DNA of 64,000 nucleotides from Elainella saxicola E1 (lineage in GTDB: Bacteria > Cyanobacteriota > Cyanobacteriia > Elainellales > Elainellaceae). The stretch covers positions 1-64,000 of the forward strand of contig LUGL01000067.1 in the NCBI GenBank assembly GCA_002796835.1, given 5' to 3'. Shown piece by piece: positions 1-64,000 of this stretch (position 1 is its first letter; each line of letters opens with the position of its first letter). A program made the translations under genes and the position numbers. Under the pieces are notes generated by a model, which was not told where the DNA came from, did not search any database, and saw only the letters and a program-made list of their open reading frames with translations.

Positions 1-607
1 AACAGTAAAATCTCGTCACAGGAGGAATCATAGAGATTGACGGTTCGATTGATATCTGGTCGCTGCTTCGCTTCACTCAACGTGGCCTCCACCTCAGTCT
101 GGAGTTGTTGACTCACTTGTACAGCTTTGCGCTTGACCACCTGCCAAATCGACTGGTCACTCAACAGTCGTGCTCCCGTCACTCGCTCTACTAGCTCCTC
201 CACGTCCTGATAGCTCATCCGATTGCTGTAGTAAGCACTCAATTCTTGCAACCGTTGGCTGACATAGCCCTCCCTCAATGGCTCCGTCAGCCCGAAATAA
301 CTCACACTTTTGCCATCGTCGAGATATTTCTGCAGCCAAAACTCAAACTGACCATGCAGTGTCTTGACCTTCACCCGAATTTGACCATTCCGTTTCAGCT
401 TGAGGTTTTTTTCTGCTTGTCGAACTGGCTTTGAGCGGCCTTGAGCAACTCTGCTTCTATATCAGGCAGCGCTTTCCGTCGCCAATCTTCAACGGCTCCC
501 TCTATGTCGTGCAAACTTTGAGTCCCTAAATCCATCGTTTGCGGTGCCATCTGCCCCAGCACGTTGCCTTGCTCGTCGCGAATAATGACCTCAATTTTGG
601 CTTTCAT
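1..607 (-). CDS. ISKra4-family transposase, 5' part, with probable -1 frameshift
   Basis: The first frame (395-607) encodes 70 residues beginning MKAKIEVIIRDEQGNVLG and ends at a stop just after a run of seven A (404-410 region, minus strand). Shifting by -1 on that run opens a second frame that stays free of stops to position 1 (about 135 codons) and reads through motifs such as YLDDGKSVSYFGLTEP and SYQDVEELVERVTGARL, which I recall as the N-terminal half of ISKra4-type transposases. The A7 run is a classic slippery site, so expression as one fused protein by programmed frameshifting (or transcriptional slippage) is likelier than a disabling mutation, but a real indel cannot be excluded. The C-terminal catalytic part lies off the left edge. 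ATG at 607 is followed by a normal coding sequence; no strong Shine-Dalgarno site was seen. Confidence 0.7.
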
Positions 608-677
608 ACCGATGCTCCTCGATGGGCTTTCCCCTATTTCCCATACTTTAGAGCATCAATGGAAAATTTACAGGAGG
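1..677 (-). mobile_element. Partial ISKra4-family insertion sequence
   Basis: The window opens inside an insertion sequence read on the minus strand. It carries a transposase in two overlapping frames, with about 70 bp of non-coding sequence upstream of the transposase start. The probable outer end is near 677, where the reading frame of an unrelated small gene (start at 740) loses its expected sequence. The other end, the target duplication and the inverted repeats are outside the window or not identifiable by eye, so the boundary is an estimate. Family assignment rests on the transposase translation and is from recall of ISKra4-type sequences. Confidence 0.7.
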
Positions 678-740
678 AATATTTTTGTTGATGCCAAATT
701 TTTCCTTTAAAGCAGTTTGTAACTCGTCCTTGGATGCCAT
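678..740 (-). pseudogene. 5' fragment of a small conserved gene interrupted by the insertion sequence
   Basis: On the minus strand an ATG at 740 is preceded at a good distance by GAGGAGAG, a strong ribosome-binding site. The reading frame begins MASKDELQTALKEKFGINKN, which resembles the N-terminus of a family of small cyanobacterial hypothetical proteins I recall. After the next residue (position 678) the frame continues only nine more codons, with a sequence that no longer resembles that family, and stops at 648. The simplest reading is that the ISKra4 element landed here and separated the first 21 codons from the rest of the gene, which would lie beyond the left edge of the window. Function unknown. 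Confidence 0.5.
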
Positions 741-1054
741 GCCTTCTCTCCTCAAGCATCAATGATTACTCCCAGGCTAATCAAGTAGAAAAAGCAGTTT
801 CAACGATTGTCTGTAGCCTGAGAAGTTCCATAAATTCTAATCTAAGTCCATATTTCCCTCAAAACGATCGGCCTGAAAACTCCCCATCGTCTCTTCATCA
901 AAATTGAAAAACATTGAAGGACGATTAAACCTCAGTTTTGTAAAGCGATCGCTCTTGTTCTTTTAGAGAAAATGCAAGGCTCTGAGGTTAGATCATTCAA
1001 GTAAAATTAATCCAGCTTTATAAACGAACATCGTTGACGATTGGAGCTGGAGAA
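741..1054. other. Intergenic region between the IS-interrupted gene and the membrane protein gene
   Basis: This AT-rich stretch separates two divergent genes and must hold both promoters. It contains one HIP1 octamer (945-952). I see no RNA gene, strong hairpin or convincing -35/-10 pair. Confidence 0.4.
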
Positions 1055-3583
1055 ATGGGCTTACCTTCTATCCTGGATGTTGCGATCGGCTTAATTTTTA
1101 TCTTTCTGATTCTGAGTTTTTTAGCGTCTGAGCTGCAAGAATTGCTGACGACTCTGTTGCAATGGCGCGCCAAACATCTGAGAGATTCGATCGAGGTGCT
1201 GCTGGCAGGTGGGGTAGGAACTCAGCAAGAAGAAGAAGTCAGGCATCTGGTTGAGCGACTGTATGACGATCCATTGATTCGCAATATTAATCAAGAAGCG
1301 AAAGGTTTAGCCGGTAAAATTCGCAGCCTCACCCGTGTTCTCAATCAAAAAGGCACCTTTGGCACGGACCAGGCAACAGGCCCCTCTTATATTGCACCAG
1401 AAACCTTTGCGACCTCATTACTTGAACAAATCGGACTGGCTAGCTTATCTCGAAAATTAGTCGAAGTTAGACTAGAAAAATTTGCAACCCGCATTATTGG
1501 AATCTATGAGGGAGGGCAGCATTTGCATCAACCCGTCTGGATTCCACCCGACACCGATCAACGCCTGAAGAAAGAGCTATGGAGCAAAGGTCGAATTCGA
1601 CTCATTGCTGAAAAAGTGAACTTCAGAGACGCCAGCGGCAATCAGGACTTGAGTCAGGATGCTAATTTTAAAACCTTAGTTGAAGAGTTTGATGATATTT
1701 TGTATGACTTTCAGACTCAAGAATCTAGTTTAGAGACGAGCGTTGCTCGCATGGGGGAGAGTTTTAGCAACTATATCAACATCTATTTGGCAGACCAACC
1801 CAATGATATGGATGCTGCTAAAACTATAAAAAAGGCATTCGGTAAAAGATTAGAAGCATTTAAGCTGGGCGTTTTTGGGGAGAAGAATGAACGGGCGATC
1901 GCCTCAGGTGGGTTGCGACCTTCATTGCTGGAAATTGCTGAACTATTAGATTTCACCAGCACAACTTATAAAGAAGTCCAAGATGCCTATCAAGCGTTAC
2001 TAAAAAATGGTGAGATCCTGGATCAGGATATGGTGCCGTTGCTGGCCGATCAATTACTGAAAAAATACATACCAGTGGTGGAACAGCAGTTGATCGAGCA
2101 GTATCCTCAAGCGATCGCAGCAGAATTCAAAAATCGTTATCCAGAAGTGTTTGCTCAATTTGACCAAAAATGGAAAAGGATTTGTAAGAAAATTAATCCT
2201 TCTGGTTTCTCCACTCCGATCTCTCCAGCAGATCCAGCAGGAAATTCTTCCAGCTCATTGGATTTGGCCGATCGCCCAAGCGTCCCTCCATCCCGGCGGC
2301 CTCCCAGATTGTTGGATCGGTTGCGGCAGCGCCTGATTTACCAATGGCAGAAAATAAGAAGCGTTACGCCTGACGAACTTCAGCGAAAACGGCAAAAAAT
2401 GATGTCGGATATGTTGAGTTGGACTACGGTTGAAGAATCGCGTGATTTGCTTAAAACCATTCTTTCCAGGCATACTTCTGAATTGGAAACGATCGCACCC
2501 TATCCAGCACCGATTGATATTACCGATTTAGGGATCCCTAGCAATCAACCAACGCCTGCCTTATTGCTGTTCGTCGATGGCACGTTGAACCGGTTGAATC
2601 GTGAAGACCGGAGTCTTTTGATTGACGAGATATTGAGTCGTTTAAGCGAGCAAAAAGGTTGGGATGAACTGACCGAAAAACAGCAGCGATCGCTTTACGC
2701 CAATTATCAAAACTATAGAACGATTAAACGAGTTTTGGATAAATTACCTCTTTCTGTCAAAGAAAGCTTTGCAATTTTAGCGAGACGTGCTCAAATGCGG
2801 GTCAGCAAAGCCGAGAGTGATGTTAATCGGTTTCGCGAAGAAGTAGCGGTCTGGTTCGATCGTTCGATGGCAAGAGCCTCAGGTGTATACAAGCGAAACA
2901 CCAAAGGCGTGATTTTGTTGATCGGATTTTTCTTGGCGGTTTTGATTAATGTGGATACTGGGTTTATTGCCGATCGGCTGGCCAACGATGACAGCTTGAG
3001 GCAAACGGTGACCGAAAGAGCCGCTTCAGTGGTGCCTGCACCGGCAGCTCCAGGAGATCTAGCCGAGGTGAACCTGGAAAAGATTCGCAATCAGACGAGA
3101 GATGCGCTGGAAGAACTGGCTTTACCGATCGGCTTCAGTCCAGAAAATTTCAGTCAGCAGCTCGGTTGTCCTTCGCCCGCCAGTCAATCCCTGCCCGCTG
3201 ATTGGGAAACTTTCTATCAGCAATGTTTAAGTTCAAAGCAGGAAGAACCTGCTCCGGCTGCGACTAATCCAGCAACTAATCCAGCAACCAATCCAGCAAC
3301 TAAGGCGACCAGAGCCCCAACGGAATCAACTCCTCAGCCAAGAGGTCTTGCTGCGATCGGTGCCCTGTTCAGTAATATTCTGACCCTGATTATTCACTAT
3401 CCCGATCGGTTGCTGCGAATTCTCTTGGGCTGGTTGCTGAGCGGTTTAGCAATTTCAATGGGTGCCCCTTTCTGGTTTGATCTCCTGGGCAAAATTGTCA
3501 ATGTCCGCAACACGGGCAGTAAACCTGCATCGGTAGAAGAACCACCCATTGCCTCTACTCCATCGGGCAAGAGCAATCGGTAA
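1055..3583 (+). CDS. Large membrane protein of unknown function
   Basis: I do not recognise a named family. The product has an N-terminal membrane helix (about residues 5-25, LDVAIGLIFIFLILSFLA), a long soluble helical region of some 550 residues, a second membrane segment near residue 620 (GVILLIGFFLAVLINVDTGF) directly after the motif WFDRSMARASGVYKRNTKG, a low-complexity linker with three NPAT repeats, and a C-terminal hydrophobic segment ending GAPFWFDLLGKIVNVRN. The WFDRSM...YKR...VDT and FWFDLLGKIVNVR motifs recur, from recall, in uncharacterised bacterial membrane proteins. The frame is open from a TTG at 1034, but the ATG at 1055 is preferred because GGAG sits 4 bases upstream. It is followed by its own intergenic gap and appears monocistronic. 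No catalytic motif is evident. Confidence 0.8.
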   Translation: MGLPSILDVAIGLIFIFLILSFLASELQELLTTLLQWRAKHLRDSIEVLLAGGVGTQQEEEVRHLVERLYDDPLIRNINQEAKGLAGKIRSLTRVLNQKGTFGTDQATGPSYIAPETFATSLLEQIGLASLSRKLVEVRLEKFATRIIGIYEGGQHLHQPVWIPPDTDQRLKKELWSKGRIRLIAEKVNFRDASGNQDLSQDANFKTLVEEFDDILYDFQTQESSLETSVARMGESFSNYINIYLADQPNDMDAAKTIKKAFGKRLEAFKLGVFGEKNERAIASGGLRPSLLEIAELLDFTSTTYKEVQDAYQALLKNGEILDQDMVPLLADQLLKKYIPVVEQQLIEQYPQAIAAEFKNRYPEVFAQFDQKWKRICKKINPSGFSTPISPADPAGNSSSSLDLADRPSVPPSRRPPRLLDRLRQRLIYQWQKIRSVTPDELQRKRQKMMSDMLSWTTVEESRDLLKTILSRHTSELETIAPYPAPIDITDLGIPSNQPTPALLLFVDGTLNRLNREDRSLLIDEILSRLSEQKGWDELTEKQQRSLYANYQNYRTIKRVLDKLPLSVKESFAILARRAQMRVSKAESDVNRFREEVAVWFDRSMARASGVYKRNTKGVILLIGFFLAVLINVDTGFIADRLANDDSLRQTVTERAASVVPAPAAPGDLAEVNLEKIRNQTRDALEELALPIGFSPENFSQQLGCPSPASQSLPADWETFYQQCLSSKQEEPAPAATNPATNPATNPATKATRAPTESTPQPRGLAAIGALFSNILTLIIHYPDRLLRILLGWLLSGLAISMGAPFWFDLLGKIVNVRNTGSKPASVEEPPIASTPSGKSNR
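3263..3298 (+). repeat. Three tandem 12-bp units inside the membrane protein gene
   Basis: Unit ACTAATCCAGCA occurs three times (third copy ACCAATCCAGCA), encoding NPAT repeats in the linker before the last membrane segment. In-frame length means copy number can vary without breaking the gene. Confidence 0.85.
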
Positions 3584-3861
3584 GTGCTTCGGCCAGGACC
3601 GAGTATATCCGAGGATCCGCACAAACCCAAATATGGTTTACTATTCCCCTTTTTCTGCTTTAAGGGGGAGCCTACCCTTCTTTAGGTCTAGTCAGGAGCA
3701 CGATCGATGTCCTGCCTTAGGTAGGTGTGCTCTTAGTGATGCGGTTGATAATCTAGGAGCATAAAAGCAGCGCTAGTGCATTTAATAGCTAATCGGACAG
3801 AACTTTCGAATTCGAGAACCTCTCAAAGAACGTAAACATCAACAAACGGAGCTGAACAGTC

Positions 3862-4134
3862 ATGAATATTTTGGCTTGGATCGTATTAGGCTTGATTGCA
3901 GGTGCAATTGCGAAGGCAATTTATCCAGGGCATCAGGGTGGCAGCATTCTGGGTACCTTAATCCTGGGCGTCATCGGTGCTTTCGTAGGTGGTACATTGT
4001 ATAACCTGTTGACTACCGGGACGTTGGCGCTTGGTGCGGCTGGACTGAGCATAGGCGGTATTGTGGTCGCAGTGTTGGGCGCGATCGTGGCATTGTTCAT
4101 CTACTATGCTGCAACCCGTCGTAGCGCTCTGTAA
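3862..4134 (+). CDS. GlsB/YeaQ/YmgE family stress-response membrane protein
   Basis: A 90-residue, almost entirely hydrophobic protein starting MNILAWIVLGLIAGAIAK, with three membrane helices rich in glycine and alanine and the family's typical IYPGHQGGSILGTLILGVIG stretch after the first helix. This is the pattern of the small transglycosylase-associated/GlsB family, named for general-stress induction in enterococci; the biochemical role is unknown. The ATG at 3862 follows GGAGCTGAACAGTC, giving a usable GGAG site. It stands alone between larger gaps and is followed by a possible terminator at 4222. Family identification is firm, function is not. Confidence 0.85.
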   Translation: MNILAWIVLGLIAGAIAKAIYPGHQGGSILGTLILGVIGAFVGGTLYNLLTTGTLALGAAGLSIGGIVVAVLGAIVALFIYYAATRRSAL

Positions 4135-4221
4135 CCAAAGGAATCCATTCAATGGTGGGGATCTGGGTTAGCAGATAACTAGTGGCAGCAAATCGCCAGG
4201 AACTTCATCAGTTCAATGCAG

Positions 4222-4243
4222 AGCCTCTGTAAATTCAGGGGCT
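4222..4243 (+). terminator. Hairpin downstream of the GlsB-like gene
   Basis: AGCCTCTG and CAGGGGCT form an 8-bp stem (one G.U pair) around a 6-base loop, followed only by a short T run. It lies 88 bp after the stop codon and is in position to end that transcript, or that of the converging operon; the weak U-tract makes it tentative. Confidence 0.4.
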
Positions 4244-4315
4244 TTCGCCTGTCGTAGAGAAGGTTACTCTATAACAAGATAACAAGACTCAGCTAGAAGC
4301 GAATTCTGGGTTAAA

Positions 4316-4705
4316 CTAGAGGCTAGCAATATAGCTGCGCCATCCACCCCATTCCGTAATTTCCTTTTGTTCCTGGCAAAGCAACGGTTCGCCTAACACT
4401 CCAAGAACAATATTGCCATCATTCAGTAAAACTTTGCCGATGCATAACCCCGGCGGTTCCTTTAAGAGGATTTCAGCGAGCCCTGAAGCAGGAACAGCCC
4501 AGATTTCCAGGGCGATCGATCGGCCCCCAAACTCAACTCGCATCATGGCCGGATGCCGATCTTGAATCGACCATAATCGATAGACTGGTGCGGTTGTGGC
4601 CTCCCGGATAAACTCAGCGCCCACTGCCTGCAAATTAGGATTGAGTTCCAGACCCCGCATCAACGTGCCATTTACTGCTAAGTCAATTCGTTGCTCAGAC
4701 TCCAT
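4316..4705 (-). CDS. Free-standing allophanate hydrolase C-terminal domain-like protein
   Basis: The 129 residues match the C-terminal domain of allophanate hydrolase (AtzF type), with the typical run [16 protein letters not shown] at the start and [34 protein letters not shown] and [13 protein letters not shown]. In full-length allophanate hydrolase this domain follows an amidase-signature domain and handles the N-carboxycarbamate intermediate; here the amidase half is absent and nothing in the window supplies it. The ATG at 4705 overlaps the 3' end of the preceding cysteine hydrolase gene by 11 bp, implying translational coupling. It is the last gene of the eight-gene nitrogen operon. Role by inference: a late step, or a binding/decarboxylation step, in breakdown of a ureide or amide. 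The domain match is firm; the reaction is not. Confidence 0.75.
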
Positions 4706-5396
4706 GCGTTACCCCTGCCACCGACCCCGCCTCTAATACCTGCAACACCGCTGTTGAGGCAGCAGTCCAGCCGACAATGCCGCCCTGGGCGCGAACCATT
4801 GCCAGAGTGGATTGCTTAAATTCGGGAAAATAACTTTCGGTGCAATCTTCGACAAGCAGACACTCATAGCCGCGATCGTTCGCTTCTCGCATGGTGGTTT
4901 GCACACATACTTCGGTCGTAACACCCGTGATCAACAGGTGGGTAATGCCGCGTTGTTGCAGTTCTGTCGCTAGTGGCGTTTGATAAAATGCACCCTTTCC
5001 AGGCTTGTGAATCACGATTTCACCGGGCAGTGGTTGCAGTTCCGGAATGATGTCGTTTCCTGGCTCTCCCTGCACCAAAATTCGTCCCATTGGACCCAAA
5101 TCGCCGATTGTCAGCGAGCCTTTGCCGCGTTTCAGTTTGGCAGGTGGACAATCGGATAGATCGGGCTGGTGACATTCCAGAGTATGCACGATCGGCAGTT
5201 TCAATTTGCGAAAGGCGCTAATTAGCTGTTGTAGCGCAGGCACGATCGCCTGGAGTCGCTCCACATCATTGCCCAATGCTGCCCCAAACCCACCGGGTTC
5301 CAGGAAGTCGCGCTGCATATCAATGATCACAAGCGCCAAATGCTGCAAATCAGCAGGCAGCTCATATTCGTAGGGCAGGGCAGCAATGGTACTCAT
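4695..5396 (-). CDS. Isochorismatase-fold cysteine amidohydrolase (biuret hydrolase-like), copy 1
   Basis: A 233-residue cytosolic enzyme of the cysteine hydrolase (isochorismatase-like) family. The triad is visible: Asp26 in [10 protein letters not shown], Lys131 in [11 protein letters not shown] and Cys164 in [20 protein letters not shown]. Sequence style ([36 protein letters not shown]) resembles biuret amidohydrolase and ureidoacrylate hydrolase RutB, which release ammonia or carbamate from ureide substrates. It is 30 bp downstream of the ABC ATPase gene and overlaps the next gene. A second, clearly related copy lies at 7114-7800, so the two may act on successive or different amides. Substrate cannot be decided by sequence; nicotinamidase-type activity is a less likely alternative. 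Confidence 0.75.
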
Positions 5397-5426
5397 GGTG
5401 TTTCTTGTACTAATGTTCCAGTAAAG

Positions 5427-6977
5427 TTAATGACCTGCCATGGCATGGCTGATCGCTGAAAAATCGGCGCTGGCGATCGGACTTTCATAGAGAAACTGCC
5501 CGCTGCTAATCACAATAATCCGATCGCTCAATTCCAGCAACTCATCCAAATCTTCGCTGACGAGCAGCACGGCCACCCCTCGGTTGCGCGCTTCTACGAT
5601 TTGAGCATGAATGAACTCAACTGCCGCAAAGTCCAGACCAAAACAAGGGTTGGCAGCGATCAGCAGGTTGATTTTTTCGCTAGAGAGTTCGCGGGCCAAA
5701 ACAGTCCGCTGCACATTGCCGCCGGAAAGATTATGTACGGGGGTTTCGATTGACGGAGTCTTGACCGAGAATTGTTGCACCAATCCTTTAGCGGCCTGCC
5801 GAATCGCGTTCAAAATCAGCCAGATGCCTTTAGCCTGCGGCGGCTGATCGAAGGTGCGCAAGGCCATATTTTCGGCCACGCTCATTTGGGGAATGCAGGC
5901 ATTCTTTAGCGGCTCCTCTGGCAAGGAAAAGACGCGATGCTTAAACATTTCTTTGCGGGTGGCCAGGTAGCGTTCGCCGTTAATTTTGATCTGGCCAGAT
6001 GTGGAAGGACGCTGTCCGGCCAACACTTCCACCAGCTCTTTTTGTCCATTGCCCGAAACGCCTGCGATCCCAACAATTTCGCCGCTGTTGACGGTCAAGC
6101 TAACATTATTGACGGCAACCAGGCCGTTATCTTTGTTGGCAGACAAATCGTGAACTTCCAGAACCGGGGTCACATCCTCTTGGGTGACCTTATCCACCAC
6201 TTTTAGCTCGCGTCGTTCTCCCATCATCATCTCAGCCATGTCGGCCACAGAGAGATCTTGGACCAAGCCATGTCCCACCAGTTGCCCCTTCCGCAACACC
6301 GTCACCTCTTCGGCAAATTGGGTGACTTCTCGAAACTTGTGGGTGATGATCAGCACACTTAAATCGCCTGCCTTCACCTGCTGCTGTAGCAATGACAAAA
6401 TTTCATCGGCTTCATCCGGCGTCAAGACTGAGGTTGGCTCATCCAAAATCAGAATCTTGCTCTCCAAATACAGCTGTTTCAAAATTTCCAGCTTTTGTTT
6501 TTGTCCTGCTGCAAGTTGGGCGATCGGCACATCTAACGGCACCTGAAAGGGAGAAGACTGCATAAAGTCGTCCAGCCGCTCCCGCTCTTTGGCCCAATTG
6601 ATTAAAAACTGCGATCCATCAAATCGAGATAGCACCAAATTTTCGGCTACCGTCATGGCAGGCACGGAAGTGAAATGCTGATAAACCATGCCGATTCCAT
6701 GATGGTGGGCATCTCTGGGACTGGCGATCGTACAGGGTGTGCCATCAATCTCGATTTCACCGTGATCAGGACTGTAGAAGCCCATAATGCACTTCACCAG
6801 AGTGCTTTTTCCGGCCCCATTCTCTCCTAGCAAGGCATGAAAAGTGCCTGGTTTCAAATGCAGCGACACCTGATCGAGGGCTACTAAACTGCCAAAGCGT
6901 TTGGTCATGCCCTTTACTTCCAATTCAGGCGGGCGTCTTACTGCGGTTGCTGTGGGTGCTGCGGTTGTGGTTGTCAT
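5427..6977 (-). CDS. Double ABC ATPase of a BMP/Nup-type importer
   Basis: A 516-residue ATPase with two ABC domains, the arrangement of the simple-sugar/nucleoside (NupO, YufO) class. Domain 1 has Walker A GENGAGKST (residues 51-59), signature LAAGQKQKLEI and Walker B LILDEPTSVLT. Domain 2 has a degenerate Walker A (GVSGNGQKE), signature LSGGNVQRTVLARE and a degenerate Walker B region (LLIAANPCFGLDF), as is usual for this class, so only the first site is expected to hydrolyse ATP efficiently. It should pair with the two permeases and the lipoprotein encoded upstream in the same operon. Family substrates are nucleosides and related small molecules; linkage to amidases suggests a nitrogen-rich small molecule here (inference). 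Confidence 0.85.
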   Translation of the reverse strand: MTTTTAAPTATAVRRPPELEVKGMTKRFGSLVALDQVSLHLKPGTFHALLGENGAGKSTLVKCIMGFYSPDHGEIEIDGTPCTIASPRDAHHHGIGMVYQHFTSVPAMTVAENLVLSRFDGSQFLINWAKERERLDDFMQSSPFQVPLDVPIAQLAAGQKQKLEILKQLYLESKILILDEPTSVLTPDEADEILSLLQQQVKAGDLSVLIITHKFREVTQFAEEVTVLRKGQLVGHGLVQDLSVADMAEMMMGERRELKVVDKVTQEDVTPVLEVHDLSANKDNGLVAVNNVSLTVNSGEIVGIAGVSGNGQKELVEVLAGQRPSTSGQIKINGERYLATRKEMFKHRVFSLPEEPLKNACIPQMSVAENMALRTFDQPPQAKGIWLILNAIRQAAKGLVQQFSVKTPSIETPVHNLSGGNVQRTVLARELSSEKINLLIAANPCFGLDFAAVEFIHAQIVEARNRGVAVLLVSEDLDELLELSDRIIVISSGQFLYESPIASADFSAISHAMAGH

Positions 6978-7061
6978 GATGAGGTTAGAGGGGTGAGGTT
7001 AGAGTATAGAACAGATCAAATGAGCACGGACTGGTTCGGGGATTAGAGAATTCAGCGATAT

Positions 7062-7092
7062 CAATCTGGATTCATTCTGGATTCATTCTGGA
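7062..7092. repeat. Tandem 11-bp repeat within the operon
   Basis: TTCATTCTGGA occurs twice in direct tandem, preceded by a partial copy (CAATCTGGA). It sits in the 136-bp gap between the second cysteine hydrolase gene and the ABC ATPase gene. Confidence 0.7.
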
Positions 7093-7113
7093 TACATTAA
7101 TGTTCAAAGCTGT

Positions 7114-7800
7114 TCAAATTGTTGCGATGACTTCAAGCAAAGCCGCAGAGTCAGCAACAGCTCCAAACACACCTCCTTGCATCTGGATCATTTTTAAGGC
7201 AGCCAGGTGATTTCCATAGTCGGTTGCGCCTGTACAGTCAGACAGTAAAAGACATTCATAGCCGCGATCGTTCGCGTCCCGCATGGTGGTATGTACGCAA
7301 ACATCTGTGGTGATGCCGGTGAGAATGATGTTTTGAATGCCGTGTCGTTTCAGCAGCAAATCCAGATCGGTGGCATAGAAAGATCCTTTGCCCGGTTTGT
7401 CGATGATCGGTTCTCCCGGTAGCGGAGCCAATTCCGGAATAATTTCCCAGCCCGGTTCACCCCGCACCAAGATTTTGCCGCAAGGCCCCGGATCGCCAAT
7501 CCCTGCTCCAATTCGGCGCGATCGCCATTGTTTGTTTTCCGGCAGATCGGCTAAATCGGGGCGGTGGCCTTCGCGGGTATGCATGATGTGGAAACCCTTC
7601 GATCGCATCACGGCCAGCAGCTTTTGCAGGGGTTCGATCGGGGCACGGGTAAGCGACAGGTCATATCCCATCGCATCCACATAGCCGCCTTTGCCGCAAA
7701 AATCGGTCTGCATGTCGATAATCAACAGCACTGTATTTTCAGGCCGCAGGTCGCCATTGTAAGGATAGGGATAGGGTTCTGCTGTAATGAATCGTCCCAC
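7114..7800 (-). CDS. Isochorismatase-fold cysteine amidohydrolase (biuret hydrolase-like), copy 2
   Basis: A 228-residue paralogue of the enzyme at 4695. Triad residues are Asp29 ([10 protein letters not shown]), Lys135 ([12 protein letters not shown]) and Cys168 ([20 protein letters not shown]). The [10 protein letters not shown]-terminus and the [17 protein letters not shown] stretch resemble biuret hydrolase-like proteins linked to ureide metabolism. The start is GTG at 7800 with GGAG 11 bases upstream; an earlier in-frame ATG was not found. It lies 44 bp downstream of the formamidase gene in the same operon. Two divergent copies kept on either side of the ATPase gene suggest different substrates rather than simple dosage (inference). 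Exact substrate undetermined. Confidence 0.75.
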
Positions 7801-7844
7801 CGATCGACACTCCGTTGATTTCAGCTTGAACTTGGGATGGGCTG

Positions 7845-8864
7845 CTAGGGCGAAACGCGGGTTGGCAGTTCCTCCGGTTGATAGAGGCGAGTTGGGGCCG
7901 CAAAACCACAGGAAGTCCCGTCAGTGTGAACGACTTCATCTTCCCAGGGCAGCCGATAATTGCCGTTCACCAGATCCTTCATGTAGGTGTAGGGACAATC
8001 TTGTGCGCCTCCTTTCACGGCTACATAGCCACGATGCCCAAACTGGTAGATGTTATTTTCCACACTCCAATATTTACGCGCTTCCCGCACCAGATCGGGC
8101 CGCAATTCAGCCGTGATGATTTCATCGGGCCGGTGGCTACCCATCACCAGTGGCGTGCCATCAAAATTGACGAACATGCCTTCACCCATCGAATCAAACG
8201 AGCCATCCGTGCCGCACATGCAGACCGAAGCGGTGTAGATCAAATTACAAAATGCATTAGCCTGATTGGTGATTTGCCAGGTATGACGGATCGGAGCCGT
8301 GTAGCCTGCGGTGCGAATCATGATCTCAGCTCCCTTATAGGCACATTCTCGCGCCATTTCTGGGAACATACCGTCATGACAGATGATTAGAGCGATCGTA
8401 CTGCCATTCGGACCTTCGCATACGGGAATGCCCAAATTTCCGGGCTCCCAAGGTTCAACCGGTACCCAGGGATGCAGCTTACGGTAATAGAGTTTCAGCT
8501 CTCCTTTGTCGTCGATAATGATGCCACTGTTATAAGGATTGCCATGGGGATTATATTCCATGATGGAGAAGCAGCCCCAGATTTGATGATCGCGGCAGGC
8601 TTGCTGGAAGGCGGTCACTTCAGGGCCATCTAAGCGACACATGATCTCAGGATTGGTATCCATGGAGAGGCCATGCAGCGAATATTCTGGGAACACCACC
8701 AGATCCATCGTGGACATATTGCGGCGGGCTTTGCCAACCATGTCACAAATTCGCTGCGTTTGAGCGGCCAGGTCATCTGGCGTGACCACATTGGGCAACT
8801 GGAGTTGAACCAAACCAAGTACTACACCATTGGGTGATTTGTTTAAACCTCCGAGTCCACTCAT
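7845..8864 (-). CDS. amiF: Formamidase
   Basis: A 339-residue nitrilase-superfamily amidase, the length of Helicobacter formamidase AmiF (about 334). The catalytic Glu60 (VVFPEYS), Lys129 (YYRKLHPW) and Cys162 ([15 protein letters not shown]) are all present. Motifs [50 protein letters not shown] and [14 protein letters not shown] follow AmiF rather than aliphatic amidase AmiE, where the Cys motif reads ICDDGNYPEI. Expected reaction: formamide to formate and ammonia in the cytosol. It is preceded by a 153-bp gap that holds a hairpin repeat and follows three transporter genes, so ammonia release from imported amides is a reasonable role. Activity on other short amides is possible. Confidence 0.85.
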
Positions 8865-8949
8865 CCTCTACTCTCCATGCAGTTACTCACAAAATTTTTG
8901 AATTGATTTCAATCTACTCAAGAACAGAAACTGAATAAAACAGAATTTC

Positions 8950-8990
8950 TTGTGGGGTGGACATCTTGTCCGCCCGGACAGTTCAAGAAA
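8950..8990. repeat. Dispersed hairpin repeat, copy A
   Basis: GGGTGGACA (8955-8963) and TGTCCGCCC (8967-8975) form a 9-bp stem with a 3-base loop (one G.U), flanked by CTTG and CAAG. A closely similar 40-bp stretch occurs at 12852-12893, and a looser relative at 46021-46039. This copy lies between the permease gene and amiF, inside the operon. Confidence 0.7.
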
Positions 8991-9017
8991 CCAATCCTAT
9001 ATTTTCAATCCACAATC

Positions 9018-9956
9018 CTAAGCATCTTCTTGCCCAAGTGCCCCTGGTGCTCCTGTGAGCGTGCGTTGGGGAGAACAGGTCAGAATCATAATCACCAGCG
9101 TCAGGATATAGGGGGCTGCATTAAACAGGTAGTAACCCTCTTTGATGCCGACTGATTGCAGCGCTGGTCCCAATGCTTGAGCGCCACCAAACAGCAAGGA
9201 AGCCAAAAGACATTGCAGGGGATTCCACCGGGCAAAAATCACCAGCGCCACCGCCATCAAGCCCTGTCCACTGGAAATCCGCTCGGTCCAAACGCCGGGA
9301 TAATAAAGCGACAGAGAGGCTCCGCCAATTCCGGCTAAAAAGCTGCCTGCCATGACGCTGAGCATCCGCACTTTAAACGGGGAAATCCCCATGGCCCTCG
9401 CTGCTGCAGGACTGTCTCCCACCGCACGGATATAGAGGCCCCAGCGAGTTGAGCTAAAGAACCAGTGCAGGAACGGTGCCAGCAACGCCCCAAGAATAAA
9501 CAAGGGGCTAATTTTCAGGGCTGCTTCGACTGCCGGATTCTGACTCCAGCCTGCGAGATCGATCGTCGGCAATTGAGGCGCAGTTGGCTTAATGAACGGC
9601 TTGCCAAAGAAGAAAGCAAGACCGCTGCCAAAAATAATCATGGCAATGCCCACGGCGACATCATTGACGCGCGGCTGCTGAGAAAGCCAGCCATGAATTG
9701 CTCCTAATGCGAGACCAGAAATTCCAGCCACTAACACCCCTAACCAGGGCGATCCAGTGAGATAGGAAATGGCGTAAGCGCTCATGGCTCCCATCAGCAG
9801 CGTGCCTTCTAGACCAAGGTTAATTTTGCCGCTCTTTTCCGTCAGGCATTCCCCTAAACTGACAAACAGGAATGGAGTGCCGCCACGCATCGTACCCGCC
9901 AAAATGGCTAACAATACTCCCCACCATCCCAGGGCAGATTCTGCTGGACTACTCAT
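9018..9956 (-). CDS. ABC permease of the BMP/Nup-type importer (second subunit, NupQ-like)
   Basis: A 312-residue inner-membrane protein with about eight to nine hydrophobic helices. The motifs LGECLTEKSGKINLGLEGTL near residue 30, RAVGDSPAAARAMGIS and the GISPFKVRMLSVMAGSFLAG segment are those of the branched permease family used by simple-sugar and nucleoside importers (YufQ/NupQ-like). The start ATG at 9956 lies only 3 bp after the stop of the partner permease, so the two are co-translated. Together with the lipoprotein and double ATPase it forms one importer. The product acts in the plasma membrane; the solute is not predictable from the permease. Confidence 0.85.
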   Translation of the reverse strand: MSSPAESALGWWGVLLAILAGTMRGGTPFLFVSLGECLTEKSGKINLGLEGTLLMGAMSAYAISYLTGSPWLGVLVAGISGLALGAIHGWLSQQPRVNDVAVGIAMIIFGSGLAFFFGKPFIKPTAPQLPTIDLAGWSQNPAVEAALKISPLFILGALLAPFLHWFFSSTRWGLYIRAVGDSPAAARAMGISPFKVRMLSVMAGSFLAGIGGASLSLYYPGVWTERISSGQGLMAVALVIFARWNPLQCLLASLLFGGAQALGPALQSVGIKEGYYLFNAAPYILTLVIMILTCSPQRTLTGAPGALGQEDA

Positions 9957-9959
9957 GAT

Positions 9960-11063
9960 TTAGCTCCCTTGTGCGGTGACTGAGGTTGGTATAGCAGGCT
10001 GAGGCGCTGGTGGTAGGCGATCGGGCTTTTCCTTAAAGAAGGGCAGACGACCATAAAGTGAATCACTGTACAGCACGACCAAAAAGATGATGCCTTCGAA
10101 CACCAGCACTGTGGCATCGGGCAAACCATGCGATCGCTGCAAAATGCCGCCGCTGGCTAGAATCCCCCCAACCAAGAGCGACACTAGAATAGCTGCTAAA
10201 GGATTTTGGCGAGCCGCAAAAGCGACCAGAATTCCCCCATAGCCGTAGCCCACATTCAGCGATTCGTTGGCAGCTCCCTGTACGGCGGCAATCTCCACCA
10301 TGCCTGCTAAGCCAGCGCAAGAGCCCGCTAAGAAACAGATGGTCAGGGTGAGTTTGCCGACTGGCAGACCAGCTAAACGAGCTGCTCGCATGTTGCCTCC
10401 CGCAGCCCGGGTGGAAAAGCCAAAGGTCGTACGCTGAATCAGAAAATAGGCAATGACGCAGGCGATCAGTCCATAAACCAGGCCCCAGTGGACTCGCGTA
10501 CCAGGAATGTCACCCAACATGTTGATCTCAGCCAGCGGCGCAGTAGAAGGTTTGTTGAGTGAGTTCGGATCGCGCATTGGGCCACCGACCAAATGGTTCA
10601 AGATGGCGATCGCAATATAGTTCAGCAACAGACTGCTGATGGTTTCATTTACAGCGCGATAATGCCGCAATGCCCCGACAATGGCGATCCAGATGCCGCC
10701 CGCTCCCATGCCAGCCAATGCCATGAAGGATTGCACCCAGAAAGAGGGGACTGCAGTTCCGAGCGCTAAGCCCATCGACACGGCAGCCAATCCACCCATC
10801 ACGAGTGCGCCCTCATTGCCGATAATCACCAGCCCCAGGCGTGCAGGCAGCAATGTACATAAAGAGGACAGCATCAACGGAGCCGCCCGAATCAGCGTGT
10901 TTTGAAAGGTGTTCCAGCTACCAAAGGCCGCTTTCCAAATTGAGGCATAAACAGCAAAGGGATTTGCGCCGACAAAGCTGCAAAAGAGGCCAAACAGCAG
11001 CAACCCAAACAGAATTGCGGCGATCGGAATGCAGATCGATTCAAGCGTTTTGCGAAGTGCCAT
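9960..11063 (-). CDS. ABC permease of the BMP/Nup-type importer (first subunit, NupP-like)
   Basis: A polytopic permease of 367 residues (ATG at 11063). The frame extends to a TTG at 11132, but that start would lie inside the preceding gene and adds a non-hydrophobic leader; the ATG begins MALRKTLESICIPIAAILFG, leading straight into the first membrane helix as expected. Visible family motifs include the LVIIGNEGALVMGGLAAVSM region, LLNYIAIAILNHLVGGPMRD and the cytoplasmic loop RAAGGNMRAARLAGLPVGK that contacts the ATPase. The last helices are followed by a proline-rich tail. It pairs with the permease at 9018. Identification as an importer permease is firm; start choice is moderate. Confidence 0.85.
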   Translation of the reverse strand: MALRKTLESICIPIAAILFGLLLFGLFCSFVGANPFAVYASIWKAAFGSWNTFQNTLIRAAPLMLSSLCTLLPARLGLVIIGNEGALVMGGLAAVSMGLALGTAVPSFWVQSFMALAGMGAGGIWIAIVGALRHYRAVNETISSLLLNYIAIAILNHLVGGPMRDPNSLNKPSTAPLAEINMLGDIPGTRVHWGLVYGLIACVIAYFLIQRTTFGFSTRAAGGNMRAARLAGLPVGKLTLTICFLAGSCAGLAGMVEIAAVQGAANESLNVGYGYGGILVAFAARQNPLAAILVSLLVGGILASGGILQRSHGLPDATVLVFEGIIFLVVLYSDSLYGRLPFFKEKPDRLPPAPQPAIPTSVTAQGS

Positions 11064-11112
11064 ATCAAAGGGGTGAGAAGAGGAAAAGGAATCAGACAGA
11101 ACCAAAGAAAAA

Positions 11113-12312
11113 CTAGCTGCCGATCGAACCAATCACTCCTTCCACGAGGTAATTCATCTCCTCCAGCTTCGGATCTTGTTGCTTCAGCGAGGTGCCAGCG
11201 GGGATGACGACATTTCCCTTGTTGTCTTTAATTTCTCCGGTATAAATCACCATGCTGCCGTCCATGAATTTGGCTTTTGCAGCTTCTGCGGCTTTCTTGG
11301 TGTCTGAGCTGACGGCAGGTCCATAATCCGACACTTTACAGAAGCCATCCTTGAGGCCACCGCGCAGCAGGTGAGGAATGTCACCACTCATCAGGGTTTT
11401 ACCCGATTTAATGTCGGTCAGCAGTTTCGTGTAGATATTGGCCCAGTCCCATTCAGCCCCGGTCAGGTAGCCTTTGGGAGCCAAAGCAGACTGGTTGGCG
11501 TGATAGCCCGAGCAGAAAATCCCGCGTTTCTCGGCGGTTTCCATCACCACTTTAGGACTGTCCACATGGCAGGTCAGCACATCGACATCCTGGTCAGCCA
11601 TGCTGTTAGCCGCTTCTGCTTCCTTCAAGGGCAATGACCAATCTCCAGTAAAGATCACCTGGGTTGTGACGTCGGGGTTAACGCTCTTGGCACCAAGGGT
11701 AAAGCTATTAATGTTGCGTAATACTTGCGGAATCGGTTTAGCTGCAACGAAGCCAAGTTTGCCTGTTTTTGAAGTAGAACCCGCGACGATACCAGCGATG
11801 TATTGGGCTTCGTCGATATAGCCAAAATAGCTGCCGACGTTTTTCGGGTGAGTACCTTCTTTGTAGAGACCACCACAGTGGAAAAACTGCACATCTGGGT
11901 ACTCCTGGGCCATTTTGAGAATGTGGGGATCAAAATAGCCGAACGAGGTGGGAAAGAGCACCTTTGCTCCGTCAATGTCGATCATGCTGCGCATGGATTC
12001 AGTGACTGCTGTCGTTTCCGGCACGCTGGCTTCTTCTACCAATTTCACCCAGGTCAGTGCTTTTGTTAAACCAGCCGCCCCTTCTGCATGGGCCTGATTA
12101 TATCCATAGTCATCTTTCGGTCCGACGTAGATGAAGCCAACGGTCATCTGCTCGCCATCCCCTGACCCAGCATTTGCCCCTGCATCAGCCTGTCCTGAGG
12201 TGCTTGCGGTGCAGCCCGTTCCAAATTTGGTCGTCACCCCAAAGGCCGTAGCAGCTAACAGCCCTCGAACAATTTGCCGACGAGATAGATGAAACAGTTT
12301 CTCTTGACTCAC
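11113..12312 (-). CDS. BMP-family substrate-binding lipoprotein
   Basis: The solute receptor of the importer, BMP/PnrA type (basic membrane protein). The start is GTG at 12312: AGGAG lies 7 bases upstream, far better than the TTG at 12339 that gives the longest frame. The N-terminus SRRQIVRGLLAATAFG (Arg11-Arg12) looks like a twin-arginine-type signal, ending in a lipobox-like FGTGC with Cys34, followed by a Ser/Gly/Ala linker. The mature part carries family motifs GFIYVGPKDDYGYNQAH, FPTSFGYFDPHI, NVGSYFGYIDEAQYIAGIVAG and GYLTGAEWDWANIY. It is first in the operon, directly downstream of the NtcA box at 12486. BMP proteins usually bind nucleosides; here the neighbouring amidases suggest another N-rich ligand. 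Confidence 0.85.
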   Translation of the reverse strand: MSQEKLFHLSRRQIVRGLLAATAFGVTTKFGTGCTASTSGQADAGANAGSGDGEQMTVGFIYVGPKDDYGYNQAHAEGAAGLTKALTWVKLVEEASVPETTAVTESMRSMIDIDGAKVLFPTSFGYFDPHILKMAQEYPDVQFFHCGGLYKEGTHPKNVGSYFGYIDEAQYIAGIVAGSTSKTGKLGFVAAKPIPQVLRNINSFTLGAKSVNPDVTTQVIFTGDWSLPLKEAEAANSMADQDVDVLTCHVDSPKVVMETAEKRGIFCSGYHANQSALAPKGYLTGAEWDWANIYTKLLTDIKSGKTLMSGDIPHLLRGGLKDGFCKVSDYGPAVSSDTKKAAEAAKAKFMDGSMVIYTGEIKDNKGNVVIPAGTSLKQQDPKLEEMNYLVEGVIGSIGS

Positions 12313-12485
12313 TGGTTGACTCCTAGTAACAAAACACAAGCAACAGGCACAGTATGAGAAGCGTATTAATCGCTACTGTCAACTCGCCCAACGGTGAAGC
12401 AGGGCTGGCAGGGATAGACTGATGTTGCTCTCCCCTAATCGGGAGTTGTAACTGTACTTATCCACCAACTACCTAACCAAAAACG

Positions 12486-12499
12486 GTAGTGAAGGCTAC
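12486..12499 (-). promoter_or_regulatory. NtcA-binding palindrome upstream of the nitrogen operon
   Basis: The sequence GTAGTGAAGGCTAC fits the NtcA consensus GTA-N8-TAC exactly. It lies 173 bp upstream of the first gene of the operon. On the minus strand a possible -10 element, TAAGTA (12460-12455), follows 25 bp after the box, slightly longer than the usual spacing for NtcA-activated promoters; TACAGT follows at 29 bp. NtcA is the global nitrogen activator of cyanobacteria, so induction under nitrogen limitation is the inferred control. Confidence 0.6.
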
Positions 12500-13425
12500 A
12501 TTTGTCCAAACAGTTTGACGAGAATCCGATAGAAATTTAACTTTTATGCCACATAACTCTTGATAAAAAGTCTCAATTCAACACAGATGCTTTGACGCTG
12601 ATGGCGACTCAATGGCAGTTCACAATTAGTTCACAATTAAAAGAGGTTGCCAGTCGTTTTTAATCAGGTCTTTCATTGAAAGTCAGAGGCTTTAAAAGTG
12701 TGATTCGCAGGTTGCCCCTTCAGCGATCGATCTGGGTGGTTTACGGTTGGGCGATTTACGGTTTGATCAAGTCACTTTCAGGCGATCGTCAGTTTTTCGA
12801 TCGGATTATGCCTAATCCTGGGGAACGAAAAGTCAATAAAAGCAGGATCTTTTGTGGGGTAGACATTTTGTCCGCCCAGACAGCTCAAGAAACCCATGCC
12901 CCATGATTGAATCTACAACCCCTGGTTTGTATCAATACTCAGCGAGCTAACAGAAAGGGGTGAAAGACGAACTAATTGTGAGTGTCGAAGTCAAAATGGG
13001 AATGATAAAAGTTTTGACAGAAATAATTCCAGATGCAGAATTTTGTCGACGCCAATATCAACAGCTAAATCAACAGTATGGTGAATAGATCGCTTGATAG
13101 AAAGCGATTCTTCTCAGTAATTTCAACGATCTTTTACGTTTTTGCAACAAATAACAGGTCTTAAGAACAGGGCTTACCACACTGGAAGCGGCTTTCAGTA
13201 AGGGCTGGAGAGGATTTCAAGCATTCCTTTCTTGATCGAAGACTGTACTAATGTCCGGATAGCAGATGGCTGTCCTGAAGAATGGTTCTAGAGATCGATG
13301 GGTGGGCTAGTTCGTGACTCTAGAGGCATTAGCAAAATTGAGTGCAAAATGCTCATCTGCGGTCACTGTAAAAAAATATTTCTGACATTCCGTTATCCAC
13401 AAGACTAAGGGGTTCCCAACTTCAG
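12500..13425. other. Long intergenic region before the hybrid kinase
   Basis: More than 900 bp without a convincing gene. It holds hairpin repeat copy B (12852-12893) and a 42-codon frame at 12960-13088 (GTG start, ending QYQQLNQQYGE) that could be the tail of a decayed gene, as the predicted ribosome-binding site is too close to the start. No RNA gene was recognised. The promoter of the kinase gene should lie in the last 200 bp. Confidence 0.4.
12852..12893. repeat. Dispersed hairpin repeat, copy B
   Basis: Matches copy A (8950-8990) base for base over most of 40 bp: TTGTGGGGT, GACAT, TTGTCCGCCC, GACAG and TCAAGAAACC are shared. The stem GGGTAGACA/TGTCCGCCC contains one mismatch here. Copies A and B bracket the three transporter genes of the nitrogen operon. 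Confidence 0.7.
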
Positions 13426-16400
13426 GTGTTGCAAATATTCCCTATGAGACAAACCCACTTGCATCAGCAATCGCTCTACGCCAATCGTCCTCTCTCGCTT
13501 CTCCAATTTAGGTTGATAACATTGGCGGTAATGGTCATCTACTACAGTGCTGCGAAACTCAGTAGCTTGGTGGCACTGCCTATGCCACCCGGCAATGTAT
13601 CCGCAGTTTGGCTGCCTGCGTCGATCGCATGGGCTGCAATCTTCACGATTGGTTATCGAGCCTGGTGGGGGATTGGCTTGGCTGATGCCCTGTTTGGTTT
13701 ACAGGGTTTGGCGAACAGTGCAGATTTAACTATCCCGGCAGTTCTTGCCAGTCTATCCAGCTCAGCAGGGAATACCTTAGAAGCAGTGGTTGCAGTGTTT
13801 TTAGTTCGGCGATGGAGCCAGAGTGGTTATCCGTTCGATCGGGCCAGGGATGTCTTCCAATTTTTGCTGATTGTTTTGCTGTGTCCCGCAGTGAACGCAG
13901 CCTGGGGCGTGAGTAGCTTCTGTTTGAGTGGTTTATCCGATTGGGCAGATTTTGCAACGCTGTGGCACACTTGGTGGACGGGAAATGCTGTGAGTGTCCT
14001 CGCTTTTCTGCCGCTGCTGTTGAGCTGGAAACGCGAGACCTTCCGGACGCTACAGCCAAAGCAAGTGGTGGAAGGCGCTTTTGTTTTAGGGGTTGTGCTG
14101 AGCATTAGCAAAGTCGCCTTTAGCTGGGGCTATCCGATCGAATATTTACTGATTTCCTGTTTGGTTTGGGCTGCCTTTCGTCTGGGTAAACCGATGGCGA
14201 CCTTAGGAATCGCGATCGTTTCCTGCCTCGTGCTTTGGGCAACGGTGCATAATCGAGGTATCTTTGCGCGTCCCTCGCTGAATGAATCCCTCTTACTCGT
14301 GCAGGCATTTGTAGGAGTGGTCTCAGTTACAACCCTGGTAGTTACCGCGATTTTGCAGGAACGGCAGCAATCTCAGCGCAAGTTGAGAGAAAGTGACAAT
14401 CACTATCGTTCAGTGGTGAATCAACTCAAAGAGGTGGTTTTCCAAACGGATACTAATGGGTGTTGGACATTTCTCAATCCAGCCTGGACGGAAATTACAG
14501 GGTTTACGATCGAAGAAACGGTAGGCACTTCCGTGCTGGACTATATTTATCCTGGCGATCGCCAGCTAGATTTAGAGAAGTTTCAGCCCTTATTTAAACA
14601 GAAAAAGGAATATTGTCGGCACGAAATTCGCTATATTACCAAGGATAATTCTTTCCGCTGGCTCGAAGTTTTTGCCTGCCTTACGCTCGACCCCAATGGC
14701 AAAATTTTAGGAACCTCTGGCACCCTCACCGATATTACAGAACGCAAGCAGGCCCAAATGGCGCTCATCGAAAGTCAGAAACGGCTTCAGCTGGCGTTGA
14801 CCTGTGCTTGTATGGGCACATGGGAATGGAATATGGTGACGAATATTGAAACTTGGTCGGCAGAAACAAGCGCTCTGTTCGGATTGGCCCCTGGCACCTT
14901 CCCTGGCACTTACGAAGCATTCCTGGAGATTATCCATCCAGAAGACCGGGCTGCCATAACTCAGGCCCAAACCACTTCTCTAGATAATGGTGGTCAATAT
15001 CGCTCTGAATATCGGGTCCGCCGTTCCGGTGGAGGCTTCCGCTGGTTATGCAGCGTGGGTAATTATTTATATGACAGTGAAGGTCAAGCAAATCGCCTCG
15101 TTGGCATTACGATGGATGTAACAGAGCGTAAACAGGCAGAAGCGGCGCTGCAAGAAAGTGAACGACGGTTTCGGACACTGGCTAGTTTTGCGCCTGTCGG
15201 CATCTTTCTCTCCAATGCCCAAGGGCAGTTCACCTATGTGAACGATCGGTGGTGTGAACTGACGCGGCTCATCCCCGAACAAGCTTGTGCAGATAATTGG
15301 CTGAAGGCTTTGCATCCAGAAGACCGTGAACGAGTTGCGGTGGCATGGAGCAATGCAGCTCAATTAGAGCAGGAATTTGCCTTGGAATACCGCTTTTTGC
15401 GTCCCGATGGTTCCGAAGTATGGGTGTTCGGGCAGGCGTCTCCAATGCGCGATCAGGCAGGAGCAATCACTGGTTTTATTGGCACAATTAATGACATTAC
15501 CGATCAAAAACAAGCTGAAAAAGCGCTCCAGCAAAGTAATCAACTCCTACATGCAGTCAGCGATATTCAGTCCCAATTCATTGCAGATGTCGAACCTCGC
15601 ATGTTGTTCGATGCCTTACTGGATAATTTGCTGGAGCTGACTCAAAGCGCCTATGGTTTTACCAGTGAAATTCTCTATGCTGCCGATGGAACGACTTCCG
15701 TGGAAGCAGCTCATATGAAAATGCGAGGCAGACCCTACCTCAAAACCTATTCTGTTACGAATATTGCCTGGAATGAGGAAACCTGTGCCCTTTATGCAGA
15801 ACAATCGCCTAAAGGGATGGAGTTCCATAATCTTCAAACCCTGTTTGGGGCAGTAATCATGACGGGTAAACCGGTCATTTCTAACTCACCTGCTACCGAT
15901 CCCCGCCGAGGTGGCCTACCCGAAGGACATCCCCCGCTCAATGCATTTTTAGGTCTACCACTCTATCAAAATAATGTGTTGATTGGCATGGTTGCGGTCG
16001 CTAACCGATCGGGCGGATATGATGAAGCGTTAGTGGAACATCTGCAGCCTTTCTTGGCCACTTGCGCGAATATTATGGCAGCATATCGTAACGATCGCCG
16101 TCGGCAACAGGTAGAAGCGGCGCTGCAACAGCAATTACAACAAACTTTGTTACTGAAGCAAATCACTGAAGAGATTCGTCAAAGTCTGAACAGTAAACAA
16201 ATTTTTGAAACGGCTTCACTTCAGATTGGTCATGCGTTTCGAGTGAATCGCTGTTGCATTCGCACTTATATTACGGAACCATTACCTTTAATGCCTGTAG
16301 TTGCTGAATATTTGGAACCGGGGTATCACTCGATCGCCCATTTGCCTATTCCCATGGTGAAGAATCCCTATACAAAGCGACTGTTAAACCAGGATCCAGC

Positions 16401-19026
16401 GATCGCTATGCCGAACGTGCAAACCGATCCACTGCTGGCAAAACTTCAGTCTCTGATTGAGCAAATGGAACTGAAGTCGATGCTCTCTGTGCGCACTTCC
16501 TATCAGGGGGAGCCGAATGGGGTGATTATGCTGCATCAATGCGATCAATATCGAGAATGGACAGTTGATGAAATTGAGTTATTAGAAGCAATCGCAGCAC
16601 AGCTTGGGATCGCAATCAACCAGGCCCGTCTTTTAGAACAGGAAACGCGACAGCATGAAGAATTAACGGTGAAAAATTTTGCGTTAGAACAGGCAAAACG
16701 ATCGGCTGAAACGGCGAATCGGGCCAAGGGTGAATTTCTGGCGATGATGAGTCACGAGATTCGTACACCGCTCAATGCAGTAATTGGTATGACCGGTTTG
16801 TTATTTGACACTGGACTCACCACTCAACAGCAAGATTTTGTAGAAACAATTCGCACCAGCGGCGATGCTTTGCTTGCAGTTATTAATGACATTCTGGATT
16901 TCTCCAAAATTGAATCTGGCAAGCTTGATCTGGAGGCACAGCCCTTTAATTTGAGAACTTGTGTGGAAGGGGCGATCGATCTAGTTGTACCAAGAGCAAA
17001 CGAAAAAGGAATTGAGTTGATTTATCTGATTGAATCTCAAGTTCCTGCTTGGATTATTGGGGATGTAACACGATTGCGACAAGTGTTAGTCAATTTGTTG
17101 AACAATGCCGTGAAGTTTACAGCGACAGGAGAAGTGGTTTTAAATGTGGGCTTGTGCGAGCTGCTTGCGGAACAAACGGGTGAATCTCCGGATAATTCAA
17201 GATCTCAAGAGACTTGCACCCTAAAATTTGCTGTTAAAGATACGGGAATTGGAATTCCGCCTGATCGACTCGATCGCCTGTTTAAACCCTTTAGTCAAGT
17301 GGATGCTTCGACAACGCGACATTATGGTGGCACAGGGTTGGGATTAGCAATTAGCAAACGACTCTGTGAGTTGATGGGTGGAACGCTGTGGGTTGAAAGT
17401 AATGGCAAAATTGCTGGCAGTCCACCTCCAGAGCTGCAAAGCTTTGCTGACCTAGAAGAACCAACCCTATCGCATCAATTGTTGGATGATCCGATTGTTA
17501 ATACCGCATCTTCTGGATCAACTTTCTATTTCACCATTACTGCGACTGAAGTTGATGATGACTTAGAACGGATTGAGTCTCATTACCAACCTGCTGAGCT
17601 GGCAGGGAAACGCGTGCTGATCGTGGATGATAATGCCACAAATCGCAAAATTTTAACGTTGCAAACTGAATCCTGGGGAATGGTGTCGCAGGCGGCTTCG
17701 TCAGGAGTTGATGCACTTCAATTGCTTCAACAGCTGCCTAATTTTGACTTGGCGATTCTGGATATGCAGATGCCTGATATGGATGGGGTAATGTTGGCTG
17801 CCCAAATTCATAATCAATCAAGCTATCGAACGTTACCGTTGGTGATGTTGACTTCCATTGATCAAATCAACGCTTGCCCATCCGATCAATATGACTTTGC
17901 AATTTGTCTAACAAAACCTGCAAAACAGGCTCAACTCCATGCTTCGATCGCCCAAGTCCTACAAGGGTTACCCAATCGAATTACCACCTGTCGATTGCGG
18001 AGCGCAGCAGAAGATATGCGTTTAGCTGAAAAGCATCCTTTGCGAATTCTGTTGGCTGAGGATTCTTTTATTAACCAGAAAGTAGCGTTGTTAATGCTGC
18101 AAAAAATGGGTTATCGAGCAGATGTGGCTGGCAACGGTTTAGAAGTGCTGCAAGCGCTGCATCGTCAGCCCTATGACTTAGTTTTAATGGATGTGCAAAT
18201 GCCGGAAATGGACGGGTTAGAGGCGACTCGCCATATTCGCTATGCCGGAACAGCAAAACCTGGAAAGACGAAAACAATCAACAAGTCTTATCTGGAGTTG
18301 CATGAACAGAGTGATCAATCTAATCCAGCTTTCCAGCAACCTTGGATTATTGCCATGACTGCTAATGCGATGCGGGGCGATCGAAAAGCCTGTTTAGAAG
18401 CTGGCATGGATGATTATGTCAGCAAGCCGATCCGTTTTGAAGAATTGGTAGAAGCCATTCGCCGCTGCCCGCTCTCTGCTGCCAATCATTCATCTCAGTC
18501 TGAAGCAATCCAGCCAGAAATAGTCATCCCAGCAGTAAACCTAGAAACAACCCTAGAAACAACCATGCCAGAAATCACGATACAGAAGGAAGACAATCTT
18601 ACTGCAGTTCAGGCAACTTGTGATGATGCCGAAGATGATGCAAACTCTCATGCAGGCAGGGATGCTGAACAGAATGACGATGCTGAGGCTGCGCTTGATC
18701 CAGAAGTTTTGCAGAATCTACAAGAGGTGTTAGGAGAAGATGCTCCGGCGATGATCGCTCAGCTCATTGAGTTTTACTTGGATGATGCTCCCAATTTTTT
18801 AGCGTCTATCCAGACGGCGATCGCTCAATCCAATGCAACCGCTTTGGAACATGCAGCCCACACGTTCAAATCCAACAGCGCTTCTTTAGGGGCAATGGCG
18901 CTGGCTCAATGCTGCCGCGACTTGGAAATCATGGCTCATGCCGGGGATATCAGCCAAGCTGCTGAACAATTGCCAATGTTGGAGGCTCACTATCAAAAAG
19001 TCATCCTGGCCTTCAAATCCAGATAG
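13426..19026 (+). CDS. Hybrid sensor histidine kinase (MASE1-PAS3-GAF2-HK-REC2-HPt)
   Basis: An 1866-residue multidomain kinase. Order: an N-terminal MASE1-like membrane sensor with about eight helices (residues 30-310); three PAS domains (about 320-440, 445-565, 570-695), each ending in the DITERKQ/DVTERKQ/DITDQKQ signature; two GAF domains (about 705-890 and 900-1065); HisKA with phospho-accepting His1110 (MSHEIRTPL); an ATPase domain with N box LVNLLNNAVKF, DTGIGIP and GGTGLGLAISK; receiver 1 with Asp1446; receiver 2 with Asp1589; and an HPt domain with His1812 (HTFKSNS). All phosphorelay residues are intact, so an internal His-Asp-His relay to an unknown response regulator is expected. 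The GTG at 13426 starts the longest frame; ATG at 13444 is an equally plausible start. No linked regulator gene is nearby; the signal is unknown. Confidence 0.9.
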   Translation: MLQIFPMRQTHLHQQSLYANRPLSLLQFRLITLAVMVIYYSAAKLSSLVALPMPPGNVSAVWLPASIAWAAIFTIGYRAWWGIGLADALFGLQGLANSADLTIPAVLASLSSSAGNTLEAVVAVFLVRRWSQSGYPFDRARDVFQFLLIVLLCPAVNAAWGVSSFCLSGLSDWADFATLWHTWWTGNAVSVLAFLPLLLSWKRETFRTLQPKQVVEGAFVLGVVLSISKVAFSWGYPIEYLLISCLVWAAFRLGKPMATLGIAIVSCLVLWATVHNRGIFARPSLNESLLLVQAFVGVVSVTTLVVTAILQERQQSQRKLRESDNHYRSVVNQLKEVVFQTDTNGCWTFLNPAWTEITGFTIEETVGTSVLDYIYPGDRQLDLEKFQPLFKQKKEYCRHEIRYITKDNSFRWLEVFACLTLDPNGKILGTSGTLTDITERKQAQMALIESQKRLQLALTCACMGTWEWNMVTNIETWSAETSALFGLAPGTFPGTYEAFLEIIHPEDRAAITQAQTTSLDNGGQYRSEYRVRRSGGGFRWLCSVGNYLYDSEGQANRLVGITMDVTERKQAEAALQESERRFRTLASFAPVGIFLSNAQGQFTYVNDRWCELTRLIPEQACADNWLKALHPEDRERVAVAWSNAAQLEQEFALEYRFLRPDGSEVWVFGQASPMRDQAGAITGFIGTINDITDQKQAEKALQQSNQLLHAVSDIQSQFIADVEPRMLFDALLDNLLELTQSAYGFTSEILYAADGTTSVEAAHMKMRGRPYLKTYSVTNIAWNEETCALYAEQSPKGMEFHNLQTLFGAVIMTGKPVISNSPATDPRRGGLPEGHPPLNAFLGLPLYQNNVLIGMVAVANRSGGYDEALVEHLQPFLATCANIMAAYRNDRRRQQVEAALQQQLQQTLLLKQITEEIRQSLNSKQIFETASLQIGHAFRVNRCCIRTYITEPLPLMPVVAEYLEPGYHSIAHLPIPMVKNPYTKRLLNQDPAIAMPNVQTDPLLAKLQSLIEQMELKSMLSVRTSYQGEPNGVIMLHQCDQYREWTVDEIELLEAIAAQLGIAINQARLLEQETRQHEELTVKNFALEQAKRSAETANRAKGEFLAMMSHEIRTPLNAVIGMTGLLFDTGLTTQQQDFVETIRTSGDALLAVINDILDFSKIESGKLDLEAQPFNLRTCVEGAIDLVVPRANEKGIELIYLIESQVPAWIIGDVTRLRQVLVNLLNNAVKFTATGEVVLNVGLCELLAEQTGESPDNSRSQETCTLKFAVKDTGIGIPPDRLDRLFKPFSQVDASTTRHYGGTGLGLAISKRLCELMGGTLWVESNGKIAGSPPPELQSFADLEEPTLSHQLLDDPIVNTASSGSTFYFTITATEVDDDLERIESHYQPAELAGKRVLIVDDNATNRKILTLQTESWGMVSQAASSGVDALQLLQQLPNFDLAILDMQMPDMDGVMLAAQIHNQSSYRTLPLVMLTSIDQINACPSDQYDFAICLTKPAKQAQLHASIAQVLQGLPNRITTCRLRSAAEDMRLAEKHPLRILLAEDSFINQKVALLMLQKMGYRADVAGNGLEVLQALHRQPYDLVLMDVQMPEMDGLEATRHIRYAGTAKPGKTKTINKSYLELHEQSDQSNPAFQQPWIIAMTANAMRGDRKACLEAGMDDYVSKPIRFEELVEAIRRCPLSAANHSSQSEAIQPEIVIPAVNLETTLETTMPEITIQKEDNLTAVQATCDDAEDDANSHAGRDAEQNDDAEAALDPEVLQNLQEVLGEDAPAMIAQLIEFYLDDAPNFLASIQTAIAQSNATALEHAAHTFKSNSASLGAMALAQCCRDLEIMAHAGDISQAAEQLPMLEAHYQKVILAFKSR

Positions 19027-19174
19027 GCGTGGCATTGTGAGACCTGACTCAGGCAGAATATGTCAATCCCTGCTCAGCAAATTTACCGAATTCTTGCTAT
19101 TACTTCACCACAAATTAGCCATACTGCCAGATAAACGCGATAGTCTGAAAGGCAGGTTCCATTAGAACCTAAAT

Positions 19175-19224
19175 AGAGGGGCAGACAGGTGTGGGGGCTA
19201 ATCATCTGTCTGTCTCTTTCCCTC
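19175..19224 (+). terminator. Possible bidirectional terminator after the kinase gene
   Basis: CAGACAG (19182-19188) pairs with CTGTCTG (19205-19211), with AGAGGGG and a pyrimidine-rich arm (TCTCTTTCCCTCT) extending the stem imperfectly. It lies between the converging kinase gene and the small gene at 19266. There is no clean U-tract, so it is tentative. Confidence 0.35.
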
Positions 19225-19265
19225 TGGCAATAACTTCACAGATAACTTGCTTGATTTCGGATGCT

Positions 19266-19559
19266 TTATTTTGAATGGTGGTCTGGCGAGAGCCAGTCTT
19301 CTAGCCATCGATCGAGTTGCTTGCGCCAATGATGATCCTGCAGCAGATCGGTTGTTTCTTCTGCCACATCTTCCATGGTGGGGCTAATCACCTGCACGAG
19401 CGGGTCTCCGATCACCTTGACCACCAGACCACTGATTACTGCAATCATTAACAGTCCGAACCACCCTAGTTGTTTGCCTGTATTGGGTTCCATAGCGTGG
19501 GGAAAAAGCAGAACAACGCTGACGATCGGCAATAGTAACATAGGGAATTTGATTGGCAA
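19266..19559 (-). CDS. Small two-helix membrane protein, unknown function
   Basis: A 97-residue protein not assigned to a named family. Two hydrophobic segments are visible: residues about 4-21 (KFPMLLLPIVSVVLLFP) and 31-52 (LGWFGLLMIAVISGLVVKVIG), followed by an acidic and Trp-containing cytosolic or lumenal tail (DLLQDHHWRKQLDRWLEDW). The start ATG at 19559 is divergent from the HutX-like gene at 19628, leaving 68 bp for both promoters. Coding status is supported by a long single frame with sensible hydrophobic organisation and by the absence of a competing frame. Confidence 0.55.
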   Translation of the reverse strand: MPIKFPMLLLPIVSVVLLFPHAMEPNTGKQLGWFGLLMIAVISGLVVKVIGDPLVQVISPTMEDVAEETTDLLQDHHWRKQLDRWLEDWLSPDHHSK

Positions 19560-19627
19560 CGGGCGATCGCAGCCATTTGCAGAACTGGCATGATAGGATG
19601 CCGTTGATCCGATTTCTGGCGAGCATC

Positions 19628-20035
19628 ATGGCTGCAACGTTAAAAGATTTTCTGGAAGCTTGTGAATCCCTTGGTCTGCTGCGCATTATTGTTACCAGCA
19701 GTGCAGCAGTGCTTGAGGTGCGTGGCAACATCACGAAATTGTTTTATGCCGAATTGCCCAAAGGCAAATATGCCAACATGCACCAGGAAGATTATGAATT
19801 TCACCTCAATATGGACAAAATTACCCAGGTGAAATTTGAGGTGGGAGAAGCAAAACGAGGGAATTTCCCCACTTATGCCATTCGCTTTTTGGATGAGCAG
19901 TCCGAATCTGCACTGAGCCTGTTCTTGCAGTGGGGTAAACCAGGTGAATATGCACCGGGTCAGGTGGAAGCTTGGCAAGCGCTGCGGGAGCAATATGGTG
20001 AAGTCTGGCAACCTGCGCCCGTTGAAGCGATCTAG
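19628..20035 (+). CDS. HutX/ChuX-like cytosolic protein
   Basis: The 135-residue product begins MAATLKDFLEACESLG. A longer frame from 19553 adds 25 residues that do not look like protein family sequence and overlaps the divergent gene, so ATG at 19628 is preferred. The spacing of motifs (AAVLEVRG, YEFHLNMDKITQVKFE, YAIRFLDEQSESALSLFL, then QVEAWQALREQYG) parallels HutX/ChuX heme-utilisation carriers, where the region corresponds to one repeat of the fold. In cyanobacteria such proteins are common outside heme-uptake loci, and no heme transporter is linked here, so a heme-handling or heme-degrading role is only suggested by family. Downstream, the gene at 20085 follows on the same strand after 49 bp. 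Confidence 0.6.
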   Translation: MAATLKDFLEACESLGLLRIIVTSSAAVLEVRGNITKLFYAELPKGKYANMHQEDYEFHLNMDKITQVKFEVGEAKRGNFPTYAIRFLDEQSESALSLFLQWGKPGEYAPGQVEAWQALREQYGEVWQPAPVEAI

Positions 20036-20084
20036 GATATTGATCTAGAGCTGCAATTTAGGGCAAGGCAAAGGGCAAGGCACA

Positions 20085-20933
20085 ATGAAGTGGAAATGGC
20101 GGTTAGTTTGGTTCAGCCTATTGGTTCTGCTGTGGCTGTTTTGCAGTGGCATTGCCGCCGCCACCCCTTTGCTCGATCGCCTAACAGACTATCCCAATTG
20201 GCAAGGGAAACCAGCGCTGCAACCCGTACAAACAGAGGATTTAGTTTATCCAGACTGGTTCGCAGGGGATTGGTTAGTGACCACTACACTGGTTGATCTG
20301 CAAGCTCCGCTGGGTCCTCAGGTTGTCACACCCGGTTTTGAAGCCAATCGTCAATTTCTCGATCGCCCCATTTCATTTCAAGTCCGGTTTGTGGCAGCTC
20401 AGCCTTCTGGCCGCTGGTGGAGTCGCTTGAGCCGTCCGGAACCGCAATTGGTTTCCGATCGCGCCTATAACGGGCAGCAATTAGCAAAAGCCTATTTGGG
20501 TGATCGATCGGTCTTGGCAGTCAAAGTCGATCCGAAAAATCCGAATCGACAAATTACCTTGTTGCGGGGGGACAAGCAGTTAGTGTCTACCGTAGTGGCA
20601 AGGGCCACGGAAATACCGACTGCCGGTGAATTCGCAACTAGCGAGTTTTTCAAACAAGAGTTTCGGGGCACTCCCCAGCTCTATTTCAATGAAGTCGAGA
20701 ACACAACGGTTTACTCTAAACAGAAGCAGGGCGTGAATTCGTTGGAGCCCGAAATTATGGCCGATCAAATTACGGCGATTTACCTTTCCCCTCAAGATGC
20801 AGATTACTTTAAAACGCTAGTCAGCGAAAATCCCTTATCGCCTCCACGTCCAGTTGCCCTCTATCGCTATCGCATGGAGTTTCGCGGTTGTAAACGGGTA
20901 AGCTGCGATTTCAACGCTTCGATTGAGGGTTGA
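20085..20933 (+). CDS. Conserved exported protein, DUF6816-like
   Basis: A 282-residue protein with a clear N-terminal signal or anchor (WFSLLVLLWLFCSGIAAA), then PNWQGKPALQP, YPDWFAGDWLVTTTLVDL and, near the end, ALYRYRMEF. The pattern GxWxVTTTLVD is reminiscent of lipocalin-like thylakoid proteins shared by cyanobacteria and chloroplasts, which I recall as DUF6816; the assignment is from memory. It probably works in the thylakoid lumen or periplasm. Its 3' end overlaps the converging TgpA-like gene by 67 bp, so the last 22 codons, after the RYRMEF motif, may be a recent read-through extension. Function unknown. Confidence 0.65.
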   Translation: MKWKWRLVWFSLLVLLWLFCSGIAAATPLLDRLTDYPNWQGKPALQPVQTEDLVYPDWFAGDWLVTTTLVDLQAPLGPQVVTPGFEANRQFLDRPISFQVRFVAAQPSGRWWSRLSRPEPQLVSDRAYNGQQLAKAYLGDRSVLAVKVDPKNPNRQITLLRGDKQLVSTVVARATEIPTAGEFATSEFFKQEFRGTPQLYFNEVENTTVYSKQKQGVNSLEPEIMADQITAIYLSPQDADYFKTLVSENPLSPPRPVALYRYRMEFRGCKRVSCDFNASIEG

Positions 20934-23179
20934 TTTCCGCCATACCGCCACTGGACATAGGCTTGGGAAATTTGATTGATCGCTTCTGCTTGATGGTCCT
21001 GGCAGTGCAGGTGACAATAAGCCGCAAATTCTAGAGGCGTTTGGGCCGCTGTTTTGGGTAAACCCTGCTGAGCTAATTTTTGCAACATCTGTTGATAGAG
21101 CGCTTCCATGGGAGGCAGTTTCGCCAACCATCGACGATAGCGCCAAACTTGCCAGCGGTCCCAACCGAGCCAGAGCAGAAAGCCCAAGCCGATCAGCAAT
21201 CCTGTACCGATCAGAATGCCAAACCATCCCTGAGAAAATAGCGCAATCAGCATGCCCAGCAGCCCGCTCATTCCTGCGGCAATCTTTTCAAACAGCAGAT
21301 TGATGAAGCCAGTCATCGGAGACGGCAGCCAGCCCGCTACCCAATGCCAAAATTGCTGGAGCACCCCGAAGGTATTGAACTCTTCGATCGAGGGAGGTAG
21401 CACTTCATGGCCGGGAATCGGGTCGAAGCCAAACCAGCCAAACTTGTGGAAATAAACTTCCGTCATGGCATAGGCATCGACGTTGCGGACCACATAAAAG
21501 CCAGTCAGCGGATTAAATTGTCCTGTCCTAAATCCCATGGCTAGGCGGGCCGGAATGCCGATCGATCGCAACATCACGGTCAGGGTGGTCGAAAAGTGAT
21601 CGGGATAGCCCCCTTTATATCGAGTCAGAAATGCAGTCGCCAAATCTTCGTCAGCCGCAAAGAAAGGCAGATCAAGCTGAATGTGATAATTTTGCTTCAA
21701 ATATTGGGCCAGATACAGCGCTTTTTCATAAGGGGTCGTGAGCGGATTCGGTGCCTTTGCCAGAATGGCCTCGGTTTGCTGCCGCATGGGCGTGGCGATC
21801 GCTTCAGGCAGTTGCAGATAAATCTTTTGGATGGCAGTCGGGGGTGTTGCCGGAGCTTGATTCAGGCGTGTGCGGTTGCGATAGGGCACTTCTGAAACAA
21901 CGGTGTAGGTTAAGCCTTCAGAGAGAGGTACGGGCGATCGCAATCCCCCTTCCTCATCCATGCCGATTTGCGTGGTTGGAAAGTAGAGTTCCTTTGGCTC
22001 GTATAAAACCGGGATCAGATTGGAAAAGTCCGACACCATCGTATAGGTCTGGATCACCTCACGGGTCCGGTTAAGCGTAATCGACCAGGGTAAGTTGAAG
22101 CGAAAAGACCATTCAGGCCGCTCATATTTTTTCACCTCGGCTTCGCTGTTGCGCGAAATTTCCCAGCCTTGGCCGGTGTAGCGATCGAGCGCTAAAACTC
22201 GCCAGAATCCCGGTGATTGCGATCGCACTCGCATAACGGTTCGGGGTCGCATGCTGCCCCGCAGGTTCTGATTAATTTTGCTGTTAAAGCCGTAGTAAAA
22301 GTCTTTGTTGGCTTCACCGGGTCCGGTCGTCGGATTAAGCCCTTCGTTATCCGAATTGCTGCCTGGACCGCCTTGCCCTTCGCGCACATAGCCCGGATTA
22401 ATAATCGTGCTGCGATTGAAGGATTGCTGCAGCTGAATCGGCGCACTGACGGGAAACGATCGCAACTGATAGCCTGGGAAGCGGGGCAGCAGCAAAAAAA
22501 TCGCCAGTCCTAAACCCAGAATCACGGCTAAAAATCGACTCAGCCTTTTGGGCGCAAGATCAAGGCCAATGCTGCGAAAGGTTTGGACGCCCAGCCCCAA
22601 GCGCGATCGATAGTCCAGCACCAGGACAGGAATGGCTATCGCCAGAAACAGCAACAAGAGCGGTGCAAAGGTGAGGGTCTGACTCAGCGTGGCGGCAACA
22701 CCCAATAAAATCAAGCCAATCACTGCCGAATAACCCAGGTCTTTGCGGCGCGGCAGGTCAAAGCTGTGAAACACCTGGAGATGAATCAGCAGGGTGGCTA
22801 AGGCTAATCGAGTGTCGTTGCGTTCTCCCCAAAGCCGCGCAAAAAAAACGCCTAATGCAATCAGCATGGCGATCGCAATACAAAACTTGACTGGAATGTT
22901 ACGCTTACGGCGCTGACGCCAACTCCAGGTTGCTCCTAAGGCACTCGCGGGGATTGCCCAAAAACTGATGCCTAAGGAACCTGTACTGTCGGCAGCCGCA
23001 AAATCTGTCGCCAGAATTCCAACGGTTACCAGGGCTTGTACCAGGATGCGTAATGGTAGCGATTCTTCTGGTTCTGGTTGCGGCTGCTGAGCAAGATACT
23101 GGCGAAACTTGTGAAACCCAGGGAAGCGAGCCTGCGGAGAGGGGGATGAGCGGCGATTGAACGGGGAACGAATAGACAT
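20867..23179 (-). CDS. TgpA-like membrane protein with a degenerate transglutaminase domain
   Basis: A 770-residue protein with the TgpA layout: about six or seven N-terminal membrane helices, a large extracytoplasmic region, a transglutaminase-like core (about residues 470-590), a membrane helix near 655 and a cytosolic tail with a DUF4129-like segment (PPMEALYQQMLQKLAQQG). In active members the core has GYCxHFA, then HAWxEVY, then FDP. Here these read GGYPDHFS with Pro526 in place of Cys, AYAMTEVY with Tyr570 in place of His, and FDP with Asp586 kept. Two of three catalytic residues are therefore absent, so it is probably a non-catalytic or altered domain. ATG at 23179 is a clear start. It follows patU by about 240 bp on the same strand. 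Role unknown; possibly cell-envelope peptide binding. Confidence 0.8.
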   Translation of the reverse strand: MSIRSPFNRRSSPSPQARFPGFHKFRQYLAQQPQPEPEESLPLRILVQALVTVGILATDFAAADSTGSLGISFWAIPASALGATWSWRQRRKRNIPVKFCIAIAMLIALGVFFARLWGERNDTRLALATLLIHLQVFHSFDLPRRKDLGYSAVIGLILLGVAATLSQTLTFAPLLLLFLAIAIPVLVLDYRSRLGLGVQTFRSIGLDLAPKRLSRFLAVILGLGLAIFLLLPRFPGYQLRSFPVSAPIQLQQSFNRSTIINPGYVREGQGGPGSNSDNEGLNPTTGPGEANKDFYYGFNSKINQNLRGSMRPRTVMRVRSQSPGFWRVLALDRYTGQGWEISRNSEAEVKKYERPEWSFRFNLPWSITLNRTREVIQTYTMVSDFSNLIPVLYEPKELYFPTTQIGMDEEGGLRSPVPLSEGLTYTVVSEVPYRNRTRLNQAPATPPTAIQKIYLQLPEAIATPMRQQTEAILAKAPNPLTTPYEKALYLAQYLKQNYHIQLDLPFFAADEDLATAFLTRYKGGYPDHFSTTLTVMLRSIGIPARLAMGFRTGQFNPLTGFYVVRNVDAYAMTEVYFHKFGWFGFDPIPGHEVLPPSIEEFNTFGVLQQFWHWVAGWLPSPMTGFINLLFEKIAAGMSGLLGMLIALFSQGWFGILIGTGLLIGLGFLLWLGWDRWQVWRYRRWLAKLPPMEALYQQMLQKLAQQGLPKTAAQTPLEFAAYCHLHCQDHQAEAINQISQAYVQWRYGGNQPSIEALKSQLTRLQPRNSMR

Positions 23180-23379
23180 GCAGTAACTGTCAGAAGCAAC
23201 CTGGAAAGGAAGTAGAAATACAGAATTCCCACTCCTTTAACTGTAGCTTCAGTCGTTCTGCTATCTGGTGACGTGCTTCACGCAGAACAGAGCGCATTCA
23301 TCTCATATCGATCGCGCGTCAGGAGGTTAAGGATCTCTCAAACGATATACAGTCAGCCTAATGAAGTCAGCCCAACAGA

Positions 23380-23399
23380 CTTTGCTTTGCTTTGCTTTG
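23380..23399. repeat. Pentanucleotide microsatellite (CTTTG)4
   Basis: Four tandem CTTTG units lie 22 bp beyond the 3' end of patU, between it and the TgpA-like gene. The copy number could vary between strains. Confidence 0.85.
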
Positions 23400-23420
23400 A
23401 TCGATCAAGATGGGCAAACT

Positions 23421-24461
23421 CTACAGTTCATCCTGGCTGAGATGAATGGCAAACCCTAATGTAGAGGGTTCCGCTCCTTCTACCGTCACTTCTAGGGGAT
23501 AGGTTTGACCGATCGTCAATTCAGTCAGCTCGACACTCAAAGTGGCGGCTGTCGAACAAGTTGCGGTTACTGTTCCTGCGGGACCCTGCACAGCCAAACG
23601 TCCGGCGGTTGGTAACTGGCCTTGAATTCGCAGACAGTTGGTTTCAGCACTGTAAGCTACCGCTAGCACCAGTGGCCCTGCTGCTGTTAACCACTGCCGT
23701 TGAGCCTGAGGGCAATCCCCAGAAACTTCCAGGGTCATGGCAGCAAAGACCTGTTGGGCTGCTAACAGTGAGAGCACCATTTGTTGGGTCGGGTTTGCCG
23801 TGTCATAGCTGGGTGGCAATGTTTCTGGATCGAGAGCCTGACGGGCACTACGCACAGGTTCGACTAACACTTGCCCTGCCCAATGATTTAATGCCTGTGG
23901 TTCATTGGGAAACAATGTCTCAACTGCACGTACTAACTTGACCCCTTCCCGCAGTGAGGAATGCACTAACTGACGGCATTGGTCAAAGATACGCAGCAAC
24001 AGTTCTTCTGGCAATTGCACAGGTAGCTTAAGTGCTTGGAGTTGGGTGTTCCAGAAGGAAACGGGGACTGCTTCGGCAATCACCTCAGGGGATTCTGACT
24101 CGTAATCCAATAGGCTGGTTTCCCAGGGGAACAGGGGCGGATTTCGTTCAATTTCAGCACGAAGTCGGCGCTTGATAATGGCATGAAAACGATCTTGCAC
24201 AGCAGGTATTTCTCCGATTTTTAGTGATGAGGTGTCCTCAGTAAAAATGGCCCCCGATTCAGATAGCTCGGCTTGCATTGCCTCTACTTCAGAATCGAGC
24301 GGATCGATATAAGGCTGCAAATCAACCGCTCCGGACTGCTCCAAATCCGCAAAGGGATTGGAAAGTTCCCCTGATGGCGTAGTTGCCGGGGTTGGTTCTT
24401 GCAATAGCCAAGCCAAGAATTGATTGATGGCTTCTGCGTCTTTATTCATCGGTTGATGCAC
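23421..24461 (-). CDS. patU: PatU-like protein
   Basis: A 346-residue acidic protein encoded directly downstream of hetZ, with a 20-bp overlap of start and stop. This gene order matches hetZ-patU in filamentous cyanobacteria (in Anabaena 7120 patU is split into patU5 and patU3). The N-terminus EAINQFLAWLLQEPTPA and the mid-region with ERNPPLFPWETSLLDYE followed by the C-terminal beta-rich part are, from recall, typical of PatU. PatU influences heterocyst pattern in Anabaena; the family also occurs in strains without heterocysts, where its role is unclear. No catalytic motif is seen. Identification depends largely on synteny with the confidently recognised HetZ, supported by size and the N-terminal motif. 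Confidence 0.7.
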   Translation of the reverse strand: MHQPMNKDAEAINQFLAWLLQEPTPATTPSGELSNPFADLEQSGAVDLQPYIDPLDSEVEAMQAELSESGAIFTEDTSSLKIGEIPAVQDRFHAIIKRRLRAEIERNPPLFPWETSLLDYESESPEVIAEAVPVSFWNTQLQALKLPVQLPEELLLRIFDQCRQLVHSSLREGVKLVRAVETLFPNEPQALNHWAGQVLVEPVRSARQALDPETLPPSYDTANPTQQMVLSLLAAQQVFAAMTLEVSGDCPQAQRQWLTAAGPLVLAVAYSAETNCLRIQGQLPTAGRLAVQGPAGTVTATCSTAATLSVELTELTIGQTYPLEVTVEGAEPSTLGFAIHLSQDEL

Positions 24462-25632
24462 CTGCTCCGGATATTAAATTGTTGCGAATTTCCCAAGCTT
24501 GTTCAAGTAACTTTGTCCATTGTTTCTGAACTTGAGTGGGTGTGCAGGCTAGAACTTGGGCGATCGTTTTATCATCGACCTGTTTTTGCTTCAGTTGCAG
24601 GAGTTCTTGCTGTTGTGGGGTAATGCCCGCCTGAAATTTTTGCCATTCTTGAGGCGTTAAGCCAAGATTATGCTCCAAGTCTGCTTCCAGCCACTGATGC
24701 ACCAGTTCCCAATGGTGAGACAGGGCAAACCGAATTAGATGATATTTGAAGCGCTGCTGCAAATAATCGCGTTGACGAGCGGTCAGACCCAAAATTGCTT
24801 CAATTTCATGGGCAGGCAGATCTTGGAGCCGCAAGGCAAAATAGTCTGCACAATCCTGCTGTTGCCTTTCTTCCAGATAGCGCATCAGCTCTTTAATTAC
24901 CGTTTTCCGGAGGGTGTCTTCTGGCAGCTCTGGGTCCTGAGCCATCATCTGTTCTCGCACCTGCGGAATCGAAAGAGATCCGCGATGATGCTCACTATCT
25001 CCGCCCCCTTCAGCAGCCTGTTCAATATCCACCATGGTCTCAGGAGGCTGCTGCTGGGAGAAAGTCTGAGCCCGCAGAATGATGAGCTGCTGATTGCGTC
25101 GTCCCGGTAAGGGGATGCGACGTTTGCCATAGCGCTCCGTGAAGGACATATACTCAGCTAGCTCCAGCAGCGTTCTGGGACGATAGGTCAGCGCAAGCTG
25201 ATTTTCGCGGCGGAAGGCATTCAGCGCTTCAATATAGAAACCTTGTAAGAAATCTTCGATGAGCGTCAGTCGGGCTTGATAGCTCGATTGCACCTGAGGA
25301 GGGGTGATGTAGCGGTAAACAACAGCACTCAATCCGCTATGGAGTTCAATCCGGCCTCGGTATGAGCCAAGCTGGTAATACTTTAAACATTGCTTGAGAC
25401 GATGACGGGCCAGACTGGTAGACCACGCGTCAATATCGCCTGATGCTTGAATGCGCTGACTTTCTGAACAAACCCGTAGGACCTCTGCCGTGATGCGCTC
25501 AGCAACGTCCTGGCATTGTTGTTCAGAAGCTTGAGTAGACTGCGTAAGCTCGCTGAATATCAGCTTAAAAACCGCCTCCACGCCTCTTTTGTTTTCCTCC
25601 CCTGATGGTAGCCGTGGTCTGCTTCGATACAA
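24442..25632 (-). CDS. hetZ: HetZ-family regulator
   Basis: The 396-residue protein matches my recall of HetZ along its length: ASGDIDAWSTSLARHRLKQC, KYYQLGSYRGRIELHSGLSA, VVYRYITPPQ, TLIEDFLQGFYIEALNAFRR, LLELAEYMSFTERYGKRRIP and LTARQRDYLQQRFKYHLIRF. HetZ is a DNA-binding regulator of early heterocyst differentiation in Anabaena (about 400 residues) with sigma-like helix-turn-helix character in its C-terminal half; homologues occur widely in filamentous cyanobacteria. The longest frame starts at TTG 25632; a GTG at 25581 also fits and is closer to the family N-terminus (EAVFKLIFSEL), with a GGGGAGG a little far upstream. Translation is coupled to patU by overlap. No NtcA box was seen in the 160-bp upstream gap. 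Confidence 0.85.
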   Translation of the reverse strand: MYRSRPRLPSGEENKRGVEAVFKLIFSELTQSTQASEQQCQDVAERITAEVLRVCSESQRIQASGDIDAWSTSLARHRLKQCLKYYQLGSYRGRIELHSGLSAVVYRYITPPQVQSSYQARLTLIEDFLQGFYIEALNAFRRENQLALTYRPRTLLELAEYMSFTERYGKRRIPLPGRRNQQLIILRAQTFSQQQPPETMVDIEQAAEGGGDSEHHRGSLSIPQVREQMMAQDPELPEDTLRKTVIKELMRYLEERQQQDCADYFALRLQDLPAHEIEAILGLTARQRDYLQQRFKYHLIRFALSHHWELVHQWLEADLEHNLGLTPQEWQKFQAGITPQQQELLQLKQKQVDDKTIAQVLACTPTQVQKQWTKLLEQAWEIRNNLISGAGASTDE

Positions 25633-25832
25633 ACCAACCTAACACACTCATTGCCGATCGACATGGCATGAATCCATCATTCATCAAAGCATTTTAATTT
25701 CCCGGATCTTATCCAGAGAAATTTCACCTGTTCGCTTTGCAAATGTGCTCCTAGACTGGTAAAGGTGAGTGGAAAGGAAATCAACTCACGGCAATGGGTG
25801 ATAGAGTCCTGACTGGAAAGATTGAGCAAGCG

Positions 25833-26297
25833 ATGGATATTGATCAACAAATTCAGCAATTGATTGAGCAGGCTCCCCAATATGGGACGAGTGTTGACCA
25901 GGTGCAGTTAGTTGCGCCTGTGTTAAAACAGCTTGCCGCTCGGTTAAGGCACTTGCAGTATTACATCTTGCAAAATCTCCAGCAAAACTGGTTGACGACC
26001 ACGCTGCAACATCGCACTCAACTGGAGCTGACTAAGCAGGTCGTCTATGCCTATCCCTCGCTAGAGGCCGTTAAAGCAGGGATGGCCACTCAGGATCCAC
26101 AGCTTTTGGCTTTACCGTTGCCCACTGTTCAGATTCTGTTTCAACTTTTGGCACTGACGCCGATCGACAGCATTATCTTCTTTGAAGGCGATTTGCCCCA
26201 ATCTGGGGTTGAAATTAGCCGTCAGGGATTATTACAAGCGCTTGAACAGCATGTTCGATCGCAACAAAGGTTGAATTTACCTAAAGATATTGCCTAG
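25833..26297 (+). CDS. Conserved cyanobacterial protein, unknown function
   Basis: A soluble protein of 154 residues if read from ATG 25833 (MDIDQQIQQLIEQAPQYG). The frame extends to an ATG at 25794, but the extra 13 residues are unlike the family N-terminus as I recall it. Visible features: a helical N-terminal half, YYILQNLQQNWLTTTLQHR in the middle, then the KQVVYAYPSLEAV and LPLPTVQILFQLLALTPIDS segments. No catalytic motif is visible. It is divergent from hetZ and converges on sds 26 bp away. Real gene status is supported by recall of cyanobacterial homologues; function not known. Confidence 0.65.
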   Translation: MDIDQQIQQLIEQAPQYGTSVDQVQLVAPVLKQLAARLRHLQYYILQNLQQNWLTTTLQHRTQLELTKQVVYAYPSLEAVKAGMATQDPQLLALPLPTVQILFQLLALTPIDSIIFFEGDLPQSGVEISRQGLLQALEQHVRSQQRLNLPKDIA

Positions 26298-26323
26298 CTT
26301 CTGGTTGTTTTAGTACAGATCGT

Positions 26324-27295
26324 TTAGTACAGGCGGCTCAACACATAGTCTGCCAGCTCGATCAGCGCTTGACATGATTCAGAAGGAGGCAACCCTTCGA
26401 GGTGTCGAACGGCGTCCTCTGCGTGGCGAGCAGCCAATTCGCGCGATCGCTCGATGCCTCGACTGTCTGCAATCAAAGCCAAAGCTTGTTCCAGATCGCC
26501 TTCCTGCGCAAATTCCCGTTCAATCAAGCCTTCCAAATAGGGTTTTTCCTCTAAGGCATAAAGAACAGGAGCCGTTAAATTGCCACTCTTCAGATCTGAT
26601 CCAGCGGGTTTACCTAAGGCATCGCTGGAAGCGGTGAAATCGAGAATGTCATCGACAATTTGAAAGGCGAGTCCAATATTGCGACCGTAACTATAGAGAT
26701 GCTTAGCCATTTCTGCTGAAACACCGCTCAACAAACCAGCCGCTTTAGAACTATTAGCAATCAGAGATGCGGTTTTGTAATAGCTCTTTTCCAGATAAGC
26801 CTCGATCGACAGACTGGTATCAAATCGGTTGAGCCCCTGCTGAATTTCACCCTCAGCCAAATCCATAATCACTTCTGACAACAGCTTCACCACAGCCAAG
26901 TTGTCAAGGTTTGCCAGATACCAGGAAGATTGGGCAAACAAAAAGTCGCCTGCCAAAACGGCAACCCGATTGCCAAAACTGCTGTGAACAGTCGGGACAC
27001 CGCGCCGCAGCCCTGCCTCATCGATCACATCATCATGGACGAGGCTAGCCGTATGAATCATCTCCGTGATCTCGGCCAGCCGACGATGCTTGGGCGTAAT
27101 TTCTTGATTGGCCATCGTGGCGCGAGATAGCAACAAAACGATCGCTGGCCTGACTCGCTTTCCTCTTGCTCCAAACAGATGTTCTGCTGCCGCGTAGAGA
27201 ATCGGGTGGCGTGCCCCAACCAATTGTTTCAGGTTCTCGGTTAAGAGAGACAGATCTGCTTCAACTGGAAAAAAGAGAGAAGTAGCTGAGGTCAT
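26324..27295 (-). CDS. sds: Solanesyl (nonaprenyl) diphosphate synthase
   Basis: A 323-residue trans-polyprenyl diphosphate synthase. The two aspartate-rich motifs are present: DDVID at 88-92 (ASLVHDDVIDEAG) and DDILD at 215-219 (GLAFQIVDDILDF), with GKRVRPAIVLL at 45-55 binding the isopentenyl substrate. It adds isopentenyl units to make the C45 side chain of plastoquinone; the N-terminal FFPVEADLSLLTENLKQLVG is typical of the cyanobacterial enzyme. ATG at 27295 is the only reasonable start. In many cyanobacteria this gene sits beside murI; here murI is upstream on the same strand but about 1.1 kb away. Chain length (C40, C45 or C50) cannot be fixed from sequence alone. Confidence 0.9.
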   Translation of the reverse strand: MTSATSLFFPVEADLSLLTENLKQLVGARHPILYAAAEHLFGARGKRVRPAIVLLLSRATMANQEITPKHRRLAEITEMIHTASLVHDDVIDEAGLRRGVPTVHSSFGNRVAVLAGDFLFAQSSWYLANLDNLAVVKLLSEVIMDLAEGEIQQGLNRFDTSLSIEAYLEKSYYKTASLIANSSKAAGLLSGVSAEMAKHLYSYGRNIGLAFQIVDDILDFTASSDALGKPAGSDLKSGNLTAPVLYALEEKPYLEGLIEREFAQEGDLEQALALIADSRGIERSRELAARHAEDAVRHLEGLPPSESCQALIELADYVLSRLY

Positions 27296-27982
27296 GGATA
27301 AGCTGACGCTGGCGCTATAGTTACGAAATTTTACATATCTTACCTTTATTTTAAGCTAAGCCTCCGGATCTAGGGGATTGGATTGGCAAGATTTATTGGA
27401 GGTGTTGGGGTGATGGCTGGGAAAAGGCATGAGCCTTAGGGCTCGGAAATGGTCTACTGGCCAGTCTTCTGCACTGAAAAAGGGAGGATAAAATCGGGGG
27501 TGAGGGGAGATCGATTCAGCTTATCGATGGCTGACCTCAGGGCATCAAAAAAATAATGCAAAATTATGTGAAATTAGTTGACAGCAACCCCCAATGATCT
27601 TGGATTCCTGTGTTAGTTTTGTAGATAGGAATTTCAAAATTTCATAGATTCGGTACGAGCAAAACAAGTCTTACCCGGCTTGCTGATGCGATCGTTAGAG
27701 TGCTTTATCTGAGCAAGATCTTTGATCAAGGTTTAGGTTATGCATTCTATTAGCTGAGTGGAGTTCCTGATTACAGGAGCGATTCTCTAGAGTCAAGCAA
27801 AGTTTTTGCTGAAGCTCTAATGTGCTTCACCCAGTGTCAGCATTTCAGGAGTGAGTTCTGCTCTGAGGAGTTGATCAATTTTTGATCGGCTCAGTCAGTG
27901 CAGTTTTGTGATGCCGTGTTTGTGTGAGTCTTGATACTCCCCTACTTTTTGCTGTCCTTGCATCTAAATGTTGAGTGGGCTT
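27296..27982. other. Intergenic region upstream of sds
   Basis: No convincing gene. GAGCC and GGCTC near 27435-27450 make a short hairpin, and a TTGATCAATTTTTGATC inverted repeat is present near 27870-27890. The sds promoter should be in the first 150 bp. A small RNA is possible but no known family was recognised. Confidence 0.35.
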
Positions 27983-28084
27983 ATGGCATATGATTCAATT
28001 CCTCTCCTAATTCCTATATTGGCAACTGGCTATGTTCTAACGATTTACGTGCTACTAAGACTGGCACAGCGATCGCGAGCATAG
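27983..28084 (+). CDS. Possible small single-span membrane protein
   Basis: An ATG-started frame of 33 codons: a short polar start (MAYDS), one hydrophobic span of about 20 residues (IPLLIPILATGYVLTIYVLL) and a basic tail (RLAQRSRA). This has the size and polarity of small photosystem or cytochrome b6f subunits, but it matches none I can recall. No strong Shine-Dalgarno sequence precedes it. A strong hairpin at 28177 could end its transcript. It lies in an otherwise empty 1.1-kb gap. It may equally be chance. Confidence 0.3.
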   Translation: MAYDSIPLLIPILATGYVLTIYVLLRLAQRSRA

Positions 28085-28176
28085 TTCAGTATATTGAGTG
28101 GCTCTTGCTGCTTTCTAGCTTAGGGTTATCTCTACAGCTTGCTTCTATAGTGATTATTACTCTCTTAATTTGATAA

Positions 28177-28215
28177 AAAACAGATCCTATGCTCGCAAGG
28201 CATGGGATTTGTTTT
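28177..28215. terminator. Strong bidirectional rho-independent terminator
   Basis: AAAACAGATCCTATGC (28177-28192) pairs over 16 bases with GCATGGGATTTGTTTT (28200-28215), two pairs being G.U or A.C depending on strand; the loop is 7 bases. Read on the minus strand it ends in six T and lies 120 bp past the murI stop; read on the plus strand it could end a transcript of the small frame at 27983. Confidence 0.75.
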
Positions 28216-28338
28216 ATGGGGGTTGTGCTGAAGGTAATTTTCTCAAGGCAATTAAAGCAGGCGGGCATCTTGCTGATTAGAATCGGACGCCCGCATCGGT
28301 TCCTTCAAAGTGCAATTCCTAGCAAATTGTGTTTACGA

Positions 28339-29238
28339 CTACAGTTTTGCTTCATCCACAAGTTCGCGATCTTTAGCGCGTAAGTAAGGCGCAGCAATTC
28401 GGGCGACATTCACGGTTTGCACGATGGGCGCACATCCTAACCACTGAATTGATAGATGCGCAAAAGTGTCTGGACATCCACTCACATAAAACTGAGTCGG
28501 AGTTGCCGTGCGAGTGCTGCGCAGTCCCAGCATTTCTAACTCTTGTGCTGCTGCCTGGACTAAATGAGCGGCGGGATCAACTAACCGGACCGATGACGGC
28601 ACTAACGATCGAATGACCGGAGCCAGATGGGGATAGTGAGTACAGCCATAAACCAGCGTGTCGATCTGGCGATCGAGCAACGGCGCTAAATATTCTGCGG
28701 CGACTTGACGGGTATAGGGTTCGTGAATCTGGTTGCTTTCCACCAAAGGCACAAATTCTGGGCAGCCTACTTGCCAAACTTGCACAGCTGGATCGATCTC
28801 TTGAATGGCCTGTCGATAGGCATTGCTCTTGGCTGTGGCTGGTGTGGCGATGACACCAATGCGTTTGCCAACTTGAACAGCAGCACGGGCACCAGGCAGG
28901 ATGATGCCCAGGATCGGAAAATCAAACTCCGATCGCACCTGTTCAAGCGCCAGGGCAGAGCTGGTGTTGCAAGCCATAATCACCATCTTGACGCCTTGTT
29001 GCTGCATCCAGACGAGGATTTCCCGCACAAACTGCAAAATTTCAGCCTGGGAGCGAATGCCATAGGGTAACCGAGCTGTATCGCCAAAATACAAAATGGA
29101 TTCTAATGGTAGCCATCGATACAGTTCTCGCAAGACTGTGAGTCCACCTGCACCGCTGTCAAAAACACCAATTTTGGCCTGTTGTTTTTCACGAGTAGTT
29201 ACAGACTGAAAAGCAGTTTCAGGAAAAGATGAATGCAT
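28339..29238 (-). CDS. murI: Glutamate racemase
   Basis: Converts L-glutamate to D-glutamate for peptidoglycan in the cytosol. IGVFDSGAGGLTVLREL near the N-terminus, the first catalytic cysteine Cys90 in VIMACNTSSA and the second Cys199 in VYGCTHYPHL are all present, with GDTARLPYG between. The frame is open to an ATG at 29313; the ATG at 29238 (MHSSFPETAFQ) is preferred because it leaves about 21 residues before the conserved core, the family norm. A terminator follows at 28177-28215. It is upstream of sds on the same strand but separated from it by 1.1 kb. Confidence 0.9.
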   Translation of the reverse strand: MHSSFPETAFQSVTTREKQQAKIGVFDSGAGGLTVLRELYRWLPLESILYFGDTARLPYGIRSQAEILQFVREILVWMQQQGVKMVIMACNTSSALALEQVRSEFDFPILGIILPGARAAVQVGKRIGVIATPATAKSNAYRQAIQEIDPAVQVWQVGCPEFVPLVESNQIHEPYTRQVAAEYLAPLLDRQIDTLVYGCTHYPHLAPVIRSLVPSSVRLVDPAAHLVQAAAQELEMLGLRSTRTATPTQFYVSGCPDTFAHLSIQWLGCAPIVQTVNVARIAAPYLRAKDRELVDEAKL

Positions 29239-29505
29239 AGGATCAGGAATGAATCTGGATATGAATTGAAACGGGGCCTCAACTCGGATTGAGTCTGAGC
29301 AGGCTGAGGGCATTAAAAACGGTTTTAAAACTGAGTAAGAGGATCTGCGATCGCCGGATGAAAGACGCGAGTTGCAGGCGGTGGAAATGAGCCGATGATG
29401 AGTTTTGCGTGACGCATGAAAATAATCTGACTGTCTTGACGGATGAGTCTAGCACAGGCCATTCCAAAATCAATCGGGAGATAGAACGCTTTTCCATCCA
29501 GTGTT

Positions 29506-30915
29506 CTATTGGACGGCTTCGGTGGCTTCTGTCGGTTTTTGAAAAACCAAGCGTAACAGGGGTGGAGCCAGAAATGTTGTCAAAATCACCATGACAATAA
29601 TGGCGGCTTCTAAAGGTTTGGAAAGAATTTCCAGGCTGGATCCCACCCCAGCAAAGACCAGTCCGACTTCTCCTCGCGGCACCATGCCAACGCCGATCGC
29701 CAATCGATTAATTCCCGGCTGGCCAAAGACCGTTAAGCCAGTCACCGTTTTTCCAAGAATGGCAACTACCACCAGGAAAGTAGCCATAATCAATCCTTCT
29801 CGATTGTTGGGATCAAAGGGATTCAACACGCTGACATCTGTTTTTGCCCCGACTACCACGAAGAAGATGGGCACCAGCATATCGGCGATCGGTAGAACTT
29901 GCTCCTCTAGTTCTTTTTGCTTTTCGGTTTCCGCTAAGACAAGGCCTGCTGCAAAGGCTCCTAAAATCGCCTCAAGCTGAATCACAGCACCAATGTAGGA
30001 CAGGACGAAGACAAAGATCAGGGAAGTAATCAACAACTGACCGCGCGTTTGCATGCGATCGACCAGCGCGACAAAATAGGGGCTGAGGAAGCGGCCCAGC
30101 AAAATTGAGCCGATCAGAAAGACAGCGGCTCCGACGATCAAGTAAACGATGTTGCTAATCTGAATTTCGCCTGTTTTGGCAAGGCTAGCCACGACGGCCA
30201 GCACAATAATCCCTAAAATATCGTCCAAGACGGCTGCACCGATAATAATCTGGCCTTCTTTGGAACTGAGCTGCTGAATTTCTGCCAAAACTTTGGCCGT
30301 GATACCGATGCTGGTGGCTGTTAAAGCCGCGCCCGCAAAAATGGCTGGAACGGTGGGGACCCCAAATAGAGCGATTAAACCTGCTGTTCCGGCAGCAAAA
30401 GGCACCGCGACCCCGACAACAGCAACCACCGCTGCCTGAGGCCCCACCCGAATCAGCTCTGCCAAATCAGATTCCAGGCCAATCTCGAACAGCAGAATGA
30501 TCACCCCAATCTCGGAGAGGACTGAGATGATTTCACTAATGGCGTCTGCAACACTGGGCGCGAGTTCGGGACTGAGTCCGGCAGTGGACTCCAGAAATTT
30601 GATGATGAAAGCATCTGTGCCGTTTGAGCCGCCTTCTGGAAAGACGAGCAGATTGAGCGCTGACACCCCCACAATCACACCGCCAATCAGTTCCCCCAGT
30701 ACGGGAGGCAGATTAATGCGGGCACAGAATTCACCAATCAGCTTTGAGGAGAGATAGATGACAACCAGGCTGAGCAACACGCCAGCTAAAATAATCGGTC
30801 CAGTTTGGGCCTCACTCGCTTCAGAGGCTTGAGCAAGTAGAAAAGGAGAAGTGGTGAAATTGAAAGCAGGCGAAACCTTCGCACTGATATCCATCCAATG
30901 ACTGAGGAAAACCAT
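29506..30915 (-). CDS. CPA2-type Na+/H+ antiporter, NhaS3-like
   Basis: A 469-residue integral membrane protein with about twelve helices and no C-terminal TrkA domain. The family motifs are GEFCARINLPPVLGELIGG, LFEIGLESDLAEL, ALTATSIGITAKVL, AAVLDDILGIIVLAVV (the ion-binding Asp pair) and VPRGEVGLVFAGVG. Length and sequence style resemble Synechocystis NhaS3, a thylakoid Na+(K+)/H+ antiporter. The first 40 residues (ending FLLAQASEASEA) may be a cleavable leader. It is the only gene of its transcription unit, divergent from nothing close by. Substrate ion and membrane location are inferred from the family; a K+/H+ role is possible. Confidence 0.8.
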   Translation of the reverse strand: MVFLSHWMDISAKVSPAFNFTTSPFLLAQASEASEAQTGPIILAGVLLSLVVIYLSSKLIGEFCARINLPPVLGELIGGVIVGVSALNLLVFPEGGSNGTDAFIIKFLESTAGLSPELAPSVADAISEIISVLSEIGVIILLFEIGLESDLAELIRVGPQAAVVAVVGVAVPFAAGTAGLIALFGVPTVPAIFAGAALTATSIGITAKVLAEIQQLSSKEGQIIIGAAVLDDILGIIVLAVVASLAKTGEIQISNIVYLIVGAAVFLIGSILLGRFLSPYFVALVDRMQTRGQLLITSLIFVFVLSYIGAVIQLEAILGAFAAGLVLAETEKQKELEEQVLPIADMLVPIFFVVVGAKTDVSVLNPFDPNNREGLIMATFLVVVAILGKTVTGLTVFGQPGINRLAIGVGMVPRGEVGLVFAGVGSSLEILSKPLEAAIIVMVILTTFLAPPLLRLVFQKPTEATEAVQ

Positions 30916-31065
30916 GCATTAGGCAAAACTCATCCAGTCTACTGTACATGGTTCTTAATACAAAAAGGAGTAGCCACTAGTGCTGAATGCTCAAAAAATT
31001 AAGTCAGCGATCGGCTAGCTTTACTAAATATTAAGAGGCAAGAGATATCACATGCGGAAGGTCAA

Positions 31066-31878
31066 CTAGGCAAACACGCGATGTTTCAAACTTGGCATTT
31101 GTCGGCGCACTTGTTCCAGTCGAGAAGGCTCGATCGCCGCGATCGCCACACCGGGTTTGTCTCCTGCATCTGCCAGAATCACCCCCCAAGGATCGATGAT
31201 GAGCGCATGACCGTGGGATTGGCGGCGGGAGTTATGCCGTCCAGTTTGAGCGGGAGCCAGCACGTAGCAGGTATTTTCGATCGCCCGAGCTTGCAGCAAA
31301 ACTTGCCAGTGATCCTTGCCGGTGTAGGCCGTAAAGGCAGCAGGGACGAACAGCACTTCTGCGCCCATTTGAGAGAGGTGGCGATAGAGTTCTGGAAAAC
31401 GCACGTCGTAGCAAACGGACAGCCCCAGATTGCCAAATTCTTTAGAAGGATGAACGGGCGGCAAATTCACACCCGCCAATACAGTCTGGGATTCTTGGTA
31501 GGTGTTGCCATCTGGCAAATCCACATCAAACAGATGCACTTTTTCGTAACGGGCCAACTCTTCACCATTCGGACCCACCAAAAGCGCCGTGTTATAAACT
31601 TTGCCGATCGAATTTGGCACCGGAAATCCACCGCCGAGTATCGTTACCTGATAGCGCTGCGCCATCGTTTTGAGAAATTTCTCACTGCTCTGGGCGATTT
31701 GGTCTGCTTGCGCTATTTTGGCCGCTTCATCACCGAGAAAAGAGAAGTTTTCGGGAAGACAAATGAGCTCTGCCCCCTGGCGTACCGCTAGGTCAATCAA
31801 ATCTTCTGCCTGAGTCAGGTTTTGCTGAAGGTCGGGCAGGCTATTCATCTGAAGGGCAGCAGCGAGATAGGATTTCAT
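31066..31878 (-). CDS. Carbon-nitrogen hydrolase (Nit1/Nit2-type amidase)
   Basis: A 270-residue nitrilase-superfamily enzyme with the triad Glu43 (LICLPENFSFLG), Lys113 (RYEKVHLFDVDLP) and Cys156 (LSVCYDVRFPELYRHL). The KVHLFDVD and VCYDVRFPEL motifs are those of branch-10 Nit proteins, which include deaminated-glutathione amidase and omega-amidase. The expected role is repair or salvage of alpha-keto amides in the cytosol; the exact substrate is not predictable. It is far from, and a different branch to, the formamidase at 7845. The ATG at 31878 gives a normal family N-terminus. Confidence 0.85.
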   Translation of the reverse strand: MKSYLAAALQMNSLPDLQQNLTQAEDLIDLAVRQGAELICLPENFSFLGDEAAKIAQADQIAQSSEKFLKTMAQRYQVTILGGGFPVPNSIGKVYNTALLVGPNGEELARYEKVHLFDVDLPDGNTYQESQTVLAGVNLPPVHPSKEFGNLGLSVCYDVRFPELYRHLSQMGAEVLFVPAAFTAYTGKDHWQVLLQARAIENTCYVLAPAQTGRHNSRRQSHGHALIIDPWGVILADAGDKPGVAIAAIEPSRLEQVRRQMPSLKHRVFA

Positions 31879-32016
31879 AGCAGTTACGGATAGAACGAAG
31901 CAAGTAACAGTTTAGGATGCAATTGTCTTACTACTAGTAGAGCACTAAAAGATAACGACAAGATATGTACCCCAACGACTTATTCTACCGGCTTGAGTTA
32001 CACCTCAGACGGCACG

Positions 32017-32046
32017 AAGGAGGCATAAACCCACCTATGCCTCCTT
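32017..32046 (-). terminator. Perfect 11-bp hairpin downstream of rpsU
   Basis: AAGGAGGCATA and TATGCCTCCTT form a perfect 11-bp stem with an 8-base loop, 79 bp past the rpsU stop. There is no T run after it on either strand, so it may act as a transcript-end stabiliser or a rho-dependent stop. Confidence 0.5.
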
Positions 32047-32124
32047 GCAGAGCAAACTTTTGAATTAAGTTTTGACAATCTCAAAAACCTTGAAGCTACT
32101 GGCAATCAAACCGAGACGCATCAT

Positions 32125-32304
32125 TTAACGGAATCTACGCTTACGTCTGGCCATGACTGCTTTCCGCTTCCGCTTTTCTAGCGGTGTTTCAAAATGACGA
32201 TGGCTTTTCACATCAGCCAAAATACCAGCTTTGGAGACTTGGCGCTTAAAGCGGCGCAATGCAGATTCAATTCCTTCGTTTTCTCCTAGGACCACTTGGG
32301 TCAT
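32125..32304 (-). CDS. rpsU: 30S ribosomal protein S21
   Basis: A 59-residue basic protein: [20 protein letters not shown] at the N-terminus and [16 protein letters not shown] at the end, diagnostic of S21. The frame is open to 32361, but ATG at 32304 is preceded by AAAGGAGAG and matches the family start exactly. It binds the small ribosomal subunit near the 3' end of 16S rRNA. Divergent from murF; a 393-bp gap holds both promoters. Confidence 0.95.
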
Positions 32305-32697
32305 GCGTTCTCTCCTTTCTTGAATGGGTTGATGAATGAGTTGATTAGACCAGCAATTCAATATTGTAAAAACTTCCAGCCGCCTTCAGCAAGATCCTGC
32401 TGCTAGCTGGAGTCCTGTTGCTAAGTGCAAACATGATCGATCCAAAAACTTGGAGATTGGCAGGTCATACCTTGCCACCGAAGCTAGCCCTCAACCTGGT
32501 TGCTGAACTAGAAGCGTTACTGAACTAGGAGTCAGACTTGCTCGATCGATTTTTGCCTCAGACATTACATTTTATAGCACTCTAAATCTGGATTTCATAG
32601 CACTCTGAGTCGGTCATCTCTGAACCAAATCTGCAACATCAGGATTCCCACATGGGGGTATGATCACTGCTAATTCTTTTTGTGTTGAATTGCGCTC
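32305..32697. other. Divergent promoter region between rpsU and murF
   Basis: Contains a 15-bp direct repeat (32569 and 32592, listed separately) and a TATGAT -10-like element at 32658-32663, just downstream of CCCACATGGGGG, on the murF side. No matching -35 was found. No gene is seen. Confidence 0.4.
32569..32606 (+). repeat. Two 15-bp direct repeats spaced 23 bp, upstream of murF
   Basis: ATTTTATAGCACTCT (32569-32583) and ATTTCATAGCACTCT (32592-32606) differ by one base. The 23-bp period places both on nearly the same face of the helix, as for tandem operator sites. They lie about 90-130 bp before the murF start. No known regulator motif was recognised. Confidence 0.6.
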
Positions 32698-34059
32698 ATG
32701 TTGGCTTCCTTGACGCTCCATCATCTGCTTGAAGTTTTAGCGCTTACTCCAGATGGCTTTACAACAGAACAACTGCATCAGACAGTTCGAGCCATTAGCA
32801 CGGACACCCGATCGCTCGAACCTGGGGCCGTCTTTGTGGCGTTACGAGGGGAGCGGTTTGATGGCCATGAATTTATGGCGCAGGCTCAGCAGCAGGGGGC
32901 GATTGCTGCGATCGTCGATCGAGCCTTTAAGGACAGTGCAGACTTACCGTTACTGGTGGTAGAAGATACGCTGCAAGCATATCAAGCGATTGGGCACTGG
33001 TGGCGGATGCAGTTCCAAATCCCGGTGATTGCGGTGACGGGTTCGGTGGGCAAAACTACCACGAAAGAATTAATTGCGGCAGTGTTATCGCGTTATGGGA
33101 AGGTGTTAAAAACCCAGGCCAACTACAACAACGAAATTGGCGTGCCGAAAACGCTGCTGGAGCTGACCTCTGAACATGATTTTGCAGTGATTGAAATGGG
33201 CATGCGAGCTGCTGGAGAAATTGCTCTCCTGGCCCAAATTGCCCAGCCGGATATCGCAGTGATTACGAATATTGGAACGGCTCATATTGGTCGCTTGGGC
33301 TCAGAGCAGGCGATCGCCAATGCCAAATGCGAATTGCTGCAAGAAATGCCTGGGACGAGCATTGCCGTGTTGAACCACGATAATTTGCGCTTGATGGAAA
33401 CGGCTGTGACTGTATGGCAGGGCAAGCAGCTTACTTATGGTCTGACCGGAGGAGATTTGCAGGGTGAATCAGTGGATGCCAATACTATAGTGGTTGATGG
33501 CATGAAATTACCGTTGCCGTTACCGGGACAGCATAACGCGTTGAATTATTTGGCGGCGCTGGCGGTTGCAAAAGTGCTGAATCTCGACTGGTTGCTGCTG
33601 CAACAGGGATTAACGGTCGAGTTGCCCCAGGGGCGGGCGCGGCGCGAAGTGCTGCCAGGTGATGTGGTGATTCTTGATGAAACCTACAATGCGGGCTTGG
33701 AATCCATGCTGGCAGCGTTGCAACTGCTGGCTGATACGCCAGGACAGCGTCGCATTGCCGTGTTGGGTACGATGAAAGAATTAGGCGATCGATCGCCCGA
33801 ATTTCACTATCAGGTGGGTGAGGCTGCGCAAAAGCTTCAGCTTGATCGGCTGTTGATTCTGGCAGATGAGGCCGAGAGTCAAGCCATGGCCGCTGGGGCA
33901 GCGTCTTTAGTGGCAGAGCAATTGCACAGCCATGCGGAAGTAGTGGAACGCCTCAAGACTTTAGTGAAACCAGGCGATCGATTGTTGTTTAAAGCCTCAC
34001 GAGCCGTTGGATTGGATCAGGTGGTGACTCAATTTCGATCGGCCTGGAGTGCCTCATAG
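32698..34059 (+). CDS. murF: UDP-N-acetylmuramoyl-tripeptide--D-alanyl-D-alanine ligase
   Basis: A 453-residue Mur ligase. The N-terminal domain has STDTRSLEPGAVFVALRGE and FDGHEF for UDP-MurNAc binding; the central ATPase domain has the P-loop VTGSVGKTTTKEL (residues 113-125) and the KTQANYNNEIGVPKTLL motif; the C-terminal domain has DETYNAGLESMLAALQ and FKASRAVGLDQV. It adds D-Ala-D-Ala to complete the cytoplasmic peptidoglycan pentapeptide. Length is normal for the family. ATG at 32698 begins a standard N-terminus. It converges on the SIMPL gene with only 6 bp between the stops. Confidence 0.95.
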   Translation: MLASLTLHHLLEVLALTPDGFTTEQLHQTVRAISTDTRSLEPGAVFVALRGERFDGHEFMAQAQQQGAIAAIVDRAFKDSADLPLLVVEDTLQAYQAIGHWWRMQFQIPVIAVTGSVGKTTTKELIAAVLSRYGKVLKTQANYNNEIGVPKTLLELTSEHDFAVIEMGMRAAGEIALLAQIAQPDIAVITNIGTAHIGRLGSEQAIANAKCELLQEMPGTSIAVLNHDNLRLMETAVTVWQGKQLTYGLTGGDLQGESVDANTIVVDGMKLPLPLPGQHNALNYLAALAVAKVLNLDWLLLQQGLTVELPQGRARREVLPGDVVILDETYNAGLESMLAALQLLADTPGQRRIAVLGTMKELGDRSPEFHYQVGEAAQKLQLDRLLILADEAESQAMAAGAASLVAEQLHSHAEVVERLKTLVKPGDRLLFKASRAVGLDQVVTQFRSAWSAS

Positions 34060-34065
34060 CGAACT

Positions 34066-34869
34066 CTATCGAATGCCGTAGGTGACGCTAAGGCTATAAA
34101 CCAACCGCACCACGGGCGGCAATCCAGGATCATAGGTCGGCATGGAATAAGTATCGATATAAGCCATGGGATTGTTGCTTGAAGGACAGCTACTTGAATA
34201 GCCGTTCCCCCAAGTGACAGATTCTGACAAGTTGATGACGTTACCGACGCTGACCCCGGCGACATCTGCTAGAGCAACCGATCGCTTTTGAGCATCTGCC
34301 ATGGCAGCCTGACGGGCCTGATTCTCGACCGCGCCACAATCGCGTATCGTATAAGCAACCGCTGCACCGCCGTTCACAAACCGATTGGTTTTGATAATAA
34401 CCGTATTGATGTCACTAATAATTTGCTGAATCTTATCTTGGTTGGGCTGGTTCAGCACAATGCGAACGCGCATGTAACCGGGTGAAGTCAGATCGGGAAA
34501 GGCTGTTACATCATTTGCAGGAACACCTGCACCCGTAGCCGCATTGACAGCCGCAGTTAGATCGGAGGGTAGCACTTGTGGTTGGGCAGTAGTACTTGGA
34601 TCGGAGTAATCCGAACTATAGGTATTGGGATAGTAGGAGAGGATCAATACGGCCTGATCGGCAGGAGCGTTCATTTCGCTCAGACCTGTCACATAAAGTG
34701 TACGATCGCTCGCCCCTTCTGCTGGGGTGGTTGCTTGAGCGACGAGATGGTCGGCAACGCTAGAGTTTGAAGTGGGTTCTCCGGCGGCGTAGCTGACTGA
34801 AGGCAGGCTAAAAGAACCTGCTAATGCGGTGAGGCTAAGCAAGGCAGAAATAAGACGATGCTGGGACAT
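34066..34869 (-). CDS. SIMPL-domain (DUF541) exported protein
   Basis: A 267-residue protein with a signal peptide (SALLSLTALAGSFSLPSVSYAAG). The mature part has the SIMPL/YggE fold pattern: RTLYVTGLSEMNAPADQAVL at the start of the domain, RVRIVLNQPNQDKIQQI, and ARQAAMADAQKRSVALADVA followed by GVSVGNVINLSES. Family members are periplasmic or outer-membrane-associated; some are linked to oxidative stress or adhesion, but no activity is established. The protein has a low-complexity Ser/Asp/Tyr loop near residue 85. It is convergent with murF and otherwise isolated. Confidence 0.8.
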   Translation of the reverse strand: MSQHRLISALLSLTALAGSFSLPSVSYAAGEPTSNSSVADHLVAQATTPAEGASDRTLYVTGLSEMNAPADQAVLILSYYPNTYSSDYSDPSTTAQPQVLPSDLTAAVNAATGAGVPANDVTAFPDLTSPGYMRVRIVLNQPNQDKIQQIISDINTVIIKTNRFVNGGAAVAYTIRDCGAVENQARQAAMADAQKRSVALADVAGVSVGNVINLSESVTWGNGYSSSCPSSNNPMAYIDTYSMPTYDPGLPPVVRLVYSLSVTYGIR

Positions 34870-35000
34870 ACAGTTTTATTGAGTTGATTGAGATTGAATT
34901 CAGTACAGGTAAGTATTCTGTACAACATCTCTACAACAGAAACCCATAGAATTCCTGAAAGGATCTGCGCTTGCAATCGAATTTTTTGAGATCGTTTCCG

Positions 35001-35651
35001 TTATTCTCCCTGCTTTTGCCCCAAACGAGGTTCAGTCCCTGCTAGCAGCCGCTGAATATTGCCCTGGTGTCGCCAAATCACATAAAGGCCACCCAGAAAG
35101 GCGAGGAGTTGATAGGCCAGGGGTTGCTGGAATGACCACATCAGGATGATCGCCGCAACGGCAGCAGCCATCGATCCTAAAGAAACAATGCGCGAGATTG
35201 CCAGTGTGATTAAAAATACTGCCAGAATGCCTAGCCCCACCTGCCAGGACATCGCCAGCAGAACGCCCAATCCAGTTGCAGCAGATTTGCCGCCCGTGAA
35301 GCCAATCCAGATCGATCGGCTGTGCCCCAAAATGGCCATCAGAGCCGCTAAGGTGAGCAGCCATGGAATCCATGCACCAAAGTCAACCACTGATGAGGTC
35401 ACGATGTTGGTAAGGAACCAGCGGGTTAAAGCAACGGCTGCCACGCCTTTCAAAATATCGATCAACAAAACCGCGATCGCTGGACCTTTGCCCAAGGTGC
35501 GTAACACATTGGTTGCGCCAGTTGATTTCGAGCCATGTTCTCGAATGTCAATGCCTTTGAGGAGTTTGCCTGCCCAATAGCCCGTTGGAATTGCCCCCAA
35601 CAAATAAGCCAAAATTGCGATCAGCGCTGTATAAGCTACTCCAAGCCCCAT
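35001..35651 (-). CDS. plsY: Glycerol-3-phosphate acyltransferase PlsY
   Basis: A 216-residue membrane acyltransferase from ATG 35651, which has AGGA 5 bases upstream; the frame also runs on to a TTG at 35672. Family motifs: the N-terminal AYLLGAIPTGYWAGKLLKG, HGSKSTGATNVLRTLGKGPA (phosphate binding), GHSRSIWIGFTGGKSAATGLG in the middle, and WRHQGNIQRLLAGTEPRLG at the end. It transfers an acyl group from acyl-phosphate to glycerol 3-phosphate, the first step of membrane lipid synthesis. It stands a short distance from the DUF3086 gene on the same strand. Confidence 0.9.
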   Translation of the reverse strand: MGLGVAYTALIAILAYLLGAIPTGYWAGKLLKGIDIREHGSKSTGATNVLRTLGKGPAIAVLLIDILKGVAAVALTRWFLTNIVTSSVVDFGAWIPWLLTLAALMAILGHSRSIWIGFTGGKSAATGLGVLLAMSWQVGLGILAVFLITLAISRIVSLGSMAAAVAAIILMWSFQQPLAYQLLAFLGGLYVIWRHQGNIQRLLAGTEPRLGQKQGE

Positions 35652-35756
35652 GGATCCTGCCCTCGAAGTCAAGCAGTATCAGTCTATCAGGTTCTCACAT
35701 CTGTAAATCTCTGAAGCTAGAGGATGAACCGAGGCGCATTCAGTCAGAATATTGAC

Positions 35757-36938
35757 TTAGTACATCATGGGATTGGGAGCATTAGGATCGGGAGCAAACG
35801 CCAGCCAAAGGGGGAATTGCAGCAGAGCAATATTGATAAACTCCTCAGTCTCATCCACGATGATCAGCGGCAATTGGCGTTGCTTTAATAACCGATCGGC
35901 CCGTTGTGCCAGAGGTTCTGGTGCTTCGAACAGCACAATGCCTTCATCCACGCCGAAATCAGCCCGCGAAACGCCAAGACAATCCTGTAGACCTCGTCGC
36001 CATTCTCCCAACCGTTCCGGTGAGTTGCCCAGAATGAGTGGACGCAACCGTTCACCATACAGCTCGTTCATGACTGAGATGATCGATGAGGCAATCAGAA
36101 TATTTTGCAGCCGTGACCCCATAGTACGAATTGCGCCTCGTCCACCTTGGGTGAAAAACCAGTTGGAAACCCGTTCGGCATGGACTGGCTCAAAGGTTCG
36201 ACGCAACTGCCAGGGAGGCCCGTAATAATCCGGCGAGGCCCGGTACTGATCCAGCAATTTGCGGATGCGCTGATTCTGTTCTTGAAAGCTAGATTCAGCA
36301 AATTTGGGAGTCGCTGCCGTTTCACTGGGTCGCGGTTCCGATCGCACAGGCTCGGAGCGTACTGACTCAGATCGCACAGGCTCAGATCGGATAGGCTCAG
36401 AGCGCTCAAATCGATCGGCTGGTTTGATTTCCTCAGGAGGAGGCGTGAGCTGCAACTGTTCCGCTGCCGTTGCCAAATCCTGGAGGCTACCCACCAAGTA
36501 ATCTTTGAAGCCCTGCACCCGGACAGCCAGATCTTGCGAAGTGCCTGCAAAAGTCGTCTTCATTTCGTTGCGGATGCGCTCTTGGCGACGTTCGAGCTGC
36601 TCAACCGCAAGCTGTAGTGTTTGTTTGCGCTGTTCCAGGTCGCTGACGCCTTCTTTCACCAAACGACCGATCGCCATTTGGGCTTCAGCAATTTGCTTTT
36701 GCAACATGCCGTTGTAAGAAGACTGTAAAGTGGCAATTTCTTGCTGCAAGGTTTTTTCTTGCTGTTGTAATTCTGCAACGCGACGGGACAAAGCGGCGGC
36801 CTCCCCTGTTAGACCTGAACCACTGCCAGAAATGGGAGCAGCATTGGGAAACGAAAGGGGATTACCTGTAGCGGATTCTGAGCGATCGCTACGAGGTAAA
36901 TTGAGAGGCTCTGGGGTTTGGGACTCGTCTGGGTTCAT
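35757..36938 (-). CDS. DUF3086 domain-containing protein
   Basis: A 393-residue cyanobacterial protein of unknown function. Order: a disordered polar N-terminus, a coiled coil (about residues 48-125), a hydrophilic linker with six degenerate RSEPV/RSESV-type pentapeptide repeats (about 180-205), and the conserved C-terminal DUF3086 domain (about 215-390) with PDYYGPPWQLRRTFEPVHAE, NWFFTQGGRGAIRTMGSRLQ and PLIIVDETEEFINIALLQFP. It is followed downstream by plsY and preceded by a DUF3119 gene and an MlaE-type permease; this order is, from recall, common in cyanobacteria and suggests a link to lipid transport or envelope biogenesis. The domain's activity is unknown. Confidence 0.85.
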   Translation of the reverse strand: MNPDESQTPEPLNLPRSDRSESATGNPLSFPNAAPISGSGSGLTGEAAALSRRVAELQQQEKTLQQEIATLQSSYNGMLQKQIAEAQMAIGRLVKEGVSDLEQRKQTLQLAVEQLERRQERIRNEMKTTFAGTSQDLAVRVQGFKDYLVGSLQDLATAAEQLQLTPPPEEIKPADRFERSEPIRSEPVRSESVRSEPVRSEPRPSETAATPKFAESSFQEQNQRIRKLLDQYRASPDYYGPPWQLRRTFEPVHAERVSNWFFTQGGRGAIRTMGSRLQNILIASSIISVMNELYGERLRPLILGNSPERLGEWRRGLQDCLGVSRADFGVDEGIVLFEAPEPLAQRADRLLKQRQLPLIIVDETEEFINIALLQFPLWLAFAPDPNAPNPMMY

Positions 36939-37005
36939 AGCAAATCAAGAAATAACAACTGCGGCAATGGGCCACATGCAGGGCAAAATCTAACGAGATG
37001 CCGAA

Positions 37006-37401
37006 TTACGGCAGATAAGGGCAGCGTTGCTCCAGACAAATGCGCAGCATTTTGGGATTGAACAGGATCGGCAAAAAATGAATGCTGTTCACTTCCCGGA
37101 AATAAAACAGAATAGGAAGATTGAACCAGAAAATTCGCCAATTTTGCCATTCTCGATAGGGGAAACGGCGAATTTGAGTCTCTCCCCGATAGACCTCCAG
37201 GGCGGTATCCGTGAATCGGAGGCGCAAAGTCACGGTTTGAAACATCAGGAATAGCCCAAATAGCGCCACGATGGCGGCTCCCCAAACTTGAACGAAAAAC
37301 AGCGGTACTGCCAGCAGCACTAAAGCAATGGGGATGGCGTAATGGGGGGCAAGCTCTACGGTTTCAGTGGCTGCCGGAAGATTGGCGGTTGAAGAAGTCA
37401 C
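37006..37401 (-). CDS. DUF3119 family membrane protein
   Basis: A 131-residue protein with two adjacent membrane helices near residues 20-55 (AIPIALVLLAVPLFF, AAIVALFGLFLMFQ) followed by a soluble PH-like segment: LRFTDTALEVYRGETQIRRF, then REWQNWRIFWFNLPILFYFRE. This is the DUF3119 pattern, restricted to cyanobacteria and chloroplasts as far as I recall. It is encoded between the MlaE-like permease gene and the DUF3086 gene on one strand, probably one operon. The activity is unknown; a membrane-anchored accessory of the permease is an inference. Confidence 0.85.
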   Translation of the reverse strand: MTSSTANLPAATETVELAPHYAIPIALVLLAVPLFFVQVWGAAIVALFGLFLMFQTVTLRLRFTDTALEVYRGETQIRRFPYREWQNWRIFWFNLPILFYFREVNSIHFLPILFNPKMLRICLEQRCPYLP

Positions 37402-37516
37402 AGGTCATTTCTGAATGAACGTTGCATTACCCCTATTTTAAGGGCGGATGTCAGACTCAAGCGGAACCCTGCGACAGTAACTGGCGATTTCAGCGATAAC
37501 TGCTGATTTCAGATGT

Positions 37517-38311
37517 CTATTTCAAAACAGAAAACATGATCCAGGACAAAAAGAAATTGCTGATAAAAATCATTAGCAAGGCCGTGACTACTGCTGTGGT
37601 GGTTGATTGACCGACGCCTTTTGCGCCACCAGTCGTGGTCAATCCCCAACTGGCTCCGATCACCGCAATGAGCCAGCCAAACACCAGTCCTTTAATCATG
37701 CCGCAAATCAAATCCCGCACGCTGAGCAGCGATTGAGCCGAATCGAGGAAAACCGAATTGGAAATGTTATAGAGCAGATCGGCCAAAATCATGCCGCCAA
37801 TCATGCCCGTGACAAAGGACAGGATCGTCAGGATGGGGGTCATGATGCAGCAGGCAATCACCCGCGGGATGACGAGATAGTCGATCGGGTCGGTTCTCAG
37901 CATATAGAGGGCATCGATCTGTTCTGTCACCTGCATCGTGCCAATTTCCGCTGCAAAGGCAGATCCTACCCGTCCTGCTAATACGACAGCCGTAATTAAA
38001 GGAGCCAGTTCTCGGCCCAGACCGATCGCCAAAACGCCCCCAACCGCAGAACCCAGACCGAACCGCAGAAACTCACCGGCCACTTCAACCGTGAACACCA
38101 TGCCGATCGTCGCTGCCGTTAGCAGAATAATCCCCATGGATTCAGGGCCAACCATACTGAGTTGATCGAGCGTATTGCGGCGGTGAATCTTGCCTTTGAG
38201 TAAATGGACAATCACCTGCCCACCCAGAAAAGTAGCCGATATGGATCGCCGACTCCAGGTTCTCAGATTTGATGGTGATCGAGCTGACTTCGTCAAACTA
38301 GTATCCTTCAA
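37517..38311 (-). CDS. MlaE-family ABC permease (TGD1-like)
   Basis: A 264-residue inner-membrane permease. Motifs: TLDQLSMVGPESMGIILLTA, GLGRELAPLITAVVLAGRVG, AAEIGTMQVTEQIDALYMLR and DPIDYLVIPRVIACCIMTP, all typical of MlaE/YrbE. These proteins form the membrane channel of MCE-type lipid transporters; in plants TGD1 imports lipid into the chloroplast. The cognate ATPase and MCE protein are probably those at 52142 and 52989, about 14 kb away. The TTG/ATG ambiguity is small: ATG at 38311 gives a 20-residue basic leader. Direction of lipid movement is not predictable. Confidence 0.9.
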   Translation of the reverse strand: MKDTSLTKSARSPSNLRTWSRRSISATFLGGQVIVHLLKGKIHRRNTLDQLSMVGPESMGIILLTAATIGMVFTVEVAGEFLRFGLGSAVGGVLAIGLGRELAPLITAVVLAGRVGSAFAAEIGTMQVTEQIDALYMLRTDPIDYLVIPRVIACCIMTPILTILSFVTGMIGGMILADLLYNISNSVFLDSAQSLLSVRDLICGMIKGLVFGWLIAVIGASWGLTTTGGAKGVGQSTTTAVVTALLMIFISNFFLSWIMFSVLK

Positions 38312-38724
38312 AATGCTGATTCAGAGTTTGCCTCACCTTGCAAGTTTAACGAGAGGCTGGGACGAAAGCTGATTTCTGCCACTGTCAACCATAGCGAACT
38401 TTGGTAATTTCCGGGAACCTGCTCCCCTCACCCGAGGCATCTCGGAAAAATGCAACAAAAATGCAGAAGTTGAAAAACTGGCCGATCAAAAATGAGACGC
38501 ATTTGCTGAATCGAAAGCCAGAAGATTGCTCGCTTTGCTCGTTTTAACTGCCTTTCATCCGGCCAAGTTCCTGAGAGCAGTTTACGGGTCTTCAAAAAGC
38601 TTTTTAAGGTTAACTTAAGATTTTTCACAGTTGAGATGTGTTTGAACCAACGCCTTTTATGGTGGAAATGGGTCTATGCAAATACACGTTGTATAGAGAC
38701 TTCGTGGAGGACTGCATTTTGATT
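38312..38724. other. Intergenic region between MlaE-like gene and a small membrane protein gene
   Basis: A divergent gap. AACTTAAGATTTT near 38612 offers a weak -10-like element on the plus strand. No hairpin, repeat or gene is convincing. Confidence 0.35.
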
Positions 38725-39024
38725 ATGAGCTCACTGCCCAATTTGTTGCGATCGCTCCTGCTGACCGGCGTTTTCAGTTTTCTAGCTCCTGTAATGTTGC
38801 TCAGTATTCTGCTGGCTGGAGCGGAGATTGTGAGCTGTCTTCCTTATTTGGAATCCGTTGGTAACAATGGAGTCATACAAATTGCTCGTTTCTTGCAAGT
38901 GTTTGGGAGTGGCAGTGTTTTGCAAGGATTAACGGTGATTGGTCTAGTCTGTAGTTTAGTGGGAATTTTGTTCGACATATACACGTTTTATCGCTTCCAA
39001 AACTGGCGCGATCATCAAAATTAG
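38725..39024 (+). CDS. Small two-helix membrane protein, unknown function
   Basis: Ninety-nine residues from ATG 38725 (MSSLPNLLRSLLLTG). The frame begins earlier at 38638, but the added 29 residues are polar and unlike a leader. A GGAGG at 38706 is well placed for a TTG at 38719 and slightly far from the ATG, so the start may be one of these two. Two hydrophobic stretches, about residues 8-32 and 66-88, flank a polar loop; the C-terminus FYRFQNWRDHQN is charged. Not assigned to a named family. The gene lies just before the protease gene and in the same direction, with a 127-bp gap. Confidence 0.55.
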   Translation: MSSLPNLLRSLLLTGVFSFLAPVMLLSILLAGAEIVSCLPYLESVGNNGVIQIARFLQVFGSGSVLQGLTVIGLVCSLVGILFDIYTFYRFQNWRDHQN

Positions 39025-39151
39025 TAGCTTCGTCTAGACCCAGATGCATTGTTGCTGAATCTTTAAAGAAATTTTATTTAAACAAGTTGAGCTATTTGAA
39101 AGAGCCCTGATAGTCTGATAAGCAACGTTTTATCATCAGGGTTACTTTACT

Positions 39152-42100
39152 GTGGAAAAACTGAAAAACCTGTTGCGGACCGAGCGGACTCATTCGATCG
39201 GCCAATCTCGGCTATTAACAAATCAGACTTCGAATCTTAATGAATGGATAAAACCCTATCGTGCACCTCGCTTTGGTGCTGCTGCATCAACCCTGGCTAA
39301 GCCAGTCAATTCACTTGAATCGGCCAGTCAAGCAGTCTCTCAAGCGTCGCCTCAGGCTGAACCTCAATTGGCGATCGATCCAGGAGACACGTTTACAGAT
39401 GCACTAGACCTTGGCATTTTTGACAACACTAATCAAGTGCTGGCAGATGCCGTCAGTGACGCCGATCCGGAAGATTTCTTTAAATTGGAGCTGTCTCGCT
39501 CCAGAACGCTGAATTTGTTCTTGAGTGGCTTGAGCCTGGATGTCGATCTGGCCCTCTACAATCGGTTGGGTGGGTTAATCGCCCGATCGGCAGCCACTGG
39601 AAGTACGCCGGAATCGATTAATCGATCGCTGGCCGCAGGCATTTATTATGTGCGGGTCTATGCTTTTGATGTCGGTACGACGGTTTATAACCTTAGCCTG
39701 GTTGATAGTTTACCGATCGACGATGCTGGCAACACCCTGGCCACGGCGCGCGCCTTACCCCTGAGCACTACACCCACCACGGTCACCGATCTGATCGATA
39801 GCAACGATCCGCTCGATTTTTATCGGGTTGATGTCAGCAATGGTCGGTTGAATTTAGCGGTAACGGGTTTGAATGCTGATCTGGATGTTAGTCTGGTTCG
39901 GGATCTGAACAACAATGGCAGCATTGACAGCAGTGAAGAACTGGCTCGCTCAGAGCGGGGTGGGTTTAACGATGAAGCGCTGAATCTAGCTGCTCTGGCT
40001 AATGGAACCTACTTCATTCGGGTCTATCAGTACAACGGAGACAGCAACTATACGCTGAAAGTGTCGAATAGTGCACCGAGCAACCTGCTGCTTTCTGAAC
40101 TGGATGAATCGACGCCAGATTTGCTGCTGACCAATGCAGTAGGCAATGGCAACACTTCAGATGTTTATCGCTTCACTTTAAATCGATCGGAAACTTTCAA
40201 CGCAGCGATCGGCAACCTTTCTGCTGATGCAGATATGCGGCTGATTCAAGACCTGAACAGCAATGGCGTGGTGGATAGCGGTGAAGAAATTGTTCGATCG
40301 GAATTGGCCAGTACTCAGCGCGACTTTTTAGCTCAAACGCTAGATGCAGGCACCTATTTTCTCCAGGTTTACCAATATCAGGGAGAAACCTCCTATGAGT
40401 TAAGTGTGTTTACCAGCCCGATCGATGGCGCAGGGAATACGTTTGAAACCGCTCGATCGGTCAGTGTGGGGCAGACCCCGACCCAAATTGAGGACTTTGT
40501 GGGGAATCCCGATCCCAACGACTACTACCGCTTAACGTTGAATAGCCAGGGACATCTGAATGTAGCAATCACTAATCTGGTTGCAGATGCGGATGTCGAG
40601 CTCTATAGCAGCACGGGTGTTTTGCTGAATCGCTCGCAAGCAGCTAATGCCGGAGATGAAGCGATCAATCAACTCCTCTCCGCAGGCACTTACTATCTGC
40701 GAATTTACCAATTTAGCAACGACACCAACTATCGTCTGCAATTATCAGCCACTCCTGCTCTCAGCGAAACACCAAGTAATCTCTTGCCCACCGAAGCAGA
40801 TGCGGGCATCTTGACCAATTCCTCGATCGCTTTCACAGGCAGCATTAGCAGCACCAACACCGCAGATGTGATCCGGTTTGATTTGCTGTCGAACAACAAT
40901 GTGAGTTTGGCATTGACTGACCTGAGTGCCACTCTCCCCAATGATGCCGATCTGTTTTTAGTGCAAGATATCAACGGCAACGGCATTGTGGAGCAGAGTG
41001 AAATTCTAGCCCGATCGGTCAATGCAGTTGGCCAGAATGAAGCGATCCAGGCCAATAATCTGACGGCAGGCACTTATTATGTCCTGGTCAATCGCTTTAA
41101 TGGCAGCACGGACTATCGGCTGACCCTCTCGGCAGTGACGGCAGGCAGCACACGATTGTTGTCAGGTTCCTTGAATGCAGACACCTTTACCTATACGGGC
41201 GGTTTCAGTCGCACGGTGATTTCAGGGGGTGGCAATGTCAACTTCGGCTCTGGCTTCCGCGATGTTTTGAATCTCTCCAATCTGGTCTCGACCAGTGTTT
41301 TCTTTAACGATGCCGATATTACAACCGGTGGCACTCTGTTTAATCCCGGCAATGGCAGTCGATTATTTGATGCAATTACCTTACCCAACGGCAATGAAAT
41401 TTTGTTTGAAGGCATCGATCGTCTTGTATTTGCCGATCGCACCATTGACCTTTCGATTACGCCGAATGATCCGCTGTTCAACCAGCAGTGGAATCTGCAT
41501 ATGATGGGTGTTCAAAATGCTTGGCGCTTTACGACTGGTTCCGATCAGGTCGCTTTAGGCATTGAAGATACAGGGCTGGGGTTGAACGGATTGGGCCAAA
41601 TTCATCCGGATCTGGGCAGTACGATCATTTATCCAAACAACTATGCCGACGATTTCAGCGGATCGGATACGAGTCATGGAACCGGCGTACAAGGCATTAT
41701 GGCGGCAACAGCCAACAATGGCATTGGTTTAAGTGGAATTAACTGGAATTCGACAGTCTTTAGCATTGATGTGCTGGGTGGTGATTTGAACGATCAATCC
41801 ATTGCTCAAGCCGCCCAAAACTTGCTGGATAATGTGGGCGATCGACGGTTGGTGATCAACATGAGCCTGGGAGTACCAACGTCGTTTGGCATCAACTACG
41901 ACACCGATTTAGAACAGTTCGTGGCTAATCATCCCAATGTGCTGTTTGTGATTGCGGCAGGCAATAATGGCAACCTGGGCCGACGCGGAATCAGCTCACC
42001 GGCCTATCTGGCAGCTCAGTATGCCAACGTCATGGCCATTGGTGCTTCCTGGGGAACAACCGATCGCGATGGTTTGGTACGCAGCCCCGGTGAACGGATT

Positions 42101-42466
42101 GAATATAGCTGGTGGGGATCGCAGTACGGAGAAGGGTTAACGCTGATGGGACCCTCTGAAGTAGTGAGTACCCGGGCAGCCAATTCTCTGTTTGGCGTAG
42201 GCTTTGACTATTATCAGGGTGCAGGCGATCGCTTTAACGGCACCTCAGCCGCAGCCCCCAATGTCGCAGGTGTCGCATCATTGGTATGGAGTGCCAATCC
42301 AAATTTGACGGCTATTCAAGTCCAGCAAATTCTGTCCCAGACCGCCACCGACCTTGGCGATCCAGGTTACGACGAACTGTATGGCTATGGTTTTGTGAAT
42401 GCTGATGCAGCAGTCCGACGCGCGATCGCCTTAAGTCGTCCAGGTACCGCCTCTGAGTTGGCTTAG
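39152..42466 (+). CDS. Subtilisin-like serine protease with five N-terminal PPC domains
   Basis: An 1104-residue S8 peptidase. Five pre-peptidase C-terminal (PPC) repeats of roughly 115 residues occupy about residues 75-665, each ending in a motif like GTYYLRIYQFSNDTNYRLQL. A calcium-binding-like beta segment follows (about 670-770), then the protease domain (about 785-1095). The catalytic triad is complete: Asp806 (IEDTGLGLN), His842 (SHGTGVQGIM) and Ser1032 (NGTSAAAPNVAGV). The oxyanion Asn is in VIAAGNNG. There is no typical N-terminal signal peptide; the start is GTG at 39152, so secretion by another route (for example type I) is possible, or the protein is cytosolic. A clear terminator follows at 42554. 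Substrate unknown. Confidence 0.9.
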   Translation: MEKLKNLLRTERTHSIGQSRLLTNQTSNLNEWIKPYRAPRFGAAASTLAKPVNSLESASQAVSQASPQAEPQLAIDPGDTFTDALDLGIFDNTNQVLADAVSDADPEDFFKLELSRSRTLNLFLSGLSLDVDLALYNRLGGLIARSAATGSTPESINRSLAAGIYYVRVYAFDVGTTVYNLSLVDSLPIDDAGNTLATARALPLSTTPTTVTDLIDSNDPLDFYRVDVSNGRLNLAVTGLNADLDVSLVRDLNNNGSIDSSEELARSERGGFNDEALNLAALANGTYFIRVYQYNGDSNYTLKVSNSAPSNLLLSELDESTPDLLLTNAVGNGNTSDVYRFTLNRSETFNAAIGNLSADADMRLIQDLNSNGVVDSGEEIVRSELASTQRDFLAQTLDAGTYFLQVYQYQGETSYELSVFTSPIDGAGNTFETARSVSVGQTPTQIEDFVGNPDPNDYYRLTLNSQGHLNVAITNLVADADVELYSSTGVLLNRSQAANAGDEAINQLLSAGTYYLRIYQFSNDTNYRLQLSATPALSETPSNLLPTEADAGILTNSSIAFTGSISSTNTADVIRFDLLSNNNVSLALTDLSATLPNDADLFLVQDINGNGIVEQSEILARSVNAVGQNEAIQANNLTAGTYYVLVNRFNGSTDYRLTLSAVTAGSTRLLSGSLNADTFTYTGGFSRTVISGGGNVNFGSGFRDVLNLSNLVSTSVFFNDADITTGGTLFNPGNGSRLFDAITLPNGNEILFEGIDRLVFADRTIDLSITPNDPLFNQQWNLHMMGVQNAWRFTTGSDQVALGIEDTGLGLNGLGQIHPDLGSTIIYPNNYADDFSGSDTSHGTGVQGIMAATANNGIGLSGINWNSTVFSIDVLGGDLNDQSIAQAAQNLLDNVGDRRLVINMSLGVPTSFGINYDTDLEQFVANHPNVLFVIAAGNNGNLGRRGISSPAYLAAQYANVMAIGASWGTTDRDGLVRSPGERIEYSWWGSQYGEGLTLMGPSEVVSTRAANSLFGVGFDYYQGAGDRFNGTSAAAPNVAGVASLVWSANPNLTAIQVQQILSQTATDLGDPGYDELYGYGFVNADAAVRRAIALSRPGTASELA

Positions 42467-42553
42467 CGACGAGATTTACTGGTGTACCGGAACCCAACTT
42501 TTGCTGGGTAACTTCTAATCCATAATTCAATCAGTTTGATCAGATTTGATCAG

Positions 42554-42585
42554 AAAGGGGCTTTGCAACGCAGGGCCTCTTTTTT
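42554..42585 (+). terminator. Rho-independent terminator of the protease gene
   Basis: AAAGGGGC pairs with GCCTCTTT (one G.U), with an inner TGC/GCA pair in the loop, ending in six T. It lies 88 bp past the protease stop. Confidence 0.8.
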
Positions 42586-42658
42586 AGACTTTACACCCTT
42601 GCAATTTTCGGTTGCTACAGACCCCAAATCCTGCGAACTAAACATGTAGGGCTTTCCC

Positions 42659-42690
42659 AATCCAAAATCGCAAATCTAAAATCCAAAATT
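42659..42690. repeat. A-rich heptamer-type repeat
   Basis: AATCCAAAAT occurs twice, at 42659 and 42680, with related AAATCTAAAATC between. Such short degenerate tandem repeats are common between cyanobacterial genes. It lies about 100 bp before the M16 gene. Confidence 0.5.
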
Positions 42691-42787
42691 AGGTACAGTC
42701 CTATGGCAGATGTTTTTGTAACAAAATCCCCCAGACGAGGTGAAAGTCACTATCCTGGAATATTGGTATTGCTCGTCTCACACCTTC

Positions 42788-44365
42788 ATGCATTTTTCCT
42801 CTTCTTTCCCTTGGTTTCATCGTTGGCGGCGATCGATCGCGATCGGGCTTTCGGTCGGGTTGCTCTGGCTGAGTTGTGCTCAGGGCGCAATGGCTCAAGC
42901 GGCAGCGAATCCTGGTCGAACCGGCACGAACATTCAGCCCTATATCGATCGGGTGGAGCGGCAGATCAGCGAGTTTACGCTGGATAACGGCATGAAGTTT
43001 ATTGTGATGGAGCGGCATCAATCGCCCACCATTTCCTTCATGACCTATGTCGATGTGGGTTCAGCCTATGAACAGGCCGGTAAAACAGGAGCGGCTCATT
43101 TCTTAGAGCATTTGGCTTTCAAAGGAACACCTCAAATTGGCACGAAAGATTACCAGGCTGAAAAACCACTGCTCGATCAGCTCGATACCTTGTTTGGTCA
43201 GCTAGAAGCGGCTCAAGCGCAGGATAAGACGGCAGAAGTGACAAAACTTCAGCAGGAATTTAATCAAACTAAGGCTGAAGCTGCTAACTATGTGAAGCAG
43301 AACGAGTTTGGTCAAATTGTGCAGCAGGCGGGTGGAGTAGGACTGAATGCCACCACTACGGCAGATGCGACCCGCTATTTTTACAGTTTTCCGGCCAATA
43401 AGCTGGAACTATGGATGTCGTTGGAATCAGAACGGTTTTTAGAGCCTGTTTTTCGGGAGTTCTATGAAGAAAAACAGGTAATTTTGGAAGAGCGACGCAT
43501 GCGAACGGACAATTCGCCGATCGGTAAATTGATCGAAGAGTTTTTGCAGGCTGCGCTGCCGAATCATCCCTATGGGCGTCCAGTAATCGGCTATGAAACC
43601 GATATTCGTAATCTATCGCGCCAAGATATTCAGCAGCTCTACACCACCTATTACACGCCCGATCGCATCATCATCGGGATTGTGGGAGATGTTGATCCAA
43701 AACAAGTAAAAGAGCTAGCGACCGCTTATTTCAGCCGATTTAAAGCCCAGTCGCGTGCGCCAGATATTGTCGTGAGTGCCCCGACACCTCAAACAGAATC
43801 TCGATCGGTCACCGTGACGATGCCTTCCCAACCCTGGTACATCGAAGGCTATCAGCGTCCGTCCGCTTCTGATCCCAATGATGCGGTCTATCAAATGATT
43901 GCGGCCTTACTGACTGGAGGGCGCACTTCCCGCCTCTATCAATCGCTGGTAGAGCAACAGCAGTTGGCCTTAGGGGTTGATGTGTCTTCTACCTTTCCAG
44001 GCGATCGATATTCCAACCTGGTTTTAATCTATGCGCAGACTGCCCCTGGTCACACGATTGATGAAGTTGCGGCGGCGCTAGATCGAGAGCTAAACCGCTT
44101 GAAAACAGAGCCGATTTCGGCAGCAGAGCTGGAGCAGGTGAAAACCCAAACGCGAGCAGGTTTGCTGCAATTGCTGGCATCTAATCAGGGGATGGCCAGT
44201 TTGCTACCAGAGTATGAAGCAAAAACGGGCAGTTGGAAAAATCTGTTTGAGGAGCTGAAAACCCTGGAAGCGGTCACAGAAGCCGATGTGCAGCAAGTCG
44301 CCAATCAGCTATTTCGCGCTGATAATCAGACGATCGGCAAGCTGGTTCCTCCGGCTGGTGGATAA
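42788..44365 (+). CDS. M16 family zinc peptidase, catalytic subunit
   Basis: A 525-residue pitrilysin/insulinase-type peptidase. The inverted zinc motif HFLEH is at residues 104-108 (AAHFLEHLAFKGT), and the third ligand Glu lies downstream within the coiled insert. The second half carries the inactive M16 C domain. The start is taken as ATG 42788, giving a signal peptide (RWRRSIAIGLSVGLLWLSCAQGAMAQ); a GTG at 42740 extends it by 16 residues without a better leader. Its partner at 44469 lacks the zinc motif; such active/inactive pairs form heterodimers in this family. It probably acts in the periplasm on oligopeptides. Confidence 0.85.
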   Translation: MHFSSSFPWFHRWRRSIAIGLSVGLLWLSCAQGAMAQAAANPGRTGTNIQPYIDRVERQISEFTLDNGMKFIVMERHQSPTISFMTYVDVGSAYEQAGKTGAAHFLEHLAFKGTPQIGTKDYQAEKPLLDQLDTLFGQLEAAQAQDKTAEVTKLQQEFNQTKAEAANYVKQNEFGQIVQQAGGVGLNATTTADATRYFYSFPANKLELWMSLESERFLEPVFREFYEEKQVILEERRMRTDNSPIGKLIEEFLQAALPNHPYGRPVIGYETDIRNLSRQDIQQLYTTYYTPDRIIIGIVGDVDPKQVKELATAYFSRFKAQSRAPDIVVSAPTPQTESRSVTVTMPSQPWYIEGYQRPSASDPNDAVYQMIAALLTGGRTSRLYQSLVEQQQLALGVDVSSTFPGDRYSNLVLIYAQTAPGHTIDEVAAALDRELNRLKTEPISAAELEQVKTQTRAGLLQLLASNQGMASLLPEYEAKTGSWKNLFEELKTLEAVTEADVQQVANQLFRADNQTIGKLVPPAGG

Positions 44366-44468
44366 GTTGTGATCCATGCAGACTGGTACTGCCGCAATTT
44401 TTAGTGAAATTCAGTGAAATTTGGTGAGGGCAGGTGATGCCCATACAACAGCAAGGAGCTTGAGATTC

Positions 44469-45974
44469 ATGCAACGGATGAAGGGTTGGCGAGCGGGTTG
44501 GATGCAAAAACTGCTGCGCTATAGCATCATGGCGATCGTCATGTCGCTGTTTGTGATTCTTGGGTTCAGTCGATCCCCTGCCTTGGCAATCACCCCGCGC
44601 CACTACACAGAACTGCAATTTCCGCCAGCTCCGACTATCAAAATTCCGGCCTATGACCAGTTTGAATTACCCAACGGCATGAAGGTCTATTTGATGGAAG
44701 ATCATGAATTGCCGCTGGTGAATGGGGTGGCTACGGTGTACACGGGCGATCGCCTGGAACCTGCCGATAAAGTAGGTCTGGCCAGTATTACAGGAACGGT
44801 GATGCGGAGTGGTGGAACCGTTAATCACCCGGCAGAAGTGCTGAATCAGTTTTTAGAGCAGCGAGCGGCCTCAGTCGAAACGGGCATTGATACCGCTTCT
44901 GGAAGCGCCAGCTTTAGTGCGTTGACTGAGGATTTGCCGGAAGTGTTTGACCTATTTGCTGAGGTGTTGCGTCAGCCCGCCTTTCCTGCCGAGCGAATCG
45001 AATTTGAAAAAAATCAGTGGCGGGGCTCGATCGCTCGTCGGAATGATGATCCCAATAGTATCGCGGGCCGGGAATTTCAAAAATTGGTCTATGGTCCCAC
45101 CAGTCCCTATGCGCGGACGATTGAATACACGACCCTAGACAACATTTTGCGCGCTGATATTGTCGAGTTCTATCAGCAATATTTTCATCCCAACAATATT
45201 CTTCTGGGGATTATTGGTGACTTTGATTCCCAACAAATGCGATCGATGATCGAAGCAAAATTTGGAGATTGGCAACCCACAACCGGGGCTGTGCGACGAG
45301 ACCTGTGGAAAAATCTACCCCAGGTGGCTCAGGCCCAGACGAACGGCGTTTTTCTGGTCGATCAGCCTCAACTCACCCAGAGCAGCGTGCAGCTTGGTCA
45401 TCTAGGCAGTAAGCTCGACAACCCCGATTATGCATCCCTGTCAGTAATGAATGAAGTGCTGAATGGCTTAGGCGGACGCTTGGTGAATGAAGTGCGATCG
45501 CGGCAGGGCTTAGCCTATAGCGTTTATGCGTTTTGGGCACCGCAATTCGACTATCCTGGCCTGTTTATTGCAGGAGGGCAGACGCGATCGGAGGCAACGG
45601 TTCCCTTTATTAAGGCAACTCTGGCTGAATTGGAGAAAATCCGGACTGCCCCAGTTGGAGAAGATGAGTTAGCGAGAGCCAAGGATTCTGTACTGAATGC
45701 CTTTATTTTCAATTTTGCGACCCCGGCTCAAACCCTGTCGCGGGTGATGCGCTATGACTATTACGGCTATCCGCAAGATTTTATCTTCCAGTATCAAAAA
45801 CAGGTTGCGGCAACAACAGTGGCGGATGTGCAGCGGGTGGCCCAAACCTATTTGCAGCCAGAGCAAATTGTCACGTTGGTTGTGGGCAATTCCAGCGCGA
45901 TCAATCCTCCTTTAAGCAGCTTGAGTTCAGATGCCAAGGTAACGAAGCTGGATATCTCGATTCCATCTTCTTGA
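44469..45974 (+). CDS. M16 family peptidase-like, non-catalytic subunit
   Basis: A 501-residue M16 relative. At the place where HFLEH is expected the sequence reads KVGLASITGTVMRSGGTV, so zinc cannot be bound and the subunit should be catalytically silent. The C-terminal domain keeps GGRLVNEVRSRQGLAYSVYA, which contributes to the substrate site of the partner. The start ATG at 44469 has AAGGAG 10 bases upstream and opens a signal peptide (LLRYSIMAIVMSLFVILGFS); a TTG at 44421 is an unlikely alternative. It follows the catalytic gene after 103 bp in the same direction. A terminator is found at 46127. Confidence 0.85.
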   Translation: MQRMKGWRAGWMQKLLRYSIMAIVMSLFVILGFSRSPALAITPRHYTELQFPPAPTIKIPAYDQFELPNGMKVYLMEDHELPLVNGVATVYTGDRLEPADKVGLASITGTVMRSGGTVNHPAEVLNQFLEQRAASVETGIDTASGSASFSALTEDLPEVFDLFAEVLRQPAFPAERIEFEKNQWRGSIARRNDDPNSIAGREFQKLVYGPTSPYARTIEYTTLDNILRADIVEFYQQYFHPNNILLGIIGDFDSQQMRSMIEAKFGDWQPTTGAVRRDLWKNLPQVAQAQTNGVFLVDQPQLTQSSVQLGHLGSKLDNPDYASLSVMNEVLNGLGGRLVNEVRSRQGLAYSVYAFWAPQFDYPGLFIAGGQTRSEATVPFIKATLAELEKIRTAPVGEDELARAKDSVLNAFIFNFATPAQTLSRVMRYDYYGYPQDFIFQYQKQVAATTVADVQRVAQTYLQPEQIVTLVVGNSSAINPPLSSLSSDAKVTKLDISIPSS

Positions 45975-45990
45975 TTGGCTGACTGAATTG

Positions 45991-46088
45991 GGAGATTTCT
46001 AGAAAACAAAATACTTGTAGTGTGGGCATTCTGCCTGCCGCGAGCGAGACGCTCGCACTAGGATGGGAAATTTTTTCGAGAAATCTCC
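45991..46088. repeat. 98-bp element with terminal inverted repeats
   Basis: GGAGATTTCT (45991-46000) and AGAAATCTCC (46079-46088) are perfect inverted repeats. Inside, GTGGGCATTCTGCCTGCC resembles the core of copies A and B of the hairpin repeat, followed by the palindrome GCGAGCGAGACGCTCGC (46040-46056). This looks like a short MITE- or REP-like element. Confidence 0.6.
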
Positions 46089-46126
46089 TTGAGCCTTGAT
46101 GAGTGTTAATCAGTGAGGAAATGACG

Positions 46127-46157
46127 GATCCCGGTTGGCTCAGCGATCGGGATTTTT
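46127..46157 (+). terminator. Rho-independent terminator of the M16 gene pair
   Basis: ATCCCG (46128-46133) and CGGGAT (46148-46153) form a stem followed by TTTT. It lies about 150 bp after the second M16 stop codon, beyond the repeat element. Confidence 0.6.
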
Positions 46158-46206
46158 GCTGAATCGGCAGTCCGCAAGCGTTCAGTAGATCCCCGGCACA
46201 AAGTTC

Positions 46207-46340
46207 GTCTGGTATAGGGATTAATACGAATTCAAAATGTCGTCAGAGAAAAAAATAGCTAGAAAAATAGGACACAACTTTGACAAAGAAACAGATTTAA
46301 AGCTTGTTTCTTATTGAGCTGTGCCCATCTGTACCAGACG
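46207..46340. repeat. 134-bp nested inverted repeat
   Basis: Outer arms CGTCTGGTA (46207-46215) and TACCAGACG (46332-46340) are perfect inverts. Inside, AAGAAACA (46286-46293) and TGTTTCTT (46305-46312) form an 8-bp hairpin. The spacing suggests a folded RNA or a small mobile-type element upstream of the STAND gene. Confidence 0.55.
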
Positions 46341-46735
46341 TGTTTATTCGATCAGAGGGTCTTGCTGACTCTCATCTAGGAGCATCCGCCATTAGCACAA
46401 CCCGGGTTAAAGGCTGCCTTTGGTTGAGGATAGGACCAGTGTAATTGCTGAGAGTGGCGACCAAGGTTCGGTAAAGTGGGATAAAAGTAAGGTAAAAGTC
46501 ATTAAAATCAGTGAAAGTTGGAAAAAGCACAAGGAAAGTTCCTGGTTCTAGGTGCTGAAATGAGCTGCTGAAGCCAAGAGAGGGGATTTTTGTCGGTTCC
46601 TTTCTAGTGTGGTCTGAGGCGGATTGTTCCATTTGCTGCTCGATCGCTTGTGCTGTTTGATTCAAACCTAGCTAATTGCAAAGCATCACCATTTTTTAAA
46701 AAACCTGTGTTGACTCATTTAGAGGACTGGCAGCG

Positions 46736-49700
46736 ATGAGATTTGAAGAAGGTCTAATGCTTGTGGAACAGCTCTTGGAGCCAGAGCAGTTGACGAAAGT
46801 TCAAGCCGTTGTGTTTCAGCAGGCTTGGCAGGGGAAGTCCTATCTAGAAATTGCAAAAACATTTCAGTACCATCCGGATTACATCAAGGAAGTTGGCTCT
46901 AGCCTCTGGCATGCCCTATCAGATGCGCTGGGAGTGCGCGTGACGAAACACAACTTCTTGATGCACTTGAAGCGATATCGAGAGCGGCTGTTGAAGGTGA
47001 ATGCTGCTCGATCGCAACAGGCATCCGGAACAGCTTTTCTTGATTTAGGAGAAGCGGTTGATGGGGCAAACTTTTACGGTCGCCTCACCGAACTAATGAC
47101 GCTCGATCAGTGGCTGAATGTCGATCGCTGTCGCTTAGTCACGGTTTTGGGCATGGGCGGCATGGGCAAGACGGCCCTCTCGGTCAGGCTGGCGAAACAG
47201 ATGCAGGCCACATTTGACTTTGTGATTTGGCGATCGCTCAAAGATGCTCCCCCGTTGTCTGCTCTGCTGGGCCGCTTGATTCAGATCTTGTCGGCTGATC
47301 TACAAATCGCCATTCCCGAAACTGAAAGTGATCAGATTGGCTGTCTGATTGAATGTTTGCAGCGATCGCGCTGTTTGTTGATTTTTGACAACTTAGAAGT
47401 GCTGTTCCAGCCCAGCCAGCGAGCAGGCACTTACCGAGCGGGTTATGAAGCCTATGGGGAGCTATTGCGCCGAGTTGGCCAAAGTCAGCATCAAAGCTGT
47501 GTGTTGCTCACCAGTCGCGAAAAGCCAGCCGAGATGGTAGCGTTGGAAGGAGAAACGCTGCCTGTCCGGACCTTACAACTTCAGGGACTGCAAGAAGCCG
47601 ATAGCCACAGAATTTTGATTGCCAAAGGATTGACTGGCTCTTCAACCGATATGAACGAGTTGGTGCATTGTTATGGTGGCAATCCTCTCGCGCTTAAAAT
47701 TTCAGCGACTTCGATTCAAGATTTATTTGCTGGCAATATTGCTGATTTCCTAGGTCAGGGCAGTCCGATTTTTACCAGCATCCGAGATTTGCTGAAGCGG
47801 CAGGTCGATCGTCTGTCTGATCTAGAACGTCAGGTCATGACCTGGATTGCTATCAATCGGGAGCCGGTGACGGTAAAAGACTTGCGATCGGATGTGTTCC
47901 CGCTGATTCCTATGTCGCAATTGCTGGATGTGGTGGAATCTCTACGCTGGCGATCGCTGATTGAAAAAAGCACCCAGGGGTTTACCCAGCAGCCTGTGGT
48001 GATGGAATATTTCACGGAGCAATTGATTCAGCAGAGCTGTCAGGAATTATTAGCAGTTGATCTAGAGACAGCCGGGAGGAATGGGGCCGCATCCGGTCGA
48101 TCAGCAGCACCCTTGCGGACTTTAAATCACTTTGCCCTGCTGAAAGCGACTGCCAAAGACTATGTGCGAGCCACGCAAATTCGCCTGATTGTGGAACCGA
48201 TCGTTCAACAGACGATCGACCAACTTGGTACTGAACGGGAACTGGCAGAACGGCTGCTGCAACTTGTAGAACATTACCGCGATCATGCTCTACCGAAAGG
48301 ATATGCCGTGGGAAATTTGCTCAACCTGCTGTGCTACCTCAAAGTGGATCTGACCGGCGCTGATTTTTCGCATTGCACGATCTGGCAAGCCTATCTAGCT
48401 GATGCGGATTTGCCCCAAGTCAATTTTAGGGGTGCTGACTTAACGCGATCGGTGTTTGCGGAAACCTTTGGCGGCCTCACCTCCGTGACCTTTAGTCCTA
48501 ACCAACCGCTGTTAGCAACAAGCGACACCAACGGAGAAACCTATCTTTGGAACATCGCTACCGGCAAGCTGGCGAATCGTTTACGCACCGATGCGGCATG
48601 GACTTGTGCCGTCACCTTTAGTCCAGATGGCAACTGGTTGGCGAGCGTGGGAGACGACTGTCGCGTTAAACTGTGGCAGGTTGATACTGGGGAATGTTTG
48701 CAGCAATTTCTGGGCCATGTCACAACGGTGAACGGCATTGCCTTCAGTCCAGATGGCCAGCAAATGGTCAGCGGTAGCCAGGATGGTACACTGCGCCTCT
48801 GGCAAATTCAGCCTGCGCTGACAGACCCTTGTTTGCGGGTGTTTGAAGGCCATGAAGGTCGAGTTTGGGGGGTTGCCCTCAGTCCCGATGGCAAAACGAT
48901 GATTAGCGGTTCGGAAGACTGCACGCTGAAAATCTGGGATGTAGCCACAGGCAACTGTTTAACCACGTTAACGCAACATAAGGGCTGGGTGAAAGCGGTG
49001 GCCTTCAGTCCGGATGGCAAGCTATTTGCCAGCGGTAGCTTTGATGGCACAATTCGGCTCTGGCACACGGAAACTTGTGCCTGTTTGCGGACCTTAACCG
49101 GACACTTGGATGCAGTCACCATGGTGGACTTCAGCCCGGATGGCCATTTACTTGCTAGCGGCAGCTATGACCAGATGGTGAAACTCTGGGATGTGCAGTC
49201 GGGCCAATGTATCCGCACTTATCATGAGCACAGTAATCGCGTGCTGTCAGTTGCTTTCAGTCCCAGTGGCGATCAAATTGCCAGCGGTGGCGATGATCAC
49301 GCGACGAAGATCTGGGATATTCAAACGCAACAATGCATTCGCACCTGGAAAGGCCATACCAATAGCGTGCTGTCGCTGTCGGTCAGCCCCGATCGCCAAT
49401 ATCTCGCCACAGGCCACCAGGATCAGACGATCAAAATTTGGCAGTTGCAAACCGGACAGGTGGTGAAAACGCTGCGAGGCCACATGAATCGGATCTGGTC
49501 GGTGGCTTTTGCGCCCGCTGAGAATCCGCTGACCCAGGCTGCCTTAAAACAAGGAAATACCGATCCGCTACAACAGCTGATTTTGGCGAGCGGCAGTGGC
49601 GATCGCACCGTCAAAATTTGGAATGCGCGCGGCCATTGTTTTTCTACGCTGCACAACCACACCAGCTGGGTTTGGTCTACTGGCTTTAATGCGGCAGGCA

Positions 49701-50431
49701 ACTGGCTGATTAGCGGTAGCTGTGACCATGCGATTCGGCTATGGGATGTGGAAACTGGCACCTGTTTGCAGATTTTTGAAGGACATCTCGCGCCCGTAGT
49801 GAAGGTGATTTTGAGTCCCGATGAGCAATATCTGATCAGCAGTAGTGCCGATCGCACGATTCGGGTTTGGGAAATTGCCACGGGCGACTGTGTGCAGGTG
49901 ATGACTGGCCATCAAAATAGCGTCTGGTCCCTGGCAATGAGCCCAGATGGACAACTGGCAAGCTGTAGCTATGATCAAACGATCCGCTTTTGGAATTGGC
50001 AAACAGGAGAATGTACCGCTCGAATCGAAGCCCATCCTGCCCCGATCGTCGAGTTGGCCTTTAGCTCAGATGGGAAATGGATGGCCAGCGGTAGCTTCGA
50101 CTGCACGATCAAACTATGGGATTTGCAGACCAAAACTTGCAAACACACCTTAAAGGGTCACACTGCCCTGGTTCCAGCTATGACGTTTGTGCCGAATCCA
50201 GAGGGTGAATCGCGGCAGGATCTGCTGATTAGCGGTAGTTTCGACGAAACCGTCAAAATCTGGGATATCGAAACGCAAACCTGCTTGAGAACATTGCGGA
50301 CTCCCCGTCCCTATGAGCTGATGAACATTGCAGAGGTGAGCGGCATTACCGAAACGCAAAGAACAACCCTGGAAGCGCTGGGGGCGATCATTGACTTTGC
50401 TTCACCCTCGGATTCGGCCATACCAGCGTAA
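46736..50431 (+). CDS. STAND protein: HTH, NB-ARC ATPase and 14 WD40 repeats
   Basis: A 1231-residue signal-transduction ATPase. Residues 1-90 form a vMAP-type helix-turn-helix domain ([20 protein letters not shown]...). The NB-ARC domain has Walker A GMGGMGKT (139-146), Walker [13 protein letters not shown] and the GLPL-like NPLALKI. A short pentapeptide-repeat stretch ([18 protein letters not shown]...) precedes 14 WD40 repeats (about 575-1210), with typical FSPDGxxLASGSxDxTIKLWD blades, enough for two seven-bladed propellers. Such proteins act as ligand-triggered switches; whether this one serves regulation, cell death or defence cannot be told. No effector domain is recognised beyond the HTH part. 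ATG at 46736 follows AGAGG at 10 bases. Its 3' end overlaps the converging yvcK-like gene by 30 bp. Confidence 0.9.
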
Positions 50432-51760
50432 GAGTACTCTGGCAAGGCGATCGGAGTTGTGTCGCAAAAAGCCCGTTTCGGCATCTTCATCCATAATGTT
50501 GGCGACGATCGCCCGCCGTCCCAGGCGGATCACATCTTCTCGATCGAAAAATACCGGATGGGAACCTTCCTGGGCATAGCGAATTAAAGATTGGGCTGAA
50601 GGTGAGGTCTTTTGCACCAGCACCGCATCAAACAAGCGCTGTCCCACCACCCGATCGAGCGTGCGGATATGATCGGCAACCGTAAAGCCATCTGTTTCAC
50701 CGGGCTGGGTCATAATATTGCAGACATAAATTCGGGCTGCTTTGGATTGGGCGATCGCTGCCGGAATTTCGGGGACGAGTAGGTTGGGAACAATGCTGGT
50801 GTAGAGGGAACCCGGACCCATGATCAAGAAATCGGCTTCCTGGATGGCCTGAATCGCTTTGGGTAGGGCAGGCGGATTCTCTGGGGTGCAGCCAATCCGA
50901 ACAATGCGGCCCTTGGCTTCAGTAATATTTGACTCTCCTTCGATCCGGCGACCATCGGCTAGCTCAGCCCAGAGGCTAACATCACTCAAAGTGGAAGGGA
51001 GAACCTGACCCCGAATCGCCAAAACTTTGGAACTTGCGGCGATCGCCCGTTCAATATCCCCGGTCACCTCACTCATTACCGTCAGGAAGAGGTTGCCAAA
51101 ACTGTGGCCTGCCAGTCCGTCGCCTGCCTGAAAGCGATATTGGAACAGCTCGGTTAGCAGTTTTTCTTCATCGGCCAGGGCCGCAATGCAATTCCGAATA
51201 TCGCCCGGAGGGAGCACCCCAATTTCCCGCCGTAACCTACCAGAGGAGCCGCCATCATCCGCAACTGTGACGATCGCCGTAATGTTAGCGCTATAGGTTT
51301 TGAGGCCGCGCAACAAGGTCGATAAGCCGGTGCCACCTCCGATCACCACAATTTTGGGACCACGATGTAAGCGGCGATGGGTCATCAGCACATCGATCAG
51401 CTCGCCATTGCCCTCTGGCATTAGGACTTCAGTAATGGAGCCCAGGCTGCGGGTCTGCCCCCAAAGAATTAGCAAAATGCCGCTAATCAGAACAATCGGT
51501 CCACTGATATAGTTGGGAACCAAACGGGTGATCGTTCTCAGCAAGTCTCTTGTGAATTCGCTAATGTAATAGATTGGAGTTAAGTTGGACCAAATTGCCA
51601 ACCCCAGTGTCACGCAGATCACGCCAGCTGCACTAATCAGCAGCCAACGTTTGACGAGCAGACCTGGAGCCAACCACTTAAACCATTGATTCACACGGGG
51701 GGGAGTACGATAGCGCGATTCCTGCTTTAAGGCTTGAAACGCTTGCTTAAAAAGACCCAT
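50402..51760 (-). CDS. YvcK/CofD-like protein (gluconeogenesis factor family)
   Basis: A 452-residue protein with two N-terminal membrane helices (about 35-55 and 85-105) ahead of a CofD-like Rossmann domain. Motifs: [40 protein letters not shown] and [14 protein letters not shown]. YvcK proteins bind UDP-sugars and affect cell shape and carbon metabolism in Bacillus. The frame extends to TTG 51808; ATG 51760 ([17 protein letters not shown]) is preferred because it fits cyanobacterial relatives, though ATG 51766 is possible. It converges on the STAND gene with a 30-bp overlap and is divergent from the MlaF-like gene across a repeat-rich gap. Confidence 0.85.
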
Positions 51761-51930
51761 AAACATCTCTAGGAAGCAGGGAGAAAGGGACATCCACCTC
51801 AACTGCAATAGCGGACTGCCCAGATTAGATAAGCGACTGTCTTACAATCAAAAGAGGCGATCGAACATGAAATTGCATCCCTGAGTAACTTTAGCAACTC
51901 TTTTTCAGATTCAGCATAAAGTTAGTTTGC

Positions 51931-51994
51931 TAGTCTTTTCGCAAGACGCTTGTTTCGCAAGATAGTCATTTCGCAAAATAGTCATTTCGCAAGA
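51931..51994. repeat. Four tandem 16-bp repeats
   Basis: Consensus TAGTCATTTCGCAAGA. Copies start at 51931, 51947, 51963 and 51979; the core TTTCGCAAGA (TTTCGCAAAA in copy 3) is kept in all four. The period is 16 bp exactly. Confidence 0.8.
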
Positions 51995-52043
51995 CAGTTA
52001 TTGAGACTCGCCACTTGCGATTGGTTACTTGCCAACTGAGTCG

Positions 52044-52069
52044 TGTTAAACCATATACTGTTAAACCAT
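52044..52069. repeat. Two tandem 15-bp repeats
   Basis: TGTTAAACCAT occurs at 52044-52054 and 52059-52069, giving a 15-bp period. It lies 73 bp before the mlaF-like start. Confidence 0.65.
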
Positions 52070-52141
52070 TTAAATCATCACTGGTCATGGATGACTTGTC
52101 CTGTCTAAGCTAGAGGCTTGTCTGATTCAGATAAATCGATT

Positions 52142-52921
52142 ATGGCTGAACCGCTGATTGAGTTAAGAGGAGTCACGAAGGCTTTTGACGATCGCGTCAT
52201 CCTCGACAAGATTGATCTGACGATTTATCGAGGAGAATCGCTGGCAATTATTGGCCCTTCTGGGACTGGAAAATCAACAACGCTGCGAGTGATGTCAGGC
52301 TTAGAAGCACCCGATGCCGGTGAAGTTTACATTCAAGGCCAGCGCCGGGAAGGGTTAGTTGAGGACAGTAAAGATCCGATCGGCATCACGATGGTGTTCC
52401 AGAACACGGCCCTTTTCGACTCGTTGACCGTGGATGAAAATATTGGGTTTTCACTCTATCAACACTCGCGATTACCCCGCCGCAAAGTGCGGGAGTTGGT
52501 GGAACAAAAACTAGAGATGGTGGGTCTACCAGGAATTGCTGACCTCTATCCAGCAGCTTTATCTGGCGGGATGCGTAAACGGGTCAGCTTTGCCCGGGCG
52601 ATTATGGAAAATCCCGAAAATCCAGCCAACAATCCGGAAGTGATTCTCTATGATGAACCCACGGCTGGCCTGGATCCGATCGCATCTACTGTGATTGAAG
52701 ACTTGATTACCAGCTTGAATTGTGAAGGGGGCTGTGGAACCTACGCCATCGTGACTCACCAGGACAGCACCATTCGCCGCACGGCTCAGCGGATTGTTTT
52801 TCTCTATCATGGGAAGGTCCAATGGGAAGGCTCAGTGGAGGAGATTGATACCACAGACCATCCAATGGTGCGACAATTCTTTAGCGGTCAGGTTGAGGGT
52901 CCGATTCAAGTGATCGGATGA
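52142..52921 (+). CDS. MlaF-like ABC ATPase of an MCE lipid transporter
   Basis: A 259-residue single ABC domain (ATG 52142, MAEPLIELRGVTKAFDD; a TTG at 52118 could add eight residues). Walker A IGPSGTGKSTTL, Q-loop MVFQNTALFDSLTV, signature LSGGMRKRVSFARAI, Walker B ILYDEPTAGLDP and switch His in AIVTHQD are all intact. The LSGGMRKRVSFARA form is typical of MlaF/TGD3. It is followed by the MCE protein gene at 52989 in the same direction; the permease partner is probably at 37517. It powers lipid movement between membranes; direction not predictable. Confidence 0.9.
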   Translation: MAEPLIELRGVTKAFDDRVILDKIDLTIYRGESLAIIGPSGTGKSTTLRVMSGLEAPDAGEVYIQGQRREGLVEDSKDPIGITMVFQNTALFDSLTVDENIGFSLYQHSRLPRRKVRELVEQKLEMVGLPGIADLYPAALSGGMRKRVSFARAIMENPENPANNPEVILYDEPTAGLDPIASTVIEDLITSLNCEGGCGTYAIVTHQDSTIRRTAQRIVFLYHGKVQWEGSVEEIDTTDHPMVRQFFSGQVEGPIQVIG

Positions 52922-52988
52922 ACAAAGGCTTTTGGGCCTAGGTTGAAGCTGCAACCTATCAAGCTGCAACTTATTGTGAGAAATTTTC

Positions 52989-54359
52989 ATGCGATCGAGA
53001 ACTGTTCGAGAAGGCTCTGTCGGTCTTGCCATTCTGTTAGGTATCGCAGTATTTGGCGGACTCTTCCTGTGGTTGCGTGGATTCAGTCCCGGCAATCGCG
53101 GTTATCAGATCACGATTCGTTTCCCGAACGTGGAAGGAATGCAAGTGGGTGCTCCAGTGTTATATCGAGGCGTATCAGCGGGCAAAATCTCTGCGATTCG
53201 GGTCAGCGCCAACTATGCTGAAGTCGATGTCAAAATTTCTCCTGCGACGATCATCATGCCAAAAAATGTGGCGATCGAAGCGCGTCAGTCAGGCCTGGTG
53301 GGCGAAACCTTCATTGATATGACACCGAATACTCAGTTACCTGAGGAAGTGGTTGGTAGCGATCCTTTCTCCTCTACCTGTGATGAAGCGGTAATTATTT
53401 GCAACGGGAGCTATCTAGAAGGGACCGCTAGCGTAACGTTCACCGAATTGCTGAGTTCGATGATCAACTTCACGAATACCTTCTCTAGTCCGGAGTTTTT
53501 TGGAGAATTGCGGACCCTCACGCGCAATTTTGCTTCTGCGGCAGAAGGGGTCGATACGCTGGCTGGAGAAGTGACAAATCTATCGCGATCGGTGCGGGGT
53601 GAACTGGGAACGCTGTCAAAATCTGCGACTGCTTCCGCCAATTCGATCGGCTCTGCTGCAAATCAATTCGGCCTGACAGCAGAGGAATTGCGAGCCTTGA
53701 TTGCGACGAATCGAACAGCGCTGGTTGGGACATTGGACAATATTAATCAGACGGTCACAGGAGTGCGAACGATTGTTAACACATTAGCTCCGGTGATTGA
53801 AGAAGGCGATTTTGTGGCGAATCTACAAGACCTCTCAGCTAATGCGGCAGAGGCTTCTGCGAATTTACGCAATCTATCGGGCACGGTTGGTTCCGCAGAA
53901 AATTTAGTGCTGCTCCAACAAACGCTTGATTCTGCCCGCGCCACCTTTCAAAACGCCCAAAAAATTACGGCGGACCTGGACGATCTGACAGGCGATCCCA
54001 CCTTTCGGGAGAATATTCGCCGCTTAGTCAATGGATTGGGGGGGCTTGTTTCGTCCGCTGAGCAGCTACAGCAACAAACTCAGTTAGCACAGGCCCTGGC
54101 TGTTGCCCAAACTTCAGAAAATCAAGCCGTTCCTCAACCCACTGAAGTCCGATCGAAGATTCAGCCTAAAGCAACCTTAAAGCCTGATGAAAAGTCTCCT
54201 GAAACGGTCGGTGAATCCTCCCAGCCGCAGCCAGCAGATGATCCTCTCCCCTTGGACAGTTCCCTAGCAGATGATCCTGAACCACCCCATGCTCAACATC
54301 CTGAGGCCGATCGCAGCGCCGAACCTTTGAAATTGCCCAGCCGCAGTCTACGAGAGTAA
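52989..54359 (+). CDS. MCE-domain (MlaD-like) lipid transport protein
   Basis: A 456-residue protein with one N-terminal membrane anchor (SVGLAILLGIAVFGGLFLWL), one MCE domain (about residues 38-115) with YQITIRFPNVEGMQVGAPVL and YRGVSAGKISAIRV, a long helical region predicted to form a needle or coiled structure (about 150-370), and a Pro-rich tail. This is the TGD2/MlaD layout in cyanobacteria. ATG at 52989. It sits 67 bp after the ATPase gene. The MCE ring is expected to carry lipid through the periplasm. Confidence 0.9.
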   Translation: MRSRTVREGSVGLAILLGIAVFGGLFLWLRGFSPGNRGYQITIRFPNVEGMQVGAPVLYRGVSAGKISAIRVSANYAEVDVKISPATIIMPKNVAIEARQSGLVGETFIDMTPNTQLPEEVVGSDPFSSTCDEAVIICNGSYLEGTASVTFTELLSSMINFTNTFSSPEFFGELRTLTRNFASAAEGVDTLAGEVTNLSRSVRGELGTLSKSATASANSIGSAANQFGLTAEELRALIATNRTALVGTLDNINQTVTGVRTIVNTLAPVIEEGDFVANLQDLSANAAEASANLRNLSGTVGSAENLVLLQQTLDSARATFQNAQKITADLDDLTGDPTFRENIRRLVNGLGGLVSSAEQLQQQTQLAQALAVAQTSENQAVPQPTEVRSKIQPKATLKPDEKSPETVGESSQPQPADDPLPLDSSLADDPEPPHAQHPEADRSAEPLKLPSRSLRE

Positions 54360-54409
54360 CCGTGATTTCTGGTTTTGCCTGGATTGTGCCAGGTCGAGTG
54401 AGATCAGAT

Positions 54410-55108
54410 TCAAACGGCTGCAACAAGCGCCTGTAACAATCCTTGAAATAGCCGCAAACCGTCTGTGTTGCCAAGCGCCGGATCGGCTGCCCGTTCTGGA
54501 TGAGGCATCATGCCGAGCACATTTCCCCGACGATTGCAAATGCCAGCGATGTGATTGACTGAACCGTTGGGATTGTTTTCATCTGCCAGTTGCCCATCGG
54601 TTCCACAATAGCGAAACACGACTTGATGATTGGCTTCTAGCTCTGCCAAAGTGTTGGGTTCAGCATAGTAGCAGCCTTCTCCATGGGCGATCGGTAAGGT
54701 AATCACCTCGCCTGGTTGATAGGTTTGAGTCCAGGGCAAATCTGCTCGCTCCACCCGCAGCGGCACTCGATCGCAAATGAAGTGCAGATCCCGATTCCGC
54801 ATCAGTGCTCCGGGCAACAAGCCAACTTCTGTCAATACCTGAAACCCATTGCAAATACCAATCACAAATTTGCCCTGTTCAGCATGACGAACGGTAGCCT
54901 GCATCGCAGGAGAGAAGCGCGCAATCGCCCCACAACGCAGATAATCTCCGTAGCTGAACCCCCCTGGAACCACGATCACATCTAAATCGGATAGATCACT
55001 TTCCTCATGCCAGACCATGCGAGTGGGCTGTTGCAATAGATCACGAGTCGCCATCGCTGCATCGCGATCGCAGTTGGAACCCGGAAACACAATTACGCCA
55101 AATTTCAT
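54410..55108 (-). CDS. purQ: Phosphoribosylformylglycinamidine synthase, glutaminase subunit PurQ
   Basis: A 232-residue class I glutamine amidotransferase. [18 protein letters not shown] is the standard PurQ N-terminus; the frame runs on to 55132, but ATG 55108 has AGAGG upstream and matches the family. The nucleophile Cys86 is in [12 protein letters not shown], and the catalytic His/Glu pair is in MMPHPERA. It supplies ammonia to PurL for the fourth step of purine synthesis. purS and purL are not in the window. Convergent with the MCE gene, with 50 bp between the stop codons. Confidence 0.95.
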
Positions 55109-55255
55109 TGCAGTGCCTCTGGCAACGCTCATTCCGCTTCCAGAATACCTTGTTTAACCAGGTTTGGTTTACTCAGGTTTGTTGATCATGAGTTCAGGCC
55201 AGATTTAGCTCCAGCTTGAACGCTCCGGCACCTGAATATTCGGGCTGGTGTTGGG

Positions 55256-57235
55256 TTAGCGAGGCATCTGGTCTAAATTGGGACGGACCTTGATCCGGAT
55301 CGTTAAGGCGGTAATGTTGTCATGGCCATTGTATTGATTGGCCAGATCGATGAGTTGGCTCACCCCTTGCTCTAAGTTAGTTTGCTGATCCAGTAAAGGT
55401 TCTAAATGGCTCTGGCAGTAGGTTTCCAGCAAATTGTTGTCAGATAATCCATCTGAGCAAAGCAGCAAAATGCCATCCTCATTCAGTTCCAGAAATTTAA
55501 TGTCAGGGTTGAGGAAATTCTCGTCCCTTGGCCCCAGGGCTTGCGTTAACTGATAGGCATCTGGCCGAGCATAGGCAAGGGTGGGTTCAACTCCCCGCTG
55601 AATTTCGCGTTGACCCACTTCGTGATCGGTTGTGATTTGCTGCAAGCCGCGGCGACGGCTCAGCCGATAGAGCCGACTATCTCCAACATGGGCGACGACC
55701 GCATCGGTGTTGTGAATCAGCAGCAGGACTAAGGTTGTTCCCATGCGACCACTTCCGGCGCTGGCATTCTGTTGGTTTAAGTCATAAAGCACCCGATTGG
55801 CTTCTTGAACGGCCTCGTAGATGGTTTCTTCGGTGGGCAATCGATCGTGCCAATGAGCCGCGAAATAGCGTTGCAGGGTTTCAACAGCGGTAGTGCTGGC
55901 AATTTCGCCGCTCGCATGGCCTCCCATCCCGTCACAAAGAATGTAAAGCCCTTTGGCATTCAGGCTGCGGCCCTGAGGACTATCATTTTTCTTGATTTCT
56001 GTTTGGATACTAAAACAGTCTTCATTGTGATTGCGCTGTCGGCCAATATCGGTTTGCCCCGCATCTTCCAGACTGACTAACCGCATCCCCAAAACGATGG
56101 TGGGGGAATCATCGCTTTCGCTGCCGTCTTCCTGATCCACGATCGTAATTTCACTGCTGTGGGGACCACCCTCTGCTGCTGGTGCCAATGGTTGTGCTGC
56201 TGGGATGCTCGGTTGGTTGATGGCCTGCTGCAAATCTAGCGTAATGTCCGGATCGGGAAATGCAGAGGCCGGATAGGAAAGGTCATCATCATCAGTGGGA
56301 CCATCTGACCTGATAGCAGCATGATCGGATTGCAAAATAGCCGCAATGTCTTCAACGCGCGATCGCAACTGTTCTACTGAATAAACTGTCCCGACATCTA
56401 GCTCGCTACAAAGTTGGGCAATTTCCGCATGTTGCGTTTGTTGAGATTGTTGAAAGAGTTTTTGCCAAAAGCGGCCTAGTTCTGCTAACTCAGCAGGCTG
56501 TTCTGGCAGATCGGCATGAAGTCGTTGTAGACAGAGCAAATAATCTTCGTCAACCCGCACATTATCCAGCTCAAACAAACTGCGACAGCATTGGTAGGGT
56601 GCTAAAGCGGCCCAAAGCTCTGTCATCTCATACAGCCAGTGCAGAATTTGCAGCGGCAGCACGGGTTCCTCCAGCAACACATTAAGCAGGGTCGGCAAGG
56701 GCGATCGGTCCTGTAACAGCAAGATGTTGAATGAGTCTTGTTGCCAAGCATCGTGCAACTTGGGCAGCGGCAACAAAGGAAACTGAGCTGGTAAATCGAG
56801 ATAGGGGCGGGCGATCGCTGGAATTGGGAGTGCAGCCGTGGCTAAACTGCTCGGTTGAAGTGGGAAATGGTCTAGGACGCGAATTTCTGTCTCAGTGGTA
56901 GTAGCCATCTGCTGTGGCAAAGGCTCCAGGAACTGATAGCGCTGCTGCGGATCTAAAAATTTTCCAGTCGGTAGCGGGACCGTTCTGGCCCGCGTGGCTT
57001 GAGCAGGCGACTGAGCGATCGAAGGGAGGGCAGCACTTGCCTCTGCCTGCACCGAAGATAAAATAGCTTTCCAGATTGTTCCAGTCACGGCTCCACATTG
57101 CAAACAATATTCTGCATTTAACGGAACGAGTGTTCCGCAGGTTGGGCATTCCTTTTCAGTAAGAGATGTTCCGCATCCCTGACAGTACTTATGGGTATCT
57201 GGGTTCTCAAACTGACAATGGGAACAAACAAGCAT
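55256..57235 (-). CDS. PP2C-type Ser/Thr phosphatase with N-terminal zinc ribbons
   Basis: A 659-residue protein. The first 50 residues have two zinc-ribbon knuckle pairs (CSHCQFENPDTHKYCQGC, CPTCGTLVPLNAEYCLQC). A middle region of about 330 residues has no recognised fold. The C-terminal PP2C domain (about 385-655) has the metal-binding motifs: GQTDIGRQRNHNEDC, LCDGMGGHASGEIAS, AHVGDSRLYRL, LLCSDGLSDN and NGHDNITALTIRI. It should remove phosphate from Ser/Thr proteins in the cytosol. Zinc-ribbon PP2C proteins in cyanobacteria are often near kinases, but none is linked here. The gene is followed by purQ, 147 bp away. Confidence 0.85.
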   Translation of the reverse strand: MLVCSHCQFENPDTHKYCQGCGTSLTEKECPTCGTLVPLNAEYCLQCGAVTGTIWKAILSSVQAEASAALPSIAQSPAQATRARTVPLPTGKFLDPQQRYQFLEPLPQQMATTTETEIRVLDHFPLQPSSLATAALPIPAIARPYLDLPAQFPLLPLPKLHDAWQQDSFNILLLQDRSPLPTLLNVLLEEPVLPLQILHWLYEMTELWAALAPYQCCRSLFELDNVRVDEDYLLCLQRLHADLPEQPAELAELGRFWQKLFQQSQQTQHAEIAQLCSELDVGTVYSVEQLRSRVEDIAAILQSDHAAIRSDGPTDDDDLSYPASAFPDPDITLDLQQAINQPSIPAAQPLAPAAEGGPHSSEITIVDQEDGSESDDSPTIVLGMRLVSLEDAGQTDIGRQRNHNEDCFSIQTEIKKNDSPQGRSLNAKGLYILCDGMGGHASGEIASTTAVETLQRYFAAHWHDRLPTEETIYEAVQEANRVLYDLNQQNASAGSGRMGTTLVLLLIHNTDAVVAHVGDSRLYRLSRRRGLQQITTDHEVGQREIQRGVEPTLAYARPDAYQLTQALGPRDENFLNPDIKFLELNEDGILLLCSDGLSDNNLLETYCQSHLEPLLDQQTNLEQGVSQLIDLANQYNGHDNITALTIRIKVRPNLDQMPR

Positions 57236-57373
57236 CTGGAAACTCCCTCAACTCCTGCAATAGCCGGAGGCCCTGAATCTTTAGCCCATTTTCTGCTGCA
57301 ATTCAGTTGTGAGCTAAGATTCTGCTTCTTGTACAGGGTACACGATTGTTCTTCGAACCTACCGTTGGTATGA

Positions 57374-57427
57374 CCCCCTCAGAATACCCACAAGCGAGGG
57401 GGAACACGCATCGGCAGTATAGCGTGT
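57374..57427. terminator. Two adjacent hairpins downstream of the Dpp-type permease genes
   Basis: CCCCCTC (57374-57380) pairs with GAGGGGG (57396-57402); AACACGC (57403-57409) pairs with GCGTGTT (57421-57427). They directly abut. Located just past the stop of the dppC-like gene on the minus strand; no U-tract follows, so they may be protective or rho-assisted. Confidence 0.4.
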
Positions 57428-57443
57428 TGCAAGCTGGAGTGGT

Positions 57444-58334
57444 TTAGCGGTTCGCTCTCGGATCCAGACTATCACGCAAGCCATCCCCCAGCAGGTTAAA
57501 TGCCAGGACAATCAGCGTGATCATCAGACCGGGCATGAGAATGGTCCAAGGGGCAGAGAGTGCATAGCCATTGGTAAAAGCATCAGAGAGCATTGTGCCC
57601 AATTCAGGTGTGGGTGGTTTGGCTCCCAACCCCAGGAATCCCAGTCCAGCAGCTTCCAGGGTAGCTGTCCCGATCGATAAAGTTGCCTGAACCACCAGAG
57701 GCGCAAGGCTAGCAGGCAGAATATGCAGAAAGATAATTCGGCCAGGTTTTGCCCCAAACGCTCGCACCGTTTGGATGAAGCCCTGCTCCCGCAAAGAAAG
57801 CACCATACTGCGCGTCAGGCGAATGAAGATGGGAATCTGCACTACTCCGACCGCCAGCATCACGCTCCTTAGACCGGCTCCCATGACTGTGGCAACGGCG
57901 ATCGCCAACAAAATTGAAGGAAAGGCCAGCAGGATGTCAGTCAGCCAGCTAATCACCGTTTCCCACCAGCCGCGAAAATAGCCTGCCACCAATCCCAGCA
58001 AGGTGCCGATGATCAGGCCCAACCCGACTGAAACCAAACTGATGAGCAACGAAATGCGGATGCCATACCACACCAGGCTGAGCATATCGCGTCCTAGCCC
58101 ATCAGTGCCTAACCAGTGCTCCCAGCTCGGTGGACTGAGTCGAGCCGCAAAATCTCTGGCTGTGGCAGGGTCAAACGGACGCAGAATCGGAGCTAGAATG
58201 GCCAGCAGCACGATCACTACCGTTAAAATTAACCCAATGCGCGCGGAGATCGATCGCAGGAATTGCTTTTGCAGTTTTTTGAAAGAGGACTCACGGGCAA
58301 CAGAAAAGGGAGCAACCGGTTCCAACGATTCCAT
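57444..58334 (-). CDS. Dpp/Opp-type ABC permease, DppC-like
   Basis: A 296-residue permease with about six helices. An N-terminal OppC-like segment (LRSISARIGLILTVVIVLLA) precedes the BPD core, whose EAA loop reads VRAFGAKPGRIIFLHILPAS. The motif HWLGTDGLGRDMLSLVWYG is typical of DppC/OppC/GsiD. It is third in an operon with the solute receptor (59372) and DppB-like permease (58350). It forms half of the channel in the plasma membrane. Substrate class: peptides, nickel or related small solutes. Confidence 0.85.
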   Translation of the reverse strand: MESLEPVAPFSVARESSFKKLQKQFLRSISARIGLILTVVIVLLAILAPILRPFDPATARDFAARLSPPSWEHWLGTDGLGRDMLSLVWYGIRISLLISLVSVGLGLIIGTLLGLVAGYFRGWWETVISWLTDILLAFPSILLAIAVATVMGAGLRSVMLAVGVVQIPIFIRLTRSMVLSLREQGFIQTVRAFGAKPGRIIFLHILPASLAPLVVQATLSIGTATLEAAGLGFLGLGAKPPTPELGTMLSDAFTNGYALSAPWTILMPGLMITLIVLAFNLLGDGLRDSLDPRANR

Positions 58335-58349
58335 AGGGCCAAGTGCGCG

Positions 58350-59354
58350 TTATTTGTATTGAATACGGGGATCCAAAAAAGCGTAAGACACATCGACGAG
58401 CAGATTGATTAAGACAAAGACGATCGCCACAAAGACCACGCCTCCTTGCACCACCGGATAATCCCTGGCCAGAATGCCCTCATAAATCCAGGCTCCAATC
58501 CCCGGCCAGGAAAAGATCGTTTCCGTCAGGATTGCCCCGCCTAATAAAGTGCCAAACTGTAACCCGATGATCGTGACCACGGGCAGCAAAGCATTTTTGA
58601 GCGCATGTTTGGAAATGACCCAGCGTTCTAGCAGCCCCTTGGCGCGAGCGGTGCGAATGTAGTCTTGCGACAGCACTTCCAGCATGGCGCTGCGGGTAAT
58701 GCGGGCAATGATCGCTAATGGGATCGTCCCGACCGTGATGGCAGGCAGAAGCAAATGGGCGATCACATCCAGGAAGGCTGGAAAGTTGAGTTGCAGCAGG
58801 GAGTCTAGGATATAAAAACCCGTGATCGGCTGTAGCGAAACTCCTACCCCTAACCGACCGCTCGGCGGTAACCAGCGTAGATGCACCGCAAACAGATACA
58901 CCAGCAGCAGACCCAGCCAATAGACAGGCATGGAAACGCCCAACAACGAGCTGCTCATGGCCAGATTATCAATCCAGCCATTTTTCTTAACGGCGGCCAG
59001 GATGCCAGCAGGAACGCCTAAGATCAGGGCAAACAGCATAGCTGCCACCGACAGCTCAAAGGTTGCAGGCCAGCGCGTCGCCAGTTCCTGCGTGATAGGA
59101 ATGCCGCTGATGATGCTGCGTCCGAGGTCAAACCGAATCAGCTTGCCAAGAAACGACAAATATTGCAGGGGTAATGGGCGGTTTAGACCCAACTGTTCTT
59201 GTAAAGCCGCGATTTGATCAGGGGTGGCTCGCGGCCCTAGCAACACCACGGCAGGATTCCCAGGAATTAACTGCAAGAATAGAAAGACGAGCAGGGAAAT
59301 TCCCAGGAGAACCGGCAGTAAATCGAGTAAACGTCGAGCTATGTATCGCAACAT
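58350..59354 (-). CDS. Dpp/Opp-type ABC permease, DppB-like
   Basis: A 334-residue permease. The N-terminus LRYIARRLLDLLPVLLGISL is typical of DppB/OppB; GNPAVVLLGPRATPDQIAAL and the EAA loop RTARAKGLLERWVISKHALK confirm it. About six helices. It is 15 bp upstream of the DppC-like gene and 17 bp downstream of the receptor gene, so the three are one transcription unit. Forms the other half of the channel. Confidence 0.85.
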   Translation of the reverse strand: MLRYIARRLLDLLPVLLGISLLVFLFLQLIPGNPAVVLLGPRATPDQIAALQEQLGLNRPLPLQYLSFLGKLIRFDLGRSIISGIPITQELATRWPATFELSVAAMLFALILGVPAGILAAVKKNGWIDNLAMSSSLLGVSMPVYWLGLLLVYLFAVHLRWLPPSGRLGVGVSLQPITGFYILDSLLQLNFPAFLDVIAHLLLPAITVGTIPLAIIARITRSAMLEVLSQDYIRTARAKGLLERWVISKHALKNALLPVVTIIGLQFGTLLGGAILTETIFSWPGIGAWIYEGILARDYPVVQGGVVFVAIVFVLINLLVDVSYAFLDPRIQYK

Positions 59355-59371
59355 CTGACTGACTGCTTTTG

Positions 59372-61024
59372 CTACTGCTTTTCGATCGTGGCAAAGGTCT
59401 CATTGGCAAGCGGGCTGGGTACCCAGCCAGAGATATTCGTGCGTTGGGCCAGCAGAGGCTCTGAATGAACGATCGGCACCCGCACTGCTTCATCAAACGC
59501 GATCTTTTCCACCTGGCTATAGAGCGGCGCACGTTTCGTATCATCCGATTCTTGACGCGCCTGGTCTAGCAGCTTGAAAGCCTGGGCATTTTTCCAGTCG
59601 CCGATGTCCTTGGTGCCGCCTGGACCAAAGTGGTAGTAGAGGAAGTTATCTGGATCGCCATAATCGCCAGTCCAGCCCATCATGAAAGCCTGATAACCCG
59701 GTTTCTTGAAGCGATCGTTCAAATAGGCCGCCCAGTCTTTGGTGTTAAGCTTGACGCGAATGCCTACGGCCCCCAGATCTGCGGCAAAGGCTTCTGCGAT
59801 CGGTTTCGGGGTGGGGAAATAAGGCCGAGAAACTGGCATGTACCACATTTCCAGATCAAACCCATCAGGATAGCCAGCATCGGCCAGCATCTTCTTGGCC
59901 TTTTCGGGATTGTATTCGTAATCTGCTTGACTAGAATCTTGATATTGTTTCAGCGATTCTGGCATGAAAAAGCTGTTGCTCGTTGCCAAACCAGACCAGA
60001 AAGAATCGACGATCGCTTTGCGGTTGAGGGACATGGCGATCGCTTGCCGCACTTCTTTTTTCGCCAGCGGTTCATAGCTGGGATTCAAAGCCAAATAGCC
60101 AACATTGAATGGCGGACGCCGCACTTCTTTCAAATTTTGGTCGGACTGGAGTTCCTTCAACTGGTCGGGCGCAATATCCACTGTGAAGTCAATGCTGCCA
60201 GAGCGCAGTTCAGCTAACCGGGCAGAAGGTTCTTTGATAAAGCGGAAGACGACCTTCTCGGTTTTGGGTAATCCAGCCTGCCAGTAATCAGGATTCTTTT
60301 CGAGCAGCAACCGATCGCCCGTGCGCCATTCCACAAATTTATAGGGGCCGGTGCCAACAGCCTGCGATCCAGCAATGCCATAATCCGCGCCTGCTTTCTC
60401 GATCGCCGTTGGACTGGCAATACCAAAATAACCAGAACCGATCGCTGCCGGGAAGGCTGCAAAGGGTTCTTTCAACACAAATTCAATCGTTGAATCATCG
60501 ACGACATTGACCGCTTGCAGGATGGATTCTGCGCTGCCTTTGTAGCCGCCGAACAGCCCTTCCCAAATCGCATAAGTCTTACCAGCATCCCGGAAACCTA
60601 GCTTACTCTTCGGATCCCACCAGCGTTCAACATTCACCTTCACAGCTTCCGCATTAAAGGGAGTGCCATCATGAAACTTGACGCCCTGCCGCAACTTAAA
60701 CGTCCAGGTTCGACCATCTTCCGAGGCAGACCATTCGGTGGCCAGTCCTGGTTCCAATTCCGTTGAACCAGGTTTGTATTCGACTAGGCGATCGTAAATT
60801 TGTTGTTGTACATAGATTGAATTACTGTCTTCCACGTTGCCCGGTTCCAAGTTGGCCGGGTCGCCTCCCGAACCAAAGACCAGCGTACTGGCATCGCCTG
60901 CAGCCGCCGAGCCATTGGTCGTTGGAGCCGTGGATGACTGTGGAGCACAGTTAGAGAGTGTTACGGTGATTGCGGCTGCAAAAATAAATAAAACCGCCTG
61001 CCATCGCTTTAAACGTCGCAGCAT
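59372..61024 (-). CDS. Dpp/Opp-type substrate-binding lipoprotein
   Basis: A 550-residue family 5 solute-binding protein. A lipoprotein signal (RWQAVLFIFAAAITVTLSNC) ends at Cys26; the low-complexity linker is followed by the mature domain with the family signature ATEWSASEDGRTWTFKLRQG, VKFHDGTPFNAEAVK, and FAAFPAAIGSGYFGIASP. It is the first gene of the dppABC-like unit. The binding site is not predictable, but DppA-like proteins usually bind short peptides, glutathione-type compounds or metals. Confidence 0.85.
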   Translation of the reverse strand: MLRRLKRWQAVLFIFAAAITVTLSNCAPQSSTAPTTNGSAAAGDASTLVFGSGGDPANLEPGNVEDSNSIYVQQQIYDRLVEYKPGSTELEPGLATEWSASEDGRTWTFKLRQGVKFHDGTPFNAEAVKVNVERWWDPKSKLGFRDAGKTYAIWEGLFGGYKGSAESILQAVNVVDDSTIEFVLKEPFAAFPAAIGSGYFGIASPTAIEKAGADYGIAGSQAVGTGPYKFVEWRTGDRLLLEKNPDYWQAGLPKTEKVVFRFIKEPSARLAELRSGSIDFTVDIAPDQLKELQSDQNLKEVRRPPFNVGYLALNPSYEPLAKKEVRQAIAMSLNRKAIVDSFWSGLATSNSFFMPESLKQYQDSSQADYEYNPEKAKKMLADAGYPDGFDLEMWYMPVSRPYFPTPKPIAEAFAADLGAVGIRVKLNTKDWAAYLNDRFKKPGYQAFMMGWTGDYGDPDNFLYYHFGPGGTKDIGDWKNAQAFKLLDQARQESDDTKRAPLYSQVEKIAFDEAVRVPIVHSEPLLAQRTNISGWVPSPLANETFATIEKQ

Positions 61025-61547
61025 CTCGAATTCCTATCAGTTCATTTCAAATAAAATCGTCAAGCTAGCGTAAAAGATCATTTTTGTGGTTGCTTCTGCT
61101 AATTCTTAACAGAAACCATCTTTTGTTGCGCAAAAGCCTGATTAAAGATAGTAGCGCCTGATTGAATCTAGTTGAGTCTATCTTTAGAAATAATCCATCT
61201 TTATTAACATTTACTTGACTGAGACTCGATCTAAATCTTGATACTAAAAACGCAAGATTAGATTCGTTATAATCAGTCACAATCAGCACTTGCGCTCGAA
61301 TAAATGGTAGAATGATTGACCTTTGGATGACAATTATTAATGATTCAACTATGTCGAGGAATGGAAGTCAAAGCTGCAAGAAAGAGATTTTTTGTAGCAA
61401 TCTTGGCAGTTTTTGATTTTTAGATTTGCTTAACTTTTTGTTTTTTATTCTTCAATTCTGTAAAAGCGTTAAAAATCTACTCAAACAAGTTTCTATTAAT
61501 AAAACCTAAATTGTTAAAACCGATCGCTAAAACTGATTGTTAAAACA
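61025..61547. other. Divergent promoter region of the Dpp-type transporter
   Basis: A 523-bp AT-rich gap. A perfect TATAAT lies at 61268-61273, without a -35 at the normal distance (TTGATA at 61238 is 24 bp away, too far). I found no GTA-N8-TAC motif and no gene. Confidence 0.4.
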
Positions 61548-63368
61548 ATGCCTCATCCCGTTCTACAACTCTGTAATCTATCCGTTAATTTTCAGCAGGA
61601 ACAGCAATTGATTCCAGCCGTCAAAAATGTCTCCTTCGGTATCATGCCGGGGGAGATTCTTTGTGTTGTGGGAGAATCAGGTTCTGGGAAGTCGGTTACT
61701 TCTTTAGCGGTGATCGGATTGCTGGTTGCTTCGGCCCAAGTTCAAGGCGAAATTTGGTTTGCTCATCCTCAACGCGCTGAACCTGTGAATTTGTTGACCT
61801 TAATGCCGGACGATCGACGGCAATATCGGGGTGGACAAATTGCCATGATCTTCCAAGAACCCATGACTTCGCTCAATCCGGTATATACCTGCGGTGATCA
61901 AGTTGTCGAAGCAATTTTATTACACTCGCAGATATCGCGAGATGAAGCCTATGGACGTGCGGTTGATTTATTTCGAGAAGTGAAATTGCCGGATCCGGAA
62001 GGGATGATGGAACGTTATCCGCATCAGCTTTCGGGCGGGCAAATTCAGCGCGTGATGATTGCCATGGCATTAAGCGGAAATCCAACTTTGCTGATTGCGG
62101 ATGAACCAACGACTGCATTAGATGTCACGATCCAGGCAACGATCCTGGAACTACTGCGAGAAATTCGCGATCGCCGCAATATGGCCATTCTGTTTATCAC
62201 GCATGATATGGGCGTTGTTTCAGAAATTGCCGATCGCGTGGTGGTGATGTATCGCGGACAGGTGATGGAAGATGCCAATGTCTATGACCTATTTGCCACG
62301 CCCCAACATCCCTATACCAAAGGCTTGTTGAACTGTCGGCCCCAAACCGATCGGCGGTTAAAGCGGCTGCCGACCGTATCTGATTTCATGCAGCTAGTGA
62401 CGAATGCAGAAGGCCAACCCGAAATTGTGCCGCAACCCCTGAGCGTGATTGAGAATAATCCGCGCTTTGTTCCTGTCAGTCTCGCCGAACAGGAGCAGCG
62501 ATCGCAGCAGCTTATCCAGCAACAACCTTTGCTGACCGTTCAGCATTTAACCAAAAGTTATCCGGTGCGAACGGGTCTGTTGGAACGATCGGCCTTATTC
62601 AATGCGGTGGATGATGTCAGCTTTGATGTTTATCCAGGTGAAACCCTGGGGCTGGTAGGTGAATCAGGCTGTGGAAAATCGACTTTGAGTCGGGTGTTGC
62701 TGCGCTTAATTGAGCCAACAGCAGGAGAAGTCTGGTTTGATGGTCAACCTGTTTTTCAGTTGCAGGATGCGGCTCTGCGTCAACTGCGCCAGCAAATGCA
62801 AATTGTTTTTCAAAATCCTTACGGCTCGATGGATCCGCGTCAAAGCATCGGCTCGGCGTTAATGGAGCCCATGGTAATTCATCAGATTGGCGGGTCACAG
62901 CAGGAACGTTATCAGAAAGCGGTTTCACTGTTGGAACGGGTTGGTTTAGATGCGAGCGCCATGAACCGGATGCCTCATGAATTTTCAGGTGGACAGCAGC
63001 AGCGCATTTGCATCGCCCGCACCCTCACTTGCAATCCGCGTTTCATTATCTGCGATGAGTCAGTGTCCGCATTGGATGTTTCAGTACAGGCCCAGGTGCT
63101 CAATTTGCTGAAGGATTTACAGCAGGATTTTGGCTTGACTTATATTTTCATCTCTCATGATCTAAGCGTGGTCAAGTTTGTTAGCGATCGAATTATGGTG
63201 ATGAATCGCGGCAAGATCGAAGAGATTGGTCCGGCAGAAACGATCTACAACCATCCGACTCGCGACTATACCCGTCAACTCATTCACGCCATTCCGGCTG
63301 CGACCCTTGAAATAATTAAGGCGCGGCAAATGCAGCGCCCTCAATCTGATATTCCTGAAATTGCCTGA
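61548..63368 (+). CDS. Fused Dpp/Opp-type double ABC ATPase (DppD-DppF, GsiA-like)
   Basis: A 606-residue ATPase with two complete ABC domains. Domain 1: Walker A GESGSGKS (42-49), signature [15 protein letters not shown], Walker [15 protein letters not shown]. Domain 2: Walker A GESGCGKS (371-378), signature [15 protein letters not shown], Walker B with DESVSALD in place of the usual DEPVSALD; the catalytic Glu is kept. A C-terminal oligopeptide-transport (OTCN-like) region follows each ABC half. Divergent from the receptor and permease genes; probably powers that importer. The Pro-to-Ser change next to the catalytic Glu is unusual. Confidence 0.9.
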
Positions 63369-63373
63369 CTGCC

Positions 63374-64000
63374 TCAAAGCGTTTGATCGGTGGGTTGATC
63401 AGACGGAACCTCGGCTCCTGCTTCAGGCTGAACCTGAGATGGATCGGTTGCTTCTGCCGGAGTTGCTTCTGGCGTAACAGGCTCTGGGGTCGCAACGGCT
63501 TCTGGAGACGGCGCAACGGGGGAAGGCGCTACCGGCGTCGGCATGGCTTGAGGTGGCAACGTCATGGTTGGGGAAACCGTAGGAGTTGGCATCCCTGGAG
63601 TCATCGGCGTTGGCATACCCGGAGCCATTGGTTGCGGAGTGGTCTGCGTCGGCGGAATTGGGCTTGGCGTCAGCACTGGTTGACCGCCAAACTGCTCATA
63701 GACGATCGCCGCAATTTGCCGAATTAATTCTTGAGCCCGCGAATCATTATGAGGTCGCTTCACCATGGCCGCGATCGCATAGCGCCGACCGGTCGGCAGA
63801 TCGATGATGCCCACATCTCCAACCAGCGAACCAATATCACCTGTTTTATGGGCGATCGTTGATCCGGGTGCAAGGACGCTTGGCAGCAGGGTATCGGTCT
63901 GGGTACGCCGCATGATATCAAAGGCTCGATCGCGCGATTTCATAGACAGCAATTTGCCATCATTAATTAATGAAAGCAAGCTGACCAACTCTTTCGGCGA
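63374..64000 (-). CDS. Serine hydrolase (class A beta-lactamase-like), C-terminal part
   Basis: The reading frame runs off the right edge; only the C-terminal 208 residues are visible. They contain SPKELVSLLSLINDGKLLS, DTLLPSVLAPGSTIAHKTGD (KTG box) and RRYAIAAMVKRP, the pattern of the class A serine hydrolase fold near its end. The catalytic Ser-x-x-Lys lies outside the window. After the domain comes a Pro-rich, low-complexity tail with PTPMTPGMPTP and PSPVAPSPEA. It converges on the fused ATPase gene with 5 bp between stops. Such proteins in cyanobacteria are often periplasmic and of unknown substrate; they are not necessarily beta-lactamases. Confidence 0.75.
   Translation of the reverse strand, partial: SPKELVSLLSLINDGKLLSMKSRDRAFDIMRRTQTDTLLPSVLAPGSTIAHKTGDIGSLVGDVGIIDLPTGRRYAIAAMVKRPHNDSRAQELIRQIAAIVYEQFGGQPVLTPSPIPPTQTTPQPMAPGMPTPMTPGMPTPTVSPTMTLPPQAMPTPVAPSPVAPSPEAVATPEPVTPEATPAEATDPSQVQPEAGAEVPSDQPTDQTL

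Follow-up and report, generated by a model that had tools for sequence, protein, structure and literature searches.

The perfect palindrome GTA-N8-TAC at positions 12486-12499 of the DNA analysed here (Elainella saxicola E1, contig LUGL01000067.1, 1-64,000, forward strand; this whole stretch of 64 kb is called the window) is likely to be a site for NtcA, a CRP-family protein which senses 2-oxoglutarate and acts as the nitrogen regulator in cyanobacteria. Through this site a putative operon for the scavenging of triuret and biuret would be activated when nitrogen is short. The forward-strand letters, GTAGTGAAGGCTAC, were found at exactly the coordinates given in a preliminary description of this DNA. 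The palindrome sits 173 nt 5' of the GTG at which the leading gene of a leftward operon probably starts, and it probably functions as an NtcA box in a promoter of non-canonical form. NtcA binding, the direction of control, the start site and the transported substrate are what we infer from comparisons of sequences.

Triuret and biuret are nitrogen-rich compounds which stem from oxidised urate breakdown and occur as impurities in urea fertiliser. If the proposed control is real, they would serve filamentous cyanobacteria as a nitrogen source under regulatory control, and the NtcA regulon would gain a triuret/biuret scavenging operon. Among the papers searched, none joined NtcA, cyanobacteria and biuret, and none joined "biuret hydrolase" with cyanobacteria.

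The operon and its predicted enzymes

Table 1. Features of the gap and of the leftward gene group (positions in the window)
Feature	Position	Strand	Basis or remarks
Putative NtcA box	12486..12499	-	Reads GTAGCCTTCACTAC on operon strand; perfect GTAN8TAC
-10-like region GATAAGTA	12455..12462	-	GATAAG 23 nt, or TAAGTA 25 nt, 3' of box
Second perfect GTAN8TAC, GTATTAATCGCTAC	12363..12376	-	Within predicted 5' untranslated leader
Substrate-binding lipoprotein, BMP/PnrA-type ABC transporter, first gene	11113..12312	-	PF02608, 138.8 bits; GTG start
ABC permease A	9960..11063	-	PF02653, 96.8 bits
ABC permease B	9018..9956	-	PF02653, 144.3 bits
Formamidase (AmiF type)	7845..8864	-	NF009803, 578.8 bits (cut-off 406)
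Biuret amidohydrolase BiuH	7114..7800	-	NF050097, 418.1 bits (cut-off 370); PDB 6azo, 418.6 bits
ABC ATPase, two nucleotide-binding domains	5427..6977	-	PF00005, two stretches
Putative triuret hydrolase (TrtA type)	4695..5396	-	PDB 6xix, 290.3 bits; TrtA diagnostic residues
Stand-alone allophanate-hydrolase C-terminal domain (AH_C)	4316..4705	-	PF21986, 137.2 bits

Eight minus-strand genes, from 12312 to 4316, lie downstream of a gap of about 1.1 kb (Table 1); their order and spacing, with the last two overlapping by 11 bases, suggest one operon. On the other side of the gap, from 13426, a hybrid histidine kinase gene points away. The GTG at 12312-12310 is preceded by AGGAG; GTG was the assigned start of the first gene in many relatives as well. 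By their family scores the genes serve nitrogen scavenging, which bears out the earlier statement that a nitrogen-related operon lies just downstream of the palindrome.

The enzymes were named from family scores together with diagnostic residues, and the hydrolysis of triuret is putative. The BiuH gene reaches the NCBIfam equivalog score and possesses the BiuH consensus residues. The second isochorismatase-like hydrolase (4695..5396) obtained 249.9 bits on the BiuH model, below the cut-off of 370, and is nearest to PDB 6xix, with 290.3 bits versus 211 for the biuret hydrolase 6xjm. The entry 6XIX is the triuret hydrolase TrtA of Herbaspirillum (PMC7948467); the residues named in that source as separating TrtA from BiuH include D24, F29, K129, K132, C162 and F35, N41, A134, E160, Y187, Q202, I205. 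All of them were read off the alignment in the protein from the window, which thus shares the catalytic and the discriminating residues that PMC7948467 gives for the Herbaspirillum enzyme, although the putative TrtA of the window is encoded in a transporter operon and in a phototrophic host. The set was present, as scored by script, in 24 of 24 relatives for the TrtA-type gene; the BiuH set was present in 30 of 30 BiuH-type relatives scored, with T or S at the position of Y187.

For the last step, no complete allophanate hydrolase was detected over the model cut-off in the genome. Its best match to the model is an amidase-like stretch (G000:C21:33768-35288) interrupted by two TAG and one TAA; this may reflect gene decay or the joining of matches. 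An AtzE-family amidohydrolase (705 bits, cut-off 461), encoded elsewhere in the genome, is possibly linked to carboxybiuret breakdown. The nitrifier clusters described in PMC12625717 (bmpA-nupABC / biuH / trtA / trtB / atzF) likewise hold hydrolases of the BiuH and TrtA types beside an ABC transporter of the BMP type. As far as that source describes these clusters, the window differs in being cyanobacterial, in having a formamidase, a stand-alone AH_C domain and an NtcA box upstream, and in lacking atzF in the operon.

The fmdA gene of Arthrospira, which is raised in nitrogen limitation, was considered as a parallel to the operon formamidase and rejected, since it is listed as COG2421; the formamidase of the window is a CN_hydrolase. 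AmiF presumably represents a formamidase family other than COG2421.

NtcA-type boxes before orthologous operons

Taken alone, the palindrome is weak evidence, and its significance within the single sequence is modest. The 14-mer occurs once in the whole genome of 8.70 Mb; the window holds five GTAN8TAC sites versus 3.15 expected, and five or more were obtained in 22 of 100 shuffles. It had been described as the only such site seen in the intergenic regions inspected, but an equally perfect one lies in the same gap (Table 1). Under a motif learned from relatives (see below), the score of 12486-12499 was equalled in 92 of 3000 cases when the 300 bp upstream were shuffled, in 131 of 3000 for 600 bp upstream, and in 196 of 1500 when the gap was taken in full and both strands were scored; across the window, four other places score higher and 12486 ranks fifth. 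Such numbers would suit a palindrome which arose by chance, with the real promoter elsewhere in the 1.1-kb gap and NtcA inactive here; this appears unlikely when relatives are considered, and it is they, not the window alone, which supply the excess over chance.

A search of 386 cyanobacterial genomes detected the binding protein in 23, the genome of the window among them. The best match had at least 65% identity in 15 of these; in the other eight it had 33-35%, and these BMP proteins were left out as a different subfamily. The 15 genomes contained 17 places, seven of which (window included) showed GTAN8TAC no more than 250 bp from where the match begins. From a scan across named genomes, 80 loci were kept out of 308 confirmed, with start codons assigned by script; some of the 15 genomes recur in this set, and the two sets were not summed. 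Together with the window, 81 upstream regions were available, reduced to 76 following dereplication by shared 12-mers (L038, L059, L069, L092 and L098 were dropped); this was the only dereplication, and the relatives are not independent of one another.

In the 250 bp immediately before the orthologous first gene, GTAN8TAC was present in 15 of 75 regions (without the window), versus a mean of 1.9 and a maximum of 6 in 300 dinucleotide shuffles of these regions. The corresponding values were 27 of 75 for TGTN10ACA (shuffle mean 3.1, maximum 9), which is the NtcA box read one base further out, and 35 of 75 for either strict box (mean 4.8, maximum 11). Perfect boxes are hence about eightfold over chance, which argues against a fortuitous palindrome, and about one eighth of such matches would be expected by chance. 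As background, 104 of 4662 windows of 250 bp taken elsewhere in these loci contained GTAN8TAC (2.2%). When 1344 combinations of half-site and spacer (64 x 21) were ranked, TGT-N10-ACA came first (27/76); the GTA half-site gave 16 of 76 with a spacer of 8, versus 1 to 10 with every other spacer from 0 to 20.

The enrichment is distinct, though not universal. No strict box was present within 250 bp in 40 of the 75 relatives, and its position differs among those which have one. L035, which is closest to the window among the relatives found (its first gene has 80% identity), showed none within 1500 bp, which speaks for a chance origin. A strict box was present in 19 of 33 regions with a recognisable hydrolase gene at the locus and in 16 of 42 without, contig ends included. 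At the locus of Microcoleus sp. FACHB-1515 the box occurs together with BiuH, a TrtA-type gene and AH_C. In another relative (L040:8626-11187) the binding protein gene is present in two tandem copies, with 75% and 71% identity to that of the window.

The genome encodes one clear NtcA (390.6 bits, cut-off 244.95). The earlier designation of the palindrome as an NtcA-type box is supported by the presence of ntcA and by the enrichment before orthologous operons; since the relatives carry the same kind of site, nitrogen hunger probably switches the operon on. Besides NtcA there are nine further CRP-family matches in the genome, and relative L058 carries TGTGATGTTTCTCACA, so that a different member of the family, of the cAMP-CRP type or another, could be thought to bind the box. 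This is quite improbable: GTG-N8-CAC was found in 4 of 75 regions and the CRP-type TGTGA-N6-TCACA in 1 of 75, versus 15 of 75 for GTA-N8-TAC; the function of the operon is nitrogen scavenging; and in the relatives the distance from boxes with up to one mismatch to a following TAN3T peaks at 22 nt (8/76, versus 0-4 at any other distance between 8 and 44), the spacing of the boxes of the organism's own urtA and glnA.

Perfect boxes with TAN3T, the canonical form, were present upstream of its own urtA (N22), glnA (N22) and ntcA (N24). The site before ntcA (L002:1238-1251) reads GTAATTCTTGCTAC-N24-TAGTGT, which suggests autoregulation of ntcA. Two of three amt genes have a perfect box, with no TAN3T at spacers of 19-27, and one has no box within 600 bp; no box was detected within 600 bp of the match for a second glnA-like gene.

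Form of the predicted promoter and leader

NtcA as activator would act as follows. Under nitrogen shortage 12486-12499 would be occupied by a dimer of NtcA, which would bring RNA polymerase to a weak promoter with its -10 region within GGATAAGTA (12463-12455, minus strand, downstream of the box); transcription would proceed from about position 12451, leftward through the eight genes, whose products would take up triuret, biuret or similar amides and release ammonia from them by hydrolysis. The start was computed from a box centred at -41.5.

The 25 nt between TAC and TAAGTA noted in the preliminary description were confirmed. TAAGTA is not of the TAN3T type, and TACAGT, which fits, is present only at N29; the site therefore departs from a canonical class II NtcA promoter, in which a TAN3T -10 region lies about 22-24 nt downstream. 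The window is not among the box-plus-TAN3T matches described above, and its palindrome was classed as an NtcA box whose promoter is non-canonical. The lack of TAN3T at the usual spacing would fit a chance palindrome. With the canonical NtcA-activated promoters (urtA, nirA, glnA; PMC3898017, a ChIP-seq study of Anabaena) it shares the perfect GTAN8TAC before a nitrogen-acquisition operon; their -10 region is TAN3T, whereas the window has GGATAAGTA with TAAGTA 25 nt away, and the genes it would control form a putative triuret/biuret operon. PMC9430850 includes NtcA promoters predicted with deviant -10 boxes; thus the form proposed here has precedents, as predictions.

A further argument against chance is GGATAAG, which follows a perfect box at 22 nt in the window and at 21 nt in L050 and L078 (23 and 22 nt, respectively, if GATAAG is read); this comparison was made after the fact, with the sequences already seen. 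GGATAAG was present in 5 of 81 upstream regions, three of which are these, and is rare, with 39 occurrences on one strand in the 1.24 Mb of these loci covered by the count. A sigma-70 promoter scan gave one match in the gap, on the opposite strand. Genome-wide, GTAN8TAC-N22-TAN3T yielded 10 + 10 matches, including the urtA and glnA sites, versus 31 + 30 for a reversed control; since the control outnumbers the real pattern, this count is uninformative alone.

With a predicted start at about 12451 the leader would be 139 nt long and would contain the second palindrome. This site could be taken to mean that NtcA represses the operon or works mainly via 12363-12376, and repression of rbcL and gor via boxes 3' of the -35 region is described in PMC3898017. 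Such a role is the least probable of the explanations considered, a very slight one: the second palindrome scores 2.5 under the relatives' motif versus 8.8 at 12486, no TAN3T follows it at spacers of 15-33, and there would be little point in shutting off scavenging genes while nitrogen is scarce. It is probably a chance occurrence or a minor site. A leader RNA of a known class, such as a riboswitch, was rejected, as Rfam gave no match in the window at gathering scores and none in 12300-13500 at E values up to 5.

Motifs learned from the relatives

An expectation-maximisation search was carried out with the window left out, using 250 random seeds and, in addition, a run seeded with the NtcA box. 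The random seeds led to two kinds of motif, cTTTT.cCaAtcCTT (best, 204.9) and the NtcA-like tGTa...tACA (168.0 and below); the former is perhaps the -10 region of the Nodosilinea group. The NtcA-seeded motif converged, and its best match in the 600 bp 5' of the first gene of the window was 12486, followed by a score of 4.6. The lack of a better match in this upstream region is another point against a palindrome of chance origin.

Ahead of the first gene of L041, L043, L055, L059, L064, L073 and L074, two or three direct repeats of [TC]CG[AC]AC[CT]TTT with a spacing of exactly 11 bp were observed 3' of the NtcA-like box; the 600 bp before the first gene of the window contain no copy. We take these repeats to resemble sites of OmpR/PhoB-type response regulators. 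The scales are evenly balanced for a wider proposal, in which NtcA would directly control a complete triuret/biuret uptake-and-hydrolysis operon and a second regulator, acting on the 11-bp direct repeats, would join in some relatives. The divergent upstream genes of L054 and L049 were rejected as regulators, since they encode WD40-repeat proteins according to Pfam, with no DNA-binding domain among the best 25 families.

The strongest de novo motif appears as a conserved cTTTTaccaattCTTa about 15-30 nt past the NtcA-like box in L084, L088, L105 and further loci of the Nodosilinea type, in which no genes beyond those for the binding protein and the permeases could be recognised.
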